The notes: generated from the letters alone by a model not told the origin. Positions 1 to 55,564 are shown, numbered from the stretch's first letter. The stretch: 55,564 nt of DNA from a bacterium (GCA_016290135.1 JAEESW010000001.1:1-55564); one strand, 5' to 3'. Numbers and translations are program-made.

Positions 1-242
1 TTTTCAATTTCTGCCAGACACTCTTCTTTTGTCGGCAGAGTAAAATCAAAAGTTCCGTCTTCAGAAGGCGTTTCCATTTCACTGGTTCCGATTCCGTCGA
101 GGCAGAAGCACTCTTTCGTGAATGAATCGTCTAAAAGTTCATACATACATCTTCCGAGTTCTGACTGACAGTCAAGAGTTTCAGCAAAAAGTGTCATCGC
201 AAGCGCAAGCATTGCGATAAAAATCAAAAGTTTCTCATTCAT
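1..242 (-). CDS. Secreted small protein, 3' end outside window (partial)
   Basis: An open frame starts at 242 and runs off the left edge, so only about 80 residues are visible. It begins with a Sec signal peptide (MNEKLLIFIAMLALAM, then a likely cut after TLFA) and has no lipobox cysteine. The mature part has several cysteines (CQSELGRC, ECFCLDG) and is acidic. The start is fixed by a strong GGAGG site seven bases upstream, in the same 16-base leader used by the next two genes. It is last in a three-gene reverse-strand run and begins 13 bases after the stop of the lipoprotein at 256. I do not recognise the family. Confidence is high that it is coding and low for any function. Confidence 0.8.
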   Translation of the reverse strand, partial: MNEKLLIFIAMLALAMTLFAETLDCQSELGRCMYELLDDSFTKECFCLDGIGTSEMETPSEDGTFDFTLPTKEECLAEIE

Positions 243-255
243 GATCAGCCTCCAA
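240..255 (-). promoter_or_regulatory. Shared translation leader, copy 1 of 3
   Basis: The sequence TTGGAGGCTGATCATG, containing the Shine-Dalgarno site and the start codon, occurs identically at 240-255, 925-940 and 1769-1784, each time at the start of one of three consecutive exported-protein genes. This suggests the genes arose by local duplication or share one translational control signal. Confidence 0.75.
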
Positions 256-927
256 TTATTCTTCATCCTTGTCTGAAATTTCAATATCGGCATCTTCGCT
301 GGGGACAGGCTCCTCTTCGACGGCACTCGGATCAATAACTTCCATATAAACTCTTACCCCCTTTTCAATCTCAGTGCCGTCTTCAGCCTTTTCTGACCAG
401 ACGAAAGAAGCACTTGTTGAACCGTTCAGCTCAATAGTAGAAGAGAATTTTGCCAATCCGTCACTGCTCACGGAATTTATGTATTTCTCGCCGAATTCTT
501 GGAAAAACGCTTTTGGAAAATACCTGTCGTTTGTGGAAAAATATAAATCATAGCACGGAGCATCACATTTGGTATCAGGATCTACAGTGTAAATCTCACA
601 ACCTTCAAGCGTTGAAAATTTGAAAAAATCAGGAATAAAATCGGGGCATTCAACAGCTTTGTCCAGATTTTTCGAGTCTTTACAACTATCTTTATGAAAC
701 ACAAATTTTTTGTCCTGCCAACCATGAATAATGCTTTCAACCTGTTCTGAAGAATAATTGCTGTAACAACTGCTCCCGGCAATCTTTTCATAGCATATTT
801 CAGCAGACTCTTTTCTTGTCAACGAGTTTACACCATAAGAATGCGTGGTCGCACAGGAATCATTGCTTCCACAACCTAAAAACATAAAAACTGCTAAAAT
901 TACGGTAAAAAATAATTTCTTAGTCAT
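256..927 (-). CDS. Lipoprotein of unknown function
   Basis: A 223-residue predicted lipoprotein. The N-terminus MTKKLFFTVILAVFMFLGCG is a signal peptide with a lipobox ending at Cys19, so it should be lipidated and exported. The mature region has about ten cysteines, probably disulfide-bonded, and ends in a strongly acidic tail (about residues 200-223). Its start codon lies inside the last codons of the upstream gene (8-base overlap), so the two are probably translationally coupled. The first residues (MTKK) and the leader match the upstream gene, suggesting paralogous 5' ends. No catalytic motif is visible and I cannot assign a family. Confidence 0.85.
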   Translation of the reverse strand: MTKKLFFTVILAVFMFLGCGSNDSCATTHSYGVNSLTRKESAEICYEKIAGSSCYSNYSSEQVESIIHGWQDKKFVFHKDSCKDSKNLDKAVECPDFIPDFFKFSTLEGCEIYTVDPDTKCDAPCYDLYFSTNDRYFPKAFFQEFGEKYINSVSSDGLAKFSSTIELNGSTSASFVWSEKAEDGTEIEKGVRVYMEVIDPSAVEEEPVPSEDADIEISDKDEE

Positions 928-1771
928 GATCAGCCTCCAATGAAATTGTTAAAAATGTGCTGTTTGCATCATCTTTCGTCACAGCAGATAAAATAAATTC
1001 TCCTTCTTCATTCAAAACATAAGCTATGATTTTGTCTTCTTTTTTCCCTAACGCAGAATATATTTCTTCTTCCACCTGTTCTTCGGATTTGATTGCACTT
1101 CTTCTTATTTCCGATACAGAATAAGGAACATTAGAACGCAATTGATAAAATCCTTCGGCATCATATTCAATTTCTATGCTTGCAGAAAATATTAGAATTC
1201 CGTTAATCACAGGTCTGAAGACAAAAGTAACGGAACCTCTCGTTTGGTCGAGGGATTCTACATTTCCTTCGACCTCAAAATCCTCGTTTGTATCTCTTGC
1301 TATTTCATCACTTTTAAGTTGTAGTAAAGTAAGAGCTTCTGCCATATTTTTTGCTTCGTTGAATTTCTCATCAATCGTCCCTTCCAATTCTTGTTCACTT
1401 ACGAAAAAACTCATTTCTCTATTCATGACAACTTGGATGCTTTTGGCCCTTTTATGCAAGATAATACGAGCATCTTTGTGCATACCTTCGCCTTCCCCCT
1501 CTATTTTCACCCCAAAAAGCTGTTCCACGATATTGTTCGGCACAAAAGAATCATAAAAATAAGCGGTAAATTCTTCCGGATACTTTTGAGAGATTAAATC
1601 AGTCAGATCTTCGTCAGGAACGACTTCTGTGTCCGTCGGATCGGTATCAGCAACAACTTCTGTGTCGCCAGTGTCGGGTTTAACAGATTCTTTTTTGTTG
1701 TTTCCACAACCTGTAAGCATGAAAACAAGTGCAACAACTGAAACAAGTGTCAGAAATGATTTCTTAGTCAT
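920..1771 (-). CDS. Lipoprotein of unknown function
   Basis: A 283-residue predicted lipoprotein starting MTKKSFLTLVSVV with lipobox MLTGC. A Thr/Asp/Glu-rich linker follows (about residues 25-60), then a mixed alpha/beta domain with no cysteines that I do not recognise. A longer frame exists from 1798, but the start at 1771 is preferred: it gives a proper signal peptide, and GGAGG sits seven bases upstream in the shared leader. The stop overlaps the start of the lipoprotein at 927. A sigma-70-like promoter lies upstream at 1847-1874, making this the first gene of the three-gene unit. Confidence 0.85.
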   Translation of the reverse strand: MTKKSFLTLVSVVALVFMLTGCGNNKKESVKPDTGDTEVVADTDPTDTEVVPDEDLTDLISQKYPEEFTAYFYDSFVPNNIVEQLFGVKIEGEGEGMHKDARIILHKRAKSIQVVMNREMSFFVSEQELEGTIDEKFNEAKNMAEALTLLQLKSDEIARDTNEDFEVEGNVESLDQTRGSVTFVFRPVINGILIFSASIEIEYDAEGFYQLRSNVPYSVSEIRRSAIKSEEQVEEEIYSALGKKEDKIIAYVLNEEGEFILSAVTKDDANSTFLTISLEADHD

Positions 1772-1846
1772 GATCAGCCTCCAAAATATGGTTAACAAAT
1801 GACAGAACTAAAAATTCAAGAATATCAGGGAACTTTCGAGATTTTA

Positions 1847-1874
1847 ATCATAATACTTTTTATAAATTTTGCAA
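1847..1874 (-). promoter_or_regulatory. Predicted promoter of the three-gene exported-protein unit
   Basis: On the reverse strand, TTGCAA (1869-1874) and TATGAT (1847-1852) are separated by 16 bases, a good sigma-70-type arrangement about 75 bases upstream of the first start codon. Prediction only. Confidence 0.5.
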
Positions 1875-1940
1875 CACATTTTTTACGAGTTTCGTATTAG
1901 CATGGAAGGAGTGTGCTCGAGATTGAAGTCTTTCAGATTT

Positions 1941-2047
1941 TTATTTTATCTCGAAGTAAGCAGTATGGTTTTTGCCTTCGTAGTTGATCTCGATCCCTTT
2001 GAGAGATCCGATCTCTTCTGCGGTAATATTCAGGCGCGGAACATGCC
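1941..2047 (-). pseudogene. Out-of-frame C-terminal coding remnant below the DUF1566 gene
   Basis: Directly after the stop of the DUF1566 lipoprotein, a different reverse frame is open from 2084 to a TAA at 1941 (47 codons). The part beyond the stop reads like a real protein end: LNITAEEIGSLKG, then INYEGKNHTAYFEIK, with codon choice like the neighbours (GAG ATC, AAC TAC GAA GGC). It has no start or ribosome-binding site of its own. It looks like the tail of a protein that lost its frame by an indel, or the 3' end of a gene replaced by recombination. The family is unknown. Confidence 0.45.
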
Positions 2048-3409
2048 TTATTCCGCATCCCTTACACAGCGGACAAAAAATCTGTTACCTTTAGTCAGGC
2101 CGAGCACCGATCCGTGGGAGAACAGTATACACCATGCCAGATCCGTGTTGTTTGCCTGACTGGAAGAAGAAGACCACAAATATTCTATATCACCCAATTT
2201 ACTGTAAATACCGGTCGTCTCAAAAGTGCATGAGTTGCATGAGCTTTCAGTCCAGCAGTCCGCATAAGCCAGACAGTTGGCGCTGCTGTCTTCGCGGACA
2301 AGGCAGGGATCGTTTCCGGCAGGCGGCATCTGTGTAGCCTGGCAGTTTTGAATGAGTGTCCTGAGTTCGCTGATCGTCGGCAGACGCCATCCGCTGCTGA
2401 ACCCTCCGTAGCTCGATGTATTCAAGCCTTCGCAGTAATCAGCCGGCGGATAGATCACATTTTCGGGATCAGTCTTGTCTTCCCACTTCATCTTTTCTGA
2501 CTTTTCCGACCAGATGTAGCCGGTAGCCGAATCTTTGCACAGGATCGAACTCGTCTCCTTACTGCATTCAGAAATCGTTCCGCCGTCATATTCTTCGTTC
2601 ACGACGCAGCGGACATAAGCCTTTGCCGCGGGATCTTCCGCGGTCACGCGTGCCTGATGGAAGTCTATGCTCCACATACTGCTGTCCTCGACGCGGAGCG
2701 ATGACGACCAGAACCAGTTTTCAGTATCGCCGAAAATGCTGTATATACCTTCATCAAACGCATCGTCAGAGCAGTAACATTTTGAAGACCAGTAATTCTG
2801 CGAAAGTTTGCCGTTTTTCCTGCCGATCTGGCATTCGCCGCCAGTCTTTGTGTTTTCGCAGCCTTTGACCAGAGTCCTGATCTCATCGATATCCGGCAGC
2901 TTCCAGCTGAGGCCGCCTTCAGTGTTGTTTTCGCAGTATTCCGCAGCATTGATCCCTTTAATGCTGCCGTTGGATTTTGATGACCAGATATAGCCGGTCG
3001 CCGCATCCTTGCACGGGAAAACACTTGAGGCGCCTTTGCATTCAGGAAGAGCGGGAGCCGTGTCGGCATCTTCGTCCGGTGCCGGATCAGTATCGGAATC
3101 ATCAGCCGTATCGCCGCCGTCGGGAGCAGGATCGGCATCGTCGCCGGGAGCCGTGTCGTTTTTGTCTTCATCCGATGCCGGATCACTCGTGTCGGGAGCC
3201 GTGTCGCTCTCGTCGTCTGATGCCGGATCGCTCGTGTCGGGAGTCGTGTCGCTGTCGTCTGATGATGGAGCACTGTCAGTCGGATCATCATCGTTCACGG
3301 TTTCGCCGGGATCAGTTTTGTCGTCGTTTTTGGTTTCGCTTTTTGAGCTTCCGCAACCCGCAAAGACAAAAAGTGAAAGAACAACAAATATCAAACAGAA
3401 TTTTTTCAT
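2048..3409 (-). CDS. Lipoprotein with two DUF1566 (Lcl C-terminal-like) domains
   Basis: A 453-residue lipoprotein. The signal peptide MKKFCLIFVVLSLFVFAGC has its lipobox cysteine at residue 19. Residues 22-122 are a low-complexity Asp/Thr/Pro/Ser linker. Two DUF1566 domains follow (about 123-270 and 280-453). Each contains a CKD-ATGYIWS opening, a WRLP/WKLP-(D/T)I(D/S)E(L/I)RTL core, LWSSS/FWSSS and a final VRCV. The family is common on deltaproteobacterial and Fibrobacter-type cell surfaces; its molecular role is unknown. The start is supported by GAGGTGAG nine bases upstream. A single-gene promoter is likely at 3452-3479. The frame after the stop holds a coding remnant, so the original C-terminus may have been longer. 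Confidence 0.9.
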   Translation of the reverse strand: MKKFCLIFVVLSLFVFAGCGSSKSETKNDDKTDPGETVNDDDPTDSAPSSDDSDTTPDTSDPASDDESDTAPDTSDPASDEDKNDTAPGDDADPAPDGGDTADDSDTDPAPDEDADTAPALPECKGASSVFPCKDAATGYIWSSKSNGSIKGINAAEYCENNTEGGLSWKLPDIDEIRTLVKGCENTKTGGECQIGRKNGKLSQNYWSSKCYCSDDAFDEGIYSIFGDTENWFWSSSLRVEDSSMWSIDFHQARVTAEDPAAKAYVRCVVNEEYDGGTISECSKETSSILCKDSATGYIWSEKSEKMKWEDKTDPENVIYPPADYCEGLNTSSYGGFSSGWRLPTISELRTLIQNCQATQMPPAGNDPCLVREDSSANCLAYADCWTESSCNSCTFETTGIYSKLGDIEYLWSSSSSQANNTDLAWCILFSHGSVLGLTKGNRFFVRCVRDAE

Positions 3410-3451
3410 GATCTCACCTCAAAAAACAACAAACCTGCAAAAAATCAACGA

Positions 3452-3479
3452 ATTTTAGGGATCCTCCGGAAAATGGCAA
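3452..3479 (-). promoter_or_regulatory. Predicted promoter of the DUF1566 lipoprotein
   Basis: Reverse strand: TTGCCA (3474-3479), a 16-base spacer and TAAAAT (3452-3457), about 40 bases upstream of the start codon. Prediction from consensus only. Confidence 0.5.
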
Positions 3480-3578
3480 CTTTTTACCTTTTCTCTCCCC
3501 TGCAAGCCTGCAGTGCGGCGATTTTGGAAGTCAATGCACCGTAATCATTAAAAAATTCTCAAAAATCACACTTTTTTC

Positions 3579-3606
3579 TTGACTTTAGAGTTTAGTCGCG
3601 TAATAT
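3579..3606 (+). promoter_or_regulatory. Predicted promoter of rplM-rpsI
   Basis: TTGACT (3579-3584), 16 bases, TAATAT (3601-3606), about 40 bases before the rplM start. This is a strong sigma-70-like pair, as expected for ribosomal protein genes. Confidence 0.7.
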
Positions 3607-3645
3607 ACTGTCGCTTTTTTGGTAACTGACATGAGGAAGAGTGTC

Positions 3646-4104
3646 ATGGAATTGACAAAATACAAAAGAAAAGAAGACGTTAAAAGAGAATGGTTCGAGA
3701 TCGACGCAACGGGCGTCAGACTCGGAAGACTTGCAACAGCCGTTGCAAACATCCTTCGCGGAAAAACAAAAGCTGACTACACGCCGAGCGTTGACTGCGG
3801 TGACTATGTAGTTATCACGAATGCCGAGAAGATCGACCTTACCGGCAGCAAATTTACTGAAAAGAATTATTACCATTATTCAGGTTATCAGAGCGGTATG
3901 AAATCGCTTACGGCAGCTGAAATGATCCAGAAACATCCCGATTACCTCATTCTTCACGCGGTAAAAGGAATGATGCCGAAGAACAAACTTGCTAACCAGA
4001 TCATGACCAAGCTCAAGATCTTCGCAGGAAACGAACATGCCCACACAGCTCAGCAGCCGACCAAGCTCAGAGTTGACGTAACCGGAAAAGTGGAAAAAAT
4101 TTAA
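3646..4104 (+). CDS. rplM: 50S ribosomal protein L13
   Basis: Ribosomal protein L13, 152 residues, an early-assembly protein of the large subunit that binds 23S rRNA. It is recognised from WFEIDATGVRLGRLAT near the N-terminus, VDCGDYVVITNAEKI and the central HAVKGMMPKNKL stretch. An upstream TTG at 3619 is also open, but the ATG at 3646 with AGGAAGAG just upstream matches the usual L13 N-terminus better. It is followed 17 bases later by rpsI, the conserved L13-S9 pair, and is driven by the promoter at 3579-3606. Confidence 0.97.
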   Translation: MELTKYKRKEDVKREWFEIDATGVRLGRLATAVANILRGKTKADYTPSVDCGDYVVITNAEKIDLTGSKFTEKNYYHYSGYQSGMKSLTAAEMIQKHPDYLILHAVKGMMPKNKLANQIMTKLKIFAGNEHAHTAQQPTKLRVDVTGKVEKI

Positions 4105-4121
4105 CTATTTGGAGATAAAGT

Positions 4122-4508
4122 ATGGAACAGTGGTACGCTACCGGCAAAAGAAAAACAGCAGTCGCAAGAGTTTTTTTGAGACCGGGAAAAGGTGAAATCG
4201 TTGTCAACGGCAAAAACACCAAAGATTATTTCTACACTGACAGCAACATTATTAAGATCGATGCTCCTCTCGCTATCACCAAGACGCAGGGCAAATTCGA
4301 CATCCTCGTCACGGTTTGCGGCGGCGGGATCTGCGCTCAGGCAGAAGCAGTAAGACACGGCATTTCAAAAGCTCTCGTTGAATACGATCCGGAAATGAGA
4401 CCAGCTCTTAAAAAGGAAGGATTCCTGAGAAGAGATGCAAGAATGAAAGAGAGAAAGAAATACGGTCTTCGTTCCGCAAGAGCAAGATACCAGTTCTCGA
4501 AGAGATAA
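4122..4508 (+). CDS. rpsI: 30S ribosomal protein S9
   Basis: Ribosomal protein S9, 128 residues, a normal length. The family motifs are clear: YATGKRKTAVARVFL at the N-terminus, GGGICAQAEAVRHGISKAL in the centre and the basic tail ending YQFSKR, whose last residues reach the ribosomal P site in known structures. It is co-transcribed with rplM (17-base gap, GGAGA ribosome-binding site) and followed by a good intrinsic terminator. Confidence 0.97.
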   Translation: MEQWYATGKRKTAVARVFLRPGKGEIVVNGKNTKDYFYTDSNIIKIDAPLAITKTQGKFDILVTVCGGGICAQAEAVRHGISKALVEYDPEMRPALKKEGFLRRDARMKERKKYGLRSARARYQFSKR

Positions 4509-4536
4509 TTTTTATATACGGTTTCTCGATTTTACG

Positions 4537-4565
4537 CCCCCTCTCCTCAAAAGAGGGGGTTTTTG
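4537..4565 (+). terminator. Intrinsic terminator after rpsI
   Basis: CCCCCTCT (4537-4544) pairs perfectly with AGAGGGGG (4552-4559) around a 7-base loop and is followed by a T run (4560-4564). It separates the ribosomal protein unit from metK, whose ribosome-binding site begins only about 10 bases later, so readthrough could still feed metK. Confidence 0.85.
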
Positions 4566-4583
4566 TGTTTTTTGGAGGTATTT

Positions 4584-5741
4584 ATGTCAAGGCCTTATCT
4601 TTTCACATCTGAGTCAGTTACGGAAGGACATCCGGACAAAGTCGCCGATCAGGTTTCGGATGCCATTCTTGATGCAATTTTAGAGCGCGACAGACTTGCA
4701 AGAGTCGCATGCGAGACATTTGTCACGACAGGACTCGTCGTTGTAGGCGGCGAAATCACGACAGACACCTATGTTGATATTCCCGAAATAGTCCGCAACA
4801 CGATCATGGAGATCGGCTATCAGGATACGAGGACCTGCGGCTTTGACGGCCACACATGCGGCGTCCTTTCGACTATCGACAAGCAGTCTCCCGACATCGC
4901 CCAGGGCGTCAACGCAGGCGAAGGACTTTTCAAAGAGCAGGGAGCAGGCGACCAGGGGCTCATGTTCGGCTACGCGACAGACGAAAACGAAGATTTCATG
5001 CCGACTCCGATCAATCTTGCCCACCAGCTTGCATTCAGACTCGCTGCCGTCAGAAAGAGCGGTGAAGCCCCCTTTGTTCTTCCCGACGGAAAAACTCAGG
5101 TCTCCGTCCGTTATGAAAACGACACTCCGGTAGCGGTAGATAAAATCGTCGTAAGCACTCAGCACAAAGAGGAAGCAGCCTACGACACCATCAGGGAAAC
5201 TATTATAAATACGGTCATCAAACCTGTGATCCCGGCTCATCTTCTGCACGACAAGACCGAGATATTCGTAAATCCGACCGGCAAATTCGTTCTCGGTGGT
5301 CCCGTTGCGGACACAGGGCTCACCGGCAGGAAGATCATCGTTGACACTTACGGCGGAATGGGGCGTCACGGCGGCGGCGCGTTCTCCGGCAAAGATCCTT
5401 CGAAAGTTGACAGATCGGCATCGTATATGGCCCGCTACATCGCGAAAAACGTCGTTGCAGCAGGACTCGCAAAAAGGTGCGAAGTCCAGCTTGCATACGC
5501 TATCGGAGTCGCCGAGCCTGTATCGGTCTATCTCAACACTTTCGGAACAGCTGCGGTCAAAGAATGCGACATCGAACAGGCTGTAAAAAAATGTTTCGAT
5601 ATGCGTCCGGCAGCGATAATCGAGCAGCTTGACCTGCTTAGACCGATATACAAACAGACAGCGGCTTACGGTCATTTCGGCAGGAACTGCTTCAGCTGGG
5701 AAAAGACCGACAGAACGGAAGAGCTCAAATCGCTGATATGA
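4584..5741 (+). CDS. metK: S-adenosylmethionine synthase
   Basis: Methionine adenosyltransferase makes S-adenosylmethionine from methionine and ATP in the cytoplasm. At 385 residues it matches the family length. Motifs are the N-terminal [29 protein letters not shown] (ATP site), [21 protein letters not shown] and [16 protein letters not shown] (phosphate loop). The ATG at 4584 is chosen over the upstream TTG at 4563 because TTTGGAGG lies seven bases before it and the N-terminus then matches the family. The 75-base leader contains the rpsI terminator and no SAM riboswitch that I can recognise. Confidence 0.97.
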
Positions 5742-5762
5742 CCCGCATAACGGCGATTTTTA

Positions 5763-5790
5763 TTGACAATTTGTAAAAATTGAGTTTAAT
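5763..5790 (+). promoter_or_regulatory. Predicted promoter of the PxxKW-like gene
   Basis: TTGACA (5763-5768), 16 bases, TTTAAT (5785-5790), about 43 bases upstream of the start codon. Confidence 0.6.
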
Positions 5791-5832
5791 AGCGCGGTTT
5801 TTTGGTTTTAACCATTTTCGGAGGGTAAAAAA

Positions 5833-6075
5833 ATGGCTAACAAAGATTTCGACAAAATAGTAAAACTTCCGGTTGACGAACGTTGCGAAGGTTGCGACAA
5901 AGTTGAGACGACAGAGGCGGGCAGCTTCTGCAAAAAATATGCAGATCCTTCATTTCATTGGGAAAACGACCAGATATGCTCTTTCGCATCCCATGTAAAA
6001 AGAGAAGTTAAAGTCGTCACGAAGAAGCTCAATCCTCTTAAGGCTTCGAAAAGAGCTTCCGGTAAAAAGAAATAA
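5833..6075 (+). CDS. PxxKW-family-like cysteine-rich small protein
   Basis: An 80-residue cytoplasmic protein resembling the PxxKW cysteine-rich family of deltaproteobacteria, as I recall that family. The pattern is CEGCDK, then FCKKY, then a PSFHW box in place of P-x-x-K-W, then ICSFASHVK, and a basic C-terminus NPLKASKRASGKKK. The four cysteines are spaced like a metal-binding site. It has a strong GGAGGG ribosome-binding site and its own promoter. Its function is unknown. The conserved basic NPLKASKR end suggests nucleic-acid or ribosome contact, but that is only a guess. Confidence 0.75.
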   Translation: MANKDFDKIVKLPVDERCEGCDKVETTEAGSFCKKYADPSFHWENDQICSFASHVKREVKVVTKKLNPLKASKRASGKKK

Positions 6076-6086
6076 GTTTCTGAATT

Positions 6087-7682
6087 TTGGAACACTTTTA
6101 CTTTATCCGGTTCCCCGAACAGATTTTCAATCTTCGTCAGAATATTCCTGAAGGTATTCCTGTCCTTCCGTTTTTTGACGATTTCGAGACTTTCAACAGG
6201 ATCCTTGCATCGCTCAAGCGCAAAAAATCACCTGTTGCCGTATTTTACGGGAAAGACTCATATCCGTTCGATGCTTTTCTGCAGAACCGTGATCTCTTCG
6301 ACTATATCTTTTTGACCAGATCTTCGGACGTCAGGCCTTTGCGTGAGGCGGGATTCGCAGGAAAGATCGCGCTGTTTTCAAACTTCAGGATGATCTCGTT
6401 TCCCGATTTTTTCAAAGACTTCGCTGTAAATCCGGTCGTCAGCGGGAAGGCCGATTTCAAACTCGCGCAGGAAAACGCTCTGGAACCGGTCTATTTTGTT
6501 TCCGACAAGGCATGTATCGCCGAATTCGGGCTCTGCCTTTCGAGAAAGAGCGAGCCTCAGTTCTGCTTCAACTGCGACAACCGCTGCCGCGAAAAAAGCA
6601 CTGCGAAACCGGGACTTGACTTTCCTGTTTCGATGAGGCCGGATCTCGACGCTCCGCACGACGCCCCCTTCCTTCTTTTTTCGGAAAAGACTTTCTTTCC
6701 TGAAGTAAAAAAAGCGGTCTGCGCAAAGGAAAAGATTCTCGAAAAATCGTGGAACTACCGCTATCCCGTGGGGGTGGAGATACTCAAGCCGGGAAAAACG
6801 AAGGACTGCAGGACATACTCTTTCCTTCTTGACAAGAATTCTTCCATGATGTTCGACAAGGACCTTCTCGGGTTTTACGGCTATACGGGGGCTTTCTACA
6901 AAGGAAAGTGGATCGAAACGACGAATGTCAGAAAAGTCAGCGACACACGGCTCTGCGCCGATATCACGGGAAATTACAGATCCGTCCTGATGATCTGCCG
7001 CTATACCGAGGAGGAAAAGGATTTCCTTAAAAAGGCGCGGCACTATCTCTACACGCTGCCGCTTTCGGAGATCCTTCCGGCGCCGGAAAAGACAGAAGAG
7101 CAGCCGGAAAAGAAGAAAACTTTCAGAAAATACTCGGAACGCGCGAAGATCACTCTGATCTCGGACGACATCAAAAAATTTGCAGCTTTCAAGAGCAGGC
7201 ATGTCGAGCGGCGCGTTTTCATCTACAACCGCAATATCCCGAGAAGTTTTTCCGACTATATCTACATTGCCGGAAATCTGGTGGAAAAGGATTTCGATGA
7301 CATCGCATCGGCTGAAAAACTGAAGGGTATCGTTGTTTCCGACACCATTTTGAAAGAAGTTCTCGAAAAGAAATTCCCGAAACTGGAGATCCTTCTTCAT
7401 CCTTTTGCATACAGCGATCCCGAAGAGGCTCCGTCTTATCTTTCGGCTTCGACTCCGGTATTCGTTTCACGCTTCAGATCTGAAAACAGAAGCAAATACG
7501 CGTGGACCGACATAAACATTTTCCTCAAGAACCATATCGGCTACTCCGAATTCATCTCCCACAAAAAAATGATCCGCAACGGCGGAAAGAGGGAGCTCTG
7601 GGTGAACATCGCCGACATTTCCGACGAGGCTGTGAGATTCTTGAAATCGCAGGCGGAACTGATGCTCACCGGAATGCACTGA
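6087..7682 (+). CDS. Unrecognised 531-residue cytoplasmic protein
   Basis: A 531-residue soluble protein with no signal peptide or membrane segment. The frame has a stop two codons before the TTG at 6087, so that TTG is the only upstream start option. No clear ribosome-binding site is seen, and translation may be coupled to the gene ending 11 bases earlier. A cysteine cluster at about residues 145-168 (AEFGLCLSR, CFNCDNRC) could bind a metal or an Fe-S cluster and faintly recalls U32-type peptidases. The N-terminal 110 residues and the region from about 350 have similar strand/helix patterns, suggesting two related halves. No confident family assignment is possible. A gene-poor AT-rich stretch follows. 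Confidence 0.8.
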   Translation: MEHFYFIRFPEQIFNLRQNIPEGIPVLPFFDDFETFNRILASLKRKKSPVAVFYGKDSYPFDAFLQNRDLFDYIFLTRSSDVRPLREAGFAGKIALFSNFRMISFPDFFKDFAVNPVVSGKADFKLAQENALEPVYFVSDKACIAEFGLCLSRKSEPQFCFNCDNRCREKSTAKPGLDFPVSMRPDLDAPHDAPFLLFSEKTFFPEVKKAVCAKEKILEKSWNYRYPVGVEILKPGKTKDCRTYSFLLDKNSSMMFDKDLLGFYGYTGAFYKGKWIETTNVRKVSDTRLCADITGNYRSVLMICRYTEEEKDFLKKARHYLYTLPLSEILPAPEKTEEQPEKKKTFRKYSERAKITLISDDIKKFAAFKSRHVERRVFIYNRNIPRSFSDYIYIAGNLVEKDFDDIASAEKLKGIVVSDTILKEVLEKKFPKLEILLHPFAYSDPEEAPSYLSASTPVFVSRFRSENRSKYAWTDINIFLKNHIGYSEFISHKKMIRNGGKRELWVNIADISDEAVRFLKSQAELMLTGMH

Positions 7683-7707
7683 TCCGCAAGGTTTTTTCCG
7701 TTTAAAC

Positions 7708-7735
7708 TTGTTTTTATTATATATATCTCTATAAT
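7708..7735 (+). promoter_or_regulatory. Predicted promoter of the cyclase/ATPase/TPR gene
   Basis: TTGTTT (7708-7713), 16 bases of AT-rich spacer, TATAAT (7730-7735), 47 bases before the start at 7783. Confidence 0.55.
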
Positions 7736-7782
7736 TTCGCGTTTAAATTTGTTCCATCCTTCTAAATTTGTGGCAGGTAAAA

Positions 7783-10700
7783 ATGAGAAACTTAATTCCT
7801 GATCTAAAGCAGCTTGGTTATTTTGACATTGATTCCGATAAAAAATCGGGGTCGGTGGACGCTTCGGTCATGTTCGTGGACATATCCGGTTTCACAAACA
7901 TGACGAGAAAGCTCATGTCGCGCGGAAGCGACGGCGCTGAGACCCTTTCAGTCTTTATGAACACGATATTCAATCCGTTGATCGAGGCTGTATATAATCA
8001 AAACGGCTTTATCCTCAACTTCGCCGGCGACGCGTTCACCGCGGTCTTCAAGGGTGACAACGGCAGGCGTGCAATAACCTCGGCGTTCACGATCCACCGC
8101 TTTTTCACCGAAAATCCTTCGCTCTACCATCGCGGAGAGGCTTTCAAAATTTCGGCTAAGGCAGGAATTTCAATAGGAAAATTCAACTGGATCGCAGCAA
8201 AAGGCGAGGAAAACTTAAGACACTTCCTCTTTTTCGGAGACGTCGTTGACGAGGCTGCCGAAGCGGAACACCACTGCCAGGCAAACGACATATGCATAAA
8301 CGACAAAGTCTATTCGCTTCTCAAAGCCGACTGCGTCACTCACATCAAGGAAGGGGCATACTTTGTCGACGAGCTCCTTGCTCCGGCTGAAGTTACTCCG
8401 GCTGTGACCGAGCCCAAGATCGAAGAACTTGAAATATTCATTCCGCGCACTGTCATCGAGCAGGAGATACCCGGAGAATTCCGCGAAGTCGTCTCTCTTT
8501 TCATCTCCTACAAAATTTCGAAAGAGATGGCTGAGATCGAAAAAATGCTTGAATATTTAGCAAGTTACGTCCAGAAATACGGCGGATACATCAGCGGTTT
8601 CGATTTCGGCGACAAGGGCGCGACACTTCTTGCCCTGTTCGGCGCGCCGGTAAGTTACGAGGACAATCTCGAGCGTGCGATCGACTGCGTTGCCGAGATC
8701 AGGAAAAACTGCAATACCGAGCTCAGAAGCGGAATCACGCAGGGCGTTGTCTACGCCGGATTCGTCGGCAGTCCGAAACGTGCGGCATACACAGCTCTGG
8801 GCGACAACGTAAACCTTTCTGCCAGGATCATGATGAAAACTCCGTACGGCTTCGACTGGATCGCAGGAAAAGCCGCTGAAAAGGCAAAAAGCGTATTTGC
8901 ACTTGAAAGCAAAGGGGAATTCGCGTTCAAAGGGATCGACGTTCCGATCGAGGTCTTCGAGATCCAGGGGCATCTCAAAGTCGAAGAGGACGCTTCGTTC
9001 TCGACAGCTTTCACCGGAAGGACCGATGAACTCAAAACTCTTTCCGAGATCTGCGGCAAATGCCGCGAAGACAAAAAACTCTGCTCCGCCGCGATCTACG
9101 GCGAGGCCGGCATCGGAAAATCGCGCCTGATCTATGAGATCCGCAAGAAATCCGCCGGTGATTTCAGGGTCTTCACGCTGAAAACAGATGCTATCCTCCG
9201 CCAGTCGATGAATATGTTCACGAACTTCTTCCATTCGCTCTTCAACCAGAACGAGAACGCTTCGGCTGACGATAATTTTGCCGCTTTTGAGAAAGTCTGG
9301 AATGCGATCTCGGCTGAGATCGTCAATAAAAAAGAGGCTTTCGAGGCTGCGAGACCTTATATCGAAGCTCTTTCCGGGATCATCCGCGCAGGTTCGGTAT
9401 ATGAACTTCTCGATGCGAAAAACAGATACGAAAACACGATATACGCCGTCTGCGAATTTTTCGTCGCGATAGCCGGGACGAAACCGATGATGATAGTGAT
9501 GGACGATATGCTGACGGTCGACAGCGATTCAGTGGCGATAATCAGAGCGCTGGTGAAGGCTCTCGACGAATACCCGGTAGCGCTTTACATCCTCTCGCGT
9601 CTCAACGACGACGGCACGAAACCCGAGATCCTCGATTCAGAGGGAGACCGCTTCCGCGAAATAGTCATCGACAAAATGCAGAAAAGCGAGATCCCGATGC
9701 TCGTAAAGAACATCCTTGGAGAAAAAGGGAACCGCGAACTCAACGACTTCATATTCTCCCGTACCGACGGCAACCCCTTCTTCATCGAACAGCTCGTCCT
9801 CTTCATGAAGGACAAAAAATATATCCAGAATACAGGAAAGCACTATGCTCTCACAAGCAACAAGACCGAAGTCCCGAGCGGCGTCAACTCGCTTCTTGTC
9901 AGCCGTCTCGACAGACTCTCTCTGCACCTCAAGGACCTTGTTTTCCGCGCTTCGGTCATGGGCAACAACATCGACCTTCTTGTTCTCAACGACATCGCCC
10001 AGGAACAGGACAAACAGAATATCCCGGATCTGCTCAAGGAAGGTGTTGACGAACTCGTCTGGAACGAAGCTTCCTCTCTGCTCTACTCGTTCAGACACGC
10101 TCTTCTCCGCGATGCCGCGTACTCGATGCAGCTCAAGGCGCGTTTGAAGGAGATCCACAGGAAAGTGGCCAACGCCATCGAGAAAAACTACAAGGACGAG
10201 GAAAAATTCTTCTCGACTCTCGCCTTCCACTACGAAAAGGCTGAAGATACCGACAAAGAGACTTTTTACCTCAAAAAAGCAGCTGCTTACGCCAAATCGC
10301 AGTATCACAACCAGGAGGCCGAGAAAATGTACGAGAAACTTTTGGGTGTTCTCAAGGACGAAGCCGAACGCATCAAGATCGGACATAGCCTTGCAAATGT
10401 CTACAAGATCGAAGGAAAGTGGGATCTCGCCGAGAAGATGTTCAAAGAGAGTCTTGAACTTTCCCAGAAGGTCGGCGACGAGCTCCTTATCGCAATAAGT
10501 ATGAAGGAACTTGCCAACATGATGCTCGAGAAAGGGCGTTACGACGAGGCTTCCCCGCTTCTCGACAAAGCCGACGAGCTTTACGAGAAACTTGACGACA
10601 CCAAGGGCAAATGCGATGTCGAAGGCTACCGCGGTCTTATCCACTACTACAAAGGCGAGCTTGATGACGCCGTCGAACATTTCACCGAAAAGCTCCGTCT

Positions 10701-11580
10701 TGCGGAGATCATCGGCGACAAAACGGCGAAAGCCCTCTCTTACCGCTACATGGGCGGTGTCGCATACTACCGCGGCGACTACAAGAAGGCCCTTGAGCAC
10801 TACAAAAACCAGCTCAAGATCTCGAAGGAAAACAAAAACCTGCTCGATGTCGCTGTCGCTGAAAACAACATAGGTCTTGTATATTCCTATCTCAACGACT
10901 TCAAAAACGCTGCAAAATTCTACAGACGCGCACTCGAGACCTACAAAAAAGTCGGTATCAGACAGTATATCTGCTACACGTCGAACAACCTCGGAGAACT
11001 CAAATACTGGCTCGGCGAATACGAAGAGGCGAAATCGCTCATCGAAGACCAGCTCTCGATCGCGACAGAACTCGGTATCCGCAGACACGTCGCCCTTGCG
11101 CACCTCATTCTGGGCAACATCGCTAAAAAAGAGCTCCAGTACGAAAAATCCGAGGAGCATTACCTCCAGGCTATAGCCATTGCGAAAGAACTCAACGCGA
11201 ACAACATCCTGTGCGAGTTCCTCTTTGAATACGCGGATCTGTTTTTCCTCACAAAGAGATACGACAAGGCTATGGAACTCAGCAAGGAAGCAGAAAAGAT
11301 CATTGCCGAAGTCAACCGCAACGATCTCCAGTTCAAGAATCTTCTTTTCCAGTGGAAGCTCATCTCGCTGAAGGAGCCGGAAAGGGCAGTCGAAGGGATC
11401 AAAAAAATGATAACCGACGATCTTTCGGGCGAAATGCTGGCAGCCACAAAGGTCGGGCTCTTCAACCTGACGCACGAGGAACATTACCGCAAAGAGGCGA
11501 TCGAACTTATAGAATCCCTCTATGCGACAGCTCCGAAAATACTCTACAAAGAGACTCTTGCCGCTTTGAGATCAAAATAG
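7783..11580 (+). CDS. Soluble-adenylyl-cyclase-like protein: two class III cyclase domains, ATPase, TPR repeats
   Basis: A 1265-residue cytoplasmic signalling protein. Residues 25-190 are a class III nucleotide cyclase domain with both metal-binding Asp positions (D33 in FVDISGFT, D83 in NFAGDAF). Residues 222-405 are a second cyclase domain that lacks the first Asp but keeps FGDKGATLLALFG and LGDNVNLSAR, the substrate-recognition half. Together they match the C1/C2 layout of mammalian soluble adenylyl cyclase. A P-loop ATPase follows (GEAGIGKSR at about 440-448) with an Asp-rich MIVMDD Walker B, then TPR repeats from about 835 to 1150. Product (cAMP or cGMP) and input signal cannot be told from sequence. 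The ATG at 7783 is preferred over an upstream TTG at 7768; AGGT is nearby. Confidence 0.93.
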   Translation: MRNLIPDLKQLGYFDIDSDKKSGSVDASVMFVDISGFTNMTRKLMSRGSDGAETLSVFMNTIFNPLIEAVYNQNGFILNFAGDAFTAVFKGDNGRRAITSAFTIHRFFTENPSLYHRGEAFKISAKAGISIGKFNWIAAKGEENLRHFLFFGDVVDEAAEAEHHCQANDICINDKVYSLLKADCVTHIKEGAYFVDELLAPAEVTPAVTEPKIEELEIFIPRTVIEQEIPGEFREVVSLFISYKISKEMAEIEKMLEYLASYVQKYGGYISGFDFGDKGATLLALFGAPVSYEDNLERAIDCVAEIRKNCNTELRSGITQGVVYAGFVGSPKRAAYTALGDNVNLSARIMMKTPYGFDWIAGKAAEKAKSVFALESKGEFAFKGIDVPIEVFEIQGHLKVEEDASFSTAFTGRTDELKTLSEICGKCREDKKLCSAAIYGEAGIGKSRLIYEIRKKSAGDFRVFTLKTDAILRQSMNMFTNFFHSLFNQNENASADDNFAAFEKVWNAISAEIVNKKEAFEAARPYIEALSGIIRAGSVYELLDAKNRYENTIYAVCEFFVAIAGTKPMMIVMDDMLTVDSDSVAIIRALVKALDEYPVALYILSRLNDDGTKPEILDSEGDRFREIVIDKMQKSEIPMLVKNILGEKGNRELNDFIFSRTDGNPFFIEQLVLFMKDKKYIQNTGKHYALTSNKTEVPSGVNSLLVSRLDRLSLHLKDLVFRASVMGNNIDLLVLNDIAQEQDKQNIPDLLKEGVDELVWNEASSLLYSFRHALLRDAAYSMQLKARLKEIHRKVANAIEKNYKDEEKFFSTLAFHYEKAEDTDKETFYLKKAAAYAKSQYHNQEAEKMYEKLLGVLKDEAERIKIGHSLANVYKIEGKWDLAEKMFKESLELSQKVGDELLIAISMKELANMMLEKGRYDEASPLLDKADELYEKLDDTKGKCDVEGYRGLIHYYKGELDDAVEHFTEKLRLAEIIGDKTAKALSYRYMGGVAYYRGDYKKALEHYKNQLKISKENKNLLDVAVAENNIGLVYSYLNDFKNAAKFYRRALETYKKVGIRQYICYTSNNLGELKYWLGEYEEAKSLIEDQLSIATELGIRRHVALAHLILGNIAKKELQYEKSEEHYLQAIAIAKELNANNILCEFLFEYADLFFLTKRYDKAMELSKEAEKIIAEVNRNDLQFKNLLFQWKLISLKEPERAVEGIKKMITDDLSGEMLAATKVGLFNLTHEEHYRKEAIELIESLYATAPKILYKETLAALRSK

Positions 11581-11648
11581 CAAAGAACAGCCAACATATT
11601 GATTTTATTGAGTAAATACGGTATTTCTGTATAGAGACGGACCTTTTT

Positions 11649-12755
11649 TCAGATACTTTTCACAAAGAATTCCTTTATTTTTTCCGCAACGAAAGAGACT
11701 TCCTTTTCCCCCAGATGCTCTCCTATCGGAAGCGAAAGAAGCGTTTTTGATTCTTTGACTGCGCGGTAACCGCCGCAATAGTCAGAATGTCCGGCAAAAG
11801 CGGGCTGCTCCGGAAGTGAAAGCGGATAGTGGATACCGGTTTCTACTCCGCAATTTTTCAAATATTCCTGCAGGTTATCCCGTTTTTCAGTCTTTATGAC
11901 AAACAAGTGCCAAGCATCCAGAGTTTCAGGATAAAATTTTGGAAGAACGATCTCCGTGACATCCGAAAGCCGCTTGATATACATTTCCGCGACACGGTTT
12001 CTCGCTTCGACCCATTCGTCCAAGTGTCTCAGCTTGACATTGAGAACTGCCGCCTGAAGAGTGTCCATCCTTGAATTTATTCCGGCGAACTCGTGAAAAT
12101 ATTTCAATGATCTTCCGTGGTTGCAGAATTTGCGCGCTTTTTCGGCAAGTTTTTCATCATTCAGAAGTATCGCCCCTGCGTCTCCTGCCGCTCCTAAAAC
12201 TTTGCCGGGATAGAAGCTGAATCCTGCTCCGTCTGCAAGACTCCCCGCCTTTTTCCCGCGGTAAAGCGCACCGTGAGCCTGAGCGGCGTCTTCAAAAAGT
12301 TTCAGATCATGCTTTTCAGCAATTTTTTTCAGCACATCCATGTCTGCCGGATGCCCGTAAAGATGAACTGCAATAATTGCAGAAGTATTCGGATTTATTA
12401 AAGATTCTACGCTTTCAGGTAAAATCGTGAAATCTTCCTTTATGTCGGCGAAAACAGGCTTCAGTCCGTTCGATACAGCCGCTTCGGCGGTCGCAATGAA
12501 CGTGTTTGCCGGAAGAATGACTTCGCTCCCTCTCGGCAGATCATGGACTTTCAAGATAGCCGTCAGCGCATCCGTTCCGTTTCCACAGGAAATACAGTGA
12601 CTTGCACCGCAGTAAGCCGCAAAACCGGCCTCGAATCTCTTAACTTCCGCCCCTTTTATGAAGTCCGCTTCGGCAAAAACCGCCTGAACAGAGCTGTCGA
12701 TCTCGCTTTTAAGCTCCGCATACTGTTTCTTGAGGTCTAAAAACTTAACTTCCAT
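11649..12755 (-). CDS. DegT/DnrJ/EryC1/StrS-family PLP aminotransferase
   Basis: A 368-residue sugar aminotransferase of the DegT family. These use pyridoxal phosphate to aminate nucleotide-linked keto-sugars for surface polysaccharides. The N-terminus EVKFLDLKKQYAEL is typical, K185 in SFYPGKVLGAAGDAG is the PLP-binding lysine and D156 in LFEDAAQAHGA contacts the pyridine nitrogen. An in-frame ATG at 12770 overlaps the upstream stop as ATGCGTGA; the ATG at 12755 gives the standard family N-terminus. Either way it is tightly coupled to the DUF1846 gene. The exact sugar substrate is unknown. It lies far from the polysaccharide cluster at 48.6 kb. Confidence 0.92.
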   Translation of the reverse strand: MEVKFLDLKKQYAELKSEIDSSVQAVFAEADFIKGAEVKRFEAGFAAYCGASHCISCGNGTDALTAILKVHDLPRGSEVILPANTFIATAEAAVSNGLKPVFADIKEDFTILPESVESLINPNTSAIIAVHLYGHPADMDVLKKIAEKHDLKLFEDAAQAHGALYRGKKAGSLADGAGFSFYPGKVLGAAGDAGAILLNDEKLAEKARKFCNHGRSLKYFHEFAGINSRMDTLQAAVLNVKLRHLDEWVEARNRVAEMYIKRLSDVTEIVLPKFYPETLDAWHLFVIKTEKRDNLQEYLKNCGVETGIHYPLSLPEQPAFAGHSDYCGGYRAVKESKTLLSLPIGEHLGEKEVSFVAEKIKEFFVKSI

Positions 12756-12762
12756 AATGATA

Positions 12763-14280
12763 TCACGCATTTACGAGGTGAGTTGTTGCAAATTCGGGTT
12801 CGCTCGTGACATTGAGACCGAGCTTTCTGAGCCCCATTTCATCACCCGGAGTCGGGATATGCGTCAGATGGACTTCGCAGCCGCGCAGATCCTTGAGTTT
12901 TTCCATCGCGAATGCCGCAGAGGGGTTGTAAGCCGCGCTTATCGCAAGTGCTATCAGAGCCTCCTCGACATCGAGGCTGACGTTTCCGCGCATAAAAATA
13001 TTCTGTTTGAGGTGGGCCACCATCTCGGTGATGTGATTCGGAATAAGCGGGATTTCCTTGGGAATTCCCGCGAGTTTTTTGACCGCGTTGATCACCATTG
13101 CCGAAGCCGCGTGCATGAAAGGAGAATTGCTTCCAGTCACAAATTCACCGTTTTTAAGCTCGATTGCCGCACCGGAATAGGTTCCGTCACTCCCTTTGCC
13201 TTTGACCTTCGCATCGAAAGCAGCCTTTTTCGCATACTCCGAAACGACTCTGTCAGAAGGTTTGGCACCGATATTTTTCATAATCATTTCAGCGCGTTGA
13301 GCCGTTTCCTCATTGACCAGGCCCATCGCGTATTCACAGGAATAGCGGTAGTATCTGCGGATGATCTCCTGCTTCGAAGCCTCCTGGACCGCCTCGTCGT
13401 CGATGATCCCGAATCCTGCACGGTTGACACCCATGTCGGTCGGTGATTTGTAGACTGAAGGCTGCCCCGTGATCTTCTCGATTATCCGTCTGACAAGCGG
13501 GAACGCCTCAAGGTCGCGGTTGTAGTTGACAGCGACTTCGCCGTAAGCCTCGAAGTGGAAGTTGTCCATCATGTTGACGTCCTTGAGGTCGCAGGTCGCC
13601 GATTCGTATGCGACGTTGACCAGGTGTTTGAGCGGCAGGTTCCAGATGGGGAAAGTCTCGAACTTGGCATAACCCGCGTTCACGCCGCGCTGATTCTCGT
13701 GGTAAAGCTGACTCAGGCAGGTCGCGAACTTTCCGCTGCCCGGGCCGGGGCCTGTGACGACGACTATCGGTTTTTCGGTCTCGATGAAGGCGTTTTTGCC
13801 GTAACCTTCAGGACTTACGATCGTATCAACATCGGTCGGATAACCTTTCGTGAAACTGTGGGTGTAAACTTTTACGCCGCGCCTTTCGAGCTTGTTTTTG
13901 AAGGCTTCCGCAGCGGGCTGACCGTTGAAACGGGTGATGACAACAGCTCTCACCGTGACTCCGCGGTCGGTGAAATCGTCGATAGTCCGCATCGTGTCGG
14001 CATCGTAGGAAACACCGAAATCGGCACGCATCTTCCTTTTCTCGATATCTCCGGCGTAGATGCACATGATGACCTCGGCATCATCCTTGATCATCTGCAG
14101 GAGGCGCATTTTGACATTGGGATCGAAGCCCGGCAGGACACGCGCTGCATGGTAGTCGTACATGATTTTGCCGCCGAACTCGAGATAGAGCTTGTTGTTG
14201 AACATTTTTACACGTTCAAGGATCGCTTTGGATTGTTCTTCCAGATACTTTTCGTTGTTGAAACCGATTTTAAAGACCAT
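12763..14280 (-). CDS. DUF1846-family protein
   Basis: A 505-residue cytoplasmic protein matching the DUF1846 family in length and motifs: VFKIGFNNEKYLEEQ at the N-terminus, YHAARVLPGFDPNVKMRLL, VVVTGPGPGSGKFATCLSQLYHE (P-loop-like) and CDLKDVNMMDNFH. The family is widespread in anaerobes and has solved structures but no firmly established reaction that I know of; nucleotide binding is likely from the GPGPGSGK loop. A longer frame starts at 14316, but the ATG at 14280 has a GGGGGA site. It is first in a two-gene reverse operon with the DegT aminotransferase. Confidence 0.92.
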   Translation of the reverse strand: MVFKIGFNNEKYLEEQSKAILERVKMFNNKLYLEFGGKIMYDYHAARVLPGFDPNVKMRLLQMIKDDAEVIMCIYAGDIEKRKMRADFGVSYDADTMRTIDDFTDRGVTVRAVVITRFNGQPAAEAFKNKLERRGVKVYTHSFTKGYPTDVDTIVSPEGYGKNAFIETEKPIVVVTGPGPGSGKFATCLSQLYHENQRGVNAGYAKFETFPIWNLPLKHLVNVAYESATCDLKDVNMMDNFHFEAYGEVAVNYNRDLEAFPLVRRIIEKITGQPSVYKSPTDMGVNRAGFGIIDDEAVQEASKQEIIRRYYRYSCEYAMGLVNEETAQRAEMIMKNIGAKPSDRVVSEYAKKAAFDAKVKGKGSDGTYSGAAIELKNGEFVTGSNSPFMHAASAMVINAVKKLAGIPKEIPLIPNHITEMVAHLKQNIFMRGNVSLDVEEALIALAISAAYNPSAAFAMEKLKDLRGCEVHLTHIPTPGDEMGLRKLGLNVTSEPEFATTHLVNA

Positions 14281-14338
14281 TTTTCCCCCATTTTTGACCG
14301 AAACGTTGCAACTCAAAAAAAACTCAAAAACGGGATTC

Positions 14339-14368
14339 AGTATATAGAGAAAAATTTTTTCAAGGCAA
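14339..14368 (-). promoter_or_regulatory. Predicted promoter of the DUF1846-aminotransferase operon
   Basis: Reverse strand: TTGCCT (14363-14368), 18 bases, TATACT (14339-14344); an overlapping TATATA gives a 16-base spacer. It lies about 60 bases upstream of the start. Confidence 0.45.
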
Positions 14369-14395
14369 GGAAAAAATCGCCTTTCGGAAAACTTT

Positions 14396-14545
14396 TCAGT
14401 TCAGCCCTTTGACCAGATCCCTGATCCGTTTTTTCGAGATGCAGCGCTTGAAGCCCCAGCCGGATTTTATGGCTTCCTCGATTTTTCCGAGAAGCAGGAC
14501 CCGGTAAAGCGGAAGATTGCTGACGCCCGGCATGACAATCGTCAT
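14396..14545 (-). pseudogene. Short ORF, probable C-terminal remnant of an unknown gene
   Basis: A 49-codon reverse frame ending at 14396. It reads like a genuine protein end: SNLPLYRVLLLGKIEEAIK, then GWGFKRCISKKRIRDLVKG. The frame extends upstream through a GTG at 14575 to a stop, but no ribosome-binding site precedes either start, so it is more likely a decayed 3' end than an active small gene. It sits in the 370-base gap between the DUF1846 operon and the hipB-like gene, and the hipBA locus may have disrupted it. The family is unknown. Confidence 0.35.
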
Positions 14546-14580
14546 TCTGCGGGAGCGATGCGGCAGAAGAATCACAATAG

Positions 14581-14630
14581 CGCTAATATTGTATCAAAAA
14601 CTTGACTTTTTAGTCAATAAACGCTAATAT
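14581..14630 (+). promoter_or_regulatory. hipB promoter with operator-like repeats
   Basis: TTGACT (14602-14607), exactly 17 bases, TAATAT (14625-14630). The -35 box is one arm of a perfect inverted repeat, TTGACT-TTTT-AGTCAA (14602-14617). The -10 box lies inside the second of two direct repeats CGCTAATAT at 14581-14589 and 14622-14630, 41 bases apart, about four helical turns. This is what an autoregulated HipB-type operator would look like. Binding is inferred. Confidence 0.65.
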
Positions 14631-14653
14631 GTTGGCGATTTTTGAGGTGAAAG

Positions 14654-14929
14654 ATGATAGTGCTGAAAACTCCGCAGGAAATGGCGGTCGATGCCGCGAA
14701 ACGCTTCAAGGAAATGAGGAAAGCGAAAAAGATCACCATAAAAAAACTGAGCGTGGATAGCGGTGTTCCCTATTCAACGATCAGACGCTTTGAAAGCAGC
14801 GGCGAAATATCGTTTCTGTCACTTGTGAAAATCGTTTCGACCGTCGGCGAAGACGAAGAGATAACAAATATGTTCGCAAGACGCATACCCGTATCGATAG
14901 AGGAGATAATCCGTGAAAACCGCAGATAG
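14654..14929 (+). CDS. hipB: HipB-like helix-turn-helix antitoxin
   Basis: A 91-residue XRE-type DNA-binding protein. Residues 15-65 carry the helix-turn-helix (ITIKKLSVDSGVPYSTIRRFE, with SFLSLVKIVSTV as the following helix). It is assigned as a HipB-type antitoxin because the next gene begins as a HipA kinase and overlaps its end by 17 bases, the usual hipBA order. Antitoxin and autorepressor roles are inferred from the family. The toxin gene is broken, so this may now be an orphan regulator. The start has GAGGTG seven bases upstream. Confidence 0.8.
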   Translation: MIVLKTPQEMAVDAAKRFKEMRKAKKITIKKLSVDSGVPYSTIRRFESSGEISFLSLVKIVSTVGEDEEITNMFARRIPVSIEEIIRENRR

Positions 14930-15138
14930 GACCGAAGTTTTTTTGGACGGAAAAAAGGTGGGAACGATCGCGCCCTATCAGAAGCGGAGAAGGAAAAAAT
15001 CCCACAATTAAGGATATTCTCACCGTTGCGAAAAAAATAGGATTAAAAGAATCTGCTGCAAGACAAATAGCCGAAAATGTTGAGGAAACAGTAAAGAGGC
15101 GGCTTGGCGGAATTATGAAAAAGGCGGAGAGACTCTGA
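14913..15138 (+). pseudogene. hipA: hipA toxin kinase, internal deletion remnant
   Basis: A GTG at 14913 with AGGAGAT just upstream begins VKTADRTEVFLDGKKVGTI, the normal HipA N-terminal opening, then runs into KRRRKKSHN and a stop near 15009. A second frame resumes at about 15001 with PTIKDILTVAKKIGLKES and ends KKAERL at 15138, like a normal HipA C-terminus. Roughly 40 codons at each end survive from a protein normally about 400 residues long, so the whole kinase core is deleted and the junction is out of frame (near 14990-15005). The reading start is intact, so the loss looks like one deletion rather than gradual decay. Confidence 0.75.
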
Positions 15139-15213
15139 TTTCGACCACCGAAAATACTGCATGTAAAATTCCCTGCGATCTGCGGCAACCTGTCAAAAAA
15201 TAAAAAAATTTTT

Positions 15214-15241
15214 TTGTGCTAAAAACAAATATGACTATATT
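15214..15241 (+). promoter_or_regulatory. Predicted promoter of the threonine dehydrogenase gene
   Basis: TTGTGC (15214-15219), 16 bases, TATATT (15236-15241), about 65 bases before the start codon. The untranslated leader is GC-rich (GCGGTCTGCGCGGGCG). Moderate confidence. Confidence 0.4.
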
Positions 15242-15306
15242 CCCGTTTTTGTAAAAGTCCGCGGTCTGCGCGGGCGTTATTATGTGGTTTTTTATTGGAG
15301 AAGAAA

Positions 15307-16266
15307 ATGAAAAGAATTCTTGTTGTGGGTGCCAGCGGTCAGATCGGAAGCGAGCTTGTTCCCGAACTTAGAAGGATTTACGGTGAAAACAATGTCGTTG
15401 CGGCTGATCTCAAGGATCCGTCCCAGCTTGCCCCGACACTTGTCAACGGTATTTACGAACAGGCGGACATTCTCGATACGGCAAGACTTGTCGAAATCAT
15501 CAAAAAATACAACATCGACGCGGTCTACAACCTTGTCGCGCTTCTTTCGAGCGTCGGCGAGCAGAAGCCGCAGCTTTCCTGGAAGATCAACCTCGGCGGT
15601 CTTATGAACCTTCTCGAGATCGGCAGAGAGCTTCATTTCCAGCTTTTCACTCCGAGTTCGATCGGTTCTTTCGGCCCGGCAACTCCGAAGGACAACACTC
15701 CGCAGGACACGATCCAGCGCCCCACTTCGATGTACGGCGTTACGAAAGTCGCGGGCGAACTTCTCTGCGACTACTACTATAAAAAATACGGCGTCGACAC
15801 GAGAGGCGTCAGATTCCCGGGCATCATTTCGAATGTCACGCTTCCCGGCGGCGGAACGACAGACTATGCAGTCGACATCTACTACGAAGCGATCAAAAAA
15901 CATCACTACACCTGCTACATCAAAGCGGGAACATACATGGACATGATGTATATGCCCGACTGCCTCAAGGCTGCAATCGGCGTTATGGAAGCCGATTCTT
16001 CGAGATTCATCCACAGAAACTGCTTCAACGTCGCTTCGATGAGCTTCGAGCCTGAGCAGATCGCAGCTGCGATCAAAAAGGTCATCCCCGATTTCACGAT
16101 GGATTACGACATCGACCCGGTAAGACAGGGCATCGCTGAAAGCTGGCCGAACAAAATGGACGATTCCTGCGCGAGAGCGGAATGGGACTGGGCGCCTTCC
16201 TACGATCTGGACAGTATGACTGAGGATATGATCAAAGTTCTCAGCAAAAGATTGTTGAATAAATAA
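15307..16266 (+). CDS. L-threonine 3-dehydrogenase, epimerase/SDR type
   Basis: A 319-residue NAD-dependent extended SDR enzyme. It has the Rossmann motif GASGQIGSEL, catalytic SSIGSFGP and YGVTK (Tyr-xxx-Lys), and the signature TLPGGGTTDYAVDIYYEA typical of short-chain-type threonine dehydrogenases. These oxidise L-threonine to 2-amino-3-ketobutyrate, which is split to glycine and acetyl-CoA by a ligase not seen here. The ATG at 15307 with GGAGAAG upstream is preferred over a TTG at 15295. It is followed by mscL after 15 bases, so the two are probably co-transcribed. Confidence 0.88.
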   Translation: MKRILVVGASGQIGSELVPELRRIYGENNVVAADLKDPSQLAPTLVNGIYEQADILDTARLVEIIKKYNIDAVYNLVALLSSVGEQKPQLSWKINLGGLMNLLEIGRELHFQLFTPSSIGSFGPATPKDNTPQDTIQRPTSMYGVTKVAGELLCDYYYKKYGVDTRGVRFPGIISNVTLPGGGTTDYAVDIYYEAIKKHHYTCYIKAGTYMDMMYMPDCLKAAIGVMEADSSRFIHRNCFNVASMSFEPEQIAAAIKKVIPDFTMDYDIDPVRQGIAESWPNKMDDSCARAEWDWAPSYDLDSMTEDMIKVLSKRLLNK

Positions 16267-16281
16267 CCAAAGGAGAGAAAA

Positions 16282-16731
16282 ATGAAAAATCTGCTTAAGG
16301 AATTCAAAGATTTCGCAATGAAGGGAAATGTTATGGACATGGCTGTCGGTATCATCATCGGCGGTGCGTTCGGCAAGATCGTAACTTCGGTCGTCAACGA
16401 TGTCATCATGCCGCTCATCGGTCTTATCGTCGGCGGTGTCAACTTTACCGACCTCGCCGTCACTCTGAAAGAAGCTGTTCCCGCTGCTGAAGGCGTTGCG
16501 GCAAAACCTGCTGTCCTTCTGAAATACGGAAACTTCCTTCAGACCACTTTCGATTTCCTCATCGTTGCGTTTTCGATCTTCCTTTTCATCAAAATAATCA
16601 ACACGGCTAAAGAAAAACTCGAAAGAGCTAACAAGGCTGCTGAAGAGGCTGCTGCAGCTGCTGCTCCGGCACCGGCTCCGGATCCTCAGATCGTTCTTCT
16701 TACCGAGATCAGGGACCTTCTCAAAAAGTAA
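16282..16731 (+). CDS. mscL: Large-conductance mechanosensitive channel MscL
   Basis: A 149-residue inner-membrane channel that opens under hypo-osmotic stress. The family start [20 protein letters not shown], the pore helix TM1 with [20 protein letters not shown]2 ([17 protein letters not shown]) and the C-terminal helix ending [10 protein letters not shown] are all present. An Ala/Pro-rich stretch between TM2 and the last helix (about 120-135) makes it slightly longer than E. coli MscL. It has a good AAGGAGAG site and probably shares a transcript with the upstream dehydrogenase. Confidence 0.96.
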
Positions 16732-16748
16732 CCGTTTTTTCGTTCTTT

Positions 16749-16764
16749 TCCGTTGGTCAACGGA
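16749..16764 (+). terminator. Weak hairpin between mscL and the sulfotransferase gene
   Basis: TCCGTTG (16749-16755) and CAACGGA (16758-16764) form a 7-bp stem with a 2-base gap, followed by TATTCTTT rather than a clean T run. It could be a weak terminator or just a palindrome. Confidence 0.3.
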
Positions 16765-16783
16765 TATTCTTTAAAGGTGAAAA

Positions 16784-17869
16784 ATGTCGCAAACTATTAA
16801 GATCCTTAAGATTTTGTATTCAGCTTTCGGTTTCCGCATAAAATATATCGGAATACTGATATTCAGGACTTTCATCGGTGCGCTGATGACTGTAACTCTG
16901 TTTCTTGATAAAATTTTCTTTCCCGGCGCGGCAAAGCAGAAAATCGAAAAGCCTGTTTTTCTCATCGGGCACTTGCGCAGCGGAACGACTTTTCTGCACC
17001 GTTTTCTGACTGAAAACTGCGGCGAACTGCGCGGTTTCGCGATGTGGGAGATGGTTTTTCCGGCACTTTCGATGAGAAAGATCATCAGACCGTTCCTTCC
17101 GCTCGTGAAGAATCTCTCTTTTGACGGAGTCTGGGATCCGAAGATCCACAAGACCGACCTTTTTTCGATGGAAACGGACGACATCGCCCTTTCAATGCGC
17201 TATTTCGACGGTCTTCTTTCGTGGATATACTTCTACTGCTGGCAGGATTTCGACGAAAGCGATACTTTTGAAAAAGAACTTGTCGAAGTCGCCGGACAGG
17301 AAAAATTTGCCGAATATTTGCAGGATATCCACCGCAAAAACATCTGGAAAACGGACAGAAGAATGTTCTCGAAGTCGTTCGCACAGCTCTTTGCGGTCGA
17401 TAAGATCGAGGAGATCTACGAAGATCCGCGCATCATGCTGATAATCAGAAATCCGCTCGAGGCCGTTCCTTCGATGATGTCGCTTGAAAAACGTGTTCAG
17501 GAATCGCTCAACAACTACAGTTCGCAGCCCGTCGAGCTTCAGCAGCTTTTTCTCAAAAACATGTACCGCACGTCGCTTTTCTACTATAAAATGTTCGACG
17601 AGATCGCGGAAAAAAAGAAAAATTCTCCGAATTTCCTGCTTCTCACCCACAAACAGCTGATGACCGATTTCGACAACACTTTTGAGCGGATCATCTCTTT
17701 CTGCGACCTCAAAAAAGATGAAAAATTTGTCAGCGCGCTCAAAACGCAGTCCGAAAAGCAGAAAACTTTCAAGACAGAGCATGTCTATTCGCTTGAGCAG
17801 TTCGGGCTTACCGAAGAGCAGGTGAGACGCGATTTCGCATTCGTTTTTGAAAAATACGATCTCGAGTGA
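16784..17869 (+). CDS. Sulfotransferase-family protein
   Basis: A 361-residue protein of the PAPS-dependent sulfotransferase superfamily. The 5'-phosphosulfate loop is PVFLIGHLRSGTTFLHRFL (about residues 58-76) and the 3'-phosphate motif is IMLIIRNPLEAVPSMM (about 214-229). The N-terminal 40 residues are hydrophobic and may tether it to the inner membrane. Acceptors in this family include lipids and glycans; this one is unknown. It converges with the UbiA-type gene, whose stop codon begins at the next base. Ribosome-binding site AAAGGTG. High confidence for the fold, low for the substrate. Confidence 0.85.
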   Translation: MSQTIKILKILYSAFGFRIKYIGILIFRTFIGALMTVTLFLDKIFFPGAAKQKIEKPVFLIGHLRSGTTFLHRFLTENCGELRGFAMWEMVFPALSMRKIIRPFLPLVKNLSFDGVWDPKIHKTDLFSMETDDIALSMRYFDGLLSWIYFYCWQDFDESDTFEKELVEVAGQEKFAEYLQDIHRKNIWKTDRRMFSKSFAQLFAVDKIEEIYEDPRIMLIIRNPLEAVPSMMSLEKRVQESLNNYSSQPVELQQLFLKNMYRTSLFYYKMFDEIAEKKKNSPNFLLLTHKQLMTDFDNTFERIISFCDLKKDEKFVSALKTQSEKQKTFKTEHVYSLEQFGLTEEQVRRDFAFVFEKYDLE

Positions 17870-18673
17870 TCACGGCCGGTATTTCAGGGCTGCTATCGCT
17901 AAAACAGCCGTTATTCCTGTCACAAAGATGATCCTTCTGTAGATATTCTGCCTGAACTTTTTCCCGAAAAAGAAGCCGGTGCTTAGAACAATCAGCGATG
18001 AAAGAGGGAGGATGACTGCGATCTTCTGAGGACTTAGCAGGAATCCTGCAGCAGAAAGGATCATGAAAAATGCCGACAGCGCACATGTCTTTCCAAGTCC
18101 CTGAGCGTTTTTTCTCCCCGCGAGGATGTCCCCTTCAGTGTCTGAGAGATCTTTCAGAGCCGTGACTCCCAGAACATGGAGCAGAAGGCTCGCCGAACAC
18201 GGCAGAAAACTCTTTCCTCCTGCAACGATCATGGGGTAGGCGATCCCCGAACCTGTGACGAAACACGCAAGGAGCCCTCTTTTTTTAAGGACGAAAGGAG
18301 GCAGAGAATAGAAGACGCCGAAGACAAGAATTAAAAAAACGAAGATCTTTTCCGGACCTTCAAAAAGGACTACCGTGCCGAAAAGTGAGCCGAAAGTCAG
18401 AAACAGCAGCCACAAGACGGCGTCCCGCCTTGAGATCACGCCGCTCGGAAGAGGCCGCCACGGCTTGTTTGCCGAATCTTCGACGACATCGGTTATCGAG
18501 TTCAGCGTGTAGACGAAATTGTAGGGAAAAAGCGAGACAAAAAGCGACTGGACCAGAAAAAGCAGTGAGAAATCATCTTTTCCGAGGAATCTCCCCGCAA
18601 AAAAGGCAAGGAATGAGAGCAGAAGGACATCTGCCCGGTAAAGCCTGAAAAGTGCGGGAAGTTTGTGAAACAT
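17870..18673 (-). CDS. UbiA-family prenyltransferase
   Basis: A 267-residue polytopic membrane protein with about eight hydrophobic segments and both UbiA Asp-rich motifs: NSITDVVEDSANKPWRPLPSG (D62, D66) and DLSDTEGD near residue 175. Such enzymes join an isoprenyl chain to an aromatic ring, as in quinone, heme or glycolipid synthesis. The substrate is not predictable here; 4-hydroxybenzoate-type and decaprenyl-phosphoribose-type relatives are both possible. It starts three bases after the subtilase stop and has no clear ribosome-binding site, so coupling with that gene is likely. Confidence 0.88.
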   Translation of the reverse strand: MFHKLPALFRLYRADVLLLSFLAFFAGRFLGKDDFSLLFLVQSLFVSLFPYNFVYTLNSITDVVEDSANKPWRPLPSGVISRRDAVLWLLFLTFGSLFGTVVLFEGPEKIFVFLILVFGVFYSLPPFVLKKRGLLACFVTGSGIAYPMIVAGGKSFLPCSASLLLHVLGVTALKDLSDTEGDILAGRKNAQGLGKTCALSAFFMILSAAGFLLSPQKIAVILPLSSLIVLSTGFFFGKKFRQNIYRRIIFVTGITAVLAIAALKYRP

Positions 18674-18676
18674 GGA

Positions 18677-20626
18677 TTAAATCATGGTAAGAGCACAGCC
18701 GGAATCTTTGCGCGGTTTCGGAGAATGGCCGCTCTGTCCGTCGGAATCGTCTGTCTGAGCTTCCTCTTCGCCGTCGTGACAGCCGGATTTGTCCCAGCCC
18801 ATGCAGTCGGCAGCGCATGTCGCAGTCCCGTTTTGAGGAGCGCCCGCGATCTGATTGCAAGGCATGGTGTCTCCGTCACAGATCTCGTTTGCATCGACAG
18901 TTCCGTTTCCGCAGAGAGGAGAACCCGGAGTGCCTGTCGGATCGCTTGTCGGGTCGGTGCCGGGATCCGGATTTATCGGATCTGACTGGTTGATGTCGCC
19001 GCCGCATTCGATGCCGGAAACATCCGTTCCTGCCAGTTCGAAAGCTCTTTTGAGGGCTTTGCACGCATTGATCCTGCCGTAGCCGTAATTCTGGTTGAAG
19101 CCGTTCCCGTCGTATGAGTCGAATCCGATCTTGTCGGAAGTCTCTTTGTAAAGTTCGTAGATCTGATCTTTCGTGAGTGCCGGATTGGCCGTGAGGACAA
19201 GTCCCGTGATGCCGGCTGCAAGCGGACATGCCGAGGAAGTTCCGCCGAAATCGCTCGAGTAGTTGCCTGCGAGATCTCCGGCGCTTTCATTACCGCCTGC
19301 ATTGTAGCCTGCCTGGCCCATGTTGTCGGTCGTCCAGATCCCGTCGATGGTCGAGCCGCCGGCCCAGCCGTCTCCGCCCGAAGAATCCATGTCGCAGCTT
19401 GAAGCCATGAAGTCGAGCGAGTTTCCGAAATCGGAGTAGGAGGCCCTGTTGCCTGCCGCGTTGCTTGCGCCTATCGCGAAAACGTTCGGGTTGCTTGCGT
19501 AGCCGTCAGTCTCGATGCTCTCGCCTCCGTTGCCTGCTGCGAAGAAGATAAGTGTCCCGAGCCCGTTCCTGCCGGTCGTGGCGATGTTTGCCACAAGATC
19601 CTTCAAAGTCTGGTTCATGTCTACGAACTGGCCTGTGCCGTCGGCAGGGCCCCAGCTGTTCGAAATTATGTCTGCTTCAGCGTTTGCCGCCCATTCAAAA
19701 GCCTCGATAGCCGAAGCGTCGAGCGAAGTTATCCCGCTCATTCTCATTCTTATCGGGATGATCTGGCAGTTCGGGCATGCACCTGCGATGCCGATCCCGT
19801 TGTCGGTCGAACCGCCTGCTACTCCTACGACGCAGGTCCCGTGCATATCCTGCCTTCCCGGATCAGGCGCGTCGTCACCGTCAGCGAAATCGTGTCCGGG
19901 GAGGAAACGGTTCTGCAGATCTTCGTGGAAAGTGTCGAAACCGTCGTCGATGATGGCGAGTCTGACTGTCGAGCCGCCGAGTTCGCCTTTAAGTTTGCGC
20001 ATGACATCCCACGCTTCTGCGACGTGAGTGCTGTCGGAGCCGGTGACATTCGGGTTCGTCCCGTCGTTGTAAAGATGCCACTGATTTGAGAAGAGCGGAT
20101 CGTTCGGGAGGTATGTCCTCTTTTCGAAATTCATGAAAAAGCTCGGTTCTGCCTGAAGAGCGGTCTTCTGTTCGACAAGTTCGACCGATTTTTTGACCGG
20201 ATCGCCGTCTGTTTCGGCAAGATACCAGTCGGGAGCGTACTGAAACTTCTTCACAAGGCGCATTCCGTTCGATCTGAACCATTTTTCGATGTCACTGACA
20301 CCGCTGATCTTTACGAAGACCATGCCGCTCGCGAAAACTTTTTCGCTGTCGTTTCTCTTGTATGCGGGAAGCAGAGTTCCTTTTTTCGAGAGTTCTCTGA
20401 TGTTTTCAGGGCTGAGTTTGTTGAAAAGATAGATGTTTTCGTGTCTCAGCGTGAATTTGAGGTCTTTCGGCAGGGCGTTGACATTCCTTGCTGCCGAGCT
20501 GTCTATGAAAGTGTAGCCCGAAGTTTCGGACAGAGTGATCTTCCTGCCGTTTGAATAGTAATAAAGGCCTTCGGCAAACATGAAGACCGGAAGCAGAACG
20601 ATCAGAAGCAGCGTGATTTTTTTCAT
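18677..20626 (-). CDS. Secreted subtilisin-like serine peptidase with C-terminal SGCALTMI tail
   Basis: A 649-residue S8 peptidase. It has a signal peptide (cut after about FMFAEG) with no lipobox, then a probable propeptide to about 170. The catalytic triad is D227 (AIIDDGFD), H262 (DMHGTCVVG) and S464 (GGTSSACPLAAG), with oxyanion N356 (FAAGNGG). A Pro/Thr/Asp linker (about 550-575) leads to a cysteine-rich CGNGTVDANEICDG module of a kind common in Myxococcota-like exoproteins. A polar, acid-rich stretch and the final residues DSGCALTMI follow. The almost identical end on the upstream gene suggests a shared C-terminal anchor. It is the second gene of a three-gene reverse operon. Confidence 0.95.
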   Translation of the reverse strand: MKKITLLLIVLLPVFMFAEGLYYYSNGRKITLSETSGYTFIDSSAARNVNALPKDLKFTLRHENIYLFNKLSPENIRELSKKGTLLPAYKRNDSEKVFASGMVFVKISGVSDIEKWFRSNGMRLVKKFQYAPDWYLAETDGDPVKKSVELVEQKTALQAEPSFFMNFEKRTYLPNDPLFSNQWHLYNDGTNPNVTGSDSTHVAEAWDVMRKLKGELGGSTVRLAIIDDGFDTFHEDLQNRFLPGHDFADGDDAPDPGRQDMHGTCVVGVAGGSTDNGIGIAGACPNCQIIPIRMRMSGITSLDASAIEAFEWAANAEADIISNSWGPADGTGQFVDMNQTLKDLVANIATTGRNGLGTLIFFAAGNGGESIETDGYASNPNVFAIGASNAAGNRASYSDFGNSLDFMASSCDMDSSGGDGWAGGSTIDGIWTTDNMGQAGYNAGGNESAGDLAGNYSSDFGGTSSACPLAAGITGLVLTANPALTKDQIYELYKETSDKIGFDSYDGNGFNQNYGYGRINACKALKRAFELAGTDVSGIECGGDINQSDPINPDPGTDPTSDPTGTPGSPLCGNGTVDANEICDGDTMPCNQIAGAPQNGTATCAADCMGWDKSGCHDGEEEAQTDDSDGQSGHSPKPRKDSGCALTMI

Positions 20627-20653
20627 TTATAGTCTCCTTTTAAGGTTTGTAAG

Positions 20654-22483
20654 TTAAATAATCGTCAGAGCACAGCCGGAATCGTCATCGTCCTCTTCCT
20701 CATTTTCGCTGTGTTCATCTGTTTTTTCAGCGTCATCGTCTGAAGTGTCCGCGCTGTCGGAAGGCTCTTCAGTATCGGTCTTGTCATCCTCTGACGGTGC
20801 CGGATCATCGGGAACTTCCTTGCTGCCGTCGCAGGTCATGCTCTCTTTCGTGTAGAACTGAGCCTTTACCGCGGCATCGTCAAGAGCCTCGCACGTAGCG
20901 GCAAAAGTCGCTCTGACGGGAAGCCCCTGATTTGTTTTGTAAGCAGATTCCTCGCCGGTTTTTGAATCCCAGATGAGAGCCGTGTTTGAGAACGAAGCGT
21001 TTTTCGGCGAATCTTCGGGCATTTTAACGAGAAAACGCATGAGGATCCTGTCGCAGTTCGATTCGCTCTGGCAGATCTCCATTTTGTCTGCGACCATTAT
21101 GCCGGAACTGAGCGGGAAACCGCCGTTGTCAGGATAGTCTTCAAAGCATTTCCCGGTGCCTGAATAGTCGATCTGGAAAGTGCCCGGAATGTAGTTCAGG
21201 CGGTCTTTAAGAGTGTCGCTGACCATGACGAACTCAGCCGGTTCCTGACCGTGGTTCTCAACTACGATCTGGTACCCGAAAGCGGTGTTCTGGCACACTT
21301 TGTTGTCCTGACCGGTCGTCGTGAGAAGGAATTTTTCGTTCTTCTCAGGAATATCGAACGCAGGAAGACGCGTGTCGACCGAAAGGATGACATAGTTCGT
21401 AAGGACGATATCGGCGCCTGTTTTTATGTAGAAGTTCATGGAATTCGTTCCGTACTGGACATGCGGATTTATTATGCTGTCTGCCATATTTTCATCGTAT
21501 TGCAGGAAGAATGTGTCGACATCGAACGAAAGCTCTTCGCGGCAGTCTGAAACCTCTCCCTTGTGATTTACAGTCCTGAACTTGCTGTTGAACGGCTGGT
21601 TGAGCGGATTGCACGATCCGTCGGCATCACCGAGAACAAGTGCCTGCGGAGCAAGCCCGCCCTGGACTTCCAGAGACTCAGGCGCAGATTTGACATCATC
21701 ACCGTCAGCCGTAACGAAGGAGACCTTGACGGCCGCCTTTTCGGGAAGCTCAAAGTTGGCGATATTTATGGTGGTCGGCTTTAAATTGGTGTTCGAGCTC
21801 CACGTCAGGCCGTTGTAAAGATAGAGTCTTTTGCGGGCGATCTGCGAAGAACCGTAGATAAGAATGAGCTGCCAGCCGCCTATCATGCTTGCCATCTGGC
21901 AGTAGTTGTGATTTGTGCCGCTCTGTGCGCAGTCGTAGATGTCGTCAACGCCGCTCACTTTGTATTCTCCGGCCAGCGATTTTACCTCGCCGTTGTCGCG
22001 GTCGTACTGGAAATCGGCGATGATGTCGGTGACATCGACCCTGTAAACATAATAGTAGTAGCCTTTCGAGTAGTAGGATTCAAACTCAAAACCCTGAGGA
22101 GAAGCCGAATTCCCCTGGAGCGAAGCTGTGACGACATGGTCTTCGCCGTCAGGAGTCATAAGGGTGACCTGGTTGTCCGTGAACGTCATCGAATCGGCAT
22201 CGTTCACCGAAGCGAACCAGACAAGAAACGCCTGTTCAATGGCGGCGTCTTTCGGGATATCGGTCTCGAGAAGGAAATCGCTTGCACCCTGAACGCCTAT
22301 CGAAGTGTCTCCCTGCGGCTCGTAGGAGGAATAGGATCCTGTGTTCGCAAGGAGCGATTTGGAAAGAATAAAGTAGTCGTAAGCGCCTTCATACTCGAAA
22401 GTCGGGATATTGCTTATGGGAATCGCACCTAGCGAAAATACGCACAACATACTGAAAACAAGAGTCAAAAAATAGCGTTTCAT
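20654..22483 (-). CDS. Secreted protein with DUF11-like domain and C-terminal SGCALTII tail
   Basis: A 609-residue exported protein. The signal peptide is MKRYFLTLVFSMLCVFSLGA, with no lipobox. Residues 25-390 are a beta-rich region with tyrosine-rich segments (YYSKGYYYYVYRVDVTDI). About 395-540 resembles a DUF11/conserved-repeat domain (GYQIVVENHGQEPAEFVMVSD, then LNYIPGTF). A strongly acidic linker (about 560-600) precedes the last residues DDDSGCALTII. It is first in the operon with the subtilase, which ends in nearly the same motif, so it may be a surface partner or a substrate of the peptidase. GGGAGG lies eight bases before the start. Confidence 0.88.
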   Translation of the reverse strand: MKRYFLTLVFSMLCVFSLGAIPISNIPTFEYEGAYDYFILSKSLLANTGSYSSYEPQGDTSIGVQGASDFLLETDIPKDAAIEQAFLVWFASVNDADSMTFTDNQVTLMTPDGEDHVVTASLQGNSASPQGFEFESYYSKGYYYYVYRVDVTDIIADFQYDRDNGEVKSLAGEYKVSGVDDIYDCAQSGTNHNYCQMASMIGGWQLILIYGSSQIARKRLYLYNGLTWSSNTNLKPTTINIANFELPEKAAVKVSFVTADGDDVKSAPESLEVQGGLAPQALVLGDADGSCNPLNQPFNSKFRTVNHKGEVSDCREELSFDVDTFFLQYDENMADSIINPHVQYGTNSMNFYIKTGADIVLTNYVILSVDTRLPAFDIPEKNEKFLLTTTGQDNKVCQNTAFGYQIVVENHGQEPAEFVMVSDTLKDRLNYIPGTFQIDYSGTGKCFEDYPDNGGFPLSSGIMVADKMEICQSESNCDRILMRFLVKMPEDSPKNASFSNTALIWDSKTGEESAYKTNQGLPVRATFAATCEALDDAAVKAQFYTKESMTCDGSKEVPDDPAPSEDDKTDTEEPSDSADTSDDDAEKTDEHSENEEEDDDDSGCALTII

Positions 22484-22616
22484 ACGAACCTCCCGTATCG
22501 GAATTTATAAACCAACAAGTCAAAATCGTGTTATTATACTTAATTTTTAGGAAAAATCCACGGGTTTTTTACGATCGTCAGGTGAGTGCCCGAGTCGTTT
22601 TCTTTCCGTGACTATT

Positions 22617-22645
22617 TTGACATAACGGAAATATCGTGCTAAAAA
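22617..22645 (+). promoter_or_regulatory. Predicted promoter of the phosphodiesterase gene
   Basis: TTGACA (22617-22622), 17 bases, TAAAAA (22640-22645) preceded by TGC (extended -10). Similar TGCTA boxes precede hisS (26899) and thiL (44121), suggesting a local promoter style. Confidence 0.55.
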
Positions 22646-22668
22646 GAACGGTTTTTGGGGTGATCGTT

Positions 22669-23214
22669 ATGAAAATACTTGTCATTTCCGATACTCACGG
22701 TGAAATGCCGCTCGATATTAGAAATACAGGGCACGACGCTGTGATGCATGCCGGAGACATAGGCGACGCCGCTTTTTTCGGTTCTCTCAAGGCGGCCGCG
22801 GGAGAAAGGGATTTTTATGCTGTTTACGGCAACACCGATTTTGTCCTTTCGGGCTGGCTCCCGGAAAGCGTTTCCGCGGAGATAGGCGGGATGAAGTTTT
22901 TCCTCGTCCACAATCTGACGGCTCCGCACAGGATCCTGCCTGAGAATCAAAGCGCGATCGCTGCCGCAAAGGCCGAGATAGTTGTCTCCGGGCACACCCA
23001 CACGCCTCTTGCCGAGGAGCGTGACGGGAGGATCTTTATAAATCCCGGTTCTTTGGGCAAAGCGGGACTTACAGGACGCAGGTCTTTTGCCGAAGCCGAT
23101 ATCGAAGGAGCGGGAGAAGTTGAGGTGAAAATTTTCGATATTGATTCAAAAGAGATTTTTGTTTCAAAAAGATTTAATAAAATCAATGGTTTATTTAGGG
23201 AGATCCAAAAATGA
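22669..23214 (+). CDS. YfcE/MJ0936-type metallophosphoesterase
   Basis: A 181-residue cytoplasmic calcineurin-like phosphoesterase. All metal-binding blocks are present: DTHGE at the N-terminus, HAGDIGD, YGNTD, VSGHTHTP and NPGSLG. Family members hydrolyse phosphodiesters in vitro; the physiological substrate is usually unknown. An upstream in-frame TTG exists, but the ATG at 22669 gives the standard start and has GGGGTGA upstream. Its stop overlaps the next lipoprotein start by four bases (ATGA), so the pair is translationally coupled. Confidence 0.93.
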   Translation: MKILVISDTHGEMPLDIRNTGHDAVMHAGDIGDAAFFGSLKAAAGERDFYAVYGNTDFVLSGWLPESVSAEIGGMKFFLVHNLTAPHRILPENQSAIAAAKAEIVVSGHTHTPLAEERDGRIFINPGSLGKAGLTGRRSFAEADIEGAGEVEVKIFDIDSKEIFVSKRFNKINGLFREIQK

Positions 23215-24893
23215 AAAACCGTTCGTGGTTGATTTTCGTACTTGTTTCACTTTTTTTCCTTGTTTCGTGCGGCGGTGACGAAAACGGTTCCGCGCAGGAA
23301 GATTCCGGAGATGCAGACGGCGAAAACGCCTCTGTTTCAATAAGAGCCGTAAAAGACGCGGGCTGCACCGGCATGCAGATCGACTGCCTCAGCCAGCAGC
23401 TTGCCGCCATTTCCTTTCAGATCAGAAACGGGCAGGGTGAGACTATTTTCCAGAAATCTGTCGAAAGAAAGGATCTCGGCAGCAAACATCTGGAGTTCAA
23501 GGGGATAAAAAATGCCGAAAACGCGACTCTTGTAGTGGCTGCTTTCGGAGTCGGAAACGACGGATTGCCTGATCTCAACACGCCGAAGTGGGAGGGAAGA
23601 GCCTCCGGACTGAGATTCGAGAAAGGCAAGAAGACTTCAGTTATAATCCTTCTCTATCCGAGAGATGCTCAGGCGAAAGAGATCTCGATGCCTGAAGAGC
23701 TGATCACGGCGAGATTCGGCCACACTTCGACAGTCCTTGCTGACGGAAGAGTGCTTGTTGCCGGAGGATTCACGATCTGTTCTTCTCTCGGCAAATGCCC
23801 TGCTTCGAAAAAAGTAGAGGTCATCGACCTTGAATCAGGCCGTATCGAGGAACTCACCGACATGGCGGAAGAGAGAGCGATGCATACTGCGATAGCTCTG
23901 AACGACGGAAGCGTCCTTTTTATCGGCGGAGTCCACACTCTTGACACCAACTGGCAGGAAACGGCTTTCGGGAGTTTCCCGCTTATGCGCTATGTCTTCT
24001 CGACACCGTCCGTGAAGATCGAAAAATATATGCCGAGTTATCCGAAATACAACATGAAGGCGAACGGTTTCGGTTCTCCGGTATCGAATATTTCAGAACC
24101 TCTTTCGACGGCGGATATTCCGTTTTCGGCTTTCCAGAGCGTTCTTGCGGAAAGGATCTCCGATACCAGCATCGATGTGTTCTTAGTCGGAGGACTGGAT
24201 GAAAACGGCGAACCTTCGAAGAGATCCTACAAATTCACGGTCACCGAAACTGAAGAAGGGACGGTCTCTGTCGGCGAAGTCGAAGAACTGGCCGAAAGTT
24301 CCGAGCCGATGCTCCTTCCGGCACTTGCATACGCAGGCGGCTCTCTTATAGCTGCCGGCGGCAGACCTGCGGCTTCCGAACATGCCGCGTCGGTCATCTC
24401 TGAAAGCGGGAGCGAAGATATCGGTTCCGCTTCCGACAACATCTTTTTTGCAAAAGGTCTCTCTGCAAACGGGAGCTTCTATACTTTCGGCGGTTACGGT
24501 CTTGATGCCGGTGCTCTGGCAGAATCGAATGTCAACAAAATGAGAAAGTGGAATATCCAGGGAAGATCGGTCGAGAGCTCGAACGACCTGCTTCTTACGC
24601 GCGGCAACAATATCGTTTTCCCCGAAACTGCATACGACAGCAAGAACGGAAGACTTTTTGTGATCGGCGGAACGAATGCGGCTGACCTTTTCCAGGTCAT
24701 AAACGAAGGAAGTTTCGAGCTTTACAGCAAAGCTCCGACTCACACCATGACAGACAAGAGGATAATGTCTTCTGCGGCGGTGGTCCCGGCAGGCGTTATC
24801 GGAGACAATCCGCTCATCATCATTTCAGGCGGTATCACTTCGCTTGACAGTGCAGGCTCGACTGTAAAGAGCATCAAGATCAACAATCTCTGA
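23211..24893 (+). CDS. Lipoprotein with Kelch-like beta-propeller repeats
   Basis: A 560-residue lipoprotein with lipobox FFLVSC at residue 20 and an acidic linker (GDENGSAQEDSGDADGE). Residues 45-150 form a beta-domain. From about 165 on, Kelch-type repeats are seen (RFGHTSTVLADGRVLVAGGF, MHTAIALNDGSVLFIGG, LFVIGG), consistent with a six- or seven-bladed propeller. Propellers of this kind bind proteins or glycans; no catalytic residue is seen. It is coupled to the phosphoesterase gene by a 4-base overlap, though the functional link is unclear. Confidence 0.88.
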   Translation: MKNRSWLIFVLVSLFFLVSCGGDENGSAQEDSGDADGENASVSIRAVKDAGCTGMQIDCLSQQLAAISFQIRNGQGETIFQKSVERKDLGSKHLEFKGIKNAENATLVVAAFGVGNDGLPDLNTPKWEGRASGLRFEKGKKTSVIILLYPRDAQAKEISMPEELITARFGHTSTVLADGRVLVAGGFTICSSLGKCPASKKVEVIDLESGRIEELTDMAEERAMHTAIALNDGSVLFIGGVHTLDTNWQETAFGSFPLMRYVFSTPSVKIEKYMPSYPKYNMKANGFGSPVSNISEPLSTADIPFSAFQSVLAERISDTSIDVFLVGGLDENGEPSKRSYKFTVTETEEGTVSVGEVEELAESSEPMLLPALAYAGGSLIAAGGRPAASEHAASVISESGSEDIGSASDNIFFAKGLSANGSFYTFGGYGLDAGALAESNVNKMRKWNIQGRSVESSNDLLLTRGNNIVFPETAYDSKNGRLFVIGGTNAADLFQVINEGSFELYSKAPTHTMTDKRIMSSAAVVPAGVIGDNPLIIISGGITSLDSAGSTVKSIKINNL

Positions 24894-24957
24894 CAAGATC
24901 GGCTCTGTTCCGGAAATTCATCGCCGGCAGGCGGTGCCGGCATAAGGAGGATGCGTG

Positions 24958-25242
24958 TTATTCCGCGCTCTCTTCAGTTTTTTTGGCCTCTGCTTCCTTC
25001 TCGCGGCGTTCTTTCATTTTTTTTGCCCCTTCCATGAGTTTTTTCCGGTCTATCGTATGGATCTTCGGCATTTTGATCTTCTGGGGAGCCGTCAGTTTTT
25101 TTAGATCCTGAGTTTCTGCCTTGGATCCGTCTGCCGGTATTGCTGCTTCACCTGATCTGAAAATGCCTGTCTGAACGGCAGCGACTGCGAGAAGTGCTGC
25201 TATTGCAGCGATAATTATTGAAATAACAACGGTTTTTTTCAT
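24958..25242 (-). CDS. Small exported or membrane-anchored basic protein
   Basis: A 94-residue protein with one N-terminal hydrophobic segment (VVISIIIAAIAALLAVAAV) that could be an uncleaved anchor or a signal peptide, and a charged Lys/Glu-rich C-terminal half (KKMKERREKEAEAKK) likely to be helical. The start at 25242 has GGAGG eight bases upstream and is preferred over a frame extending to 25260. It is transcribed alone and converges with the Kelch lipoprotein gene. No family recognised. Confidence 0.65.
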   Translation of the reverse strand: MKKTVVISIIIAAIAALLAVAAVQTGIFRSGEAAIPADGSKAETQDLKKLTAPQKIKMPKIHTIDRKKLMEGAKKMKERREKEAEAKKTEESAE

Positions 25243-25372
25243 TTTTTCCTCCAAAAACAAAAAAACAAAAACGTATGACTATACAAGATAGAAAAAAATG
25301 GGAAAATTTTTCTTTCATAAAAGATCCTGAACGGCAAAGTTTTTATACACGGAACACGTGAAAAACTCGATC

Positions 25373-25420
25373 GGCGGAGATTTACATATCCCCGTTTTCG
25401 GGTATTATCCGCCGTTTTTG
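25373..25420 (+). promoter_or_regulatory. Structured leader upstream of a nucleotidase gene
   Basis: CGGCGGA (25373-25379) pairs with TCCGCCG (25409-25415) and encloses a smaller CCCG-TTTT-CGGG hairpin (25392-25403). Five T residues follow. The element ends 20 bases before the start of the 5'-nucleotidase-type lipoprotein, in the position of an attenuator or of the terminator of an unseen short transcript. It does not match a riboswitch I know. Confidence 0.45.
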
Positions 25421-25440
25421 GTTTTCATCAGGAGTTTTCG

Positions 25441-26850
25441 ATGCTTAAAAAATACTGGCTTGTGCTTCTTGTCATCGTTTTTGCGGGATGCACGCAAACC
25501 GGAGGATTTTTTCAGGAAGATGAAACTTCAACGATCCTCCTGCTCTACACCAACGACGAGCACGGCCACATCTACGAAAATGACGGCTGGAACAAAGCCG
25601 TTGCGCTCTACGAAATGTGGGAGGATGAGGAAAAGAACTGCAGGAACTGCACCGTTGTAAAGCTTTCAGGCGGCGACAGCTACACGGGAACAGCCGTTTC
25701 GACCTTTTTCAAAGGTGCGTCGATGGCTGAAGTCATGGGGCTTCTCGGATACAGATTCTCGGCACTCGGAAACCACGATTTCGATTTCGGGCGCGAGGAA
25801 CTTTTCAGCAACAGCCGGATCGCAAAAATGCCATACATCTCTTCAAACTTTGTCACAAAAGAGAAAAAAACAGTCTTCGAACCGTATCTCGTCCGGTATG
25901 CCGGAAAAACAAAAATACTTTTTGTCGCGGCCATAACCCCTGACACAAAGCGGATAAGCAGGGCCAAACCCTTTATCGAATCAGATATCACTGACCCTCT
26001 TCTTCCGGTTTCGCAAGCAATAGAAAAGGAAAATGCGGAAATAAATATCGTCGTAGCGCATGAATCATACGAAGACGCTCAGAACTGGGTAAAAGCGCTT
26101 CCGAAGAAGCCGCTCATCGCTTTCACGGGGCATGACCACAAAGAGGCGATTCGGCAGATCGACGGTATCTTTTTCGTCCAAAACGCGGGTTATCTGCCAA
26201 GTTACGCGAAAGTCCTGATCGAAAAAAAGGGAAAAGAGATAAAAGTAGTCCAGGCTGAGACAGTTCCGCTGAAAAAGGAGCTTGACTTGAAATCGGCAGG
26301 TTCTCTCGAAGTAAAAAAAACTATCGACAAATATCTGGCACAGCTTGAAAAGGATGCGGGACAGACGCTCATTTCTGCAAAAAGACCGCTTGACACGCCG
26401 GCTTTGCAGAAACTTTTCGCCTGCTCGATGCTGAAGGCTTTCCCTGAATACGACGCCGCGATCACAAACCCGGGAGGTTTCCGCGACACGATAAAGGCTG
26501 GAGATGTCAAAAAAAGCGACCTTCTTTCTATCTTTCCTTTCGACAACTTCATAGTAACCGCGTCAATAAAAGGCGAAGACCTTGCCTATGACCTTTCGCA
26601 GACGGAAAACGCACACTGCGGCGCAGTTAAGAAAAAAGGAAAATGGTTTGTCGGCGGCGAAGAGATCGACAACTCGAAAACTTACAAAATCGTCACGACC
26701 GATTTTCTCTATCTTGGCGGCGACGGCTACAGATTCACTGATTCCGAAGGCGTTACGACAACTGTCAGCTGGAGAGAGCCTCTCGAAAACTATCTCATCG
26801 AATCATCCAAAAAAGGATTTACTCTGGAAGAAGCATACAAAAACTTGTAA
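25441..26850 (+). CDS. 5'-nucleotidase (UshA-type) lipoprotein
   Basis: A 469-residue lipoprotein with lipobox VFAGC at residue 16. The metallophosphatase domain (about 30-265) has TNDEHGHI, SGGDSYTGT, LGNHDFDFG, HESYEDA and FTGHDH metal-binding motifs. A 5'-nucleotidase C-terminal domain follows (about 310-470; TNPGGFRDTIKAG, FPFDNFIV). Such enzymes hydrolyse extracytoplasmic nucleotides or sugar nucleotides for phosphate and nucleoside salvage. CAGGAG lies seven bases before the start. A second, larger member of the family is at 31294. Confidence 0.92.
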   Translation: MLKKYWLVLLVIVFAGCTQTGGFFQEDETSTILLLYTNDEHGHIYENDGWNKAVALYEMWEDEEKNCRNCTVVKLSGGDSYTGTAVSTFFKGASMAEVMGLLGYRFSALGNHDFDFGREELFSNSRIAKMPYISSNFVTKEKKTVFEPYLVRYAGKTKILFVAAITPDTKRISRAKPFIESDITDPLLPVSQAIEKENAEINIVVAHESYEDAQNWVKALPKKPLIAFTGHDHKEAIRQIDGIFFVQNAGYLPSYAKVLIEKKGKEIKVVQAETVPLKKELDLKSAGSLEVKKTIDKYLAQLEKDAGQTLISAKRPLDTPALQKLFACSMLKAFPEYDAAITNPGGFRDTIKAGDVKKSDLLSIFPFDNFIVTASIKGEDLAYDLSQTENAHCGAVKKKGKWFVGGEEIDNSKTYKIVTTDFLYLGGDGYRFTDSEGVTTTVSWREPLENYLIESSKKGFTLEEAYKNL

Positions 26851-26870
26851 AGACGTGTCATGTCACGTCT
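26851..26870. repeat. AGACGT palindrome, copy 1
   Basis: AGACGTG (26851-26857) and CACGTCT (26864-26870) form a 7-bp inverted repeat around TCATGT. It begins right after the nucleotidase stop codon and lies about 30 bases upstream of the hisS promoter. Longer relatives occur at 52720-52741 and 53543-53564. Confidence 0.6.
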
Positions 26871-26879
26871 CTCCATTCC

Positions 26880-26907
26880 TTGAAATATTAACTTTTTGTG
26901 CTACCAT
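26880..26907 (+). promoter_or_regulatory. Predicted hisS promoter
   Basis: TTGAAA (26880-26885), 16 bases, TACCAT (26902-26907) with an upstream TGTGC (extended -10). About 35 bases upstream of the hisS start. Confidence 0.45.
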
Positions 26908-26941
26908 CGCCCGTTTTTGTTGTTTATATTGGAGAAACACA

Positions 26942-28192
26942 ATGATTTCGGCAATCAAGGGAATGAACGACCTCTTCGGCGAAAAGGCTTTCCGCTGGGG
27001 AAAAATGGAAGAAGATATCAAAAAAATGATGGTTTCGGCCAATTTCGGCGAGTTCAGAACGCCTATCCTCGAAGAGATAGCCCTTTTCAAGCGCGGTGTC
27101 GGCGAAACGACGGATGTTGTGAAAAAGGAAATGTATGATTTTCTCGACAAGAAAGGCAGACACGTCGCGATGAGGCCTGAAGGGACCGCGAGCGTCGTCA
27201 GGGCTTTTGTCGAGCACGGCATCGGGATCAACTATCCGTCGCCTTTCAAAGCGTTCTACATCGCACCTTTTTTCAGATACGAGCGTCCTCAGAAAGGGCG
27301 TTTCCGCCAGTTCCACCAGTTTGGAGTAGAAATTTTCGGTGACGAGACTCCGCAGATGGATGCCGAAATGATTTTCACCGCGTCCCGCGTGCTCGAACAC
27401 TTCGGGATCGATTACGAGATCCACCTCAATTCAATAGGATGCAAAAACTGCCGCGCCGCTTACCGCGAAAAACTGATAGAATACTTCTCGGCAAAGAAAG
27501 ACGAGCTTTGCGAAGACTGCCGGACAAGGCTTGAACTCAATCCGCTTCGCCTTCTTGACTGCAAGGCGTGCGACCCGAAAAACCGCTTCACCGATGTTCC
27601 GAAGATGACGGACTATCTCTGCGACGACTGCAAAGACCACTTTGAAGAGCTTCAGAAAGCGCTCCATGCTTTCGGAGTGCCTTTCGTTCTCGATCCTTTC
27701 ATCGTCCGCGGGCTTGACTACTACACCAAAACAGCGTTTGAAGTGGTCGCGAAGACAGGAGGTTCGCAGAATGCGGTCGCAGGCGGCGGAAGATACGACA
27801 ACCTTGTCAGCGATATCGGTGGAAGCGAAACTCCGGCTACTGGTTTCGCAATGGGTTTAGAGCGTCTTTTCGACCTCATCCCCGAAGATTTTTACAAAGA
27901 AACACCCCTTTCGGCGGGATACGCTCTCTGCGACGAGGCAGTCCTGCCGCTTGTGGAATTCACTAAAAAAATGACTGGTGAAAATGTCCGTTTCCTTGCG
28001 GAATACAAACCCAGAAAGTTGAAAAAAGCCCTTCAGAAAGCGGAGAAAGCGAACGCTGCATTCGTTTTCGTGATCGGCGAAGACGAAGCTGCGAATGGCA
28101 AGATCCTCATGAAAAACATGGCGAGCCGCGAGCAGAAACTTTTCGATAAAGACGACATTCAGGGAATAATCAAAGAAATGTCAAACCATTAA
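26942..28192 (+). CDS. hisS: Histidyl-tRNA synthetase
   Basis: A class II aminoacyl-tRNA synthetase of 416 residues that charges tRNA-His. The N-terminus ISAIKGMNDL is typical. Motif 2 is FRYERPQKGRFRQFHQFGVE, the histidine-specific loop is VRGLDYYTKTAFEV and motif 3 is GFAMGLERL. A C-terminal anticodon-binding domain follows from about residue 325. The frame is open far upstream into the nucleotidase gene, but the ATG at 26942 with TTGGAGA upstream is the proper start. A CxxC pair of clusters (CKNCRA, CEDCRT, CKACDP, CDDC) in the insertion region suggests a zinc-binding knuckle. Confidence 0.97.
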   Translation: MISAIKGMNDLFGEKAFRWGKMEEDIKKMMVSANFGEFRTPILEEIALFKRGVGETTDVVKKEMYDFLDKKGRHVAMRPEGTASVVRAFVEHGIGINYPSPFKAFYIAPFFRYERPQKGRFRQFHQFGVEIFGDETPQMDAEMIFTASRVLEHFGIDYEIHLNSIGCKNCRAAYREKLIEYFSAKKDELCEDCRTRLELNPLRLLDCKACDPKNRFTDVPKMTDYLCDDCKDHFEELQKALHAFGVPFVLDPFIVRGLDYYTKTAFEVVAKTGGSQNAVAGGGRYDNLVSDIGGSETPATGFAMGLERLFDLIPEDFYKETPLSAGYALCDEAVLPLVEFTKKMTGENVRFLAEYKPRKLKKALQKAEKANAAFVFVIGEDEAANGKILMKNMASREQKLFDKDDIQGIIKEMSNH

Positions 28193-28207
28193 ATTGAGGA
28201 AGTTGAA

Positions 28208-29560
28208 ATGAAAAAACTTTTCCTTTGCCTGACTGTTTTATCAGTTTTATTTTTCTTTGTAAGTTGCGGCAGCGGTTCGAAGGACAACGACAAAACCGAT
28301 TCCGACTCCGCTGAAACAGTAACTGATGAAGACTCTACCGATACAGAAACATCCGACACCGAGCCATCCGGCGATACAGAACCTGCCAGCGATACAGAAC
28401 CAGGCAGCGACACCGATCCGGGCGACACAACTCCCGGCGGAGAGACAGACACCGACACGACAGAACCCGAAACGACTGTTTTCTGCTCCGAGCTTGACGG
28501 AATAAGCGGAGAACTTACGACATGCAAGGGCTCAGACTGCGAAACAGACGACTGCCCAGGCTCCAACTCCTGCCAAAACGCCACAGAATGCGGCGAATGC
28601 AGAAATTATACGGTCGAATGCCATGAAAGCGGATTAGGATACGGTGTTTTCGAGTGTCAGACAGGTATCTTCCACATGGTAAAGGAATGCGCACAGGGCT
28701 GCAATGAAGAGTGGAATGACTGCGGCGTCATCGAATGCAATGACGGCGACACAAAATGCGTCAACGGAAACGATTACAGAGGAGAAACTTATTCCTGCGT
28801 TGACGGCAGATGGAAAAGAGACAAAGACGTGGAAGGAAACGAAATAAAATGTGCCGGATCGTGCAACAAGGATATGACCCGGTGCGGAGAATCGGATTGC
28901 ATCGATTATGTCCTGGAATGCCGCGACGATCTGCTTTCGGATAGCACAGGTGGCGGCGCTATCGCGCAGTGCCAGTTCGGCAAATGGCAGATAATGAGCA
29001 TATGCACGGACGGTTCATCCTGCAACAAGGAAACCGGCAACTGCGGAGAGTGCAAAAACGACTCCACTAAATGCGAAGATCATGAAGTGAACGGGATCAT
29101 GAACAAAAACTGCAATTCGTCTGGCAACTGCGATTCAGATTCGGGCGGCAATCTTATGTATTACTCCGGAACGATCGGCATAAAGCTGCTGTGTTACGAC
29201 GGCAGATGGAGCGATTACAACGATCTGACAAGATCAACCTTCTGCCCTGCGGTCAATCACACCTTCCAGTCATACCAAAGCTATGCAGGCGGCCTTACGG
29301 ACTGGTCGATCGATATGACGAAGGTTTTTAACAGCGGCGCGACCACCTACAATGATTATCATTATTCGTCATGCCACAATACTGAACAGGTCAGCGAATG
29401 CGGCTCATGCCACAATAATTTCAGGGCATGCAGCGATGTGATAGATTCCAACAAGCCTCTCGGCCGCATCATGCAGTGTTATAACGGAGTGCTGACATAC
29501 GGTAACTTTTGCGGCAATAAAACCCAGTTATGTAAAAACCACCTGGAATGTAAGAATTAA
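28208..29560 (+). CDS. Cysteine-rich lipoprotein with Asp/Thr linker
   Basis: A 450-residue lipoprotein with lipobox FFVSC at residue 19, then a long Asp/Thr/Glu/Pro linker (about 25-95). The rest is a secreted cysteine-rich region with more than 40 cysteines in loose repeats (CNDGDTKCVNG, CSDVIDSN, CGECKNDSTKC). Each contains a tryptophan- or glycine-bearing module such as DGRWKRD, QFGKWQI and DGRWSDY. This looks like repeated small disulfide-stabilised domains. No enzyme motif. It starts 15 bases after hisS with GAGG nearby, so it may be read through from hisS. Confidence 0.85.
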   Translation: MKKLFLCLTVLSVLFFFVSCGSGSKDNDKTDSDSAETVTDEDSTDTETSDTEPSGDTEPASDTEPGSDTDPGDTTPGGETDTDTTEPETTVFCSELDGISGELTTCKGSDCETDDCPGSNSCQNATECGECRNYTVECHESGLGYGVFECQTGIFHMVKECAQGCNEEWNDCGVIECNDGDTKCVNGNDYRGETYSCVDGRWKRDKDVEGNEIKCAGSCNKDMTRCGESDCIDYVLECRDDLLSDSTGGGAIAQCQFGKWQIMSICTDGSSCNKETGNCGECKNDSTKCEDHEVNGIMNKNCNSSGNCDSDSGGNLMYYSGTIGIKLLCYDGRWSDYNDLTRSTFCPAVNHTFQSYQSYAGGLTDWSIDMTKVFNSGATTYNDYHYSSCHNTEQVSECGSCHNNFRACSDVIDSNKPLGRIMQCYNGVLTYGNFCGNKTQLCKNHLECKN

Positions 29561-29609
29561 AAACTATCTGGCAAGAAACGCCGAATAAGCCTATTCATTA
29601 AAATTTTCC

Positions 29610-29637
29610 TTTAAAAAATTTTTATTCTGTATATAAT
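29610..29637 (+). promoter_or_regulatory. Predicted promoter of the OB-fold-like lipoprotein
   Basis: TATAAT at 29632-29637 with a weak TTTAAA -35 element (29610-29615) and a 16-base spacer, 55 bases before the start. Confidence 0.4.
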
Positions 29638-29692
29638 CGTGCGTTTGCTGTTTGAGTCTTTGAACTTTTAATAATTTTTTGTGGAGAGAAAG

Positions 29693-31264
29693 ATGAAAAA
29701 ATTTTCAGTTGTCTTTTTCGCGCTGGTTTTAGCGCTTTTCTGCATTTCATGCGGATCAACGACAGACACAGGCCGCACGGACTGCGATCCGGATGAAGAG
29801 AATTGCGGCGAAATCGATGATCCTACGACTGATCCGACGACCGATCCGACGACCGATCCTACAACTGATCCGACGACCGATCCTACGACTGACCCGACGA
29901 CCGATCCTACGACTGACCCGACTGATGTACCCGGAAGCGGCATAATCACGAAGATCCAGAAAGGCGAAACTCCTGAAGGAACGGAGATCACGACTCCATG
30001 CGTCGTTACCGGCATCTACTATGCTGAAGATGAGGAACATAACCACACCGCAATTAAGGGGATCTATGTTTCTGAACTCATCAAAAAGGCTCAGCCTTAT
30101 TCCGGCATCTATGTTTTCATCAAAGCTACCGCTCTTGTTGACGAATACGCGATCGGCGACAAACTTGAAGTAAGCGGAACTTACAAGGAATACTACGAAA
30201 ATTCACAGATCGAGGCGACTGAGATCAAAAAGCTCGGAACGGCTGATGTTCCGGAACCGGCTGAGATCGCAGATCCGGCGACGATCGCAACTCCTTTTGA
30301 AGTAACAGGGCAGGACGAAGACGGCTACGATGTTTATGATCCGACTGCAAATCACGGCGCAGACGCTGAAAAATATGAAGGCGTCCTTGTAAAAGTAACC
30401 GGCGTTGAGATCACGAACAAATATATCGGTCACGGCAATTTCGAACTTGACAACAGCCTTGTAGTCACAAAAACTCTTTATTACTACGACGGCGACCGCT
30501 CGAAAGGTGTAAAATTCGATTCAGTCGAAGGTATTCTCGTATATGAATTCGATGCTTTCAGACTTGCTCCGAGAGCTAAAGACGACTTCGTTGAAGGCAC
30601 CGCCACCGATCCGACTGTTGACCCGACTGAACCTGCTGAAGTTGAAACAACTACGATCAAAGCTGTCCAGAGCGGCACAAAAGCAAAGAAAGACCTCGTA
30701 AAAATCGAGAATGCGATCGTTATCAGCCCTGTCCTTTCAAAGAATTTCGATGACGGCGGAACGGGATACACTTTCTATGTTTCCGACGGCAACAAAGGCG
30801 ACTACAGCGGTCTTTACATTTTCCAGGTAACCGGCGAAACTGCTCCGGCAAAAGGCGACAAAGTCACGATCGAAGGTCAGGTCGATTTCTACGGCGGCCA
30901 GTGGGAAGTCAAAAACGCGAAAAATGCCGGTTCGATCACGAAGACCGGAACGGGAACAGTCCCTGCCGCTCTTGCAAAGGCTTACACCGCTCTTTCTGAT
31001 GCCGACAAAGGAAGCCTCATCGAAATAACCGACGAGCTCACTGTCAAATCTGTAGAAACACCGGAAGGCAAAAACTACACGAAGATCACTTTCGAAGAAA
31101 AAGTCGGCGACACGGAACTCATTGCCGAAAACTTCGGAAACGTAACTTTCCAGGCTTACCAGGCAGGCGACAAGCTTCATGTCAAAGGCATCTACGACTC
31201 GATTTTCGGAGTCAACGGATTCTACATTATTGACGCCGGCGACATCGACAAGAGAATTTACTGA
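29693..31264 (+). CDS. Lipoprotein with DPTT-repeat linker and OB-fold-like domains
   Basis: A 523-residue lipoprotein with lipobox FCISC at residue 20. Residues 43-78 are eight tandem DPTT units plus DPTD. Two or three beta-rich modules follow, each with a pattern like I-x-x-I-Q-x-G, then Y-x-G-I-Y-V-F and G-D-K-(L/V)-x-(V/I)-x-G (for example YSGIYVFIKATALVDEYAIG and YSGLYIFQVTGETAPAKG), resembling secreted OB-fold proteins. The function is probably surface binding. The ATG at 29693 is preferred over the GTG at 29681; GGAGAG lies nearby. Confidence 0.85.
   Translation: MKKFSVVFFALVLALFCISCGSTTDTGRTDCDPDEENCGEIDDPTTDPTTDPTTDPTTDPTTDPTTDPTTDPTTDPTDVPGSGIITKIQKGETPEGTEITTPCVVTGIYYAEDEEHNHTAIKGIYVSELIKKAQPYSGIYVFIKATALVDEYAIGDKLEVSGTYKEYYENSQIEATEIKKLGTADVPEPAEIADPATIATPFEVTGQDEDGYDVYDPTANHGADAEKYEGVLVKVTGVEITNKYIGHGNFELDNSLVVTKTLYYYDGDRSKGVKFDSVEGILVYEFDAFRLAPRAKDDFVEGTATDPTVDPTEPAEVETTTIKAVQSGTKAKKDLVKIENAIVISPVLSKNFDDGGTGYTFYVSDGNKGDYSGLYIFQVTGETAPAKGDKVTIEGQVDFYGGQWEVKNAKNAGSITKTGTGTVPAALAKAYTALSDADKGSLIEITDELTVKSVETPEGKNYTKITFEEKVGDTELIAENFGNVTFQAYQAGDKLHVKGIYDSIFGVNGFYIIDAGDIDKRIY
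29819..29926 (+). repeat. 12-bp tandem repeat encoding DPTT
   Basis: Nine 12-base units (GAT CCG ACG ACC and synonymous variants) encode eight DPTT and one DPTD. Unit length is a multiple of three, so copy-number change would alter only linker length. Confidence 0.9.
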
Positions 31265-31293
31265 GTAAAAGTTAAAAAATTCCCGGAGATTTT

Positions 31294-33627
31294 ATGAAGT
31301 CTTTCAAAATCTTAGTTTCCTTTTTTTTTTCGTGTCTTTTCCTGACTTCATGCTTTGACAATAGTTTCGGCGGTGCTCCGGTAGACGAAGGGCTGCCGCA
31401 GAAACTGGTGATCATCCACACTACCGACACTCACGGAAAATATTTTCCTTTCTGGATGGAACCCAACATGTTCGACCGCAACATGGGGCTTGCTTCGGAC
31501 AATCCTCCGTGCTGGGATCTCGATTACAAGGGCGGCGGCTCCTACTGCAACGGCGTGCTCAACATCGATACCGAAGAGATACAGGTCTATGAAGAAGGAA
31601 AATATGTCTACTACACAAAAGATCAGCTCGTCGAAAAGGGCTACTACGCTGAAGGCTCGATCGAAAAAGGGCTCGTGATAGAAGACATCAACGAAGACGG
31701 CAGGTGCGATGTCCTTGACTGCCAGAGATGCTGGGACAAAAACAGAAACAACATCTGCGATCCGGAAGAGGATATCGACGGCATCAGCGGATGCAGCTCA
31801 GGCGACTGTTATGACCCTTACTCCAACGCATATCTCACCTGCTGGGACAAGAACGGCAACGGCAAATGCGATAAAAACGAGGATATAAACTTCGACAACT
31901 GGTGCGACACCGACGACTGCGCGCTGGTATATGACCGCAGCCACAACGGGAAATGCGACTATCCTTACGATTCGCTGAGAAGGACGTGGCGCGATGAGAA
32001 CGGGAAACTCATTCTCCGCAAGAATTTCGATGATGAAAGCGAATACAATCAGGCGATGATAAAAGCCGAAAAAGAGAGCGAAGACATCAACCGCGACGGG
32101 AAATGCGACTACAGCGACTACCGGCCGGGACTCATCAACACAGGCGGCATCGCGAGAGCCAAGACGATCATCGACGAGATCAGAAACAGGCACGGGCGCA
32201 ACGGCGTTCCTGTCCTCTACCTCGACAGCGGCGACACTTTTCAGGGGGCGCCTGAGTTCAACCTCTACAAAGGCGACGTCGAGATGCTTTCGATGCAGAA
32301 ACTCGGCGTTGACGCGATGGTCATCGGGAATCACGAATTCGACAACGGGACCGGCGGGCTCGTTTCGGCTTACAGAAAATCGGGCGGATTCCCGCTTCTC
32401 GCTTCGAACTACCTCTTCGATCCCGACGGCCACAAAGGGCTCATGGACATTTCTTCGCCTTATCTCATCGCTTTTGCAGGTGGATTGACTGTAGGTATCG
32501 TCGGCGTTGCAAACGACAGTTCGATAAATTCAGGATACCAGGTCGGAGGCAGCACGGGATTCAACTTTCTTGACCCGATCGAAACGACGCAGACTTACGT
32601 CAACAGTCTCCGTCCTTTGGTCGATATCGTTGTCGTCCTTTCGCATCAGGGGCTTGACGCTGACTACAGGATAGCCGAGAATGTCAAAGGTGTCGATCTC
32701 ATTTTAGGCGGCCACCACCACGTTGTCCTCGATCCGCCGAAAGTCCTCAAAGGGCCTGACGGCAGAGATGTCATCATCATCCACAGCGGAGTGAACCTCA
32801 AAGTTATAGGCGAACTTGAGATCGCAGTTCAGAACAAGCGCGTCGTCTGGCACAAATACAGGACGATCCCGCTTACTGAAAAAGTGGAAGAAAACGGCGA
32901 CTTCACAAATATGTTGAAGCCGTATGTCCAGGGTCTCGACTACTCGCAGTATATCCAGAAACAGGTCGGATACGCCACTTCGACCATCGTGAGGAACGAT
33001 CCTGCCAACGGCGACAGTCCGCTTGGAAACATCGTTACCGACGCGATGATGAATCACGAGCTTGCGAAGGCCCAGCTCTGCGTCACGAACTCGATGGGAA
33101 TAAGAGCCGACATACCGACCGGAGTCATAACACTTGAAAAACTTTACGAAGTCTTCCCGTTCGAGAACTCGATCACGACGATGTATCTCAGCGGAAACGA
33201 GCTGAAGACCCTCTTCGATTTTGTTGCGAGAAAATCGGCGACGCGCGGCTGCAAAACGCAGGTCCAGGTCGCAGGGATCGGAGTCGAACTTGACTGCAGT
33301 CCGAGCGAAGAACTGCAGAAAAAGCACAATTCCTACGCCCTGACGAAGTGCCTGCAGATCGGCGGCACGCTCGTCATCGACAACTACGAGGTCCTTCTTC
33401 CGAACCTTCTTTTCAAAATGGCGACGAACGACTACATGGGGCGCGGAGGCAGCGGTTTCTACATGCTCGAAGCCAATACGACACGCCTTGACACGTCGGT
33501 CTCTCTCCGCGACGCTGTCGTTGACTTCTTCGGCAAAAAGGGAGACATCGATCCGCTCGACTACTCGCAGAATCAGACCAAACCTGATGAATGCGGCCGC
33601 GGCAAACGTATTTTGATGATCAATTAA
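31294..33627 (+). CDS. 5'-nucleotidase-type lipoprotein with EF-hand-like insert
   Basis: A 777-residue lipoprotein with lipobox LTSC at residue 20. The metallophosphatase fold is split. The first motif (HTTDTHGKYFP, about 45) is followed by about 220 residues of Asp/Asn-rich loops before the rest resumes (DSGDTFQGAP, IGNHEFDNG, SHQGLDAD, GGHHH). The insert carries at least four Ca-type loops (DINEDGRCD, DKNRNNICD, DKNGNGKCD, DINRDGKCD) and paired cysteines. A 5'-nucleotidase C-terminal domain follows (FPFENSITTMY). It likely hydrolyses extracellular nucleotides with Ca-dependent stability or binding. The next gene starts at the base after its stop. Confidence 0.9.
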   Translation: MKSFKILVSFFFSCLFLTSCFDNSFGGAPVDEGLPQKLVIIHTTDTHGKYFPFWMEPNMFDRNMGLASDNPPCWDLDYKGGGSYCNGVLNIDTEEIQVYEEGKYVYYTKDQLVEKGYYAEGSIEKGLVIEDINEDGRCDVLDCQRCWDKNRNNICDPEEDIDGISGCSSGDCYDPYSNAYLTCWDKNGNGKCDKNEDINFDNWCDTDDCALVYDRSHNGKCDYPYDSLRRTWRDENGKLILRKNFDDESEYNQAMIKAEKESEDINRDGKCDYSDYRPGLINTGGIARAKTIIDEIRNRHGRNGVPVLYLDSGDTFQGAPEFNLYKGDVEMLSMQKLGVDAMVIGNHEFDNGTGGLVSAYRKSGGFPLLASNYLFDPDGHKGLMDISSPYLIAFAGGLTVGIVGVANDSSINSGYQVGGSTGFNFLDPIETTQTYVNSLRPLVDIVVVLSHQGLDADYRIAENVKGVDLILGGHHHVVLDPPKVLKGPDGRDVIIIHSGVNLKVIGELEIAVQNKRVVWHKYRTIPLTEKVEENGDFTNMLKPYVQGLDYSQYIQKQVGYATSTIVRNDPANGDSPLGNIVTDAMMNHELAKAQLCVTNSMGIRADIPTGVITLEKLYEVFPFENSITTMYLSGNELKTLFDFVARKSATRGCKTQVQVAGIGVELDCSPSEELQKKHNSYALTKCLQIGGTLVIDNYEVLLPNLLFKMATNDYMGRGGSGFYMLEANTTRLDTSVSLRDAVVDFFGKKGDIDPLDYSQNQTKPDECGRGKRILMIN

Positions 33628-34914
33628 ATGAAAGAAAAAATCTCTCCCATCAACATTATCTGGCTGGCGATAATCCTTGTTTCCATCGCTTCGGCGGCGT
33701 GGCTCGGCAAAATGGACGAGGTGACTCTCGCCCTTTTCGAAGAGTCGAAGTCGGCTGTCATGCTCGCCGTGGGGCTCATCGGTTCGATGGCTTTCTGGCT
33801 CGGAATGATGAAGATACTGGAAGAGGCCGGATCTTTGAGGATGATCGCAAAAATGGTCCATCCTGTAATGTCGAAACTTTTTCCTGAGATCCCGAAAGAC
33901 CACCCCGCTGTTGCTGCAATGGTCATGAATATGTCGGCAAACATGCTCGGCATGGGGAATGCGGCGACTCCTTTCGGCATCAACGCGATGCAGGAACTCG
34001 ACAAGCTGAACGGCGAAAAAGGACGCGCGACGAATGCGATGTGCCTCTTTCTGGCGATAAACACTTCGAGCGTGACTCTTCTTCCGCTCGGAGTCATCAC
34101 GATCCGCGCGGCGGCAGGGGCAAAAGACCCCGCTTCGATACTGATCCCTTCACTTTTGGCAACGATAGTTTCGACAACTGTCGCGATAATCATGACAAAA
34201 CTCCTTCAAAGGCGGACAGCGGACTGTGCGATGACGGCCGCAGTCTCTAAAACCGTGCAGCAGCCTGAGGAAGAGGAGAAGATCAAAGCCGGAGCGAAGA
34301 AAAAAGCAGCAACAGCCCTTTTTGTTCTGGCGGTCTTTTCCGGAATGGTCTACCAGATCGTCACTGCAGATAAGAGCGGTCTCAATTTCACAAGTGTCGT
34401 CAAAGCTGTTTCGGACTGGCTCGTTCCCATGATAGTCGCTGCGATCCTCATTTTCGGATATCTTAAAAACGTGAAGATCTACGAAACTTTGGCGAGCGGC
34501 GCAAAAGAAGGCTTCAACACCGCGGTAAGGATAATCCCCTTCATGGTCGCTATCTTCGCGGCGGTAGGCATGTTCAAGGCGAGCGGCGCGATGGATATAA
34601 TGATCAGAGCTCTCGATCCTGTCACTAGTTTGGTAGGAATGCCTGCGGAAGCTCTTCCGATGGCGCTCATGCGGCCTCTTTCGGGCAGCGGGGCTTTCGG
34701 AATAATGAGCCAGATCGTCGGAAGCGAACCTGATTCCTTCCTTTCGTTCCTGGTTTCGGTAATGCAGGGCTCTACTGAAACGACTTTCTACGTTTTGGCG
34801 CTTTACTTCGGCGCTGTCAGCATAAAAAACAGCCGTCACGCGCTTCCCGCGGCACTTTGCGCAGATCTTGCGGGGATCATGGCTGCGGTCGCTTTCTGTC
34901 ACTTGTTCTGGTAG
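33628..34914 (+). CDS. Fused SpmA-SpmB (nucleoside-recognition/Gate domain) membrane protein
   Basis: A 428-residue polytopic inner-membrane protein. Residues 1-195 match spore maturation protein A (MKILEEAGSLRMIAKMVHP, then NMSANMLGMGNAATPFGINAMQEL) and 240-428 match SpmB (LVPMIVAAILIFGY, GAKEGFNTAVRIIPFMVAI, LMRPLSGSGAFGIMS). The two halves are separate genes in Bacillus and often fused in Gram-negatives. Gate-domain proteins may transport nucleosides or related molecules. It abuts the nucleotidase stop with no gap, so nucleoside release and uptake could be linked. That link is inference. Confidence 0.9.
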   Translation: MKEKISPINIIWLAIILVSIASAAWLGKMDEVTLALFEESKSAVMLAVGLIGSMAFWLGMMKILEEAGSLRMIAKMVHPVMSKLFPEIPKDHPAVAAMVMNMSANMLGMGNAATPFGINAMQELDKLNGEKGRATNAMCLFLAINTSSVTLLPLGVITIRAAAGAKDPASILIPSLLATIVSTTVAIIMTKLLQRRTADCAMTAAVSKTVQQPEEEEKIKAGAKKKAATALFVLAVFSGMVYQIVTADKSGLNFTSVVKAVSDWLVPMIVAAILIFGYLKNVKIYETLASGAKEGFNTAVRIIPFMVAIFAAVGMFKASGAMDIMIRALDPVTSLVGMPAEALPMALMRPLSGSGAFGIMSQIVGSEPDSFLSFLVSVMQGSTETTFYVLALYFGAVSIKNSRHALPAALCADLAGIMAAVAFCHLFW

Positions 34915-34917
34915 ATG

Positions 34918-34969
34918 CGGCGGCAAATCTTGTCGATATATCGATATTTCGTGATAACGACTGCCGCCG
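34918..34969. repeat. Inverted repeat between convergent genes
   Basis: CGGCGGCA (34918-34925) and TGCCGCCG (34962-34969) flank a 36-base AT-rich segment that contains the palindrome TCGATATATCGA (34933-34944). An A run follows on the plus strand, so it is not a standard terminator for either gene. Confidence 0.45.
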
Positions 34970-34977
34970 AAAAAAAT

Positions 34978-35577
34978 TCACAAGATTTCCTTTGCGATCT
35001 TTTCAAGGGTGAAACGCGTCACTTCGATGCCGTATGAAGTGTCGATTATGTGCGTTGCGAAAGGTCTTTTCGCTTCGAAACTCATCTGGCTTGCGATTCT
35101 GATTTTCGCCTCTTCTTCGCTGATGTTGTCGCGTGTCATCAGGCGGTCAAGCTGGATCTCGGGCTTGCACCAGGTGAGCATGACTGTGTCGAAATATTTG
35201 TGCCAGCCCGCTTCGATGAGTATCGCCGCTTCCAGGATCACGGGGTGGGCTTTAGAGATTTCGTCAATGATCTCAAAAGTTTTCTTCAAGATCGCGGGGT
35301 GGGTGATCTCGTTGAGTCTTGCAAGTTCAGCTTTGTCTGAAAAGACGATCTTTCCCAAAATCTTACGGTCTATCTCACCGTTTTTTATGACGCCGGCACC
35401 GAAAGTTTCACCTATTTTTCCGATGATTTCAGGATTTTTCAGGACTTCATGCCCGACAGAATCGGCCGAAACGACTTTAAAGCCGAGATTGTCGCGGAAA
35501 TAGTCGAGAACGACAGTTTTTCCCGTCGCGATAGAGCCTGTCAGTGCGGCGATGACCCTATTTTTTATCTTTTCCAT
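34978..35577 (-). CDS. coaE: Dephospho-CoA kinase
   Basis: A 199-residue kinase for the last step of coenzyme A synthesis (dephospho-CoA + ATP to CoA). The P-loop is GSIATGKT (residues 14-21), followed by SADSVGHEVL, the DRKILGKIVF stretch, ITHPAI and the lid region RLMTRDNISEEEAKIRIASQ. The length is normal. The start overlaps the end of the lipoprotein gene by 20 bases. It converges with the SpmAB gene. Confidence 0.95.
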   Translation of the reverse strand: MEKIKNRVIAALTGSIATGKTVVLDYFRDNLGFKVVSADSVGHEVLKNPEIIGKIGETFGAGVIKNGEIDRKILGKIVFSDKAELARLNEITHPAILKKTFEIIDEISKAHPVILEAAILIEAGWHKYFDTVMLTWCKPEIQLDRLMTRDNISEEEAKIRIASQMSFEAKRPFATHIIDTSYGIEVTRFTLEKIAKEIL

Positions 35578-35851
35578 CGCGTTCTCTCAGAAAAACACGG
35601 ATGTAGTAGGGCGGCTCACCTTCGACTTCCCTGATCTTGATAAGCTGCTTATCCTTGAGTTTCATCGGCATTTTGTAGGTGACCACTTTTCCGTTCGGCA
35701 TCTGGACTGTCTGCGGGACTCCTTCCTGGACTTCGTCGACATAGATCACCTGATCGAGGACAAGTGCGTTCTCCGGAAGTTTCGGCTCGACTTCGCAGCC
35801 GGCAAGAAACATCAGAGCCATAACTGAAAAAGCAATAAAAAATCGTTGCAT
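35558..35851 (-). CDS. Small lipoprotein, DnaJ-C-terminal-like strand pattern
   Basis: A 97-residue lipoprotein with lipobox FLAGC at residue 19. The mature 75 residues (VVTYKMPMKLKDKQLIKIRE, GEPPYYIRVFLRERDG) have the order of a DnaJ C-terminal substrate-binding beta-sheet (iP.g...g..irv.....yy.rv). That resemblance is weak and may be only fold-level. GGAGGTG lies just before the start at 35851, and a TATAAT box is at 35880-35885. Coupled to coaE by overlap. Confidence 0.7.
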   Translation of the reverse strand: MQRFFIAFSVMALMFLAGCEVEPKLPENALVLDQVIYVDEVQEGVPQTVQMPNGKVVTYKMPMKLKDKQLIKIREVEGEPPYYIRVFLRERDGKDKK

Positions 35852-35879
35852 CTGCACCTCCGAAACAAAAAAACGCGGC

Positions 35880-35908
35880 ATTATAGTAAAATGAGCAAAA
35901 GATACAAA
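35880..35908 (-). promoter_or_regulatory. Predicted promoter of the lipoprotein-coaE pair
   Basis: Reverse strand: TATAAT (35880-35885), 17-base spacer, weak TTTGTA (35903-35908). About 30 bases upstream of the start. Confidence 0.45.
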
Positions 35909-35936
35909 TGAGATGCCCGGCTGCCTTTCTACTTTC

Positions 35937-35965
35937 TTGACTTAAATAGGAATTTTTAATAAATT
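35937..35965 (+). promoter_or_regulatory. Predicted promoter of the FadL-like porin gene
   Basis: TTGACT (35937-35942), 17 bases, TAAATT (35960-35965), 46 bases upstream of the start. It diverges from the coaE operon promoter. Confidence 0.55.
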
Positions 35966-36011
35966 CGCGCGTTTTAATCAGCTTATTGATATCCGTTTGG
36001 GAGAGATAATT

Positions 36012-37610
36012 ATGAATATGAAAAATAAATTATTGATTTTATTGGTGTTTTTCGCTTTCGGTGAACTCTGTGCATCGACTGTCACCGAAACTTTGGGAGC
36101 TACGGGCACCGTGAATCCCTTCAGTGCGAGAATGTTCGCCGGCGGTGCGGAGGCGACATATTTCAACCCGGCGCTGCTTCCGAAAACAAAAAGAAGTTTC
36201 ACTTTCAACATTTTTTACAGCTATCAGAATCTCGACATAACTCTTTTTGACCGTCCCGACTCGCTCAACATTATAGGAAATGTCACCGAAAACTCGGGGA
36301 TCTACGGTGCGGAACAGGTAAACAGGGATAAGTACGAGACGAACCTTCCGTATAAGACCCGTCCGACGGCTGACCTTGACGCAAGAGGCAACGACGGTTC
36401 AAAGGAAGGCAACCTTTACGGCGCGGTAGGACTCGTGCTGCCGCTGTGGAAAGACTATATCGCTCTCGGTCTTTACGGAATGATCCCCATCGGTTCGCTT
36501 ATGAAGGAAAAGTCGTTTTTTGCCGACGAGCGTGAGGCGAACTTCTCGAATTCGCTCCACTACGAGCTTTACGACGACAGAATGACATCTTTCAATATTT
36601 CGCTTGCTCTTGCCGGCGGTTACAAGTGGGTCTATGCCGGTGTCGGCCTCAACATCACGGCCGAAGCGAATGTCCAGGCTCCGATCTTTACTCCGGATGC
36701 AGGCAAAAACGAGAATAAAATCGGTACGATGGCTGAAATAAAACCGAAACTCGTCCCTCATTTCGGCCTTATCGTAAGGCCATGGGGTCCGATCCAGCTC
36801 GGTTTCACGGCGCATCTTCCGGCAAAGACCGATATCGATGTCGATACAAAGATCACTTTCTGGTATATCGACCGCGACAAAGAGGCCGAGATAAACAGGA
36901 ACAGGGTGCATGTCGCCTACGCTTTCAGACCTCTCGCTCTTTCGCCGTCGATCGCCCTTGTCGACTGGAAATTCAAGAACGAACTTGAGATGAACATAGG
37001 TTTCACCGCGATCTGGCGGCAGTGGTCGAAATATAGAAACCGCTACAACGAACGTCCCGAATACAACATCTATTGGGATAACACGATCAGGGATACGGAT
37101 GAAAACGGCAACATCAAGGTCGGCGGATGGGCTTCGGAATACGTAGACAAATACAAATGGAAAGACAGCTGGGAATTCACTCTCGGCACAAATTTCAAAT
37201 ACCACGCTATAAAAACGGGTCTTGACCTCGGTTACTTCATGTCGCCTGTTCCCAAGCAGGACGGAAGGACGAACTATGTCGACAACGACAGGCTCAGCAT
37301 TGCGGCAGGTTTCAGCTATACTTGGGATCTTCCCGAAAAGACGCAGCTTGAGGTCGGTGCGAACTTCCAGACGCATATAATGCTTGAAAGAACGACGAAA
37401 AAGGATGAAGGCGAGGCGAATTCGGTCGGAAAAGGCGGAAAAACAGTCGATGAGTTTCCTGATTCGGTCTGTGACGGTTTCGGAGACTGCCCGGCGGAAA
37501 CTCCGATCGCAGAATCTGAAGGTTTTCAGACAAACAACCCCGGTTATCCGGGATATAAAAGCAGCGGTCAGATCTTTACAGGCGGCCTTTGGGTCACCCT
37601 TTATTTTTAG
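36012..37610 (+). CDS. FadL/OmpP1-like outer-membrane protein
   Basis: A 532-residue outer-membrane barrel. The signal peptide (cut after LCA, about residue 22) is followed by the FadL-type N-terminal box SARMFAGGAEATYFNPALLP, then alternating aromatic strands, ending in LWVTLYF with the terminal Phe used for barrel assembly. FadL-type channels pass hydrophobic substrates such as fatty acids or aromatics. Acidic and aromatic loops (about 300-345) are lineage-specific. The ATG at 36012 has GGGAGAG upstream. The lipoprotein gene begins nine bases after its stop. Confidence 0.85.
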   Translation: MNMKNKLLILLVFFAFGELCASTVTETLGATGTVNPFSARMFAGGAEATYFNPALLPKTKRSFTFNIFYSYQNLDITLFDRPDSLNIIGNVTENSGIYGAEQVNRDKYETNLPYKTRPTADLDARGNDGSKEGNLYGAVGLVLPLWKDYIALGLYGMIPIGSLMKEKSFFADEREANFSNSLHYELYDDRMTSFNISLALAGGYKWVYAGVGLNITAEANVQAPIFTPDAGKNENKIGTMAEIKPKLVPHFGLIVRPWGPIQLGFTAHLPAKTDIDVDTKITFWYIDRDKEAEINRNRVHVAYAFRPLALSPSIALVDWKFKNELEMNIGFTAIWRQWSKYRNRYNERPEYNIYWDNTIRDTDENGNIKVGGWASEYVDKYKWKDSWEFTLGTNFKYHAIKTGLDLGYFMSPVPKQDGRTNYVDNDRLSIAAGFSYTWDLPEKTQLEVGANFQTHIMLERTTKKDEGEANSVGKGGKTVDEFPDSVCDGFGDCPAETPIAESEGFQTNNPGYPGYKSSGQIFTGGLWVTLYF

Positions 37611-37619
37611 GAGGATAAA

Positions 37620-38756
37620 ATGAAAAAAATTATTGTGATTTTGGCAGCTTTTGTTTTGACACTTTTTGTTGTTTCCTGCGGCGGAGACAGCGGAAGCTCT
37701 GATACCAATCCGACGGATGAACCTACAAACCAGGCTGACGATCCGACGGATCCTACGGATGAACCTACAAATCCGACCGATCCGACGGACGAACCGACGG
37801 ATGAACCGACAAATCCGACCGATCCGACTGATGACCCGACGGATGAACCCACAGATGATCCGACAGATCCTACAGCAGAGACCTGCACCGAAGGTGAAAC
37901 GAGACTTGGCGAAACGGTCTGCGGCTCGACTTCTCACGGAAAACTTTACCAGGTATGCAAAGACGGCGACTGGGAAGACACCGAAAAATGCACATGCGAT
38001 CCGGGCGAATACCCCGAAGTATGCGGATACTACGGACAGAAAATGTGGTTCACATCTACTTCAAAAGTTGCAACGATCGACCTTGCAGAAGGCTGGACGA
38101 GAACATACTTCCACATCGTTCAGGAGCAGGAACAGGATAAGATCCACATCAAAGCTACTTACTGCAACATCAAGATCGACAACTCGATGAGCGCACTGCT
38201 TCAGGTCATCATGCCGCAGTCGTTCGCAGACGCTCTTGGAACAGCCGACAAAGAATCTGTCATCACCAAAAATCTGGACGGAACTTTCGGATTCGACCAG
38301 GATGTCTTCTGGGAGATCCGCGGTATCGATCCCAACTGCTACGGCGACAACCCGGCGGGATACGTTCTTCCGACAAATTCGGCAGACCCGTGTGTTCAGG
38401 ACTGGGACAACGACGGAATGCCCGGACTTACAGTCAATGCGAAAGGAAGCATCGGCGGCAACAGCATGATGAACATGATCGAAAAATCTTCTTCGAGGAT
38501 CTACGACGGAAATATTTCAGAAGACGGTCAGAAGATCAATGCTCTTGTCAGCTGGACAGACGAGCAGAAGATACTCTATGCCGAAAACAACGCTCTGAAA
38601 GGCGGTTCCGACAACCAGATCAAAAACGAATCCAGCAAATTCGACGGTCCTGCAAACTTCATCGAGCAGGTCAAGATCGAAGACGGAAGCGACTGCGCGT
38701 TCATCGTAAACAATGCTGGAACGATCTTCTCGCCGGATCCTGTCAATCTTAAGTAA
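37620..38756 (+). CDS. Lipoprotein with DEPT-repeat linker
   Basis: A 378-residue lipoprotein with lipobox VVSC at residue 20. Residues 30-86 are (D/N)PT-D(E/D)PT repeats. A short cysteine-rich module (about 87-138, with CTCDPGEYPEVCGYYG) and a single beta-rich domain to the end follow. I do not recognise the family. It is co-transcribed with the FadL-like gene (9-base gap, GGAGG within it), so it may decorate or assist the porin. That is inference from position. Confidence 0.85.
   Translation: MKKIIVILAAFVLTLFVVSCGGDSGSSDTNPTDEPTNQADDPTDPTDEPTNPTDPTDEPTDEPTNPTDPTDDPTDEPTDDPTDPTAETCTEGETRLGETVCGSTSHGKLYQVCKDGDWEDTEKCTCDPGEYPEVCGYYGQKMWFTSTSKVATIDLAEGWTRTYFHIVQEQEQDKIHIKATYCNIKIDNSMSALLQVIMPQSFADALGTADKESVITKNLDGTFGFDQDVFWEIRGIDPNCYGDNPAGYVLPTNSADPCVQDWDNDGMPGLTVNAKGSIGGNSMMNMIEKSSSRIYDGNISEDGQKINALVSWTDEQKILYAENNALKGGSDNQIKNESSKFDGPANFIEQVKIEDGSDCAFIVNNAGTIFSPDPVNLK
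37707..37874 (+). repeat. Degenerate tandem repeat encoding PTDEPT linker
   Basis: About 168 bases of imperfect 9- and 12-base units built on CCGACGGAT and CCTACAGAT-type codons encode the Asp/Pro/Thr linker of the lipoprotein. In frame throughout. Confidence 0.75.
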
Positions 38757-38769
38757 GTAATGAAAATAT

Positions 38770-38797
38770 TTGACAAATATCAATTCTTAAGTAAACT
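38770..38797 (+). promoter_or_regulatory. Predicted promoter giving a leaderless HD-domain transcript
   Basis: TTGACA (38770-38775), 16 bases, TAAACT (38792-38797). Transcription would be expected to start about 38803-38806, and the ATG is at 38806, with no Shine-Dalgarno site. Confidence 0.5.
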
Positions 38798-38805
38798 ACT
38801 ACGCC

Positions 38806-39729
38806 ATGAGTGATTTTACGGTCGATAAATCAGTTCTCCCTCTTCAGCTCGCAAGGCTGGGGGATTCGCGCAATGTTGAAGAATGCAGAAGCATAATCGC
38901 ACATCTTTTGGAGCTTATGGAAATCGATCAGGCGGAGATCGTCAAAGTGCTTGATATTTTTGACGATGTTCACTCTCTTTACAGCGGGGAGTTCCCGGGA
39001 TACAAATCCTGTGACACCGAATATCACGATTTCAGGCATGTCATAGATGTGACTTTGGCATCGCTCCGCATCTCTGATGCTTTGATGCTTGACGGCGAAA
39101 AGTTTTCGCTGCACAACATTTTTCTTGTTACGATCGCAGCGATCTTTCACGACACGGGTTATATCCCTGAAAAGGATGATCCGGTTGAAAACGGTGCCGT
39201 CTACACTTCCACCCATGTCAGACGCAGCATGGTCTTTGCCGAAAAATATATGTCGGAAAAGGGATATTCCGCTGAAGATATCGAAAAGACGACTGAGATC
39301 ATCCTTCTTACCGATCTCAGTGTAAAGCTTGCCGACATCGAATTTTTTGACGCCGAGACCGAAAGATTTGCGAAGATCCTGGCTTCGGCCGACCTCATTG
39401 GCCAGATGGCCGACAGGATATATCTCGAAAAACTTCTTTTCCTCTACCGCGAATTCCAGACAGGAAATATCCCGTTCTACTCTTCCGAAGAGGATCTGCT
39501 CGAAAAAACGATCGGTTTTTTCAAGATAATGGAAGACCGTCTCACGAAGATACTTGACGGAGTGAACGATAAACTTATCCTCCATTTCAGGAAGAGATAC
39601 GATATCGACGAGGATCTTTACCGCAAAGGAATGAACAACAACCTTGCATACCTCATCAAGATCCTCGATGAGCACCCCGGTCACCACAGAGAGTTTCTAC
39701 GCCGCGACAATATGGTGAAAAAGCTCTGA
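38806..39729 (+). CDS. HD-domain protein (PDE-like)
   Basis: A 307-residue cytoplasmic HD-superfamily protein. Metal-binding motifs are YHDFRHVIDVTL (about 72-83) and FHDTGYIPE (about 110-118), with later STHVRRS and DLIGQM. The spacing resembles cyclic-nucleotide phosphodiesterase-type HD domains rather than HD-GYP. A role in nucleotide hydrolysis, perhaps of cAMP, is plausible given the adenylyl-cyclase-like gene in this window, but unproven. There is no ribosome-binding site before 38806. An internal ATG at 38918 has GGAG but would remove conserved-looking sequence. Probably leaderless. Confidence 0.8.
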   Translation: MSDFTVDKSVLPLQLARLGDSRNVEECRSIIAHLLELMEIDQAEIVKVLDIFDDVHSLYSGEFPGYKSCDTEYHDFRHVIDVTLASLRISDALMLDGEKFSLHNIFLVTIAAIFHDTGYIPEKDDPVENGAVYTSTHVRRSMVFAEKYMSEKGYSAEDIEKTTEIILLTDLSVKLADIEFFDAETERFAKILASADLIGQMADRIYLEKLLFLYREFQTGNIPFYSSEEDLLEKTIGFFKIMEDRLTKILDGVNDKLILHFRKRYDIDEDLYRKGMNNNLAYLIKILDEHPGHHREFLRRDNMVKKL

Positions 39730-39769
39730 GTTTTCCGATATTTAAACAAATTCAGCTTTGGGAGAGAAA

Positions 39770-41626
39770 ATGAAAAAAATTGATTTGGCACTTGTCCTTG
39801 TTCTATTCTGTATCGCTTCATGCACATCGAAAAACGAAAAGCCGGTTTCCGAAGAGACGAAAAGCGTGCCGGCGCCTGCTGCAAAAACGATCATTGACTA
39901 CACCGGCATCGAAACTTCACATTCAGGCTGTCTGATGGAGAGCGGCGCAAAACTTTACATCGCAAGAAAGGAAAACGCTGCGCAGCTTTACCTCGAATCT
40001 GCTGACGGAAAAGAGACGAAACAGCTCACATTCCTTGAGGATGCGGTCGAAACATACACTCTGAGTCCCGATGAGTCTCAGCTCATATTTACTGCGGCGA
40101 AAGGGGGAAACGAGCAGTACGACTTCTATCTTTACTCTTTCAAGACCGGAAAATACGAGCCGCTCCTTGCCGACGACGCAGTCCGCTACGAAGATCCGAC
40201 ATGGATAAACGAAAATGAGATCATCTATTCTTCAAACGAGGCCAACGGAAAAGATTTTTTCATCTATCACTTTGATATCGCTGCGAAAAAGCGGACACTG
40301 CTCGTCGAAAAGAAGGGCTACAACATGATAGGCGACGCTTTGTCAAAGGATGATTTCCTTTTTTACACCTACGAAAGCAACTTCAAGACTGTTCCCTATC
40401 ACTTCCACGGCGGAAAAGCGCACAGGATCAAAGTAAGCGACGAAAACAAAAGATACTTTCCTGTCGCGTTTTTTGAAGGCGGGATCCTGATGAAGACAAA
40501 TGAAAAAAGCGATATGGAATACCTTGAGATCATTAAAGAAAATTCAAAAACTACTCTTTTTGAGGATAAGTGGGGCGTCGAATCGGTCGCTGTTGACAGG
40601 ATCAGCCGCGACGAGGCTGTTTTCTGTACGAACGAAGAGGGTTACAGCAGGTGCTTCCACTACAAAAAAGGGAAAATAGAGCCGCTTGATTTCGGAAGAT
40701 CGCTCGTCGGACTCAATTCGCTCAAAAACGGAAAACTTGTTCTCAAAGTTTCCTCGGAAGGCGGGATACCGCAACCGCAAGTGTTTGATCTTACTGCAAA
40801 AACTGCTCTGAAATTCGGGTACTTCAACGCAAACGGGATCGATGTCACGCTTTTTGCGGCACCCGTTCTCAGAAAAGTGAAAAGTTTCGACGGAGAAGAG
40901 ATCCCTTACTTTATCTATCTGCCTAAAACGGGGAAAGCGCCTTATCCGACGATCGTCTATTTCCACGGCGGGCCGGAAGGTCAGTTCAGACCGGGATTCA
41001 CGACTCAGTTCCAATACTATCTTTCAAAAGGGATTGCCGTCGCTGCTCCGAATGTGCGCGGTTCCTCCGGTTACGGCAGAAGATACATGGATCTTGACAA
41101 CTACAAGCTCCGCATGAACTCTGTGAAGGACGGCGGCGCGATACTTGAAGATCTTGTTAAAAGCGGCCTTTCCAAACCGAACAGATTCATCGCAAGCGGC
41201 GGAAGTTACGGCGGATTCATGACAGTTGCTTCAATGGCGCAGTTTGCTGACGACTACATCTGCGGGATCGACAATGTCGGCGTCGTTGACCTCATCAACT
41301 TCCTTGAAAATACTTCAAATTACAGGCGTCATCTGCGCGAAGCCGAATACGGTCCTCTCGCGGACCGCGAATTTTTAGCCTCGATCTCTCCGACGAATAT
41401 GGCGGAAAATATCAAGGGAGAGCTCTTTGTTTTCCACGGCGCTAACGACCCGCGTGTTCCGGTGAGCGATGCCTACATCCTCATCGACAAGCTCAAAAAG
41501 GCGGGTAAAAAAGTGCAGAAGCACATTTTTGAAGACGAAGGCCACGGCTACCGCAAGAAAGAGAACAGGAACATCTACTTTCTCAAAAGCGCGGAGTTCA
41601 TTGAAAATTGTGCAAAGGATAACTGA
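39770..41626 (+). CDS. S9-family prolyl oligopeptidase-like lipoprotein
   Basis: A 618-residue lipoprotein (lipobox CIASC, residue 18). An N-terminal WD/propeller-like region (about 60-360; LSPDESQLIFTA, YEDPTWINENEIIYSS) precedes an alpha/beta-hydrolase domain. The catalytic Ser is in GGSYGG (about 479), the Asp in HGANDPRVP (about 561) and the His in DEGHGY (about 592). Members cut short peptides, often after Pro or Ala, or remove acyl groups. The gene overlaps xerC/D by one base (TGATG), so translation is coupled. GGAGAG before the start at 39770. Confidence 0.93.
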   Translation: MKKIDLALVLVLFCIASCTSKNEKPVSEETKSVPAPAAKTIIDYTGIETSHSGCLMESGAKLYIARKENAAQLYLESADGKETKQLTFLEDAVETYTLSPDESQLIFTAAKGGNEQYDFYLYSFKTGKYEPLLADDAVRYEDPTWINENEIIYSSNEANGKDFFIYHFDIAAKKRTLLVEKKGYNMIGDALSKDDFLFYTYESNFKTVPYHFHGGKAHRIKVSDENKRYFPVAFFEGGILMKTNEKSDMEYLEIIKENSKTTLFEDKWGVESVAVDRISRDEAVFCTNEEGYSRCFHYKKGKIEPLDFGRSLVGLNSLKNGKLVLKVSSEGGIPQPQVFDLTAKTALKFGYFNANGIDVTLFAAPVLRKVKSFDGEEIPYFIYLPKTGKAPYPTIVYFHGGPEGQFRPGFTTQFQYYLSKGIAVAAPNVRGSSGYGRRYMDLDNYKLRMNSVKDGGAILEDLVKSGLSKPNRFIASGGSYGGFMTVASMAQFADDYICGIDNVGVVDLINFLENTSNYRRHLREAEYGPLADREFLASISPTNMAENIKGELFVFHGANDPRVPVSDAYILIDKLKKAGKKVQKHIFEDEGHGYRKKENRNIYFLKSAEFIENCAKDN

Positions 41627-42501
41627 TGGATAATATTAAACTTTTTAGAGATTTTCTGCTTCACGAAAAACGTTATTCCGTCCACACGGCGGATTCATAC
41701 TGTCTGGATATCGAGCTCATGCAGCGCTTTTTTGCAGATCAGGACTTAGACCTTACCGACTTGGAGAAAGACGACATCAAGGATTACCTCGGTGCGATCT
41801 ATACGGAAGTCAAAGCGTCGTCGCTCAGGCGCAAGATCGTGGCGATAAGGCAGTTCTACCTTCTTCTGCACAAGCGCAAAATTATTGAGGATAATCCGAC
41901 ACTTACGCTTTCCGGCCCGAAAAAGGACGGCATCCTTCCCGGAGCTTTGACCCGCGAGGAGATGGCGCGTCTCATCGAATACAACTATCCGCAGAATCTG
42001 AAGGGGCTGCGCGACAGGGCGATAATAGAGATGCTTTACAGCAGCGGAGTCCGTGTCGGAGAGCTGATCTCGCTCAGAATAAAAGACATGGATTTCAAAG
42101 GAAAAACTGTCAATGTTTTAGGAAAGGGGAAAAAGGAGAGACTGCTCCCTGTGACGAGCCAGGCTGTTGATTCTATTGAGAATTATCTTATGAAACGCCC
42201 TACAGGCAAGGAGAAGGATTCAATAATTTTCTGCAATCTCAAAGGCGGTCAGCTCACTGAGCGCGGCGTGCAGTTCATAATCGACACTTTAGCGAGAAAC
42301 TGCGGGATCTACCGCAAGATCACTCCCCACATGCTGCGTCACAGCTTTGCGACCCACTTTTTGGAAAACGGCATGAATCTCAGGTACTTGCAGGCTCTTT
42401 TGGGTCACAGCAACCTTTCAACGACAGAGATCTATACCAACCTTTCGATCGAGCATCTGGAAAAAGTCTACCGCAAGGCGCATCCAGGGTCTAAAAACTG
42501 A
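41626..42501 (+). CDS. Tyrosine recombinase XerC/XerD
   Basis: A 291-residue site-specific recombinase that resolves chromosome dimers at dif with a partner Xer. Catalytic residues are all visible: R143 (GVRVGEL), K169 (GKGKKER), H235 and R238 (PHMLRHSFATHF), H261 (LLGHSNLSTTEIY) and nucleophile Y270. The N-terminal SAM-like DNA-binding domain covers about 1-90. The length fits XerC/D rather than an integron integrase. Which of the two it is cannot be settled from one copy. Coupled to the S9 peptidase gene. Confidence 0.93.
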   Translation: MDNIKLFRDFLLHEKRYSVHTADSYCLDIELMQRFFADQDLDLTDLEKDDIKDYLGAIYTEVKASSLRRKIVAIRQFYLLLHKRKIIEDNPTLTLSGPKKDGILPGALTREEMARLIEYNYPQNLKGLRDRAIIEMLYSSGVRVGELISLRIKDMDFKGKTVNVLGKGKKERLLPVTSQAVDSIENYLMKRPTGKEKDSIIFCNLKGGQLTERGVQFIIDTLARNCGIYRKITPHMLRHSFATHFLENGMNLRYLQALLGHSNLSTTEIYTNLSIEHLEKVYRKAHPGSKN

Positions 42502-42511
42502 ATAAATTCAA

Positions 42512-43420
42512 TTATTTTATGAGGCTGAATTCAAAATCGGCGAAAAATGTCGGGACGAATCTGCCGTCTGTAAATCCTGAATCTTTGAGGACGCTGTAGT
42601 TCATCCCGATCCCGGCACCAAGAGCAAACCAGCTGAAAATATTGTAACTTCCGCCCGCTTCGATGCCTAAAGACCAGTCGTTGAAGTTGGAATTTTCGGT
42701 GTTGTCCCAGATCTTTTTGTAGCCCAGCCCTGCTTTCAGTGCGAAATCGCTTATCCTGTAGAAACCGCCGGCTGTGATCCCGAGCGAATAAGCCCGCTGG
42801 GAGGAGGTGCTGTAGTCTGTTCCTACCGAGAGAGTCGAATAGATGTTTGCGAAATTGACCCTTACGCCGGTGCTCAGCATCGGGTCGAATTCGGTATCGT
42901 GCTGAGTTTGCAGAATGAGGTCGACCGAGAGTGAAGAGGGGTCATCTTCCTTAATGATCTCAGGCTCTTTTTCTTTTGCGGCGACCGTGCTTCCTTTATT
43001 TTTTTCCTCTTTCCCGTATATCGGATAGTCGTATCTCGGAGTCGTTCCGTAGTATTCTCCCCAGTTTTTGGAAGCGGGCGAATATTCGTCTTTATTTTGG
43101 GGATTTTCTGCCGTTTTCTCAGCTTCTCCGGGCTTGTTTAGGGTTTCTTCCGGGGTGTCTGCAGCGGCAGATCCCTCCCTTTTTTCAGGCTTTTTTTTCT
43201 TTTCTTCTTTGTTTCCGGCACTTTTTTCTTCCGATCCGGCCGATCCTTCCTCTTTTTCATCCTTTTTTTCATGATCGGCGAACAGAACCTTTTCCCAGTC
43301 CGGCGCATTTGCCCCTTCGCTGATCTCGACAGTAAGCTCAAAAGGCTTTTCGTCTTCTTCGGCAAAAAGAGGGATGATCAAAAAAAGATTAATAAAAATA
43401 AATATTTGAAGTTTTTTCAA
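42512..43420 (-). CDS. Outer-membrane beta-barrel protein with charged N-terminal region
   Basis: A 302-residue exported protein starting at a TTG (43420) six bases after the upstream stop; AAGGTG precedes it and the first residues KKLQIFIFINLFLII form a signal peptide. Residues 25-130 are a Lys/Glu-rich, probably unfolded region. From about 158 to the end, glycine-rich alternating strands (GVRVNFANIYSTLSVG, GAGIGMNY, FFADFEFSLIK) fit a small outer-membrane barrel of eight strands. Coupled to the anti-sigma-like gene. Possible role in envelope-stress sensing; not proven. Confidence 0.75.
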   Translation of the reverse strand: MKKLQIFIFINLFLIIPLFAEEDEKPFELTVEISEGANAPDWEKVLFADHEKKDEKEEGSAGSEEKSAGNKEEKKKKPEKREGSAAADTPEETLNKPGEAEKTAENPQNKDEYSPASKNWGEYYGTTPRYDYPIYGKEEKNKGSTVAAKEKEPEIIKEDDPSSLSVDLILQTQHDTEFDPMLSTGVRVNFANIYSTLSVGTDYSTSSQRAYSLGITAGGFYRISDFALKAGLGYKKIWDNTENSNFNDWSLGIEAGGSYNIFSWFALGAGIGMNYSVLKDSGFTDGRFVPTFFADFEFSLIK

Positions 43421-43426
43421 AGCACC

Positions 43427-44041
43427 TTAGTTCAAAAGTTGCGGAGCAAAAACGAACATCGAAACTTTAATGTCATTTTTCCGCGCGTCAAGAACTATTT
43501 TGTGCTTGTGTGAATAGTTGCCGTATTCTGCGAAAGTATTGATCTCCATTTTGCCGTCACGATCCGTCTTTACGACAAAAGGAATCGAATTCTTTCCCTT
43601 TTTCAGGCTGCCCGTCCACTGATGCGTCCGGGTGTTCCTGATATCTTCATTTGATGAAAGGAAGGAGACGCCGTCGCCGAGTTCAATGGAAAACTTAACG
43701 TTTTCAAGGTCTTCCGCTGCATCGTAAACAAGATTTATTGTGACAGGATCACCTTTTGCAACGACCGATTCAGAAATTTTTTCACCCGTCCCGCTTTCAG
43801 CAGGGTTTGAAAACAGGATCGCGAAAATTATTACGAAGATCGCTGCAACCGCCGCCGCCGCATATCTGGAGAATGCGATGAATCTGGTCTTTTTACACTT
43901 CTGAGCTGCAGCTTCTTCAAGCCTTGCATTGATCTTTCCGCGCAGTTCATCAGTGATCTCGTCATCCGATTTTCTGTAAGATCTCAGGAGTTTGCCGTAT
44001 TCTTCCGGCATTTTTTCAAAATTTTCTATTTTCTTTTCCAT
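43427..44041 (-). CDS. Anti-sigma-factor-like single-pass membrane protein
   Basis: A 204-residue protein with a charged cytoplasmic N-terminus (about 1-58), one transmembrane segment (YAAAAVAAIFVIIFAILF, about 60-78) and a periplasmic beta-sandwich (LVYDAAEDLENVKFSIELGD, GKNSIPFVVKT). This resembles membrane anti-sigma or zinc-finger-family regulators, but no cysteine zinc finger is visible and no ECF sigma gene lies next to it. The ATG at 44041 with GAGG upstream is preferred over a longer frame from 44062. Co-transcribed with the barrel gene. Confidence 0.6.
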   Translation of the reverse strand: MEKKIENFEKMPEEYGKLLRSYRKSDDEITDELRGKINARLEEAAAQKCKKTRFIAFSRYAAAAVAAIFVIIFAILFSNPAESGTGEKISESVVAKGDPVTINLVYDAAEDLENVKFSIELGDGVSFLSSNEDIRNTRTHQWTGSLKKGKNSIPFVVKTDRDGKMEINTFAEYGNYSHKHKIVLDARKNDIKVSMFVFAPQLLN

Positions 44042-44150
44042 AACGACCTCGACAAACAACACAGATGCGACCTGAAAATCGCCGGAAAGTTACATTTTTA
44101 TTTATTTTTTTATGTGTTTTTGCTAAAAAGCGCCGTTTTCGGAGGTTTTG

Positions 44151-45056
44151 ATGCTGAACAACAGGGAATGGGAGCTCATAAATTTGGCGAAAGGAGAGAA
44201 AAACGCGTTCATCGGGGACGACTGTGCAGTCTGGAACGAGAAAGGCCTTGTCGTAACTACCGATCATTTCTGCGAAAATGTCCATTTCGACCTCTCTTTC
44301 ATGCCGGCGGAGGCTGTCGGCTGGCGGCTCATGGCTGCGAATGCGAGCGACGTCATTTCGATGGGGTCTCGTCCGACACACTACCTTCTTAATATTGCGA
44401 TTCCGGACGGCGGTTTTGAAAACGCGAAAAAAATGATTGAAGGGATTCATAATTTTGCAGAGAAATACAGTATCGCGCTTTTGGGCGGAGACACTACCGC
44501 AGCCGAAAAATTCACCCTGGGCGTCACGATGTTCGGTGAAAAGCCCGAAAGACCGCTTCTCAGAAGCGCGGCAAGACCGGGAGATCTCGTCTGTCTCGCG
44601 GCCGAAACGGGGCTTTCGCTCTGCGGCTACAAAGCTCTTAAAAAAGGCATCGACGGTTTTGAAAAGTCGAAAGAACGTTTTCTCTACCCTGATCCTTTTT
44701 TGCATGTTCCAAATAATATCAATAAGTTGAATGCGGCAATCGACATAAGTGACTCTCTTCTGAGCGAACTCAGACTGCTTTGTGCGCTTTCGGGCGTTTC
44801 GATAGAGATCGATGCGGGGAAGATCCCTGTTAACAGAGAAGTCGCGCTTGGAAGCGAGCTGTTTTCGATACCGCTTTTCAACCTTCTTTTCGGGAGCGGA
44901 GAAGAGTTCATCCTGCTTTTTACGGCGGATCACAAGCCCGATAACGCTTTCGAGATCGGAAAAGTAACTGACAGACCGGGGCAGCAGCTTGAGATCATTT
45001 ATGAAGACCGCGTTGTTAACGCTGATTCAATTAAGCTTTTTTCTCATTTCGGCTGA
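44151..45056 (+). CDS. thiL: Thiamine-monophosphate kinase
   Basis: A 301-residue kinase that phosphorylates thiamine monophosphate to the diphosphate cofactor. Motifs are IGDDCAV, TTDHFCENVHFDL, the conserved WRLMAANASDVISMG, LLGGDTTAA, AIDISDSLLSEL and GSGEEFILLF. Length and order fit ThiL. A TTG at 44148 is open, but the ATG at 44151 with CGGAGG seven bases upstream is better. The last 56 bases also encode the start of the DUF192 protein in another frame. Confidence 0.94.
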   Translation: MLNNREWELINLAKGEKNAFIGDDCAVWNEKGLVVTTDHFCENVHFDLSFMPAEAVGWRLMAANASDVISMGSRPTHYLLNIAIPDGGFENAKKMIEGIHNFAEKYSIALLGGDTTAAEKFTLGVTMFGEKPERPLLRSAARPGDLVCLAAETGLSLCGYKALKKGIDGFEKSKERFLYPDPFLHVPNNINKLNAAIDISDSLLSELRLLCALSGVSIEIDAGKIPVNREVALGSELFSIPLFNLLFGSGEEFILLFTADHKPDNAFEIGKVTDRPGQQLEIIYEDRVVNADSIKLFSHFG

Positions 45057-45441
45057 GAATATCTGCGGCTATCCCAAAGAGGCTGCAGTCGAAGTGACTT
45101 CGGCGACAGGCGGAAAAAAGATCTTTTCCGCAGGAATCGCAGAAACTGACTCAGAACACGAAAAGGGGCTCATGTACTGCAAAAAAATGGAGAAAGATCA
45201 GGGGCTTTTCTTTATTTTCAACGACGACAGACAACGCTTTTTCTGGATGAAAAACACCACGATAGAGCTTGCGGTGATCTTCATCGACCGTGATTTCAAC
45301 GTCGTTGCGGTGCGGCGCGGCGTCCCGCTCAGCAAGACCACGCTTCCCAGCGTGAGACCGGTCAGATTCGTCCTTGAAGTGAACTGGGAAGTCGGAAGAT
45401 CGGTCCTTCCAGGCGATAAAATCAGACTGAAGATGCTGTGA
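45001..45441 (+). CDS. Exported DUF192-family protein
   Basis: A 146-residue protein. The DUF192 core is clear: EKGLMYCKKMEKDQGLFFIF, then FWMKNTTIELAVIFID, RGVPLSKTT, VRFVLEVNWE and GDKIRLKML. The ATG at 45001 gives a signal peptide (ALLTLIQLSFFLISA) encoded entirely inside the 3' end of thiL in another frame. A start at 44989 is also open but non-ATG. DUF192 proteins are small periplasmic proteins of unclear function, often with conserved Trp and Asp in the FWMK...FID block. Confidence 0.85.
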   Translation: MKTALLTLIQLSFFLISAENICGYPKEAAVEVTSATGGKKIFSAGIAETDSEHEKGLMYCKKMEKDQGLFFIFNDDRQRFFWMKNTTIELAVIFIDRDFNVVAVRRGVPLSKTTLPSVRPVRFVLEVNWEVGRSVLPGDKIRLKML

Positions 45442-45520
45442 GTCCCTTCACTAAAATTGAAAAAAATTTCATTGCAAATAAAATATCCCGCTTTTTGTCT
45501 GGTGCTTAGAGGTGTTCGTT

Positions 45521-46687
45521 ATGAAAAATGTGCTTTTTTTACTTATAATACTGTCTTTTCTGGCTGTTTCATGCGGAGAAACGACCGGGGAAAAGCCCGT
45601 AAACAGAGGGCTTGCAGGTTTTTTGGTCGAATTCGCCGAAGATTTCGACCTCGGAACTCCCGAGCACAGGATCGAAAATCCGAAAGACGGTATCGTCACG
45701 AAAATAAACATCACCGCGCTTGGCTACGACAAAAAACCGCTCTCTTCCTACAGCGGAGAAGTCGAGATCTCGCTTCTTTACGGTGAGAACGGCGCTGTTT
45801 CGAGGATAACGATGGAAAACGGATTCGCCGGTGATGTCGAAGTAAAAATGAGATACTGCCTTGACAACGACCGCGTCGTCGTGCAGGAAGTGAAAAAACG
45901 CGAAGGTGAAACGACCTATGAACCGACGGGCAAAATGGGCGTCTCGCCTGTTTTCTACACTAATGTCGCTACGATCTCGGCGATCCAGGGGACTGTCAAA
46001 GGGGCAAAGGGGAATCCTTCCGCTTTCAACAACCGCAACCTCACTTTGAAAGACAGGGAAATGGTCGTCATCGCGATCATCGAGGGCGGTTTCTACCTGC
46101 ATGAAGTCGGCGCTGAAGAGTATTCCTCGGTCTATATGTACACTTATTCGACGCCTTATGTCGACGATAATGTCGAAGAGTCGACCTCCCTTCCGGTCGG
46201 AGCTCTGATCGAAAGTGCGAACGGCTCTGTTTTTGAGTTTTTCGGCTTTACCGAGATGAGTTTCCCCACTTTTCATCCCGTTTACGAGGAGAAGGACGGG
46301 AAACGGACGCTCAAAGTCGACACGTCGCTCATTCCGGCACCGAAAGATATAGGCGGCATCCTTACCGACAACGATGAAATGGAGAAGTACGAAGCTTCTC
46401 TTGTAAAAGTCGAAAATGTTTCTGTCGACTGGTTCAACGCGGAGGATTCTTCCTATGTCGAATACTCGCAGTTTCCGCTGAAGACTTCGACCGGAGCAAG
46501 CATAATGGCGCAGACGCTCTACACTGCGCCGCTTTTCAATGCAGTCGCGGAAAAGCCGGCAGAGGGAAATGTCACCCACCACTACAACTTCACGGGGATC
46601 CTGAAGCAGCACACGAGCGCAAGACCTTCGACATGGATCATCGTGCCGCGTGACATGAACGATATCGAATGTTTGGACTGTAAATAA
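45521..46687 (+). CDS. Lipoprotein, OB-fold-like
   Basis: A 388-residue lipoprotein with lipobox LAVSC (residue 17). Residues 30-145 are a beta-rich region (TKINITALGYDKKPLSSYSG), followed by a module with ISAIQGTVKGAKG and VVIAIIEGGFYLHE that resembles the I-x-x-I-Q-x-G modules of the lipoprotein at 29693. It ends with CLDCK. AGAGGTG lies nine bases before the ATG at 45521. It is 15 bases upstream of the barrel gene, so the two are probably co-transcribed. Confidence 0.82.
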   Translation: MKNVLFLLIILSFLAVSCGETTGEKPVNRGLAGFLVEFAEDFDLGTPEHRIENPKDGIVTKINITALGYDKKPLSSYSGEVEISLLYGENGAVSRITMENGFAGDVEVKMRYCLDNDRVVVQEVKKREGETTYEPTGKMGVSPVFYTNVATISAIQGTVKGAKGNPSAFNNRNLTLKDREMVVIAIIEGGFYLHEVGAEEYSSVYMYTYSTPYVDDNVEESTSLPVGALIESANGSVFEFFGFTEMSFPTFHPVYEEKDGKRTLKVDTSLIPAPKDIGGILTDNDEMEKYEASLVKVENVSVDWFNAEDSSYVEYSQFPLKTSTGASIMAQTLYTAPLFNAVAEKPAEGNVTHHYNFTGILKQHTSARPSTWIIVPRDMNDIECLDCK

Positions 46688-46702
46688 TTTCGGAGAATTT
46701 TT

Positions 46703-48571
46703 ATGAAAAAAATCATTTTTTTGATTTCTCTTCTTTTCGTTTTTTCGCTTTTCGCTCAGGAAGCGCAGAATGAGGAAAACAATTCCGAAGCTCCTGCAGA
46801 AGAAACAGCTGAAGCCGCTCAGGATCAGGATGAAACCGCTCCTGCGAAGGCCGTTGATGACAAGATAACGGTCTCCAAGGAAGAGCTTGCGAAACTTGTC
46901 CGCGAGGCTGTGGCGGAAGAAATGGCGAAAAAAGAGGCTGAAAAGAAGGAAACTGAGGCGAAAAAGGAGCCGGAAGTTGCCGAAAACGCCGGAACGACCG
47001 CTGAAAAGCCGGCTGAAGAGAGCAAAGAAGAGGAGGTAAAGGAAGAACCGTCGAAAACGAGCGATTCCAACGGCCTCATCCAGACGAGCTACACAAAAAG
47101 CAGCATCGCGTTCATCATGGGCGACGACAACCTCCGCGACAATTCCCAGTATTCTCCGAAATGGGACATCGGTTCAAGATACGAATACGAAGATTTCGCC
47201 GACAGAGTCTACGGATACTCCAACAACGTGAAAAGCTCGACCAAACTTTCGCTTTTCCACGAAGAAAAAGGGTTCATTCCATACCTCACGGCGAGAATGT
47301 CGCTCTCTTTCGCGATGTATAACTCGGTCGATGCAATGTCGGACAAGCTCATCACGTCATTGAAAGAGGACAGATCTTTCCTTGAGATCGATTTCCGCCA
47401 TCCGACGAAGCACAGATTCAACATCACGCTTTATCCGTATAATGCGGACAACATCGCAATAGGCAGCATCCGCGGTCTCCGCTGGGGCGGCAACGCTTCG
47501 GTATGGCCTCAGAGCGATTCGTCTCCTGTTCCGGGATTCCAGGTCCTTTACGGATACTCCGATTTTTCGATATACTTCGGCTTCAAAGCTCACGCTCAGT
47601 CGAAAACAGACAAACTTTCGACAGAGATCGTTCCGAAAGAGACTGTCTACGGATTTTTCGGCGGTCTTACCTACAACAACAAGGATCTCGGACTTAAGGC
47701 GAGCCTCCAGGGCGCTTTCATCGACAAAGGCGACAATGTCAACATTTCCGACATGATGCTTCAGGATCCGAAAGATGACACCATCAAGTCTTACGGCATC
47801 GATGCATATATCGAATACAACAACGGCTCGCGTTTCGGTGATCCTCTCGGCATCAACTCCTACGCCGACGGGACATGGGTGCGCCCTGACTACACATCTA
47901 ATATTTCGTGGAGGATCCGCGGCGAATATCTCTTCCAGAACGAACGCCTTCAGAATGCAGACTATCTTGCGTCACCGAAAGGCGAAGCAAAACCGATAAC
48001 CGACGACTACTTTGCTCACGGTGCTGCGGTGGATCTCGGATTCCGCTGGAAAGGGCTCAGAACGATGTTCCTTTACAGTTTCCGCGACCTTTCGTTCATG
48101 ACTTTTGATGCTCCTGGCGTAAACCCGTGGACAACGATACCGAGTGAAGCGCAGCAGACCCCTGAGCACATGTTCACCGTTTCGGCCGACTACTTTGTCT
48201 GGAACTTCTGGTTCGGAGCAAGTTTCGGCTACAAGATCCCGGCGACCTACACAGTCAGAGACGAAAACGGCCGCAAAAACACGATGGTCATCCGCGAAAG
48301 ACTCTCGACCGACGCTGTCAGCACAGCATTCGACAGAACGAGAGAAATGCTTCCCACCGGCAGAGACGCACTCGACATCTTCTTTGTCAAAGCCGACATC
48401 AAATACCAGTTCAGCGATTCGTTCACAGCGATGCTTGAATACTCGTTCACCCGCGACCACAACCGCCAGAGGATGGTGGCGCAGGAAGACGGCACATACA
48501 AAAGCGAATCCGATGTTATCGAAGTAATGGATGTTCACGGACTTATGTTCCTTGTTGAAGGAAGATTCTGA
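46703..48571 (+). CDS. Outer-membrane beta-barrel protein with coiled-coil N-terminus
   Basis: A 622-residue exported barrel protein. The signal peptide cuts after SLFA (about residue 18). Residues 20-125 are Glu/Lys/Ala-rich with a predicted coiled-coil (SKEELAKLVREAVAEEMAKK). From about 133 to the end, amphipathic strands rich in Tyr, Phe and Trp (LFHEEKGFIPYLTARMSLSF, FLYSFRDLSFMTFD) end in VEGRF, with a terminal Phe. It looks like a porin-type barrel with an N-terminal periplasmic helix. Substrate unknown. Lies 15 bases before capE. Confidence 0.85.
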   Translation: MKKIIFLISLLFVFSLFAQEAQNEENNSEAPAEETAEAAQDQDETAPAKAVDDKITVSKEELAKLVREAVAEEMAKKEAEKKETEAKKEPEVAENAGTTAEKPAEESKEEEVKEEPSKTSDSNGLIQTSYTKSSIAFIMGDDNLRDNSQYSPKWDIGSRYEYEDFADRVYGYSNNVKSSTKLSLFHEEKGFIPYLTARMSLSFAMYNSVDAMSDKLITSLKEDRSFLEIDFRHPTKHRFNITLYPYNADNIAIGSIRGLRWGGNASVWPQSDSSPVPGFQVLYGYSDFSIYFGFKAHAQSKTDKLSTEIVPKETVYGFFGGLTYNNKDLGLKASLQGAFIDKGDNVNISDMMLQDPKDDTIKSYGIDAYIEYNNGSRFGDPLGINSYADGTWVRPDYTSNISWRIRGEYLFQNERLQNADYLASPKGEAKPITDDYFAHGAAVDLGFRWKGLRTMFLYSFRDLSFMTFDAPGVNPWTTIPSEAQQTPEHMFTVSADYFVWNFWFGASFGYKIPATYTVRDENGRKNTMVIRERLSTDAVSTAFDRTREMLPTGRDALDIFFVKADIKYQFSDSFTAMLEYSFTRDHNRQRMVAQEDGTYKSESDVIEVMDVHGLMFLVEGRF

Positions 48572-48586
48572 TAGAGGAGGGTATTT

Positions 48587-49633
48587 ATGAGCGCATTCAG
48601 CGGTGCTACACTGATGATTACGGGCGGAACAGGCTCGTTCGGAAACACTGTCCTTAAACATTTTTTGACTTCTGATATCGCACAGATCCGCATTTTTTCC
48701 CGCGACGAGAAAAAGCAGGACGATATGCGCCACGATCTTCAGGCTAAATATCCGGAACACGCGAAAAAGGTGAAATTCTTTGTAGGCGATGTCCGCGATC
48801 CGCGTTCTATTGCCGATGCGATGCCGGGTGTCGACTATATTTTCCACGCAGCGGCTTTGAAACAGGTGCCGTCCTGCGAATTTTTCCCGATGCAGGCAGT
48901 AAAGACCAATGTCGAAGGGACTGACAACATGCTTCATGCGGCGATAAGTGCCGGTGTAAAGCGTGTCGTCTGCCTCAGCACGGACAAGGCGGCATACCCG
49001 ATAAACGCGATGGGAATAAGCAAGGCTATGATGGAGCACGTCATCACGGCAAACGCAAGGGTCGCCGCGGATAAAGGCGGGACGGTCATCTGCTGCACTC
49101 GTTACGGAAATGTAATGTGCAGCCGCGGTTCGGTGATCCCTCTTTTCATCGACCAGATCCACGCGGGAAATCCGATAACGATAACCGATCCCAACATGAC
49201 GCGTTTCCTCATGAATCTTGATGAAGCGGTCGAGCTTGTCCGTTTTGCTTTCGAACACGCAAATCCTGGCGATCTCTTCATTCAAAAAGCCGATGCTTCA
49301 ACTATCGGAGACCTGGCGAAAGCTGTTCAGAAACTTTTCGGAGATACCGGCACGAACATCATCGGAACAAGGCATGGCGAAAAACTTTATGAGACCCTCA
49401 TGACAAGAGAGGAAAGGCTCCGTTCCGAAGATATGGGAAAATATTTCCGCGTCGCTGCCGACAACAGAGACCTCAACTACGACAAATTCTTCGTCAAAGG
49501 CGAAGTCCACACGATGGCTGACGAGGCTTACACGAGCCACAACACGACGAGGCTCGATGTCGAAGGCACTGTCGAAAAGATAAAGACAGCTGACTATGTC
49601 AAAGAGGAACTTCTGGGCATCCGCCACAGCTAA
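48587..49633 (+). CDS. capE: UDP-N-acetylglucosamine 4,6-dehydratase/5-epimerase (CapE-type)
   Basis: A 348-residue SDR enzyme that starts UDP-L-FucNAc-type sugar synthesis from UDP-GlcNAc. The Rossmann motif is ITGGTGSFGNTVL, followed by RIFSRDEKKQDDMRHDL (strongly conserved in CapE/WbjB/FnlA) and the catalytic STDKAAYPINAMGISKAM, where the usual Tyr is replaced by Met as in this subfamily. GGAGGG precedes the start. It heads a capE-capF-capG order identical to known serotype-sugar operons. Confidence 0.93.
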   Translation: MSAFSGATLMITGGTGSFGNTVLKHFLTSDIAQIRIFSRDEKKQDDMRHDLQAKYPEHAKKVKFFVGDVRDPRSIADAMPGVDYIFHAAALKQVPSCEFFPMQAVKTNVEGTDNMLHAAISAGVKRVVCLSTDKAAYPINAMGISKAMMEHVITANARVAADKGGTVICCTRYGNVMCSRGSVIPLFIDQIHAGNPITITDPNMTRFLMNLDEAVELVRFAFEHANPGDLFIQKADASTIGDLAKAVQKLFGDTGTNIIGTRHGEKLYETLMTREERLRSEDMGKYFRVAADNRDLNYDKFFVKGEVHTMADEAYTSHNTTRLDVEGTVEKIKTADYVKEELLGIRHS

Positions 49634-49643
49634 AGAGGCTTTT

Positions 49644-50885
49644 ATGAACATTCTTGTTACCGGGGCGGCGGGTTTCGCAGGCCGCAACTTGGTCGAAAAT
49701 CTCAAAAACATCCGCGATGGCAAAAACAGAACGAGACCCTCTCTTTCGATAGGAGAGATCTTTGAATACGACATCACGAACACCGCGTCAGAGCTTGACG
49801 AGTGGTGCAAAAAAGCAGATTTCGTCTTCAATCTTGCAGGTGTAAACAGGCCGAAAGATCCCGCAGAATTCAGAGAGGGAAATTTCGGTTTCGCTTCGAC
49901 TCTGCTTGAAACTCTTAAAAAGCACAAAAATTTGTCTCCCGTCATGCTTTCAAGTTCGCTTCAGGCTACATTGGCAGGGCGTTTCGGCACTTCGGAATAC
50001 GGCCTCAGCAAAAAAGCGGGAGAGGAACTTTTCTTCGATTACGCCAAAGAGACCGGGGCAAAAGTTTATGTTTACCGTTTTCCGAATCTCGTCGGAAAGT
50101 GGGTTAGACCCAACTACAACAGCGCTGTAGGAACCTTCTGCAACAATATCGCAAACGATTTTCCGATAACGGTGAACGATCCGAGCGTGGTTCTTGAAAT
50201 GCTTTTTATTGACGATCTTATCGACGAGATGCTTGATGCGATGGAGGGTCATCCGCACAGATGCGACTATCCCGCGGTTGGAGAAGTCGTTGACGGCGTT
50301 GAATTTGACGGGCTTACTCCGGTTTGGCGGGAAAGCGGCAGATACTGCGGTGCGCCGGTCACGCACAAAGCGACACTGGGTCACATCGTTGAATGTCTCA
50401 ACAGATTCCATGACCAGCCGCGAACCCTGATGATGCCTGAAATTGCGCCGGATAGTTTCGAGAAAAAGCTCTATTCGATGTATCTCAGTTATCTTCCGAA
50501 AGAAAAAGTTGCGTTTGATCTAAAGATGAACTGCGACGACAGGGGAAGTTTCACTGAACTTTTGAAAACTTCCAATCACGGTCAGTTTTCGGTAAATATC
50601 AGCAAACCCGGCATCACAAAAGGGGAGCACTGGCACAATACGAAATGGGAATTTTTCATCGTCGTGAGCGGACACGGACTTATTCAGGAACGTAAAATCG
50701 GAACTGACGAAGTGATAGAATTCGAGGTGAGCGGAGACAAAATTCAGGCTGTTCACATGCTTCCGGGATATACCCACAACATAATCAACCTTTCAAAAAC
50801 TGAGAATTTGGTAACTTTGATGTGGGCGAATGAGACTTTCGACCCAAGTCATCCAGATACATTTTTTGAAAAAGTCGTGAAATAG
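49644..50885 (+). CDS. capF: CapF-type bifunctional reductase with cupin domain
   Basis: A 413-residue enzyme with an N-terminal SDR reductase (ILVTGAAGFAGRNLV; YGLSKKAGEELF with Tyr-xxx-Lys) and a C-terminal cupin (about 300-410; SKPGITKGEHWHNTKWEFF with metal-binding His/Glu). This is the domain architecture of CapF/FnlB, which turns the CapE product into UDP-6-deoxy-talose-type intermediates. The ATG at 49644 with AAAGAGG upstream is chosen; the frame is open into capE, which explains a longer possible start. Confidence 0.92.
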   Translation: MNILVTGAAGFAGRNLVENLKNIRDGKNRTRPSLSIGEIFEYDITNTASELDEWCKKADFVFNLAGVNRPKDPAEFREGNFGFASTLLETLKKHKNLSPVMLSSSLQATLAGRFGTSEYGLSKKAGEELFFDYAKETGAKVYVYRFPNLVGKWVRPNYNSAVGTFCNNIANDFPITVNDPSVVLEMLFIDDLIDEMLDAMEGHPHRCDYPAVGEVVDGVEFDGLTPVWRESGRYCGAPVTHKATLGHIVECLNRFHDQPRTLMMPEIAPDSFEKKLYSMYLSYLPKEKVAFDLKMNCDDRGSFTELLKTSNHGQFSVNISKPGITKGEHWHNTKWEFFIVVSGHGLIQERKIGTDEVIEFEVSGDKIQAVHMLPGYTHNIINLSKTENLVTLMWANETFDPSHPDTFFEKVVK

Positions 50886-50894
50886 GAGAGAAGA

Positions 50895-52061
50895 ATGGCA
50901 AACTGGAAAAACAACGGAAAACTGAAACTTCTGATAATCGTAGGCACGAGGCCTGAGATCATCCGCCTTGCCGCAGTCATCAAAAAGTGCAGAAAGTATT
51001 TTGATACGATCCTTGCTCACACCGGTCAGAACTACGATTACAACCTGAACGGCGTCTTTTTTCACGACCTCGAACTTGATGATCCCGAAGTTTACATGGA
51101 TGCAGTCGGTGAAAACTTGGGACAGACGATGGGGAACATCATCGCGAAAAGTTACGAACTCATGGTCGAACTTAGTCCTGATGCAGTTCTCGTTCTCGGT
51201 GATACAAACAGCTGCCTTTCGGTTATCGGTGCGAAACGCCTGCATATCCCGATATTCCACATGGAAGCGGGCAACAGATGTAAGGACGAATGCCTTCCCG
51301 AGGAGACGAACCGCCGCATTGTGGACATCATTTCCGACGTGAACATGGCTTATTCCGAGCACGCGAGACGTTATCTTGCCGACTGCGGTCTGCCGAAGGA
51401 ACGCACTTATGTCACCGGTTCTCCGATGGCAGAAGTTCTCCACGACAATCTGAAAAAAATCGAAGCATCCGACATTCACGAAAAACTCGGCCTTGAAAAA
51501 GGAAAATACATTCTTCTTTCGGCCCACAGAGAGGAGAATATCGATACCGAAAAGAATTTCACGAGCCTTTTCAGTGCAATAAACGCGATGGCTGAAAAAT
51601 ATGACATGCCGGTTCTTTACAGCTGTCATCCGAGAAGCCGCAAAAGACTTGAGGCGAGCGGATTCAAGCTCGACAGACGCGTGATTCAGCACGAGCCGCT
51701 CGGCTTCCACGACTACAACTCTTTGCAGATGAACGCTTTCTGCGTAGTTTCGGATTCAGGAACTCTACCCGAAGAAAGCAGCTTTTTCACTTCGGTCGGA
51801 CACCCCTTCCCTGCAGTCTGCATCAGGACTTCGACCGAACGCCCCGAAGCTCTCGACAAAGCGTGCTTCATCCTTTCCGGCATTGATTCAAAAGGACTTT
51901 TGCAGGCGGTCGATACCGCAGTCGAAATGGTGAAGAACGAGAAAAACGGCGGCGCGATCCCCGTTCCTGACTACACCGACGAAAACGTCTCCGACAAAGT
52001 CGTAAAAATAATCCAGAGCTACACCGGCATCGTCAACAGAATGGTGTGGAGGAAATCATAA
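50895..52061 (+). CDS. capG: UDP-sugar 2-epimerase (CapG/WbjD-type)
   Basis: A 388-residue non-hydrolysing UDP-GlcNAc 2-epimerase-family enzyme that completes UDP-L-FucNAc. Motifs are IIVGTRPEIIRLA, HTGQNYDYNLNGVFF, VLVLGDTNSCLS, HMEAGNRC, EETNRRIVD, SAHREENI, SCHPRSRKRL and SDSGTLPEESSFF (substrate phosphate loop). GGAGAG lies before the start nine bases after capF. Its 3' end lies against a repeat-rich patch that contains broken genes. Confidence 0.94.
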   Translation: MANWKNNGKLKLLIIVGTRPEIIRLAAVIKKCRKYFDTILAHTGQNYDYNLNGVFFHDLELDDPEVYMDAVGENLGQTMGNIIAKSYELMVELSPDAVLVLGDTNSCLSVIGAKRLHIPIFHMEAGNRCKDECLPEETNRRIVDIISDVNMAYSEHARRYLADCGLPKERTYVTGSPMAEVLHDNLKKIEASDIHEKLGLEKGKYILLSAHREENIDTEKNFTSLFSAINAMAEKYDMPVLYSCHPRSRKRLEASGFKLDRRVIQHEPLGFHDYNSLQMNAFCVVSDSGTLPEESSFFTSVGHPFPAVCIRTSTERPEALDKACFILSGIDSKGLLQAVDTAVEMVKNEKNGGAIPVPDYTDENVSDKVVKIIQSYTGIVNRMVWRKS

Positions 52062-52488
52062 AAAGCAGCCCTCTCCGGTCGATTACGACCACCTCCCCCT
52101 GAGTGGGAGGCAAGCTTGGCTCGCCCTTAAGGGAGAGCTGGCTCGCAGAGCCTGAGAGGGGTTCTTCACGAAGTGACTGAGAGGGGTTCTTCAGCACCCC
52201 CTGTTCCGTAAAGGCATACGGTGGGCGACGCAGACCCATTTTATCAGAATTGGAAGTCGCAAAATGCGACCTCCAATTTTCGAATTCCGTTTTTGTAAGT
52301 TGAAAACAGAATTCTTTCGGAAAGCGCTCTATATTTCGTTTTACCTGCTCATTAAGACGCTTTGTTTCTACACAGTAAAATTCAGCCAAGTCGCGGTCGA
52401 GCATCACCTGTTGTCCTCGAATAACCAGAATTTTACTTTCAATATCTGTTTTTATTTGGTCATCATTGTTGATTATAATTTCATTCAC
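52033..52488 (-). pseudogene. ORF6N-domain regulator, 3' end replaced by repeat sequence
   Basis: The first about 97 residues match the ORF6N phage-type DNA-binding domain (VIRGQQVMLDRDLAEFYCV, NEQVKRNIERFPKEFCFQL, GLRRPPYAFTEQGV). At TEQGV, near 52195, the reading continues into repeat-derived LKNPSQSLREEPLSGSAS and overlaps the end of capG in antisense. Normal family members continue with SxxLxS-type helices, so the gene is truncated by the repeat. A weak promoter (TTTCGA, 17 bases, TATAAT at 52515-52520) lies upstream. Probably inactive or expressing only the domain. Confidence 0.7.
52062..52195. repeat. Dispersed-type hairpin repeat inserted in ORF6N gene
   Basis: It contains CCTCCC (52092-52097) paired with GGGAGG (52105-52110), a CCCTTAAGGG palindrome, and the 17-base direct repeat CTGAGAGGGGTTCTTCA at 52152-52168 and 52177-52193 (period 25). 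It resembles the short non-coding palindromic repeats scattered in many anaerobe genomes. A related stretch (CCTCTCCAGTGTGGCGAGGGGG) starts near 52679. Confidence 0.6.
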
Positions 52489-52514
52489 AATATTCTTTCC
52501 TCAACAAACAAACT

Positions 52515-52543
52515 ATTATAGTGTTTGAATAATAATATCGAAA
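52515..52543 (-). promoter_or_regulatory. Weak predicted promoter of the ORF6N fragment
   Basis: Reverse strand: TATAAT (52515-52520), 17 bases, TTTCGA (52538-52543). The flanking 52490-52620 region is AT-rich and holds no gene that I can support. Confidence 0.35.
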
Positions 52544-52719
52544 TATTTGTCAATAAAAATTTAATATAAATTTTAGATTGTTAGTTTTTGGTGAGAGAAG
52601 CTGACGGAGAGGGCTGTAAACAGTTGACTTTTCCACTAATTTCAATATGTTTCACGCGCGAAACCTCACCTCTGACCCCTCTCCAGTGTGGCGAGGGGGA
52701 ATTAGGCGATGGGAATGTA

Positions 52720-52741
52720 GAGACGTAACCTGATACGTCTC
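52720..52741. repeat. AGACGT palindrome, copy 2
   Basis: GAGACGTA (52720-52727) and TACGTCTC (52734-52741) form a perfect 8-bp stem around ACCTGA. It sits directly before the AGAAGGAG ribosome-binding site of the gene starting at 52758. Confidence 0.65.
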
Positions 52742-52755
52742 AGAAGGAGATAAAT

Positions 52756-52780
52756 AAATGACACCCGCCCTCAACATAAT
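52756..52780 (+). repeat. 25-bp direct repeat, copy 1 (GT2 5' end)
   Basis: AAATGACACCCGCC and the next 11 bases are identical to 53457-53481. Both copies hold the start codon and first eight codons (MTPALNII) of a glycosyltransferase gene. The two copies are 701 bases apart. Confidence 0.8.
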
Positions 52781-53228
52781 TAAATCGGAGATAAATTCAG
52801 AAATCGGCGATAAAATAGATGGTGTCACGGTATATGACAGGGTAAATGTCATGGCAAATGTCAGAGGAAACAGGCTTTATGTCCGAGAAAATGAAGGAAA
52901 TGCCGAGAAAATGCCGAGAAAGTGCCGTGTAAGTGACCAGAAAAGTGACCAGAAAAGTAGCCAGAAAAGTAGCCAGAAAAGTAGCCAGAAAAACGGCAGG
53001 GTTACAGAAAAAGTCACTGAAAAGGTCACTGTAAAAGTCACTGAAAACCAAAAAGTCATTCTCAAGGAAATTGAAAAAAATGCTTTTGTTTCTGCACAAT
53101 ATTTATCCGAGATTTTGGGAATTTCTTTGAGAAAAACCAAAGAGAATCTTTCCAAACTAAAATCTTACAATCTTATCCGCCGCATCGGTCCTGACAAAGG
53201 CGGACACTGGGAGGTTGTTGAAAAATAA
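52758..53228 (+). CDS. Chimeric fragment: GT2 start joined to RecG-like winged-helix tail
   Basis: A 156-residue ORF with a strong AGAAGGAG site. Only MTPALNII matches the glycosyltransferase start. Residues 60-98 are 4-residue repeats (SDQK/SSQK then VTEK) encoded by 12-base units (52932-52991 and 53001-53048), and about 99-156 is a winged helix (LSEILGISLRKTKENLSKLK, IRRIGPDKGGHWEVVEK). That combination is the C-terminal end of RecG-like/AlbA_2 ATP-binding proteins, whose catalytic part is missing. It is probably a recombination product. Whether a protein is made is unknown. Confidence 0.55.
   Translation: MTPALNIIKSEINSEIGDKIDGVTVYDRVNVMANVRGNRLYVRENEGNAEKMPRKCRVSDQKSDQKSSQKSSQKSSQKNGRVTEKVTEKVTVKVTENQKVILKEIEKNAFVSAQYLSEILGISLRKTKENLSKLKSYNLIRRIGPDKGGHWEVVEK
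52932..53048 (+). repeat. 12-bp tandem repeats within the chimeric ORF
   Basis: Five AGT(G/A)(A/G)CCAGAAA units at 52932-52991, then four GT(T/C)AC-type units at 53001-53048. Each encodes a 4-residue repeat (SxQK, then VTxK). In-frame changes only. Confidence 0.8.
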
Positions 53229-53456
53229 ATGTGTATGTATTGCAAAAATTCTGAATTAAAGGCTGCGACCACGACGCATGTTGTTAACTATAACAATTGC
53301 GTGATTATCATTAAGAATGTTCCGTGCGAGGAATGCAGCCAGTGCGGTGAAAAGTATTATTCCGAAGAAACAGCAGAACGCTTGGAGCAGCTTGTGAATG
53401 CCGCAAAAAAGATAATGCAGGAAATCTCGGTTATTGATTATTGCAAGGTTGCGTAA
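53229..53456 (+). CDS. YgiT-type zinc-finger protein
   Basis: A 75-residue protein with two CxxC knuckles (CMYCKNSEL; VPCEECSQCGEKYYSEETAERLE) typical of YgiT/MqsA-type N-terminal zinc domains, often antitoxins of a DUF4258 toxin. No toxin gene is adjacent, so its role is unclear. The start is the base after the previous stop, so expression probably depends on coupling. Confidence 0.75.
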   Translation: MCMYCKNSELKAATTTHVVNYNNCVIIIKNVPCEECSQCGEKYYSEETAERLEQLVNAAKKIMQEISVIDYCKVA

Positions 53457-53481
53457 AAATGACACCCGCCCTCAACATAAT
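53457..53481 (+). repeat. 25-bp direct repeat, copy 2 (GT2 5' end)
   Basis: Second copy of the 52756-52780 repeat. It begins right after the YgiT-type gene stop and carries the real start of the broken glycosyltransferase fragment. Confidence 0.8.
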
Positions 53482-53608
53482 CATTGCGGCATACAACGCG
53501 GAAAAGACGATCGCCGCGGCGATAAATTCGGTTCTTGCCGTAGAGACGTTTCACGAAACGTCTCAATGCCGTGGTGCGTCTCCATCCCATGGTGCGTCTC
53601 GGAGGTAA
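53459..53608 (+). pseudogene. Glycosyltransferase family 2 N-terminal fragment
   Basis: MTPALNIIIAAYNAEKTI then AAAINSVLA is a typical GT2 start (nucleotide-binding strand and N-A-E-x-T-I helix). Right after SVLA the reading enters the AGACGT hairpin (VETFHETSQC) and ends at a TAA two bases before the next gene. A functional GT2 is about 250 residues or more, so only about 27 residues are left. It probably once transferred a sugar in this polysaccharide cluster. Confidence 0.75.
53543..53600. repeat. AGACGT palindrome, copy 3, plus TGGTGCGTCTC direct repeats
   Basis: GAGACGTTTC (53543-53552) and GAAACGTCTC (53555-53564) form a perfect 10-bp stem with a 2-base gap. TGGTGCGTCTC follows twice (53572-53582, 53590-53600). 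The GGAGG ribosome-binding site of the next gene begins at the base after the last repeat. Confidence 0.75.
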
Positions 53609-53610
53609 AG

Positions 53611-55564
53611 ATGAGTTTGTTACAGAAAAAAGATGAGATTAGAAAATTTTTAGGTATGAAGCACTGGATAGTTATATCTCTGATGCTTGTCGCCTATGAC
53701 GTCGTGGCGGTCTCTCTTGCGTATTTCCTTGCTCTTTGGTTGCGTTTTGACTGCAGTTTCAATTCTATTCCGAAATATTTTTTCGAAAGCTGGCAGGTAT
53801 TCGCGCCGTTTTATGCGTTTGTCTGTGTCATAGTTTTTTATTCTCTCAGGCTTTACAAGGTCATCTGGCGTTTCGCAAGCTACAGCGAGATGCTGAGGAT
53901 GATGGCGGCGACTGCTGTCACAACGGTATTTCATATTGCTGCGATCACGGTATTCGTCAAAAGGATGCCGATCTCATACTATATCATCGGTCCTGTTATT
54001 CAGTTCATTTTTACATTGGGAATACGTTTTCTCTACAGAGTTTACAACTTCATCAGGATAGATCCCCGTTTTGAAAGGCGGGCATCAGAAAGAACCAATG
54101 TTATGCTCATCGGTGCGGGCAGTGCGGGGCAGATGCTCATTCGTGACATCAAAAGCAGCAGCGGACTCAAAGACAAAATAGTCTGCATCATAGACGACAA
54201 CGACAACAAATGGGGTCGCTATATTGAGGGAATTCCCGTTGTCGGCGGCAGGGAAATGATCATGTCGAGTGTGGTCAAATACGGCGTCAAAAAGATATAT
54301 ATCGCACTTCCTTCCGCGACGATGGCTCAGAGAAGGGATATTCTTGCAATATGCCAGGAAACTGGTTGCGAGTTGAAGAACCTTCCCGGAATGTATCAGC
54401 TGGTGAGCGGCGATGTGACGGTATCCAATCTGAGGAAAGTGTCGATCGAGGATCTGCTCGGTCGGGAACCCATAAAAGTGCAGACAGACGATGTCTTTGA
54501 TTTTATCAGCGGCAAAACAGTTCTTGTTACCGGCGGCGGCGGCTCGATCGGTTCTGAACTTTGCAGACAGATCGCGCTTCATAACCCGAAAACGCTGATA
54601 ATTTTTGATATTTATGAAAATAACGCCTATGACATTCAACTGGAGCTTCGTGAAAAATATCCAGATCTTGATCTTGTGACGCTGATCGGTTCAGTCAGAG
54701 ACTCCAGAAAAATGTTCCATGTGTTTGAAGATTACAAGCCGGATGTCGTCTATCACGCGGCGGCCCACAAGCATGTTCCTCTCATGGAAGACAGTCCCTG
54801 CGAGGCAATCAAAAATAATGCGATCGGCACTTATAAAACGGCGTATGCCGCCATGGTCCACGGCTGCAAACGCTTTGTGCTTATCTCCACAGACAAAGCT
54901 GTCAACCCGACCAACATCATGGGTGCCAGCAAGCGTCTGTGCGAAATGATAATCCAGAGTTTCGATTCTAAGATAAAGGCTGGAGAGGCGGCTCAGATCC
55001 CGCAGCTTTTCACCCACTACACAAAGACAGAAAGCGGTAAAGAAAAACTCGATGTTTCGCGAAATGCAGAATTTTTCCGCAATATCAAAACTGAATTCGT
55101 TGCGGTACGTTTCGGAAACGTTCTCGGAAGCAACGGCTCGGTTATCCCGATCTTTAAAAAGCAGATAGAAAAGGGCGGTCCCGTCACGGTGACCCATCCT
55201 GACATCATCCGCTATTTCATGACGATCCCCGAGGCGGTAAGCCTTGTCATGCAGGCAGGTACTTGCGCAAAAGGTGGAGAGATCTTCGTGCTTGATATGG
55301 GAAGCCCCGTCAAGATCGACACCCTTGCGAGAAACCTCATCAGACTTTCAGGCTATAAACCAGACATCGACATTAAGATCGACTACACCGGTCTTCGTCC
55401 CGGCGAAAAACTTTATGAAGAGAAGCTTCTGGCGGAAGAGGGAACCAAAAAGACTGAAAACGAGAAGATACATATCGGCTGCCCCATCAAATTCGATACC
55501 GACAAATTTCTCGATGATCTGAATGTCCTCATGGATGAGGCTTATGCAAACAATGCCGATATAA
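53611..55564 (+). CDS. WbpM/FlaA1-type membrane UDP-sugar 4,6-dehydratase, partial
   Basis: About 651 residues are visible before the window ends, close to full length for this family. Four transmembrane segments (about 18-44, 58-78, 96-115, 121-143) precede a CoA-type Rossmann domain (IGAGSAGQ, about 166). The catalytic SDR domain follows, with VTGGGGSIGSEL (about 306) and STDKAVNPTNIMGASKR (about 427), where Met replaces the usual catalytic Tyr as in WbpM. It makes UDP-4-keto-6-deoxy-GlcNAc-type sugars for O-antigen. GGAGG precedes the ATG at 53611. The start lies just after an AGACGT repeat. Confidence 0.94.
   Translation, partial: MSLLQKKDEIRKFLGMKHWIVISLMLVAYDVVAVSLAYFLALWLRFDCSFNSIPKYFFESWQVFAPFYAFVCVIVFYSLRLYKVIWRFASYSEMLRMMAATAVTTVFHIAAITVFVKRMPISYYIIGPVIQFIFTLGIRFLYRVYNFIRIDPRFERRASERTNVMLIGAGSAGQMLIRDIKSSSGLKDKIVCIIDDNDNKWGRYIEGIPVVGGREMIMSSVVKYGVKKIYIALPSATMAQRRDILAICQETGCELKNLPGMYQLVSGDVTVSNLRKVSIEDLLGREPIKVQTDDVFDFISGKTVLVTGGGGSIGSELCRQIALHNPKTLIIFDIYENNAYDIQLELREKYPDLDLVTLIGSVRDSRKMFHVFEDYKPDVVYHAAAHKHVPLMEDSPCEAIKNNAIGTYKTAYAAMVHGCKRFVLISTDKAVNPTNIMGASKRLCEMIIQSFDSKIKAGEAAQIPQLFTHYTKTESGKEKLDVSRNAEFFRNIKTEFVAVRFGNVLGSNGSVIPIFKKQIEKGGPVTVTHPDIIRYFMTIPEAVSLVMQAGTCAKGGEIFVLDMGSPVKIDTLARNLIRLSGYKPDIDIKIDYTGLRPGEKLYEEKLLAEEGTKKTENEKIHIGCPIKFDTDKFLDDLNVLMDEAYANNADI

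Follow-up and report, generated by a model that had tools for sequence, protein, structure and literature searches.

The shared ending of two adjacent exported proteins

The locus described here raises the question of whether the short cysteine-containing ending shared by two neighboring secreted proteins, a subtilase and a protein designated P2, serves as a C-terminal anchor. The window, i.e., the whole stretch of 55,564 nucleotides that was analyzed, most likely originates from a bacterium of the UBP6 group, an uncultured group that includes ruminant gut microbes. Four records carrying this subtilase come from ruminant guts, and the sources of congeneric genomes include goat, yak and buffalo gut assemblies. 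The common ending SGCALT(M/I)I reported in the first-pass annotation was found in frame at the end of both genes [Table 1], and both proteins harbor, as proposed there, Sec-like signal peptides devoid of a lipobox. The accompanying description of a polar, mostly acidic linker held for P2; the linker of the subtilase is polar as well, but basic immediately upstream of the tail (KPRKDSG). The annotated lack of a membrane helix and Arg-rich end was confirmed, in that translation stops five residues past the cysteine and inspection of all frames of the DNA downstream of both genes revealed no concealed membrane helix followed by a basic end, the stops being real. Neither protein matched the curated model TIGR03901. 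The exact motif SGC-A-L-T-phi-phi-stop occurred at these two sites only in the 2.47 Mb genome, against 0 control matches. Counterparts of the subtilase in congeneric genomes also end in a GC tail, with Ile as the final residue, and orthologues of P2 are present throughout the UBP6 order.

Table 1 Positions of the features discussed in the text.
Feature	Sequence	Position	Strand	Remarks
UbiA-family prenyltransferase	window	17870..18673	(-)	PF01040, E=3.2e-17
Subtilase, exported, 649 aa	window	18677..20626	(-)	ORF; PF00082, E=1.2e-41; Sec signal peptide, S8 domain, Cys-rich segment, polar linker, short Cys tail
Subtilase C-terminal tail, DSGCALTMI-stop	window	18677..18706	(-)	Cys codon 18695-18697
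P2, exported, 609 aa	window	20654..22483	(-)	DUF11-like segment, acidic linker, short Cys tail
P2 C-terminal tail, DSGCALTII-stop	window	20654..20683	(-)	Cys codon 20672-20674
Mini-proteins, 62-64 aa	L231	9400-9588
	L307
DNA repeat of ~30 bp	L134	452-475, 2225-2248, 3266-3289
	L135	919-942
	L138	1594, 2379
	L143	3711-3734
	L150	6096-6119

Abundance and taxonomic range of the tails

The distribution of such endings was assessed with a strict in-frame DNA pattern, GC[S/T/A]-hydrophobic-x-hydrophobic-hydrophobic-stop, with the reversed pattern as a control. The window's genome yielded 23 matches versus 0 for the reversed pattern, and the 25 genomes of the UBP6 order 316 versus 4, so that tail-ended exported proteins, which the first-pass annotation had suggested looking for in related genomes, were indeed found there. 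No excess was apparent in 36 other genomes, three of which belong to another family of the same phylum (19 matches versus 20 reversed), nor with a looser pattern placed out of frame, which served as a null (12 versus 19). Likewise, 116 genomes from the class of G055, a genome whose protease is a true MrtX, gave 39 matches versus 42 reversed, which speaks against a spread of the short tails to myxobacteria. A world-wide scan with D-S/T-GC-[AS]-L/F-T-phi-phi-stop returned eight matches, five of which were subtilases of the UBP6 group; the other three lay in frames of only 7-51 residues and were dismissed as chance occurrences. Given that the excess is seen in the UBP6 order and absent from the comparison sets, the genomes examined show the short tail to be specific to that order.

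Proteins carrying the tail

Tails were listed by pattern search supplemented with selected genome stretches. The window's genome encodes 21 full-length tail ORFs falling into nine families: six subtilases, six members of a Cys-rich family of ~290 aa, two metallophosphoesterases, a pair of proteins without Pfam match, and one each of P2, a collagen-like protein, an amidase with a golvesin domain, a peptidase C25 (gingipain-type) and an M4-like protease. All 21 carry a signal peptide, in each case of the Sec type, versus 113 of 296 background proteins (p=5e-9). Lipobox matches were depleted, with 56 among the 113 signal-peptide proteins in a ~390 kb sample of this genome versus two among the 21 tail proteins (p=6e-4); both of the latter regular-expression matches sit within the mature chain, and in none of the 21 does the signal peptide end in a lipobox. 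The linkers preceding the tails are of low complexity, rich in Asp, Glu and Ser and poor in hydrophobic residues, Asp and Glu accounting for 33% of linker residues compared to 15% in other exported proteins. Among the strict matches examined in two genomes from other families of the order, a signal peptide together with such a linker was present in 8 of 11 (G019) and 8 of 8 (G023), for a total of 16 signal peptides in 19 proteins, the remaining ones being truncated or stray. The smallest carriers in these two genomes, of 64 and 101 aa, have hardly anything beyond a signal peptide, a linker and a tail. Judging from these predicted features, the subtilase and P2 belong to a genome-wide system of about 20 exported tail proteins per genome drawn from unrelated families.

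Mini-proteins of 62-64 aa consisting of a signal peptide, an acidic linker and a Cys tail ending in GCALTLL were also observed [Table 1]; they are potential tiny surface lipopeptides. Separately, a DNA repeat of ~30 bp, AAATCCGACGGCTGYTCGATGCTGTTTRTCTAA, which encodes KSDGCSMLFV/I-stop, is found at the 3′ end of genes of the Cys-rich tail family [Table 1]. Further copies immediately follow unrelated lipoprotein genes, past their stop codons, and another is joined to a RibD gene. The repeat is possibly a recombination scar or a cassette-like element. Contig C44 of the window's genome (L070, L071) encodes lipoproteins with long (DTA)n-type linkers, together with clusters of exported proteins ending in WSSS...VRCVR, an ending that presumably resembles the Fibrobacter paralogous FISUMP domain.

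Conservation of the tail and its helix-bearing counterparts

Gly and Cys are present in all 21 tails of the window's genome, both being set by the search pattern, and are followed in all 21 by Ser or Ala. The residues beyond are mainly hydrophobic or Thr, the final one being I, F, M, L or V, and the last two are nearly always hydrophobic. Orthologues of P2 were collected by whole-protein similarity, the tail not being a criterion, and the cysteine was conserved in 20 of the 20 with a readable end, at 4-8 residues from the C-terminus. Because these orthologues were chosen regardless of their tail, this conservation attests independently to selection acting on the protein. Loss of the tail from most homologues, named in the first-pass annotation as an outcome that would speak against an anchor, was thus not what we observed. 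While the P2 linker diverges freely, changes within the tail are conservative (SGCALTLI, AGCALIFI, KACTILII, TACACTIIF, NGCGCSLVM).

Genomes of the UBP6 order also encode, on separate proteins, tripartite MYXO-CTERM-like tails made of Gly-Cys, a membrane helix and Lys/Arg, the best of which, on a protein from f3, scored 18.1 bits on TIGR03901, against a cut-off of 20. The two forms interchange. Tandem paralogues on contig C25 end in a long tail (TGCSMTEADDDHG-helix-RR) and a short tail (SGCSLTIL), respectively, and are alignable through GCS[ML]T; the short-tail member stops two residues past this motif whereas the other runs into the helix and RR. The resemblance of SGC to the start of MYXO-CTERM signals noted in the first-pass annotation is upheld. 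Among relatives of P2 of ~1000 aa, a helix tail is usual (f1, f3), but a G019 member of 1035 aa ends in KDGCSTLFID. In addition, tandem P2-like proteins at L031 (G005, contig C35) end in SSGCSVLTLDQDFRM, which is intermediate in form, having no helix but more residues past the cysteine.

Short tails from f3 display GCGC (DGCGCSVVW, TGCGCTLLF), a signature described as generic for MYXO-CTERM (PMC11980579). With the MYXO-CTERM (TIGR03901)/MrtX, MrtC, MrtP systems described in that work (PMC11980579), the short tails share an invariant cysteine in a GC/GCGC signature, a polar linker and Sec-exported enzymes and adhesins as carriers, tens of them per genome, in genomes that also encode a myxosortase-core CPBP protease and a type II secretin. 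They differ in their hydrophobic ending five residues after the cysteine, in a host belonging to the UBP6 order rather than to Myxococcota, where long helix-bearing tails coexist with them, and in a protease that forms a divergent subfamily scoring under the curated cut-off. As they lack the helix and the basic end, both of which TIGR03901 requires, the short tails are not MYXO-CTERM by definition. The short, undescribed cysteine anchor put forward in the first-pass annotation fits all the data; however, given that long tails coexist and interchange with the short ones and that a myxosortase-family protease is present, it is better called a TM-less variant of this known class of signals than an unrelated new anchor. 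JDVT-CTERM/MrtJ and Synerg-CTERM/MrtS offer a further likeness in their Cys-containing C-terminal signals and related CPBP proteases. Unlike the short UBP6 tails, the JDVT-CTERM and Synerg-CTERM signals have a helix and a basic end.

The short signature is very like the start of the long form, and the subtilase and UbiA share one frame across a single stop codon; the short tails might accordingly be decayed MYXO-CTERM signals, either nonsense or frameshift remnants free of selection or forms whose helix is supplied by readthrough. Against this, the Gly-Cys plus hydrophobics form is retained in different genera and by nine protein families, and most of the helices encoded downstream in other frames belong to the signal peptide of the following gene. 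Inspection of the downstream frames revealed no convincing concealed frameshift or readthrough helix behind the tails, and we consider this already disfavored explanation highly improbable.

Hydrophobic C-termini are typical PDZ ligands. The nearly invariable hydrophobicity of the last two residues, and the presence of the secretin GspD (found along with PilQ), could accordingly mean that the tail is a recognition tag, bound by the type II apparatus or by a periplasmic protease of the PDZ or Tsp-like type, the cysteine being incidental. This is unlikely in light of the constancy of Gly and Cys in the pattern-selected tails and of Cys in the unselected P2 orthologues, of the variation among hydrophobics after the cysteine, and of the homologues in which the same cysteine is followed by a membrane helix, a pattern that a role as PDZ ligand leaves unaccounted for. 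A flexible linker ending in a single terminal cysteine would also be sterically suited to tethering the protein without lipid, through a disulfide bond to another copy or to a partner at the surface, and some tail proteins are Cys-rich. Such a disulfide would leave both the conserved hydrophobics and the swap with helix tails unexplained, and the ruminant guts from which several congeneric genomes originate are largely anoxic and poor for disulfides, making this tether very unlikely.

Candidate machinery

A myxosortase-core CPBP protease is encoded in 24 of the 25 genomes of the UBP6 order, one copy each, and is the only CPBP protease in the window's genome, where it lies on contig C22 (L176, 1468-2109), and in nearly all genomes of its family. 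It scored 48.3 bits on PF02517 (cut-off, 22.4), and alignment with MrtX of G055 showed its catalytic EE..R, H and H..N residues to be conserved, with small indels common to the order. Its best curated matches were MrtP, MrtC and Mrt_core, with 78-87 bits on Mrt_core NF040914 across the order, under the cut-off of 100, and ~60-71 bits on the MrtJ and MrtS profiles, also under their cut-offs. Searches of the PDB returned no match to the protease, whether by the fold of its good AlphaFold model (pLDDT 88.7) or by sequence. Co-occurrence of the tails with a myxosortase-like gene, suggested as a check in the first-pass annotation, was thus seen across the order, but the related family f4, whose protease scored 93-104 bits, showed neither short nor long tails in the ~147 kb sampled, so the protease alone is no predictor of short tails.

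Lgt-family proteins gave 4-7 matches in all genomes of the order except the least complete f3 genome; only one of the copies in the window's genome exceeds the curated Lgt cut-off. At the Lgt loci inspected in four genomes (L264-L281; G000, the window's genome, and G007, G020 and G026), one class in G007 has an LspA-like gene as its neighbor. In f4, a tandem pair of Lgt genes lies beside two LspA-like genes; in some f3 genomes, one Lgt copy is within a frame of ~1250 residues. The paralogues may serve ordinary lipoproteins or other chemistry.

At the locus itself, UbiA begins immediately after the subtilase stop codon (TAA-TCC-ATG) and in the same frame, the two genes being translationally coupled. 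This arrangement is found in all congeneric genomes with the pair, the UbiA start lying 3 nt past, or directly at, the subtilase stop and always in the same frame (window 18665-18690; L244-L258). No obvious Shine-Dalgarno sequence is visible at the UbiA start; the gene layout suggests that UbiA may be translated by termination-reinitiation (or readthrough). This coupling, the recall of a CaaX box by an ending of Cys and hydrophobics, and the occurrence of a single UbiA gene in 23 of the order's 24 genomes that were searched, with none detected in the three f4 genomes, would all suit prenylation of the tail cysteine, with a prenyl group synthesized or transferred by the UbiA-family enzyme. To our knowledge, however, UbiA enzymes prenylate small lipophilic acceptors and not thiols; UbiA does not adjoin tail genes outside this genus, which rules against it as a general tail modifier; and the order/f4 split amounts to a single event. 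Prenylation of the tail is quite unlikely, and the case for UbiA as part of the anchoring machinery is weak.

A probable helix-less sorting signal

Rather than prenylation, we favor, as a fairly probable reading, a role for the tail in C-terminal sorting and anchoring, as a short signal of the MYXO-CTERM type that has lost the helix and basic end, is lipidated at its Cys and is handled by a myxosortase pathway. The cysteine is probably the site of lipid attachment; lipidation, cleavage, surface location and the identities of the enzymes are all inferred here from sequence. Once a tail protein has been exported by Sec, its cysteine would acquire a lipid on the periplasmic side; one of the several Lgt-family paralogues may be the enzyme responsible. 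Either the hydrophobic residues would next be cut off by the myxosortase, as Rce1 trims the CaaX box, or the tail would stay on. The type II secretion system would take the protein to the surface, where the lipid would keep the enzyme or adhesin in place.

Two established systems invite comparison. The tails resemble the CaaX box processed by Rce1 in eukaryotes and archaea in ending with a cysteine and a few mostly aliphatic residues and in the presence of a CPBP/Rce1-family protease. They differ in extending five rather than three residues past the cysteine and in being borne by exported proteins, and no protein prenyltransferase was identified. With the N-terminal lipobox (Lgt/LspA) they share the logic of a lipid anchor, a cysteine adjoining an acidic linker and, in UBP6, an expanded Lgt family; unlike in lipoproteins, the UBP6 cysteine is at the opposite terminus, without lipobox and apart from the signal peptide. 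A tentative, more specific proposal is a helix-free lipidation route in which a CaaX-like cysteine plus five residues would be recognized in the periplasm; a dedicated Lgt-family paralogue would attach the lipid and the divergent myxosortase would trim the tail. If true, this route would link MYXO-CTERM to CaaX processing.

The LPXTG, PEP-CTERM, PGF-CTERM, GlyGly-CTERM and MYXO-CTERM signals are all tripartite, with a hydrophobic membrane segment (PMC11980579), and the titles and abstracts found on UBP6 and on C-terminal Cys lipidation make no mention of such tails. Were a natural helix-less form in wide use, this would demonstrate that the cysteine signature can suffice by itself. Which enzyme modifies the cysteine, and whether the modification precedes or depends on cleavage, are questions left open for MYXO-CTERM (PMC11980579); the UBP6 genomes offer candidates for the modifying enzyme, and a helix-less form would render the question testable, the tandem long/short pairs and family-level swaps providing ready natural experiments. 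Finally, surface display would benefit from an anchor tag of seven residues.
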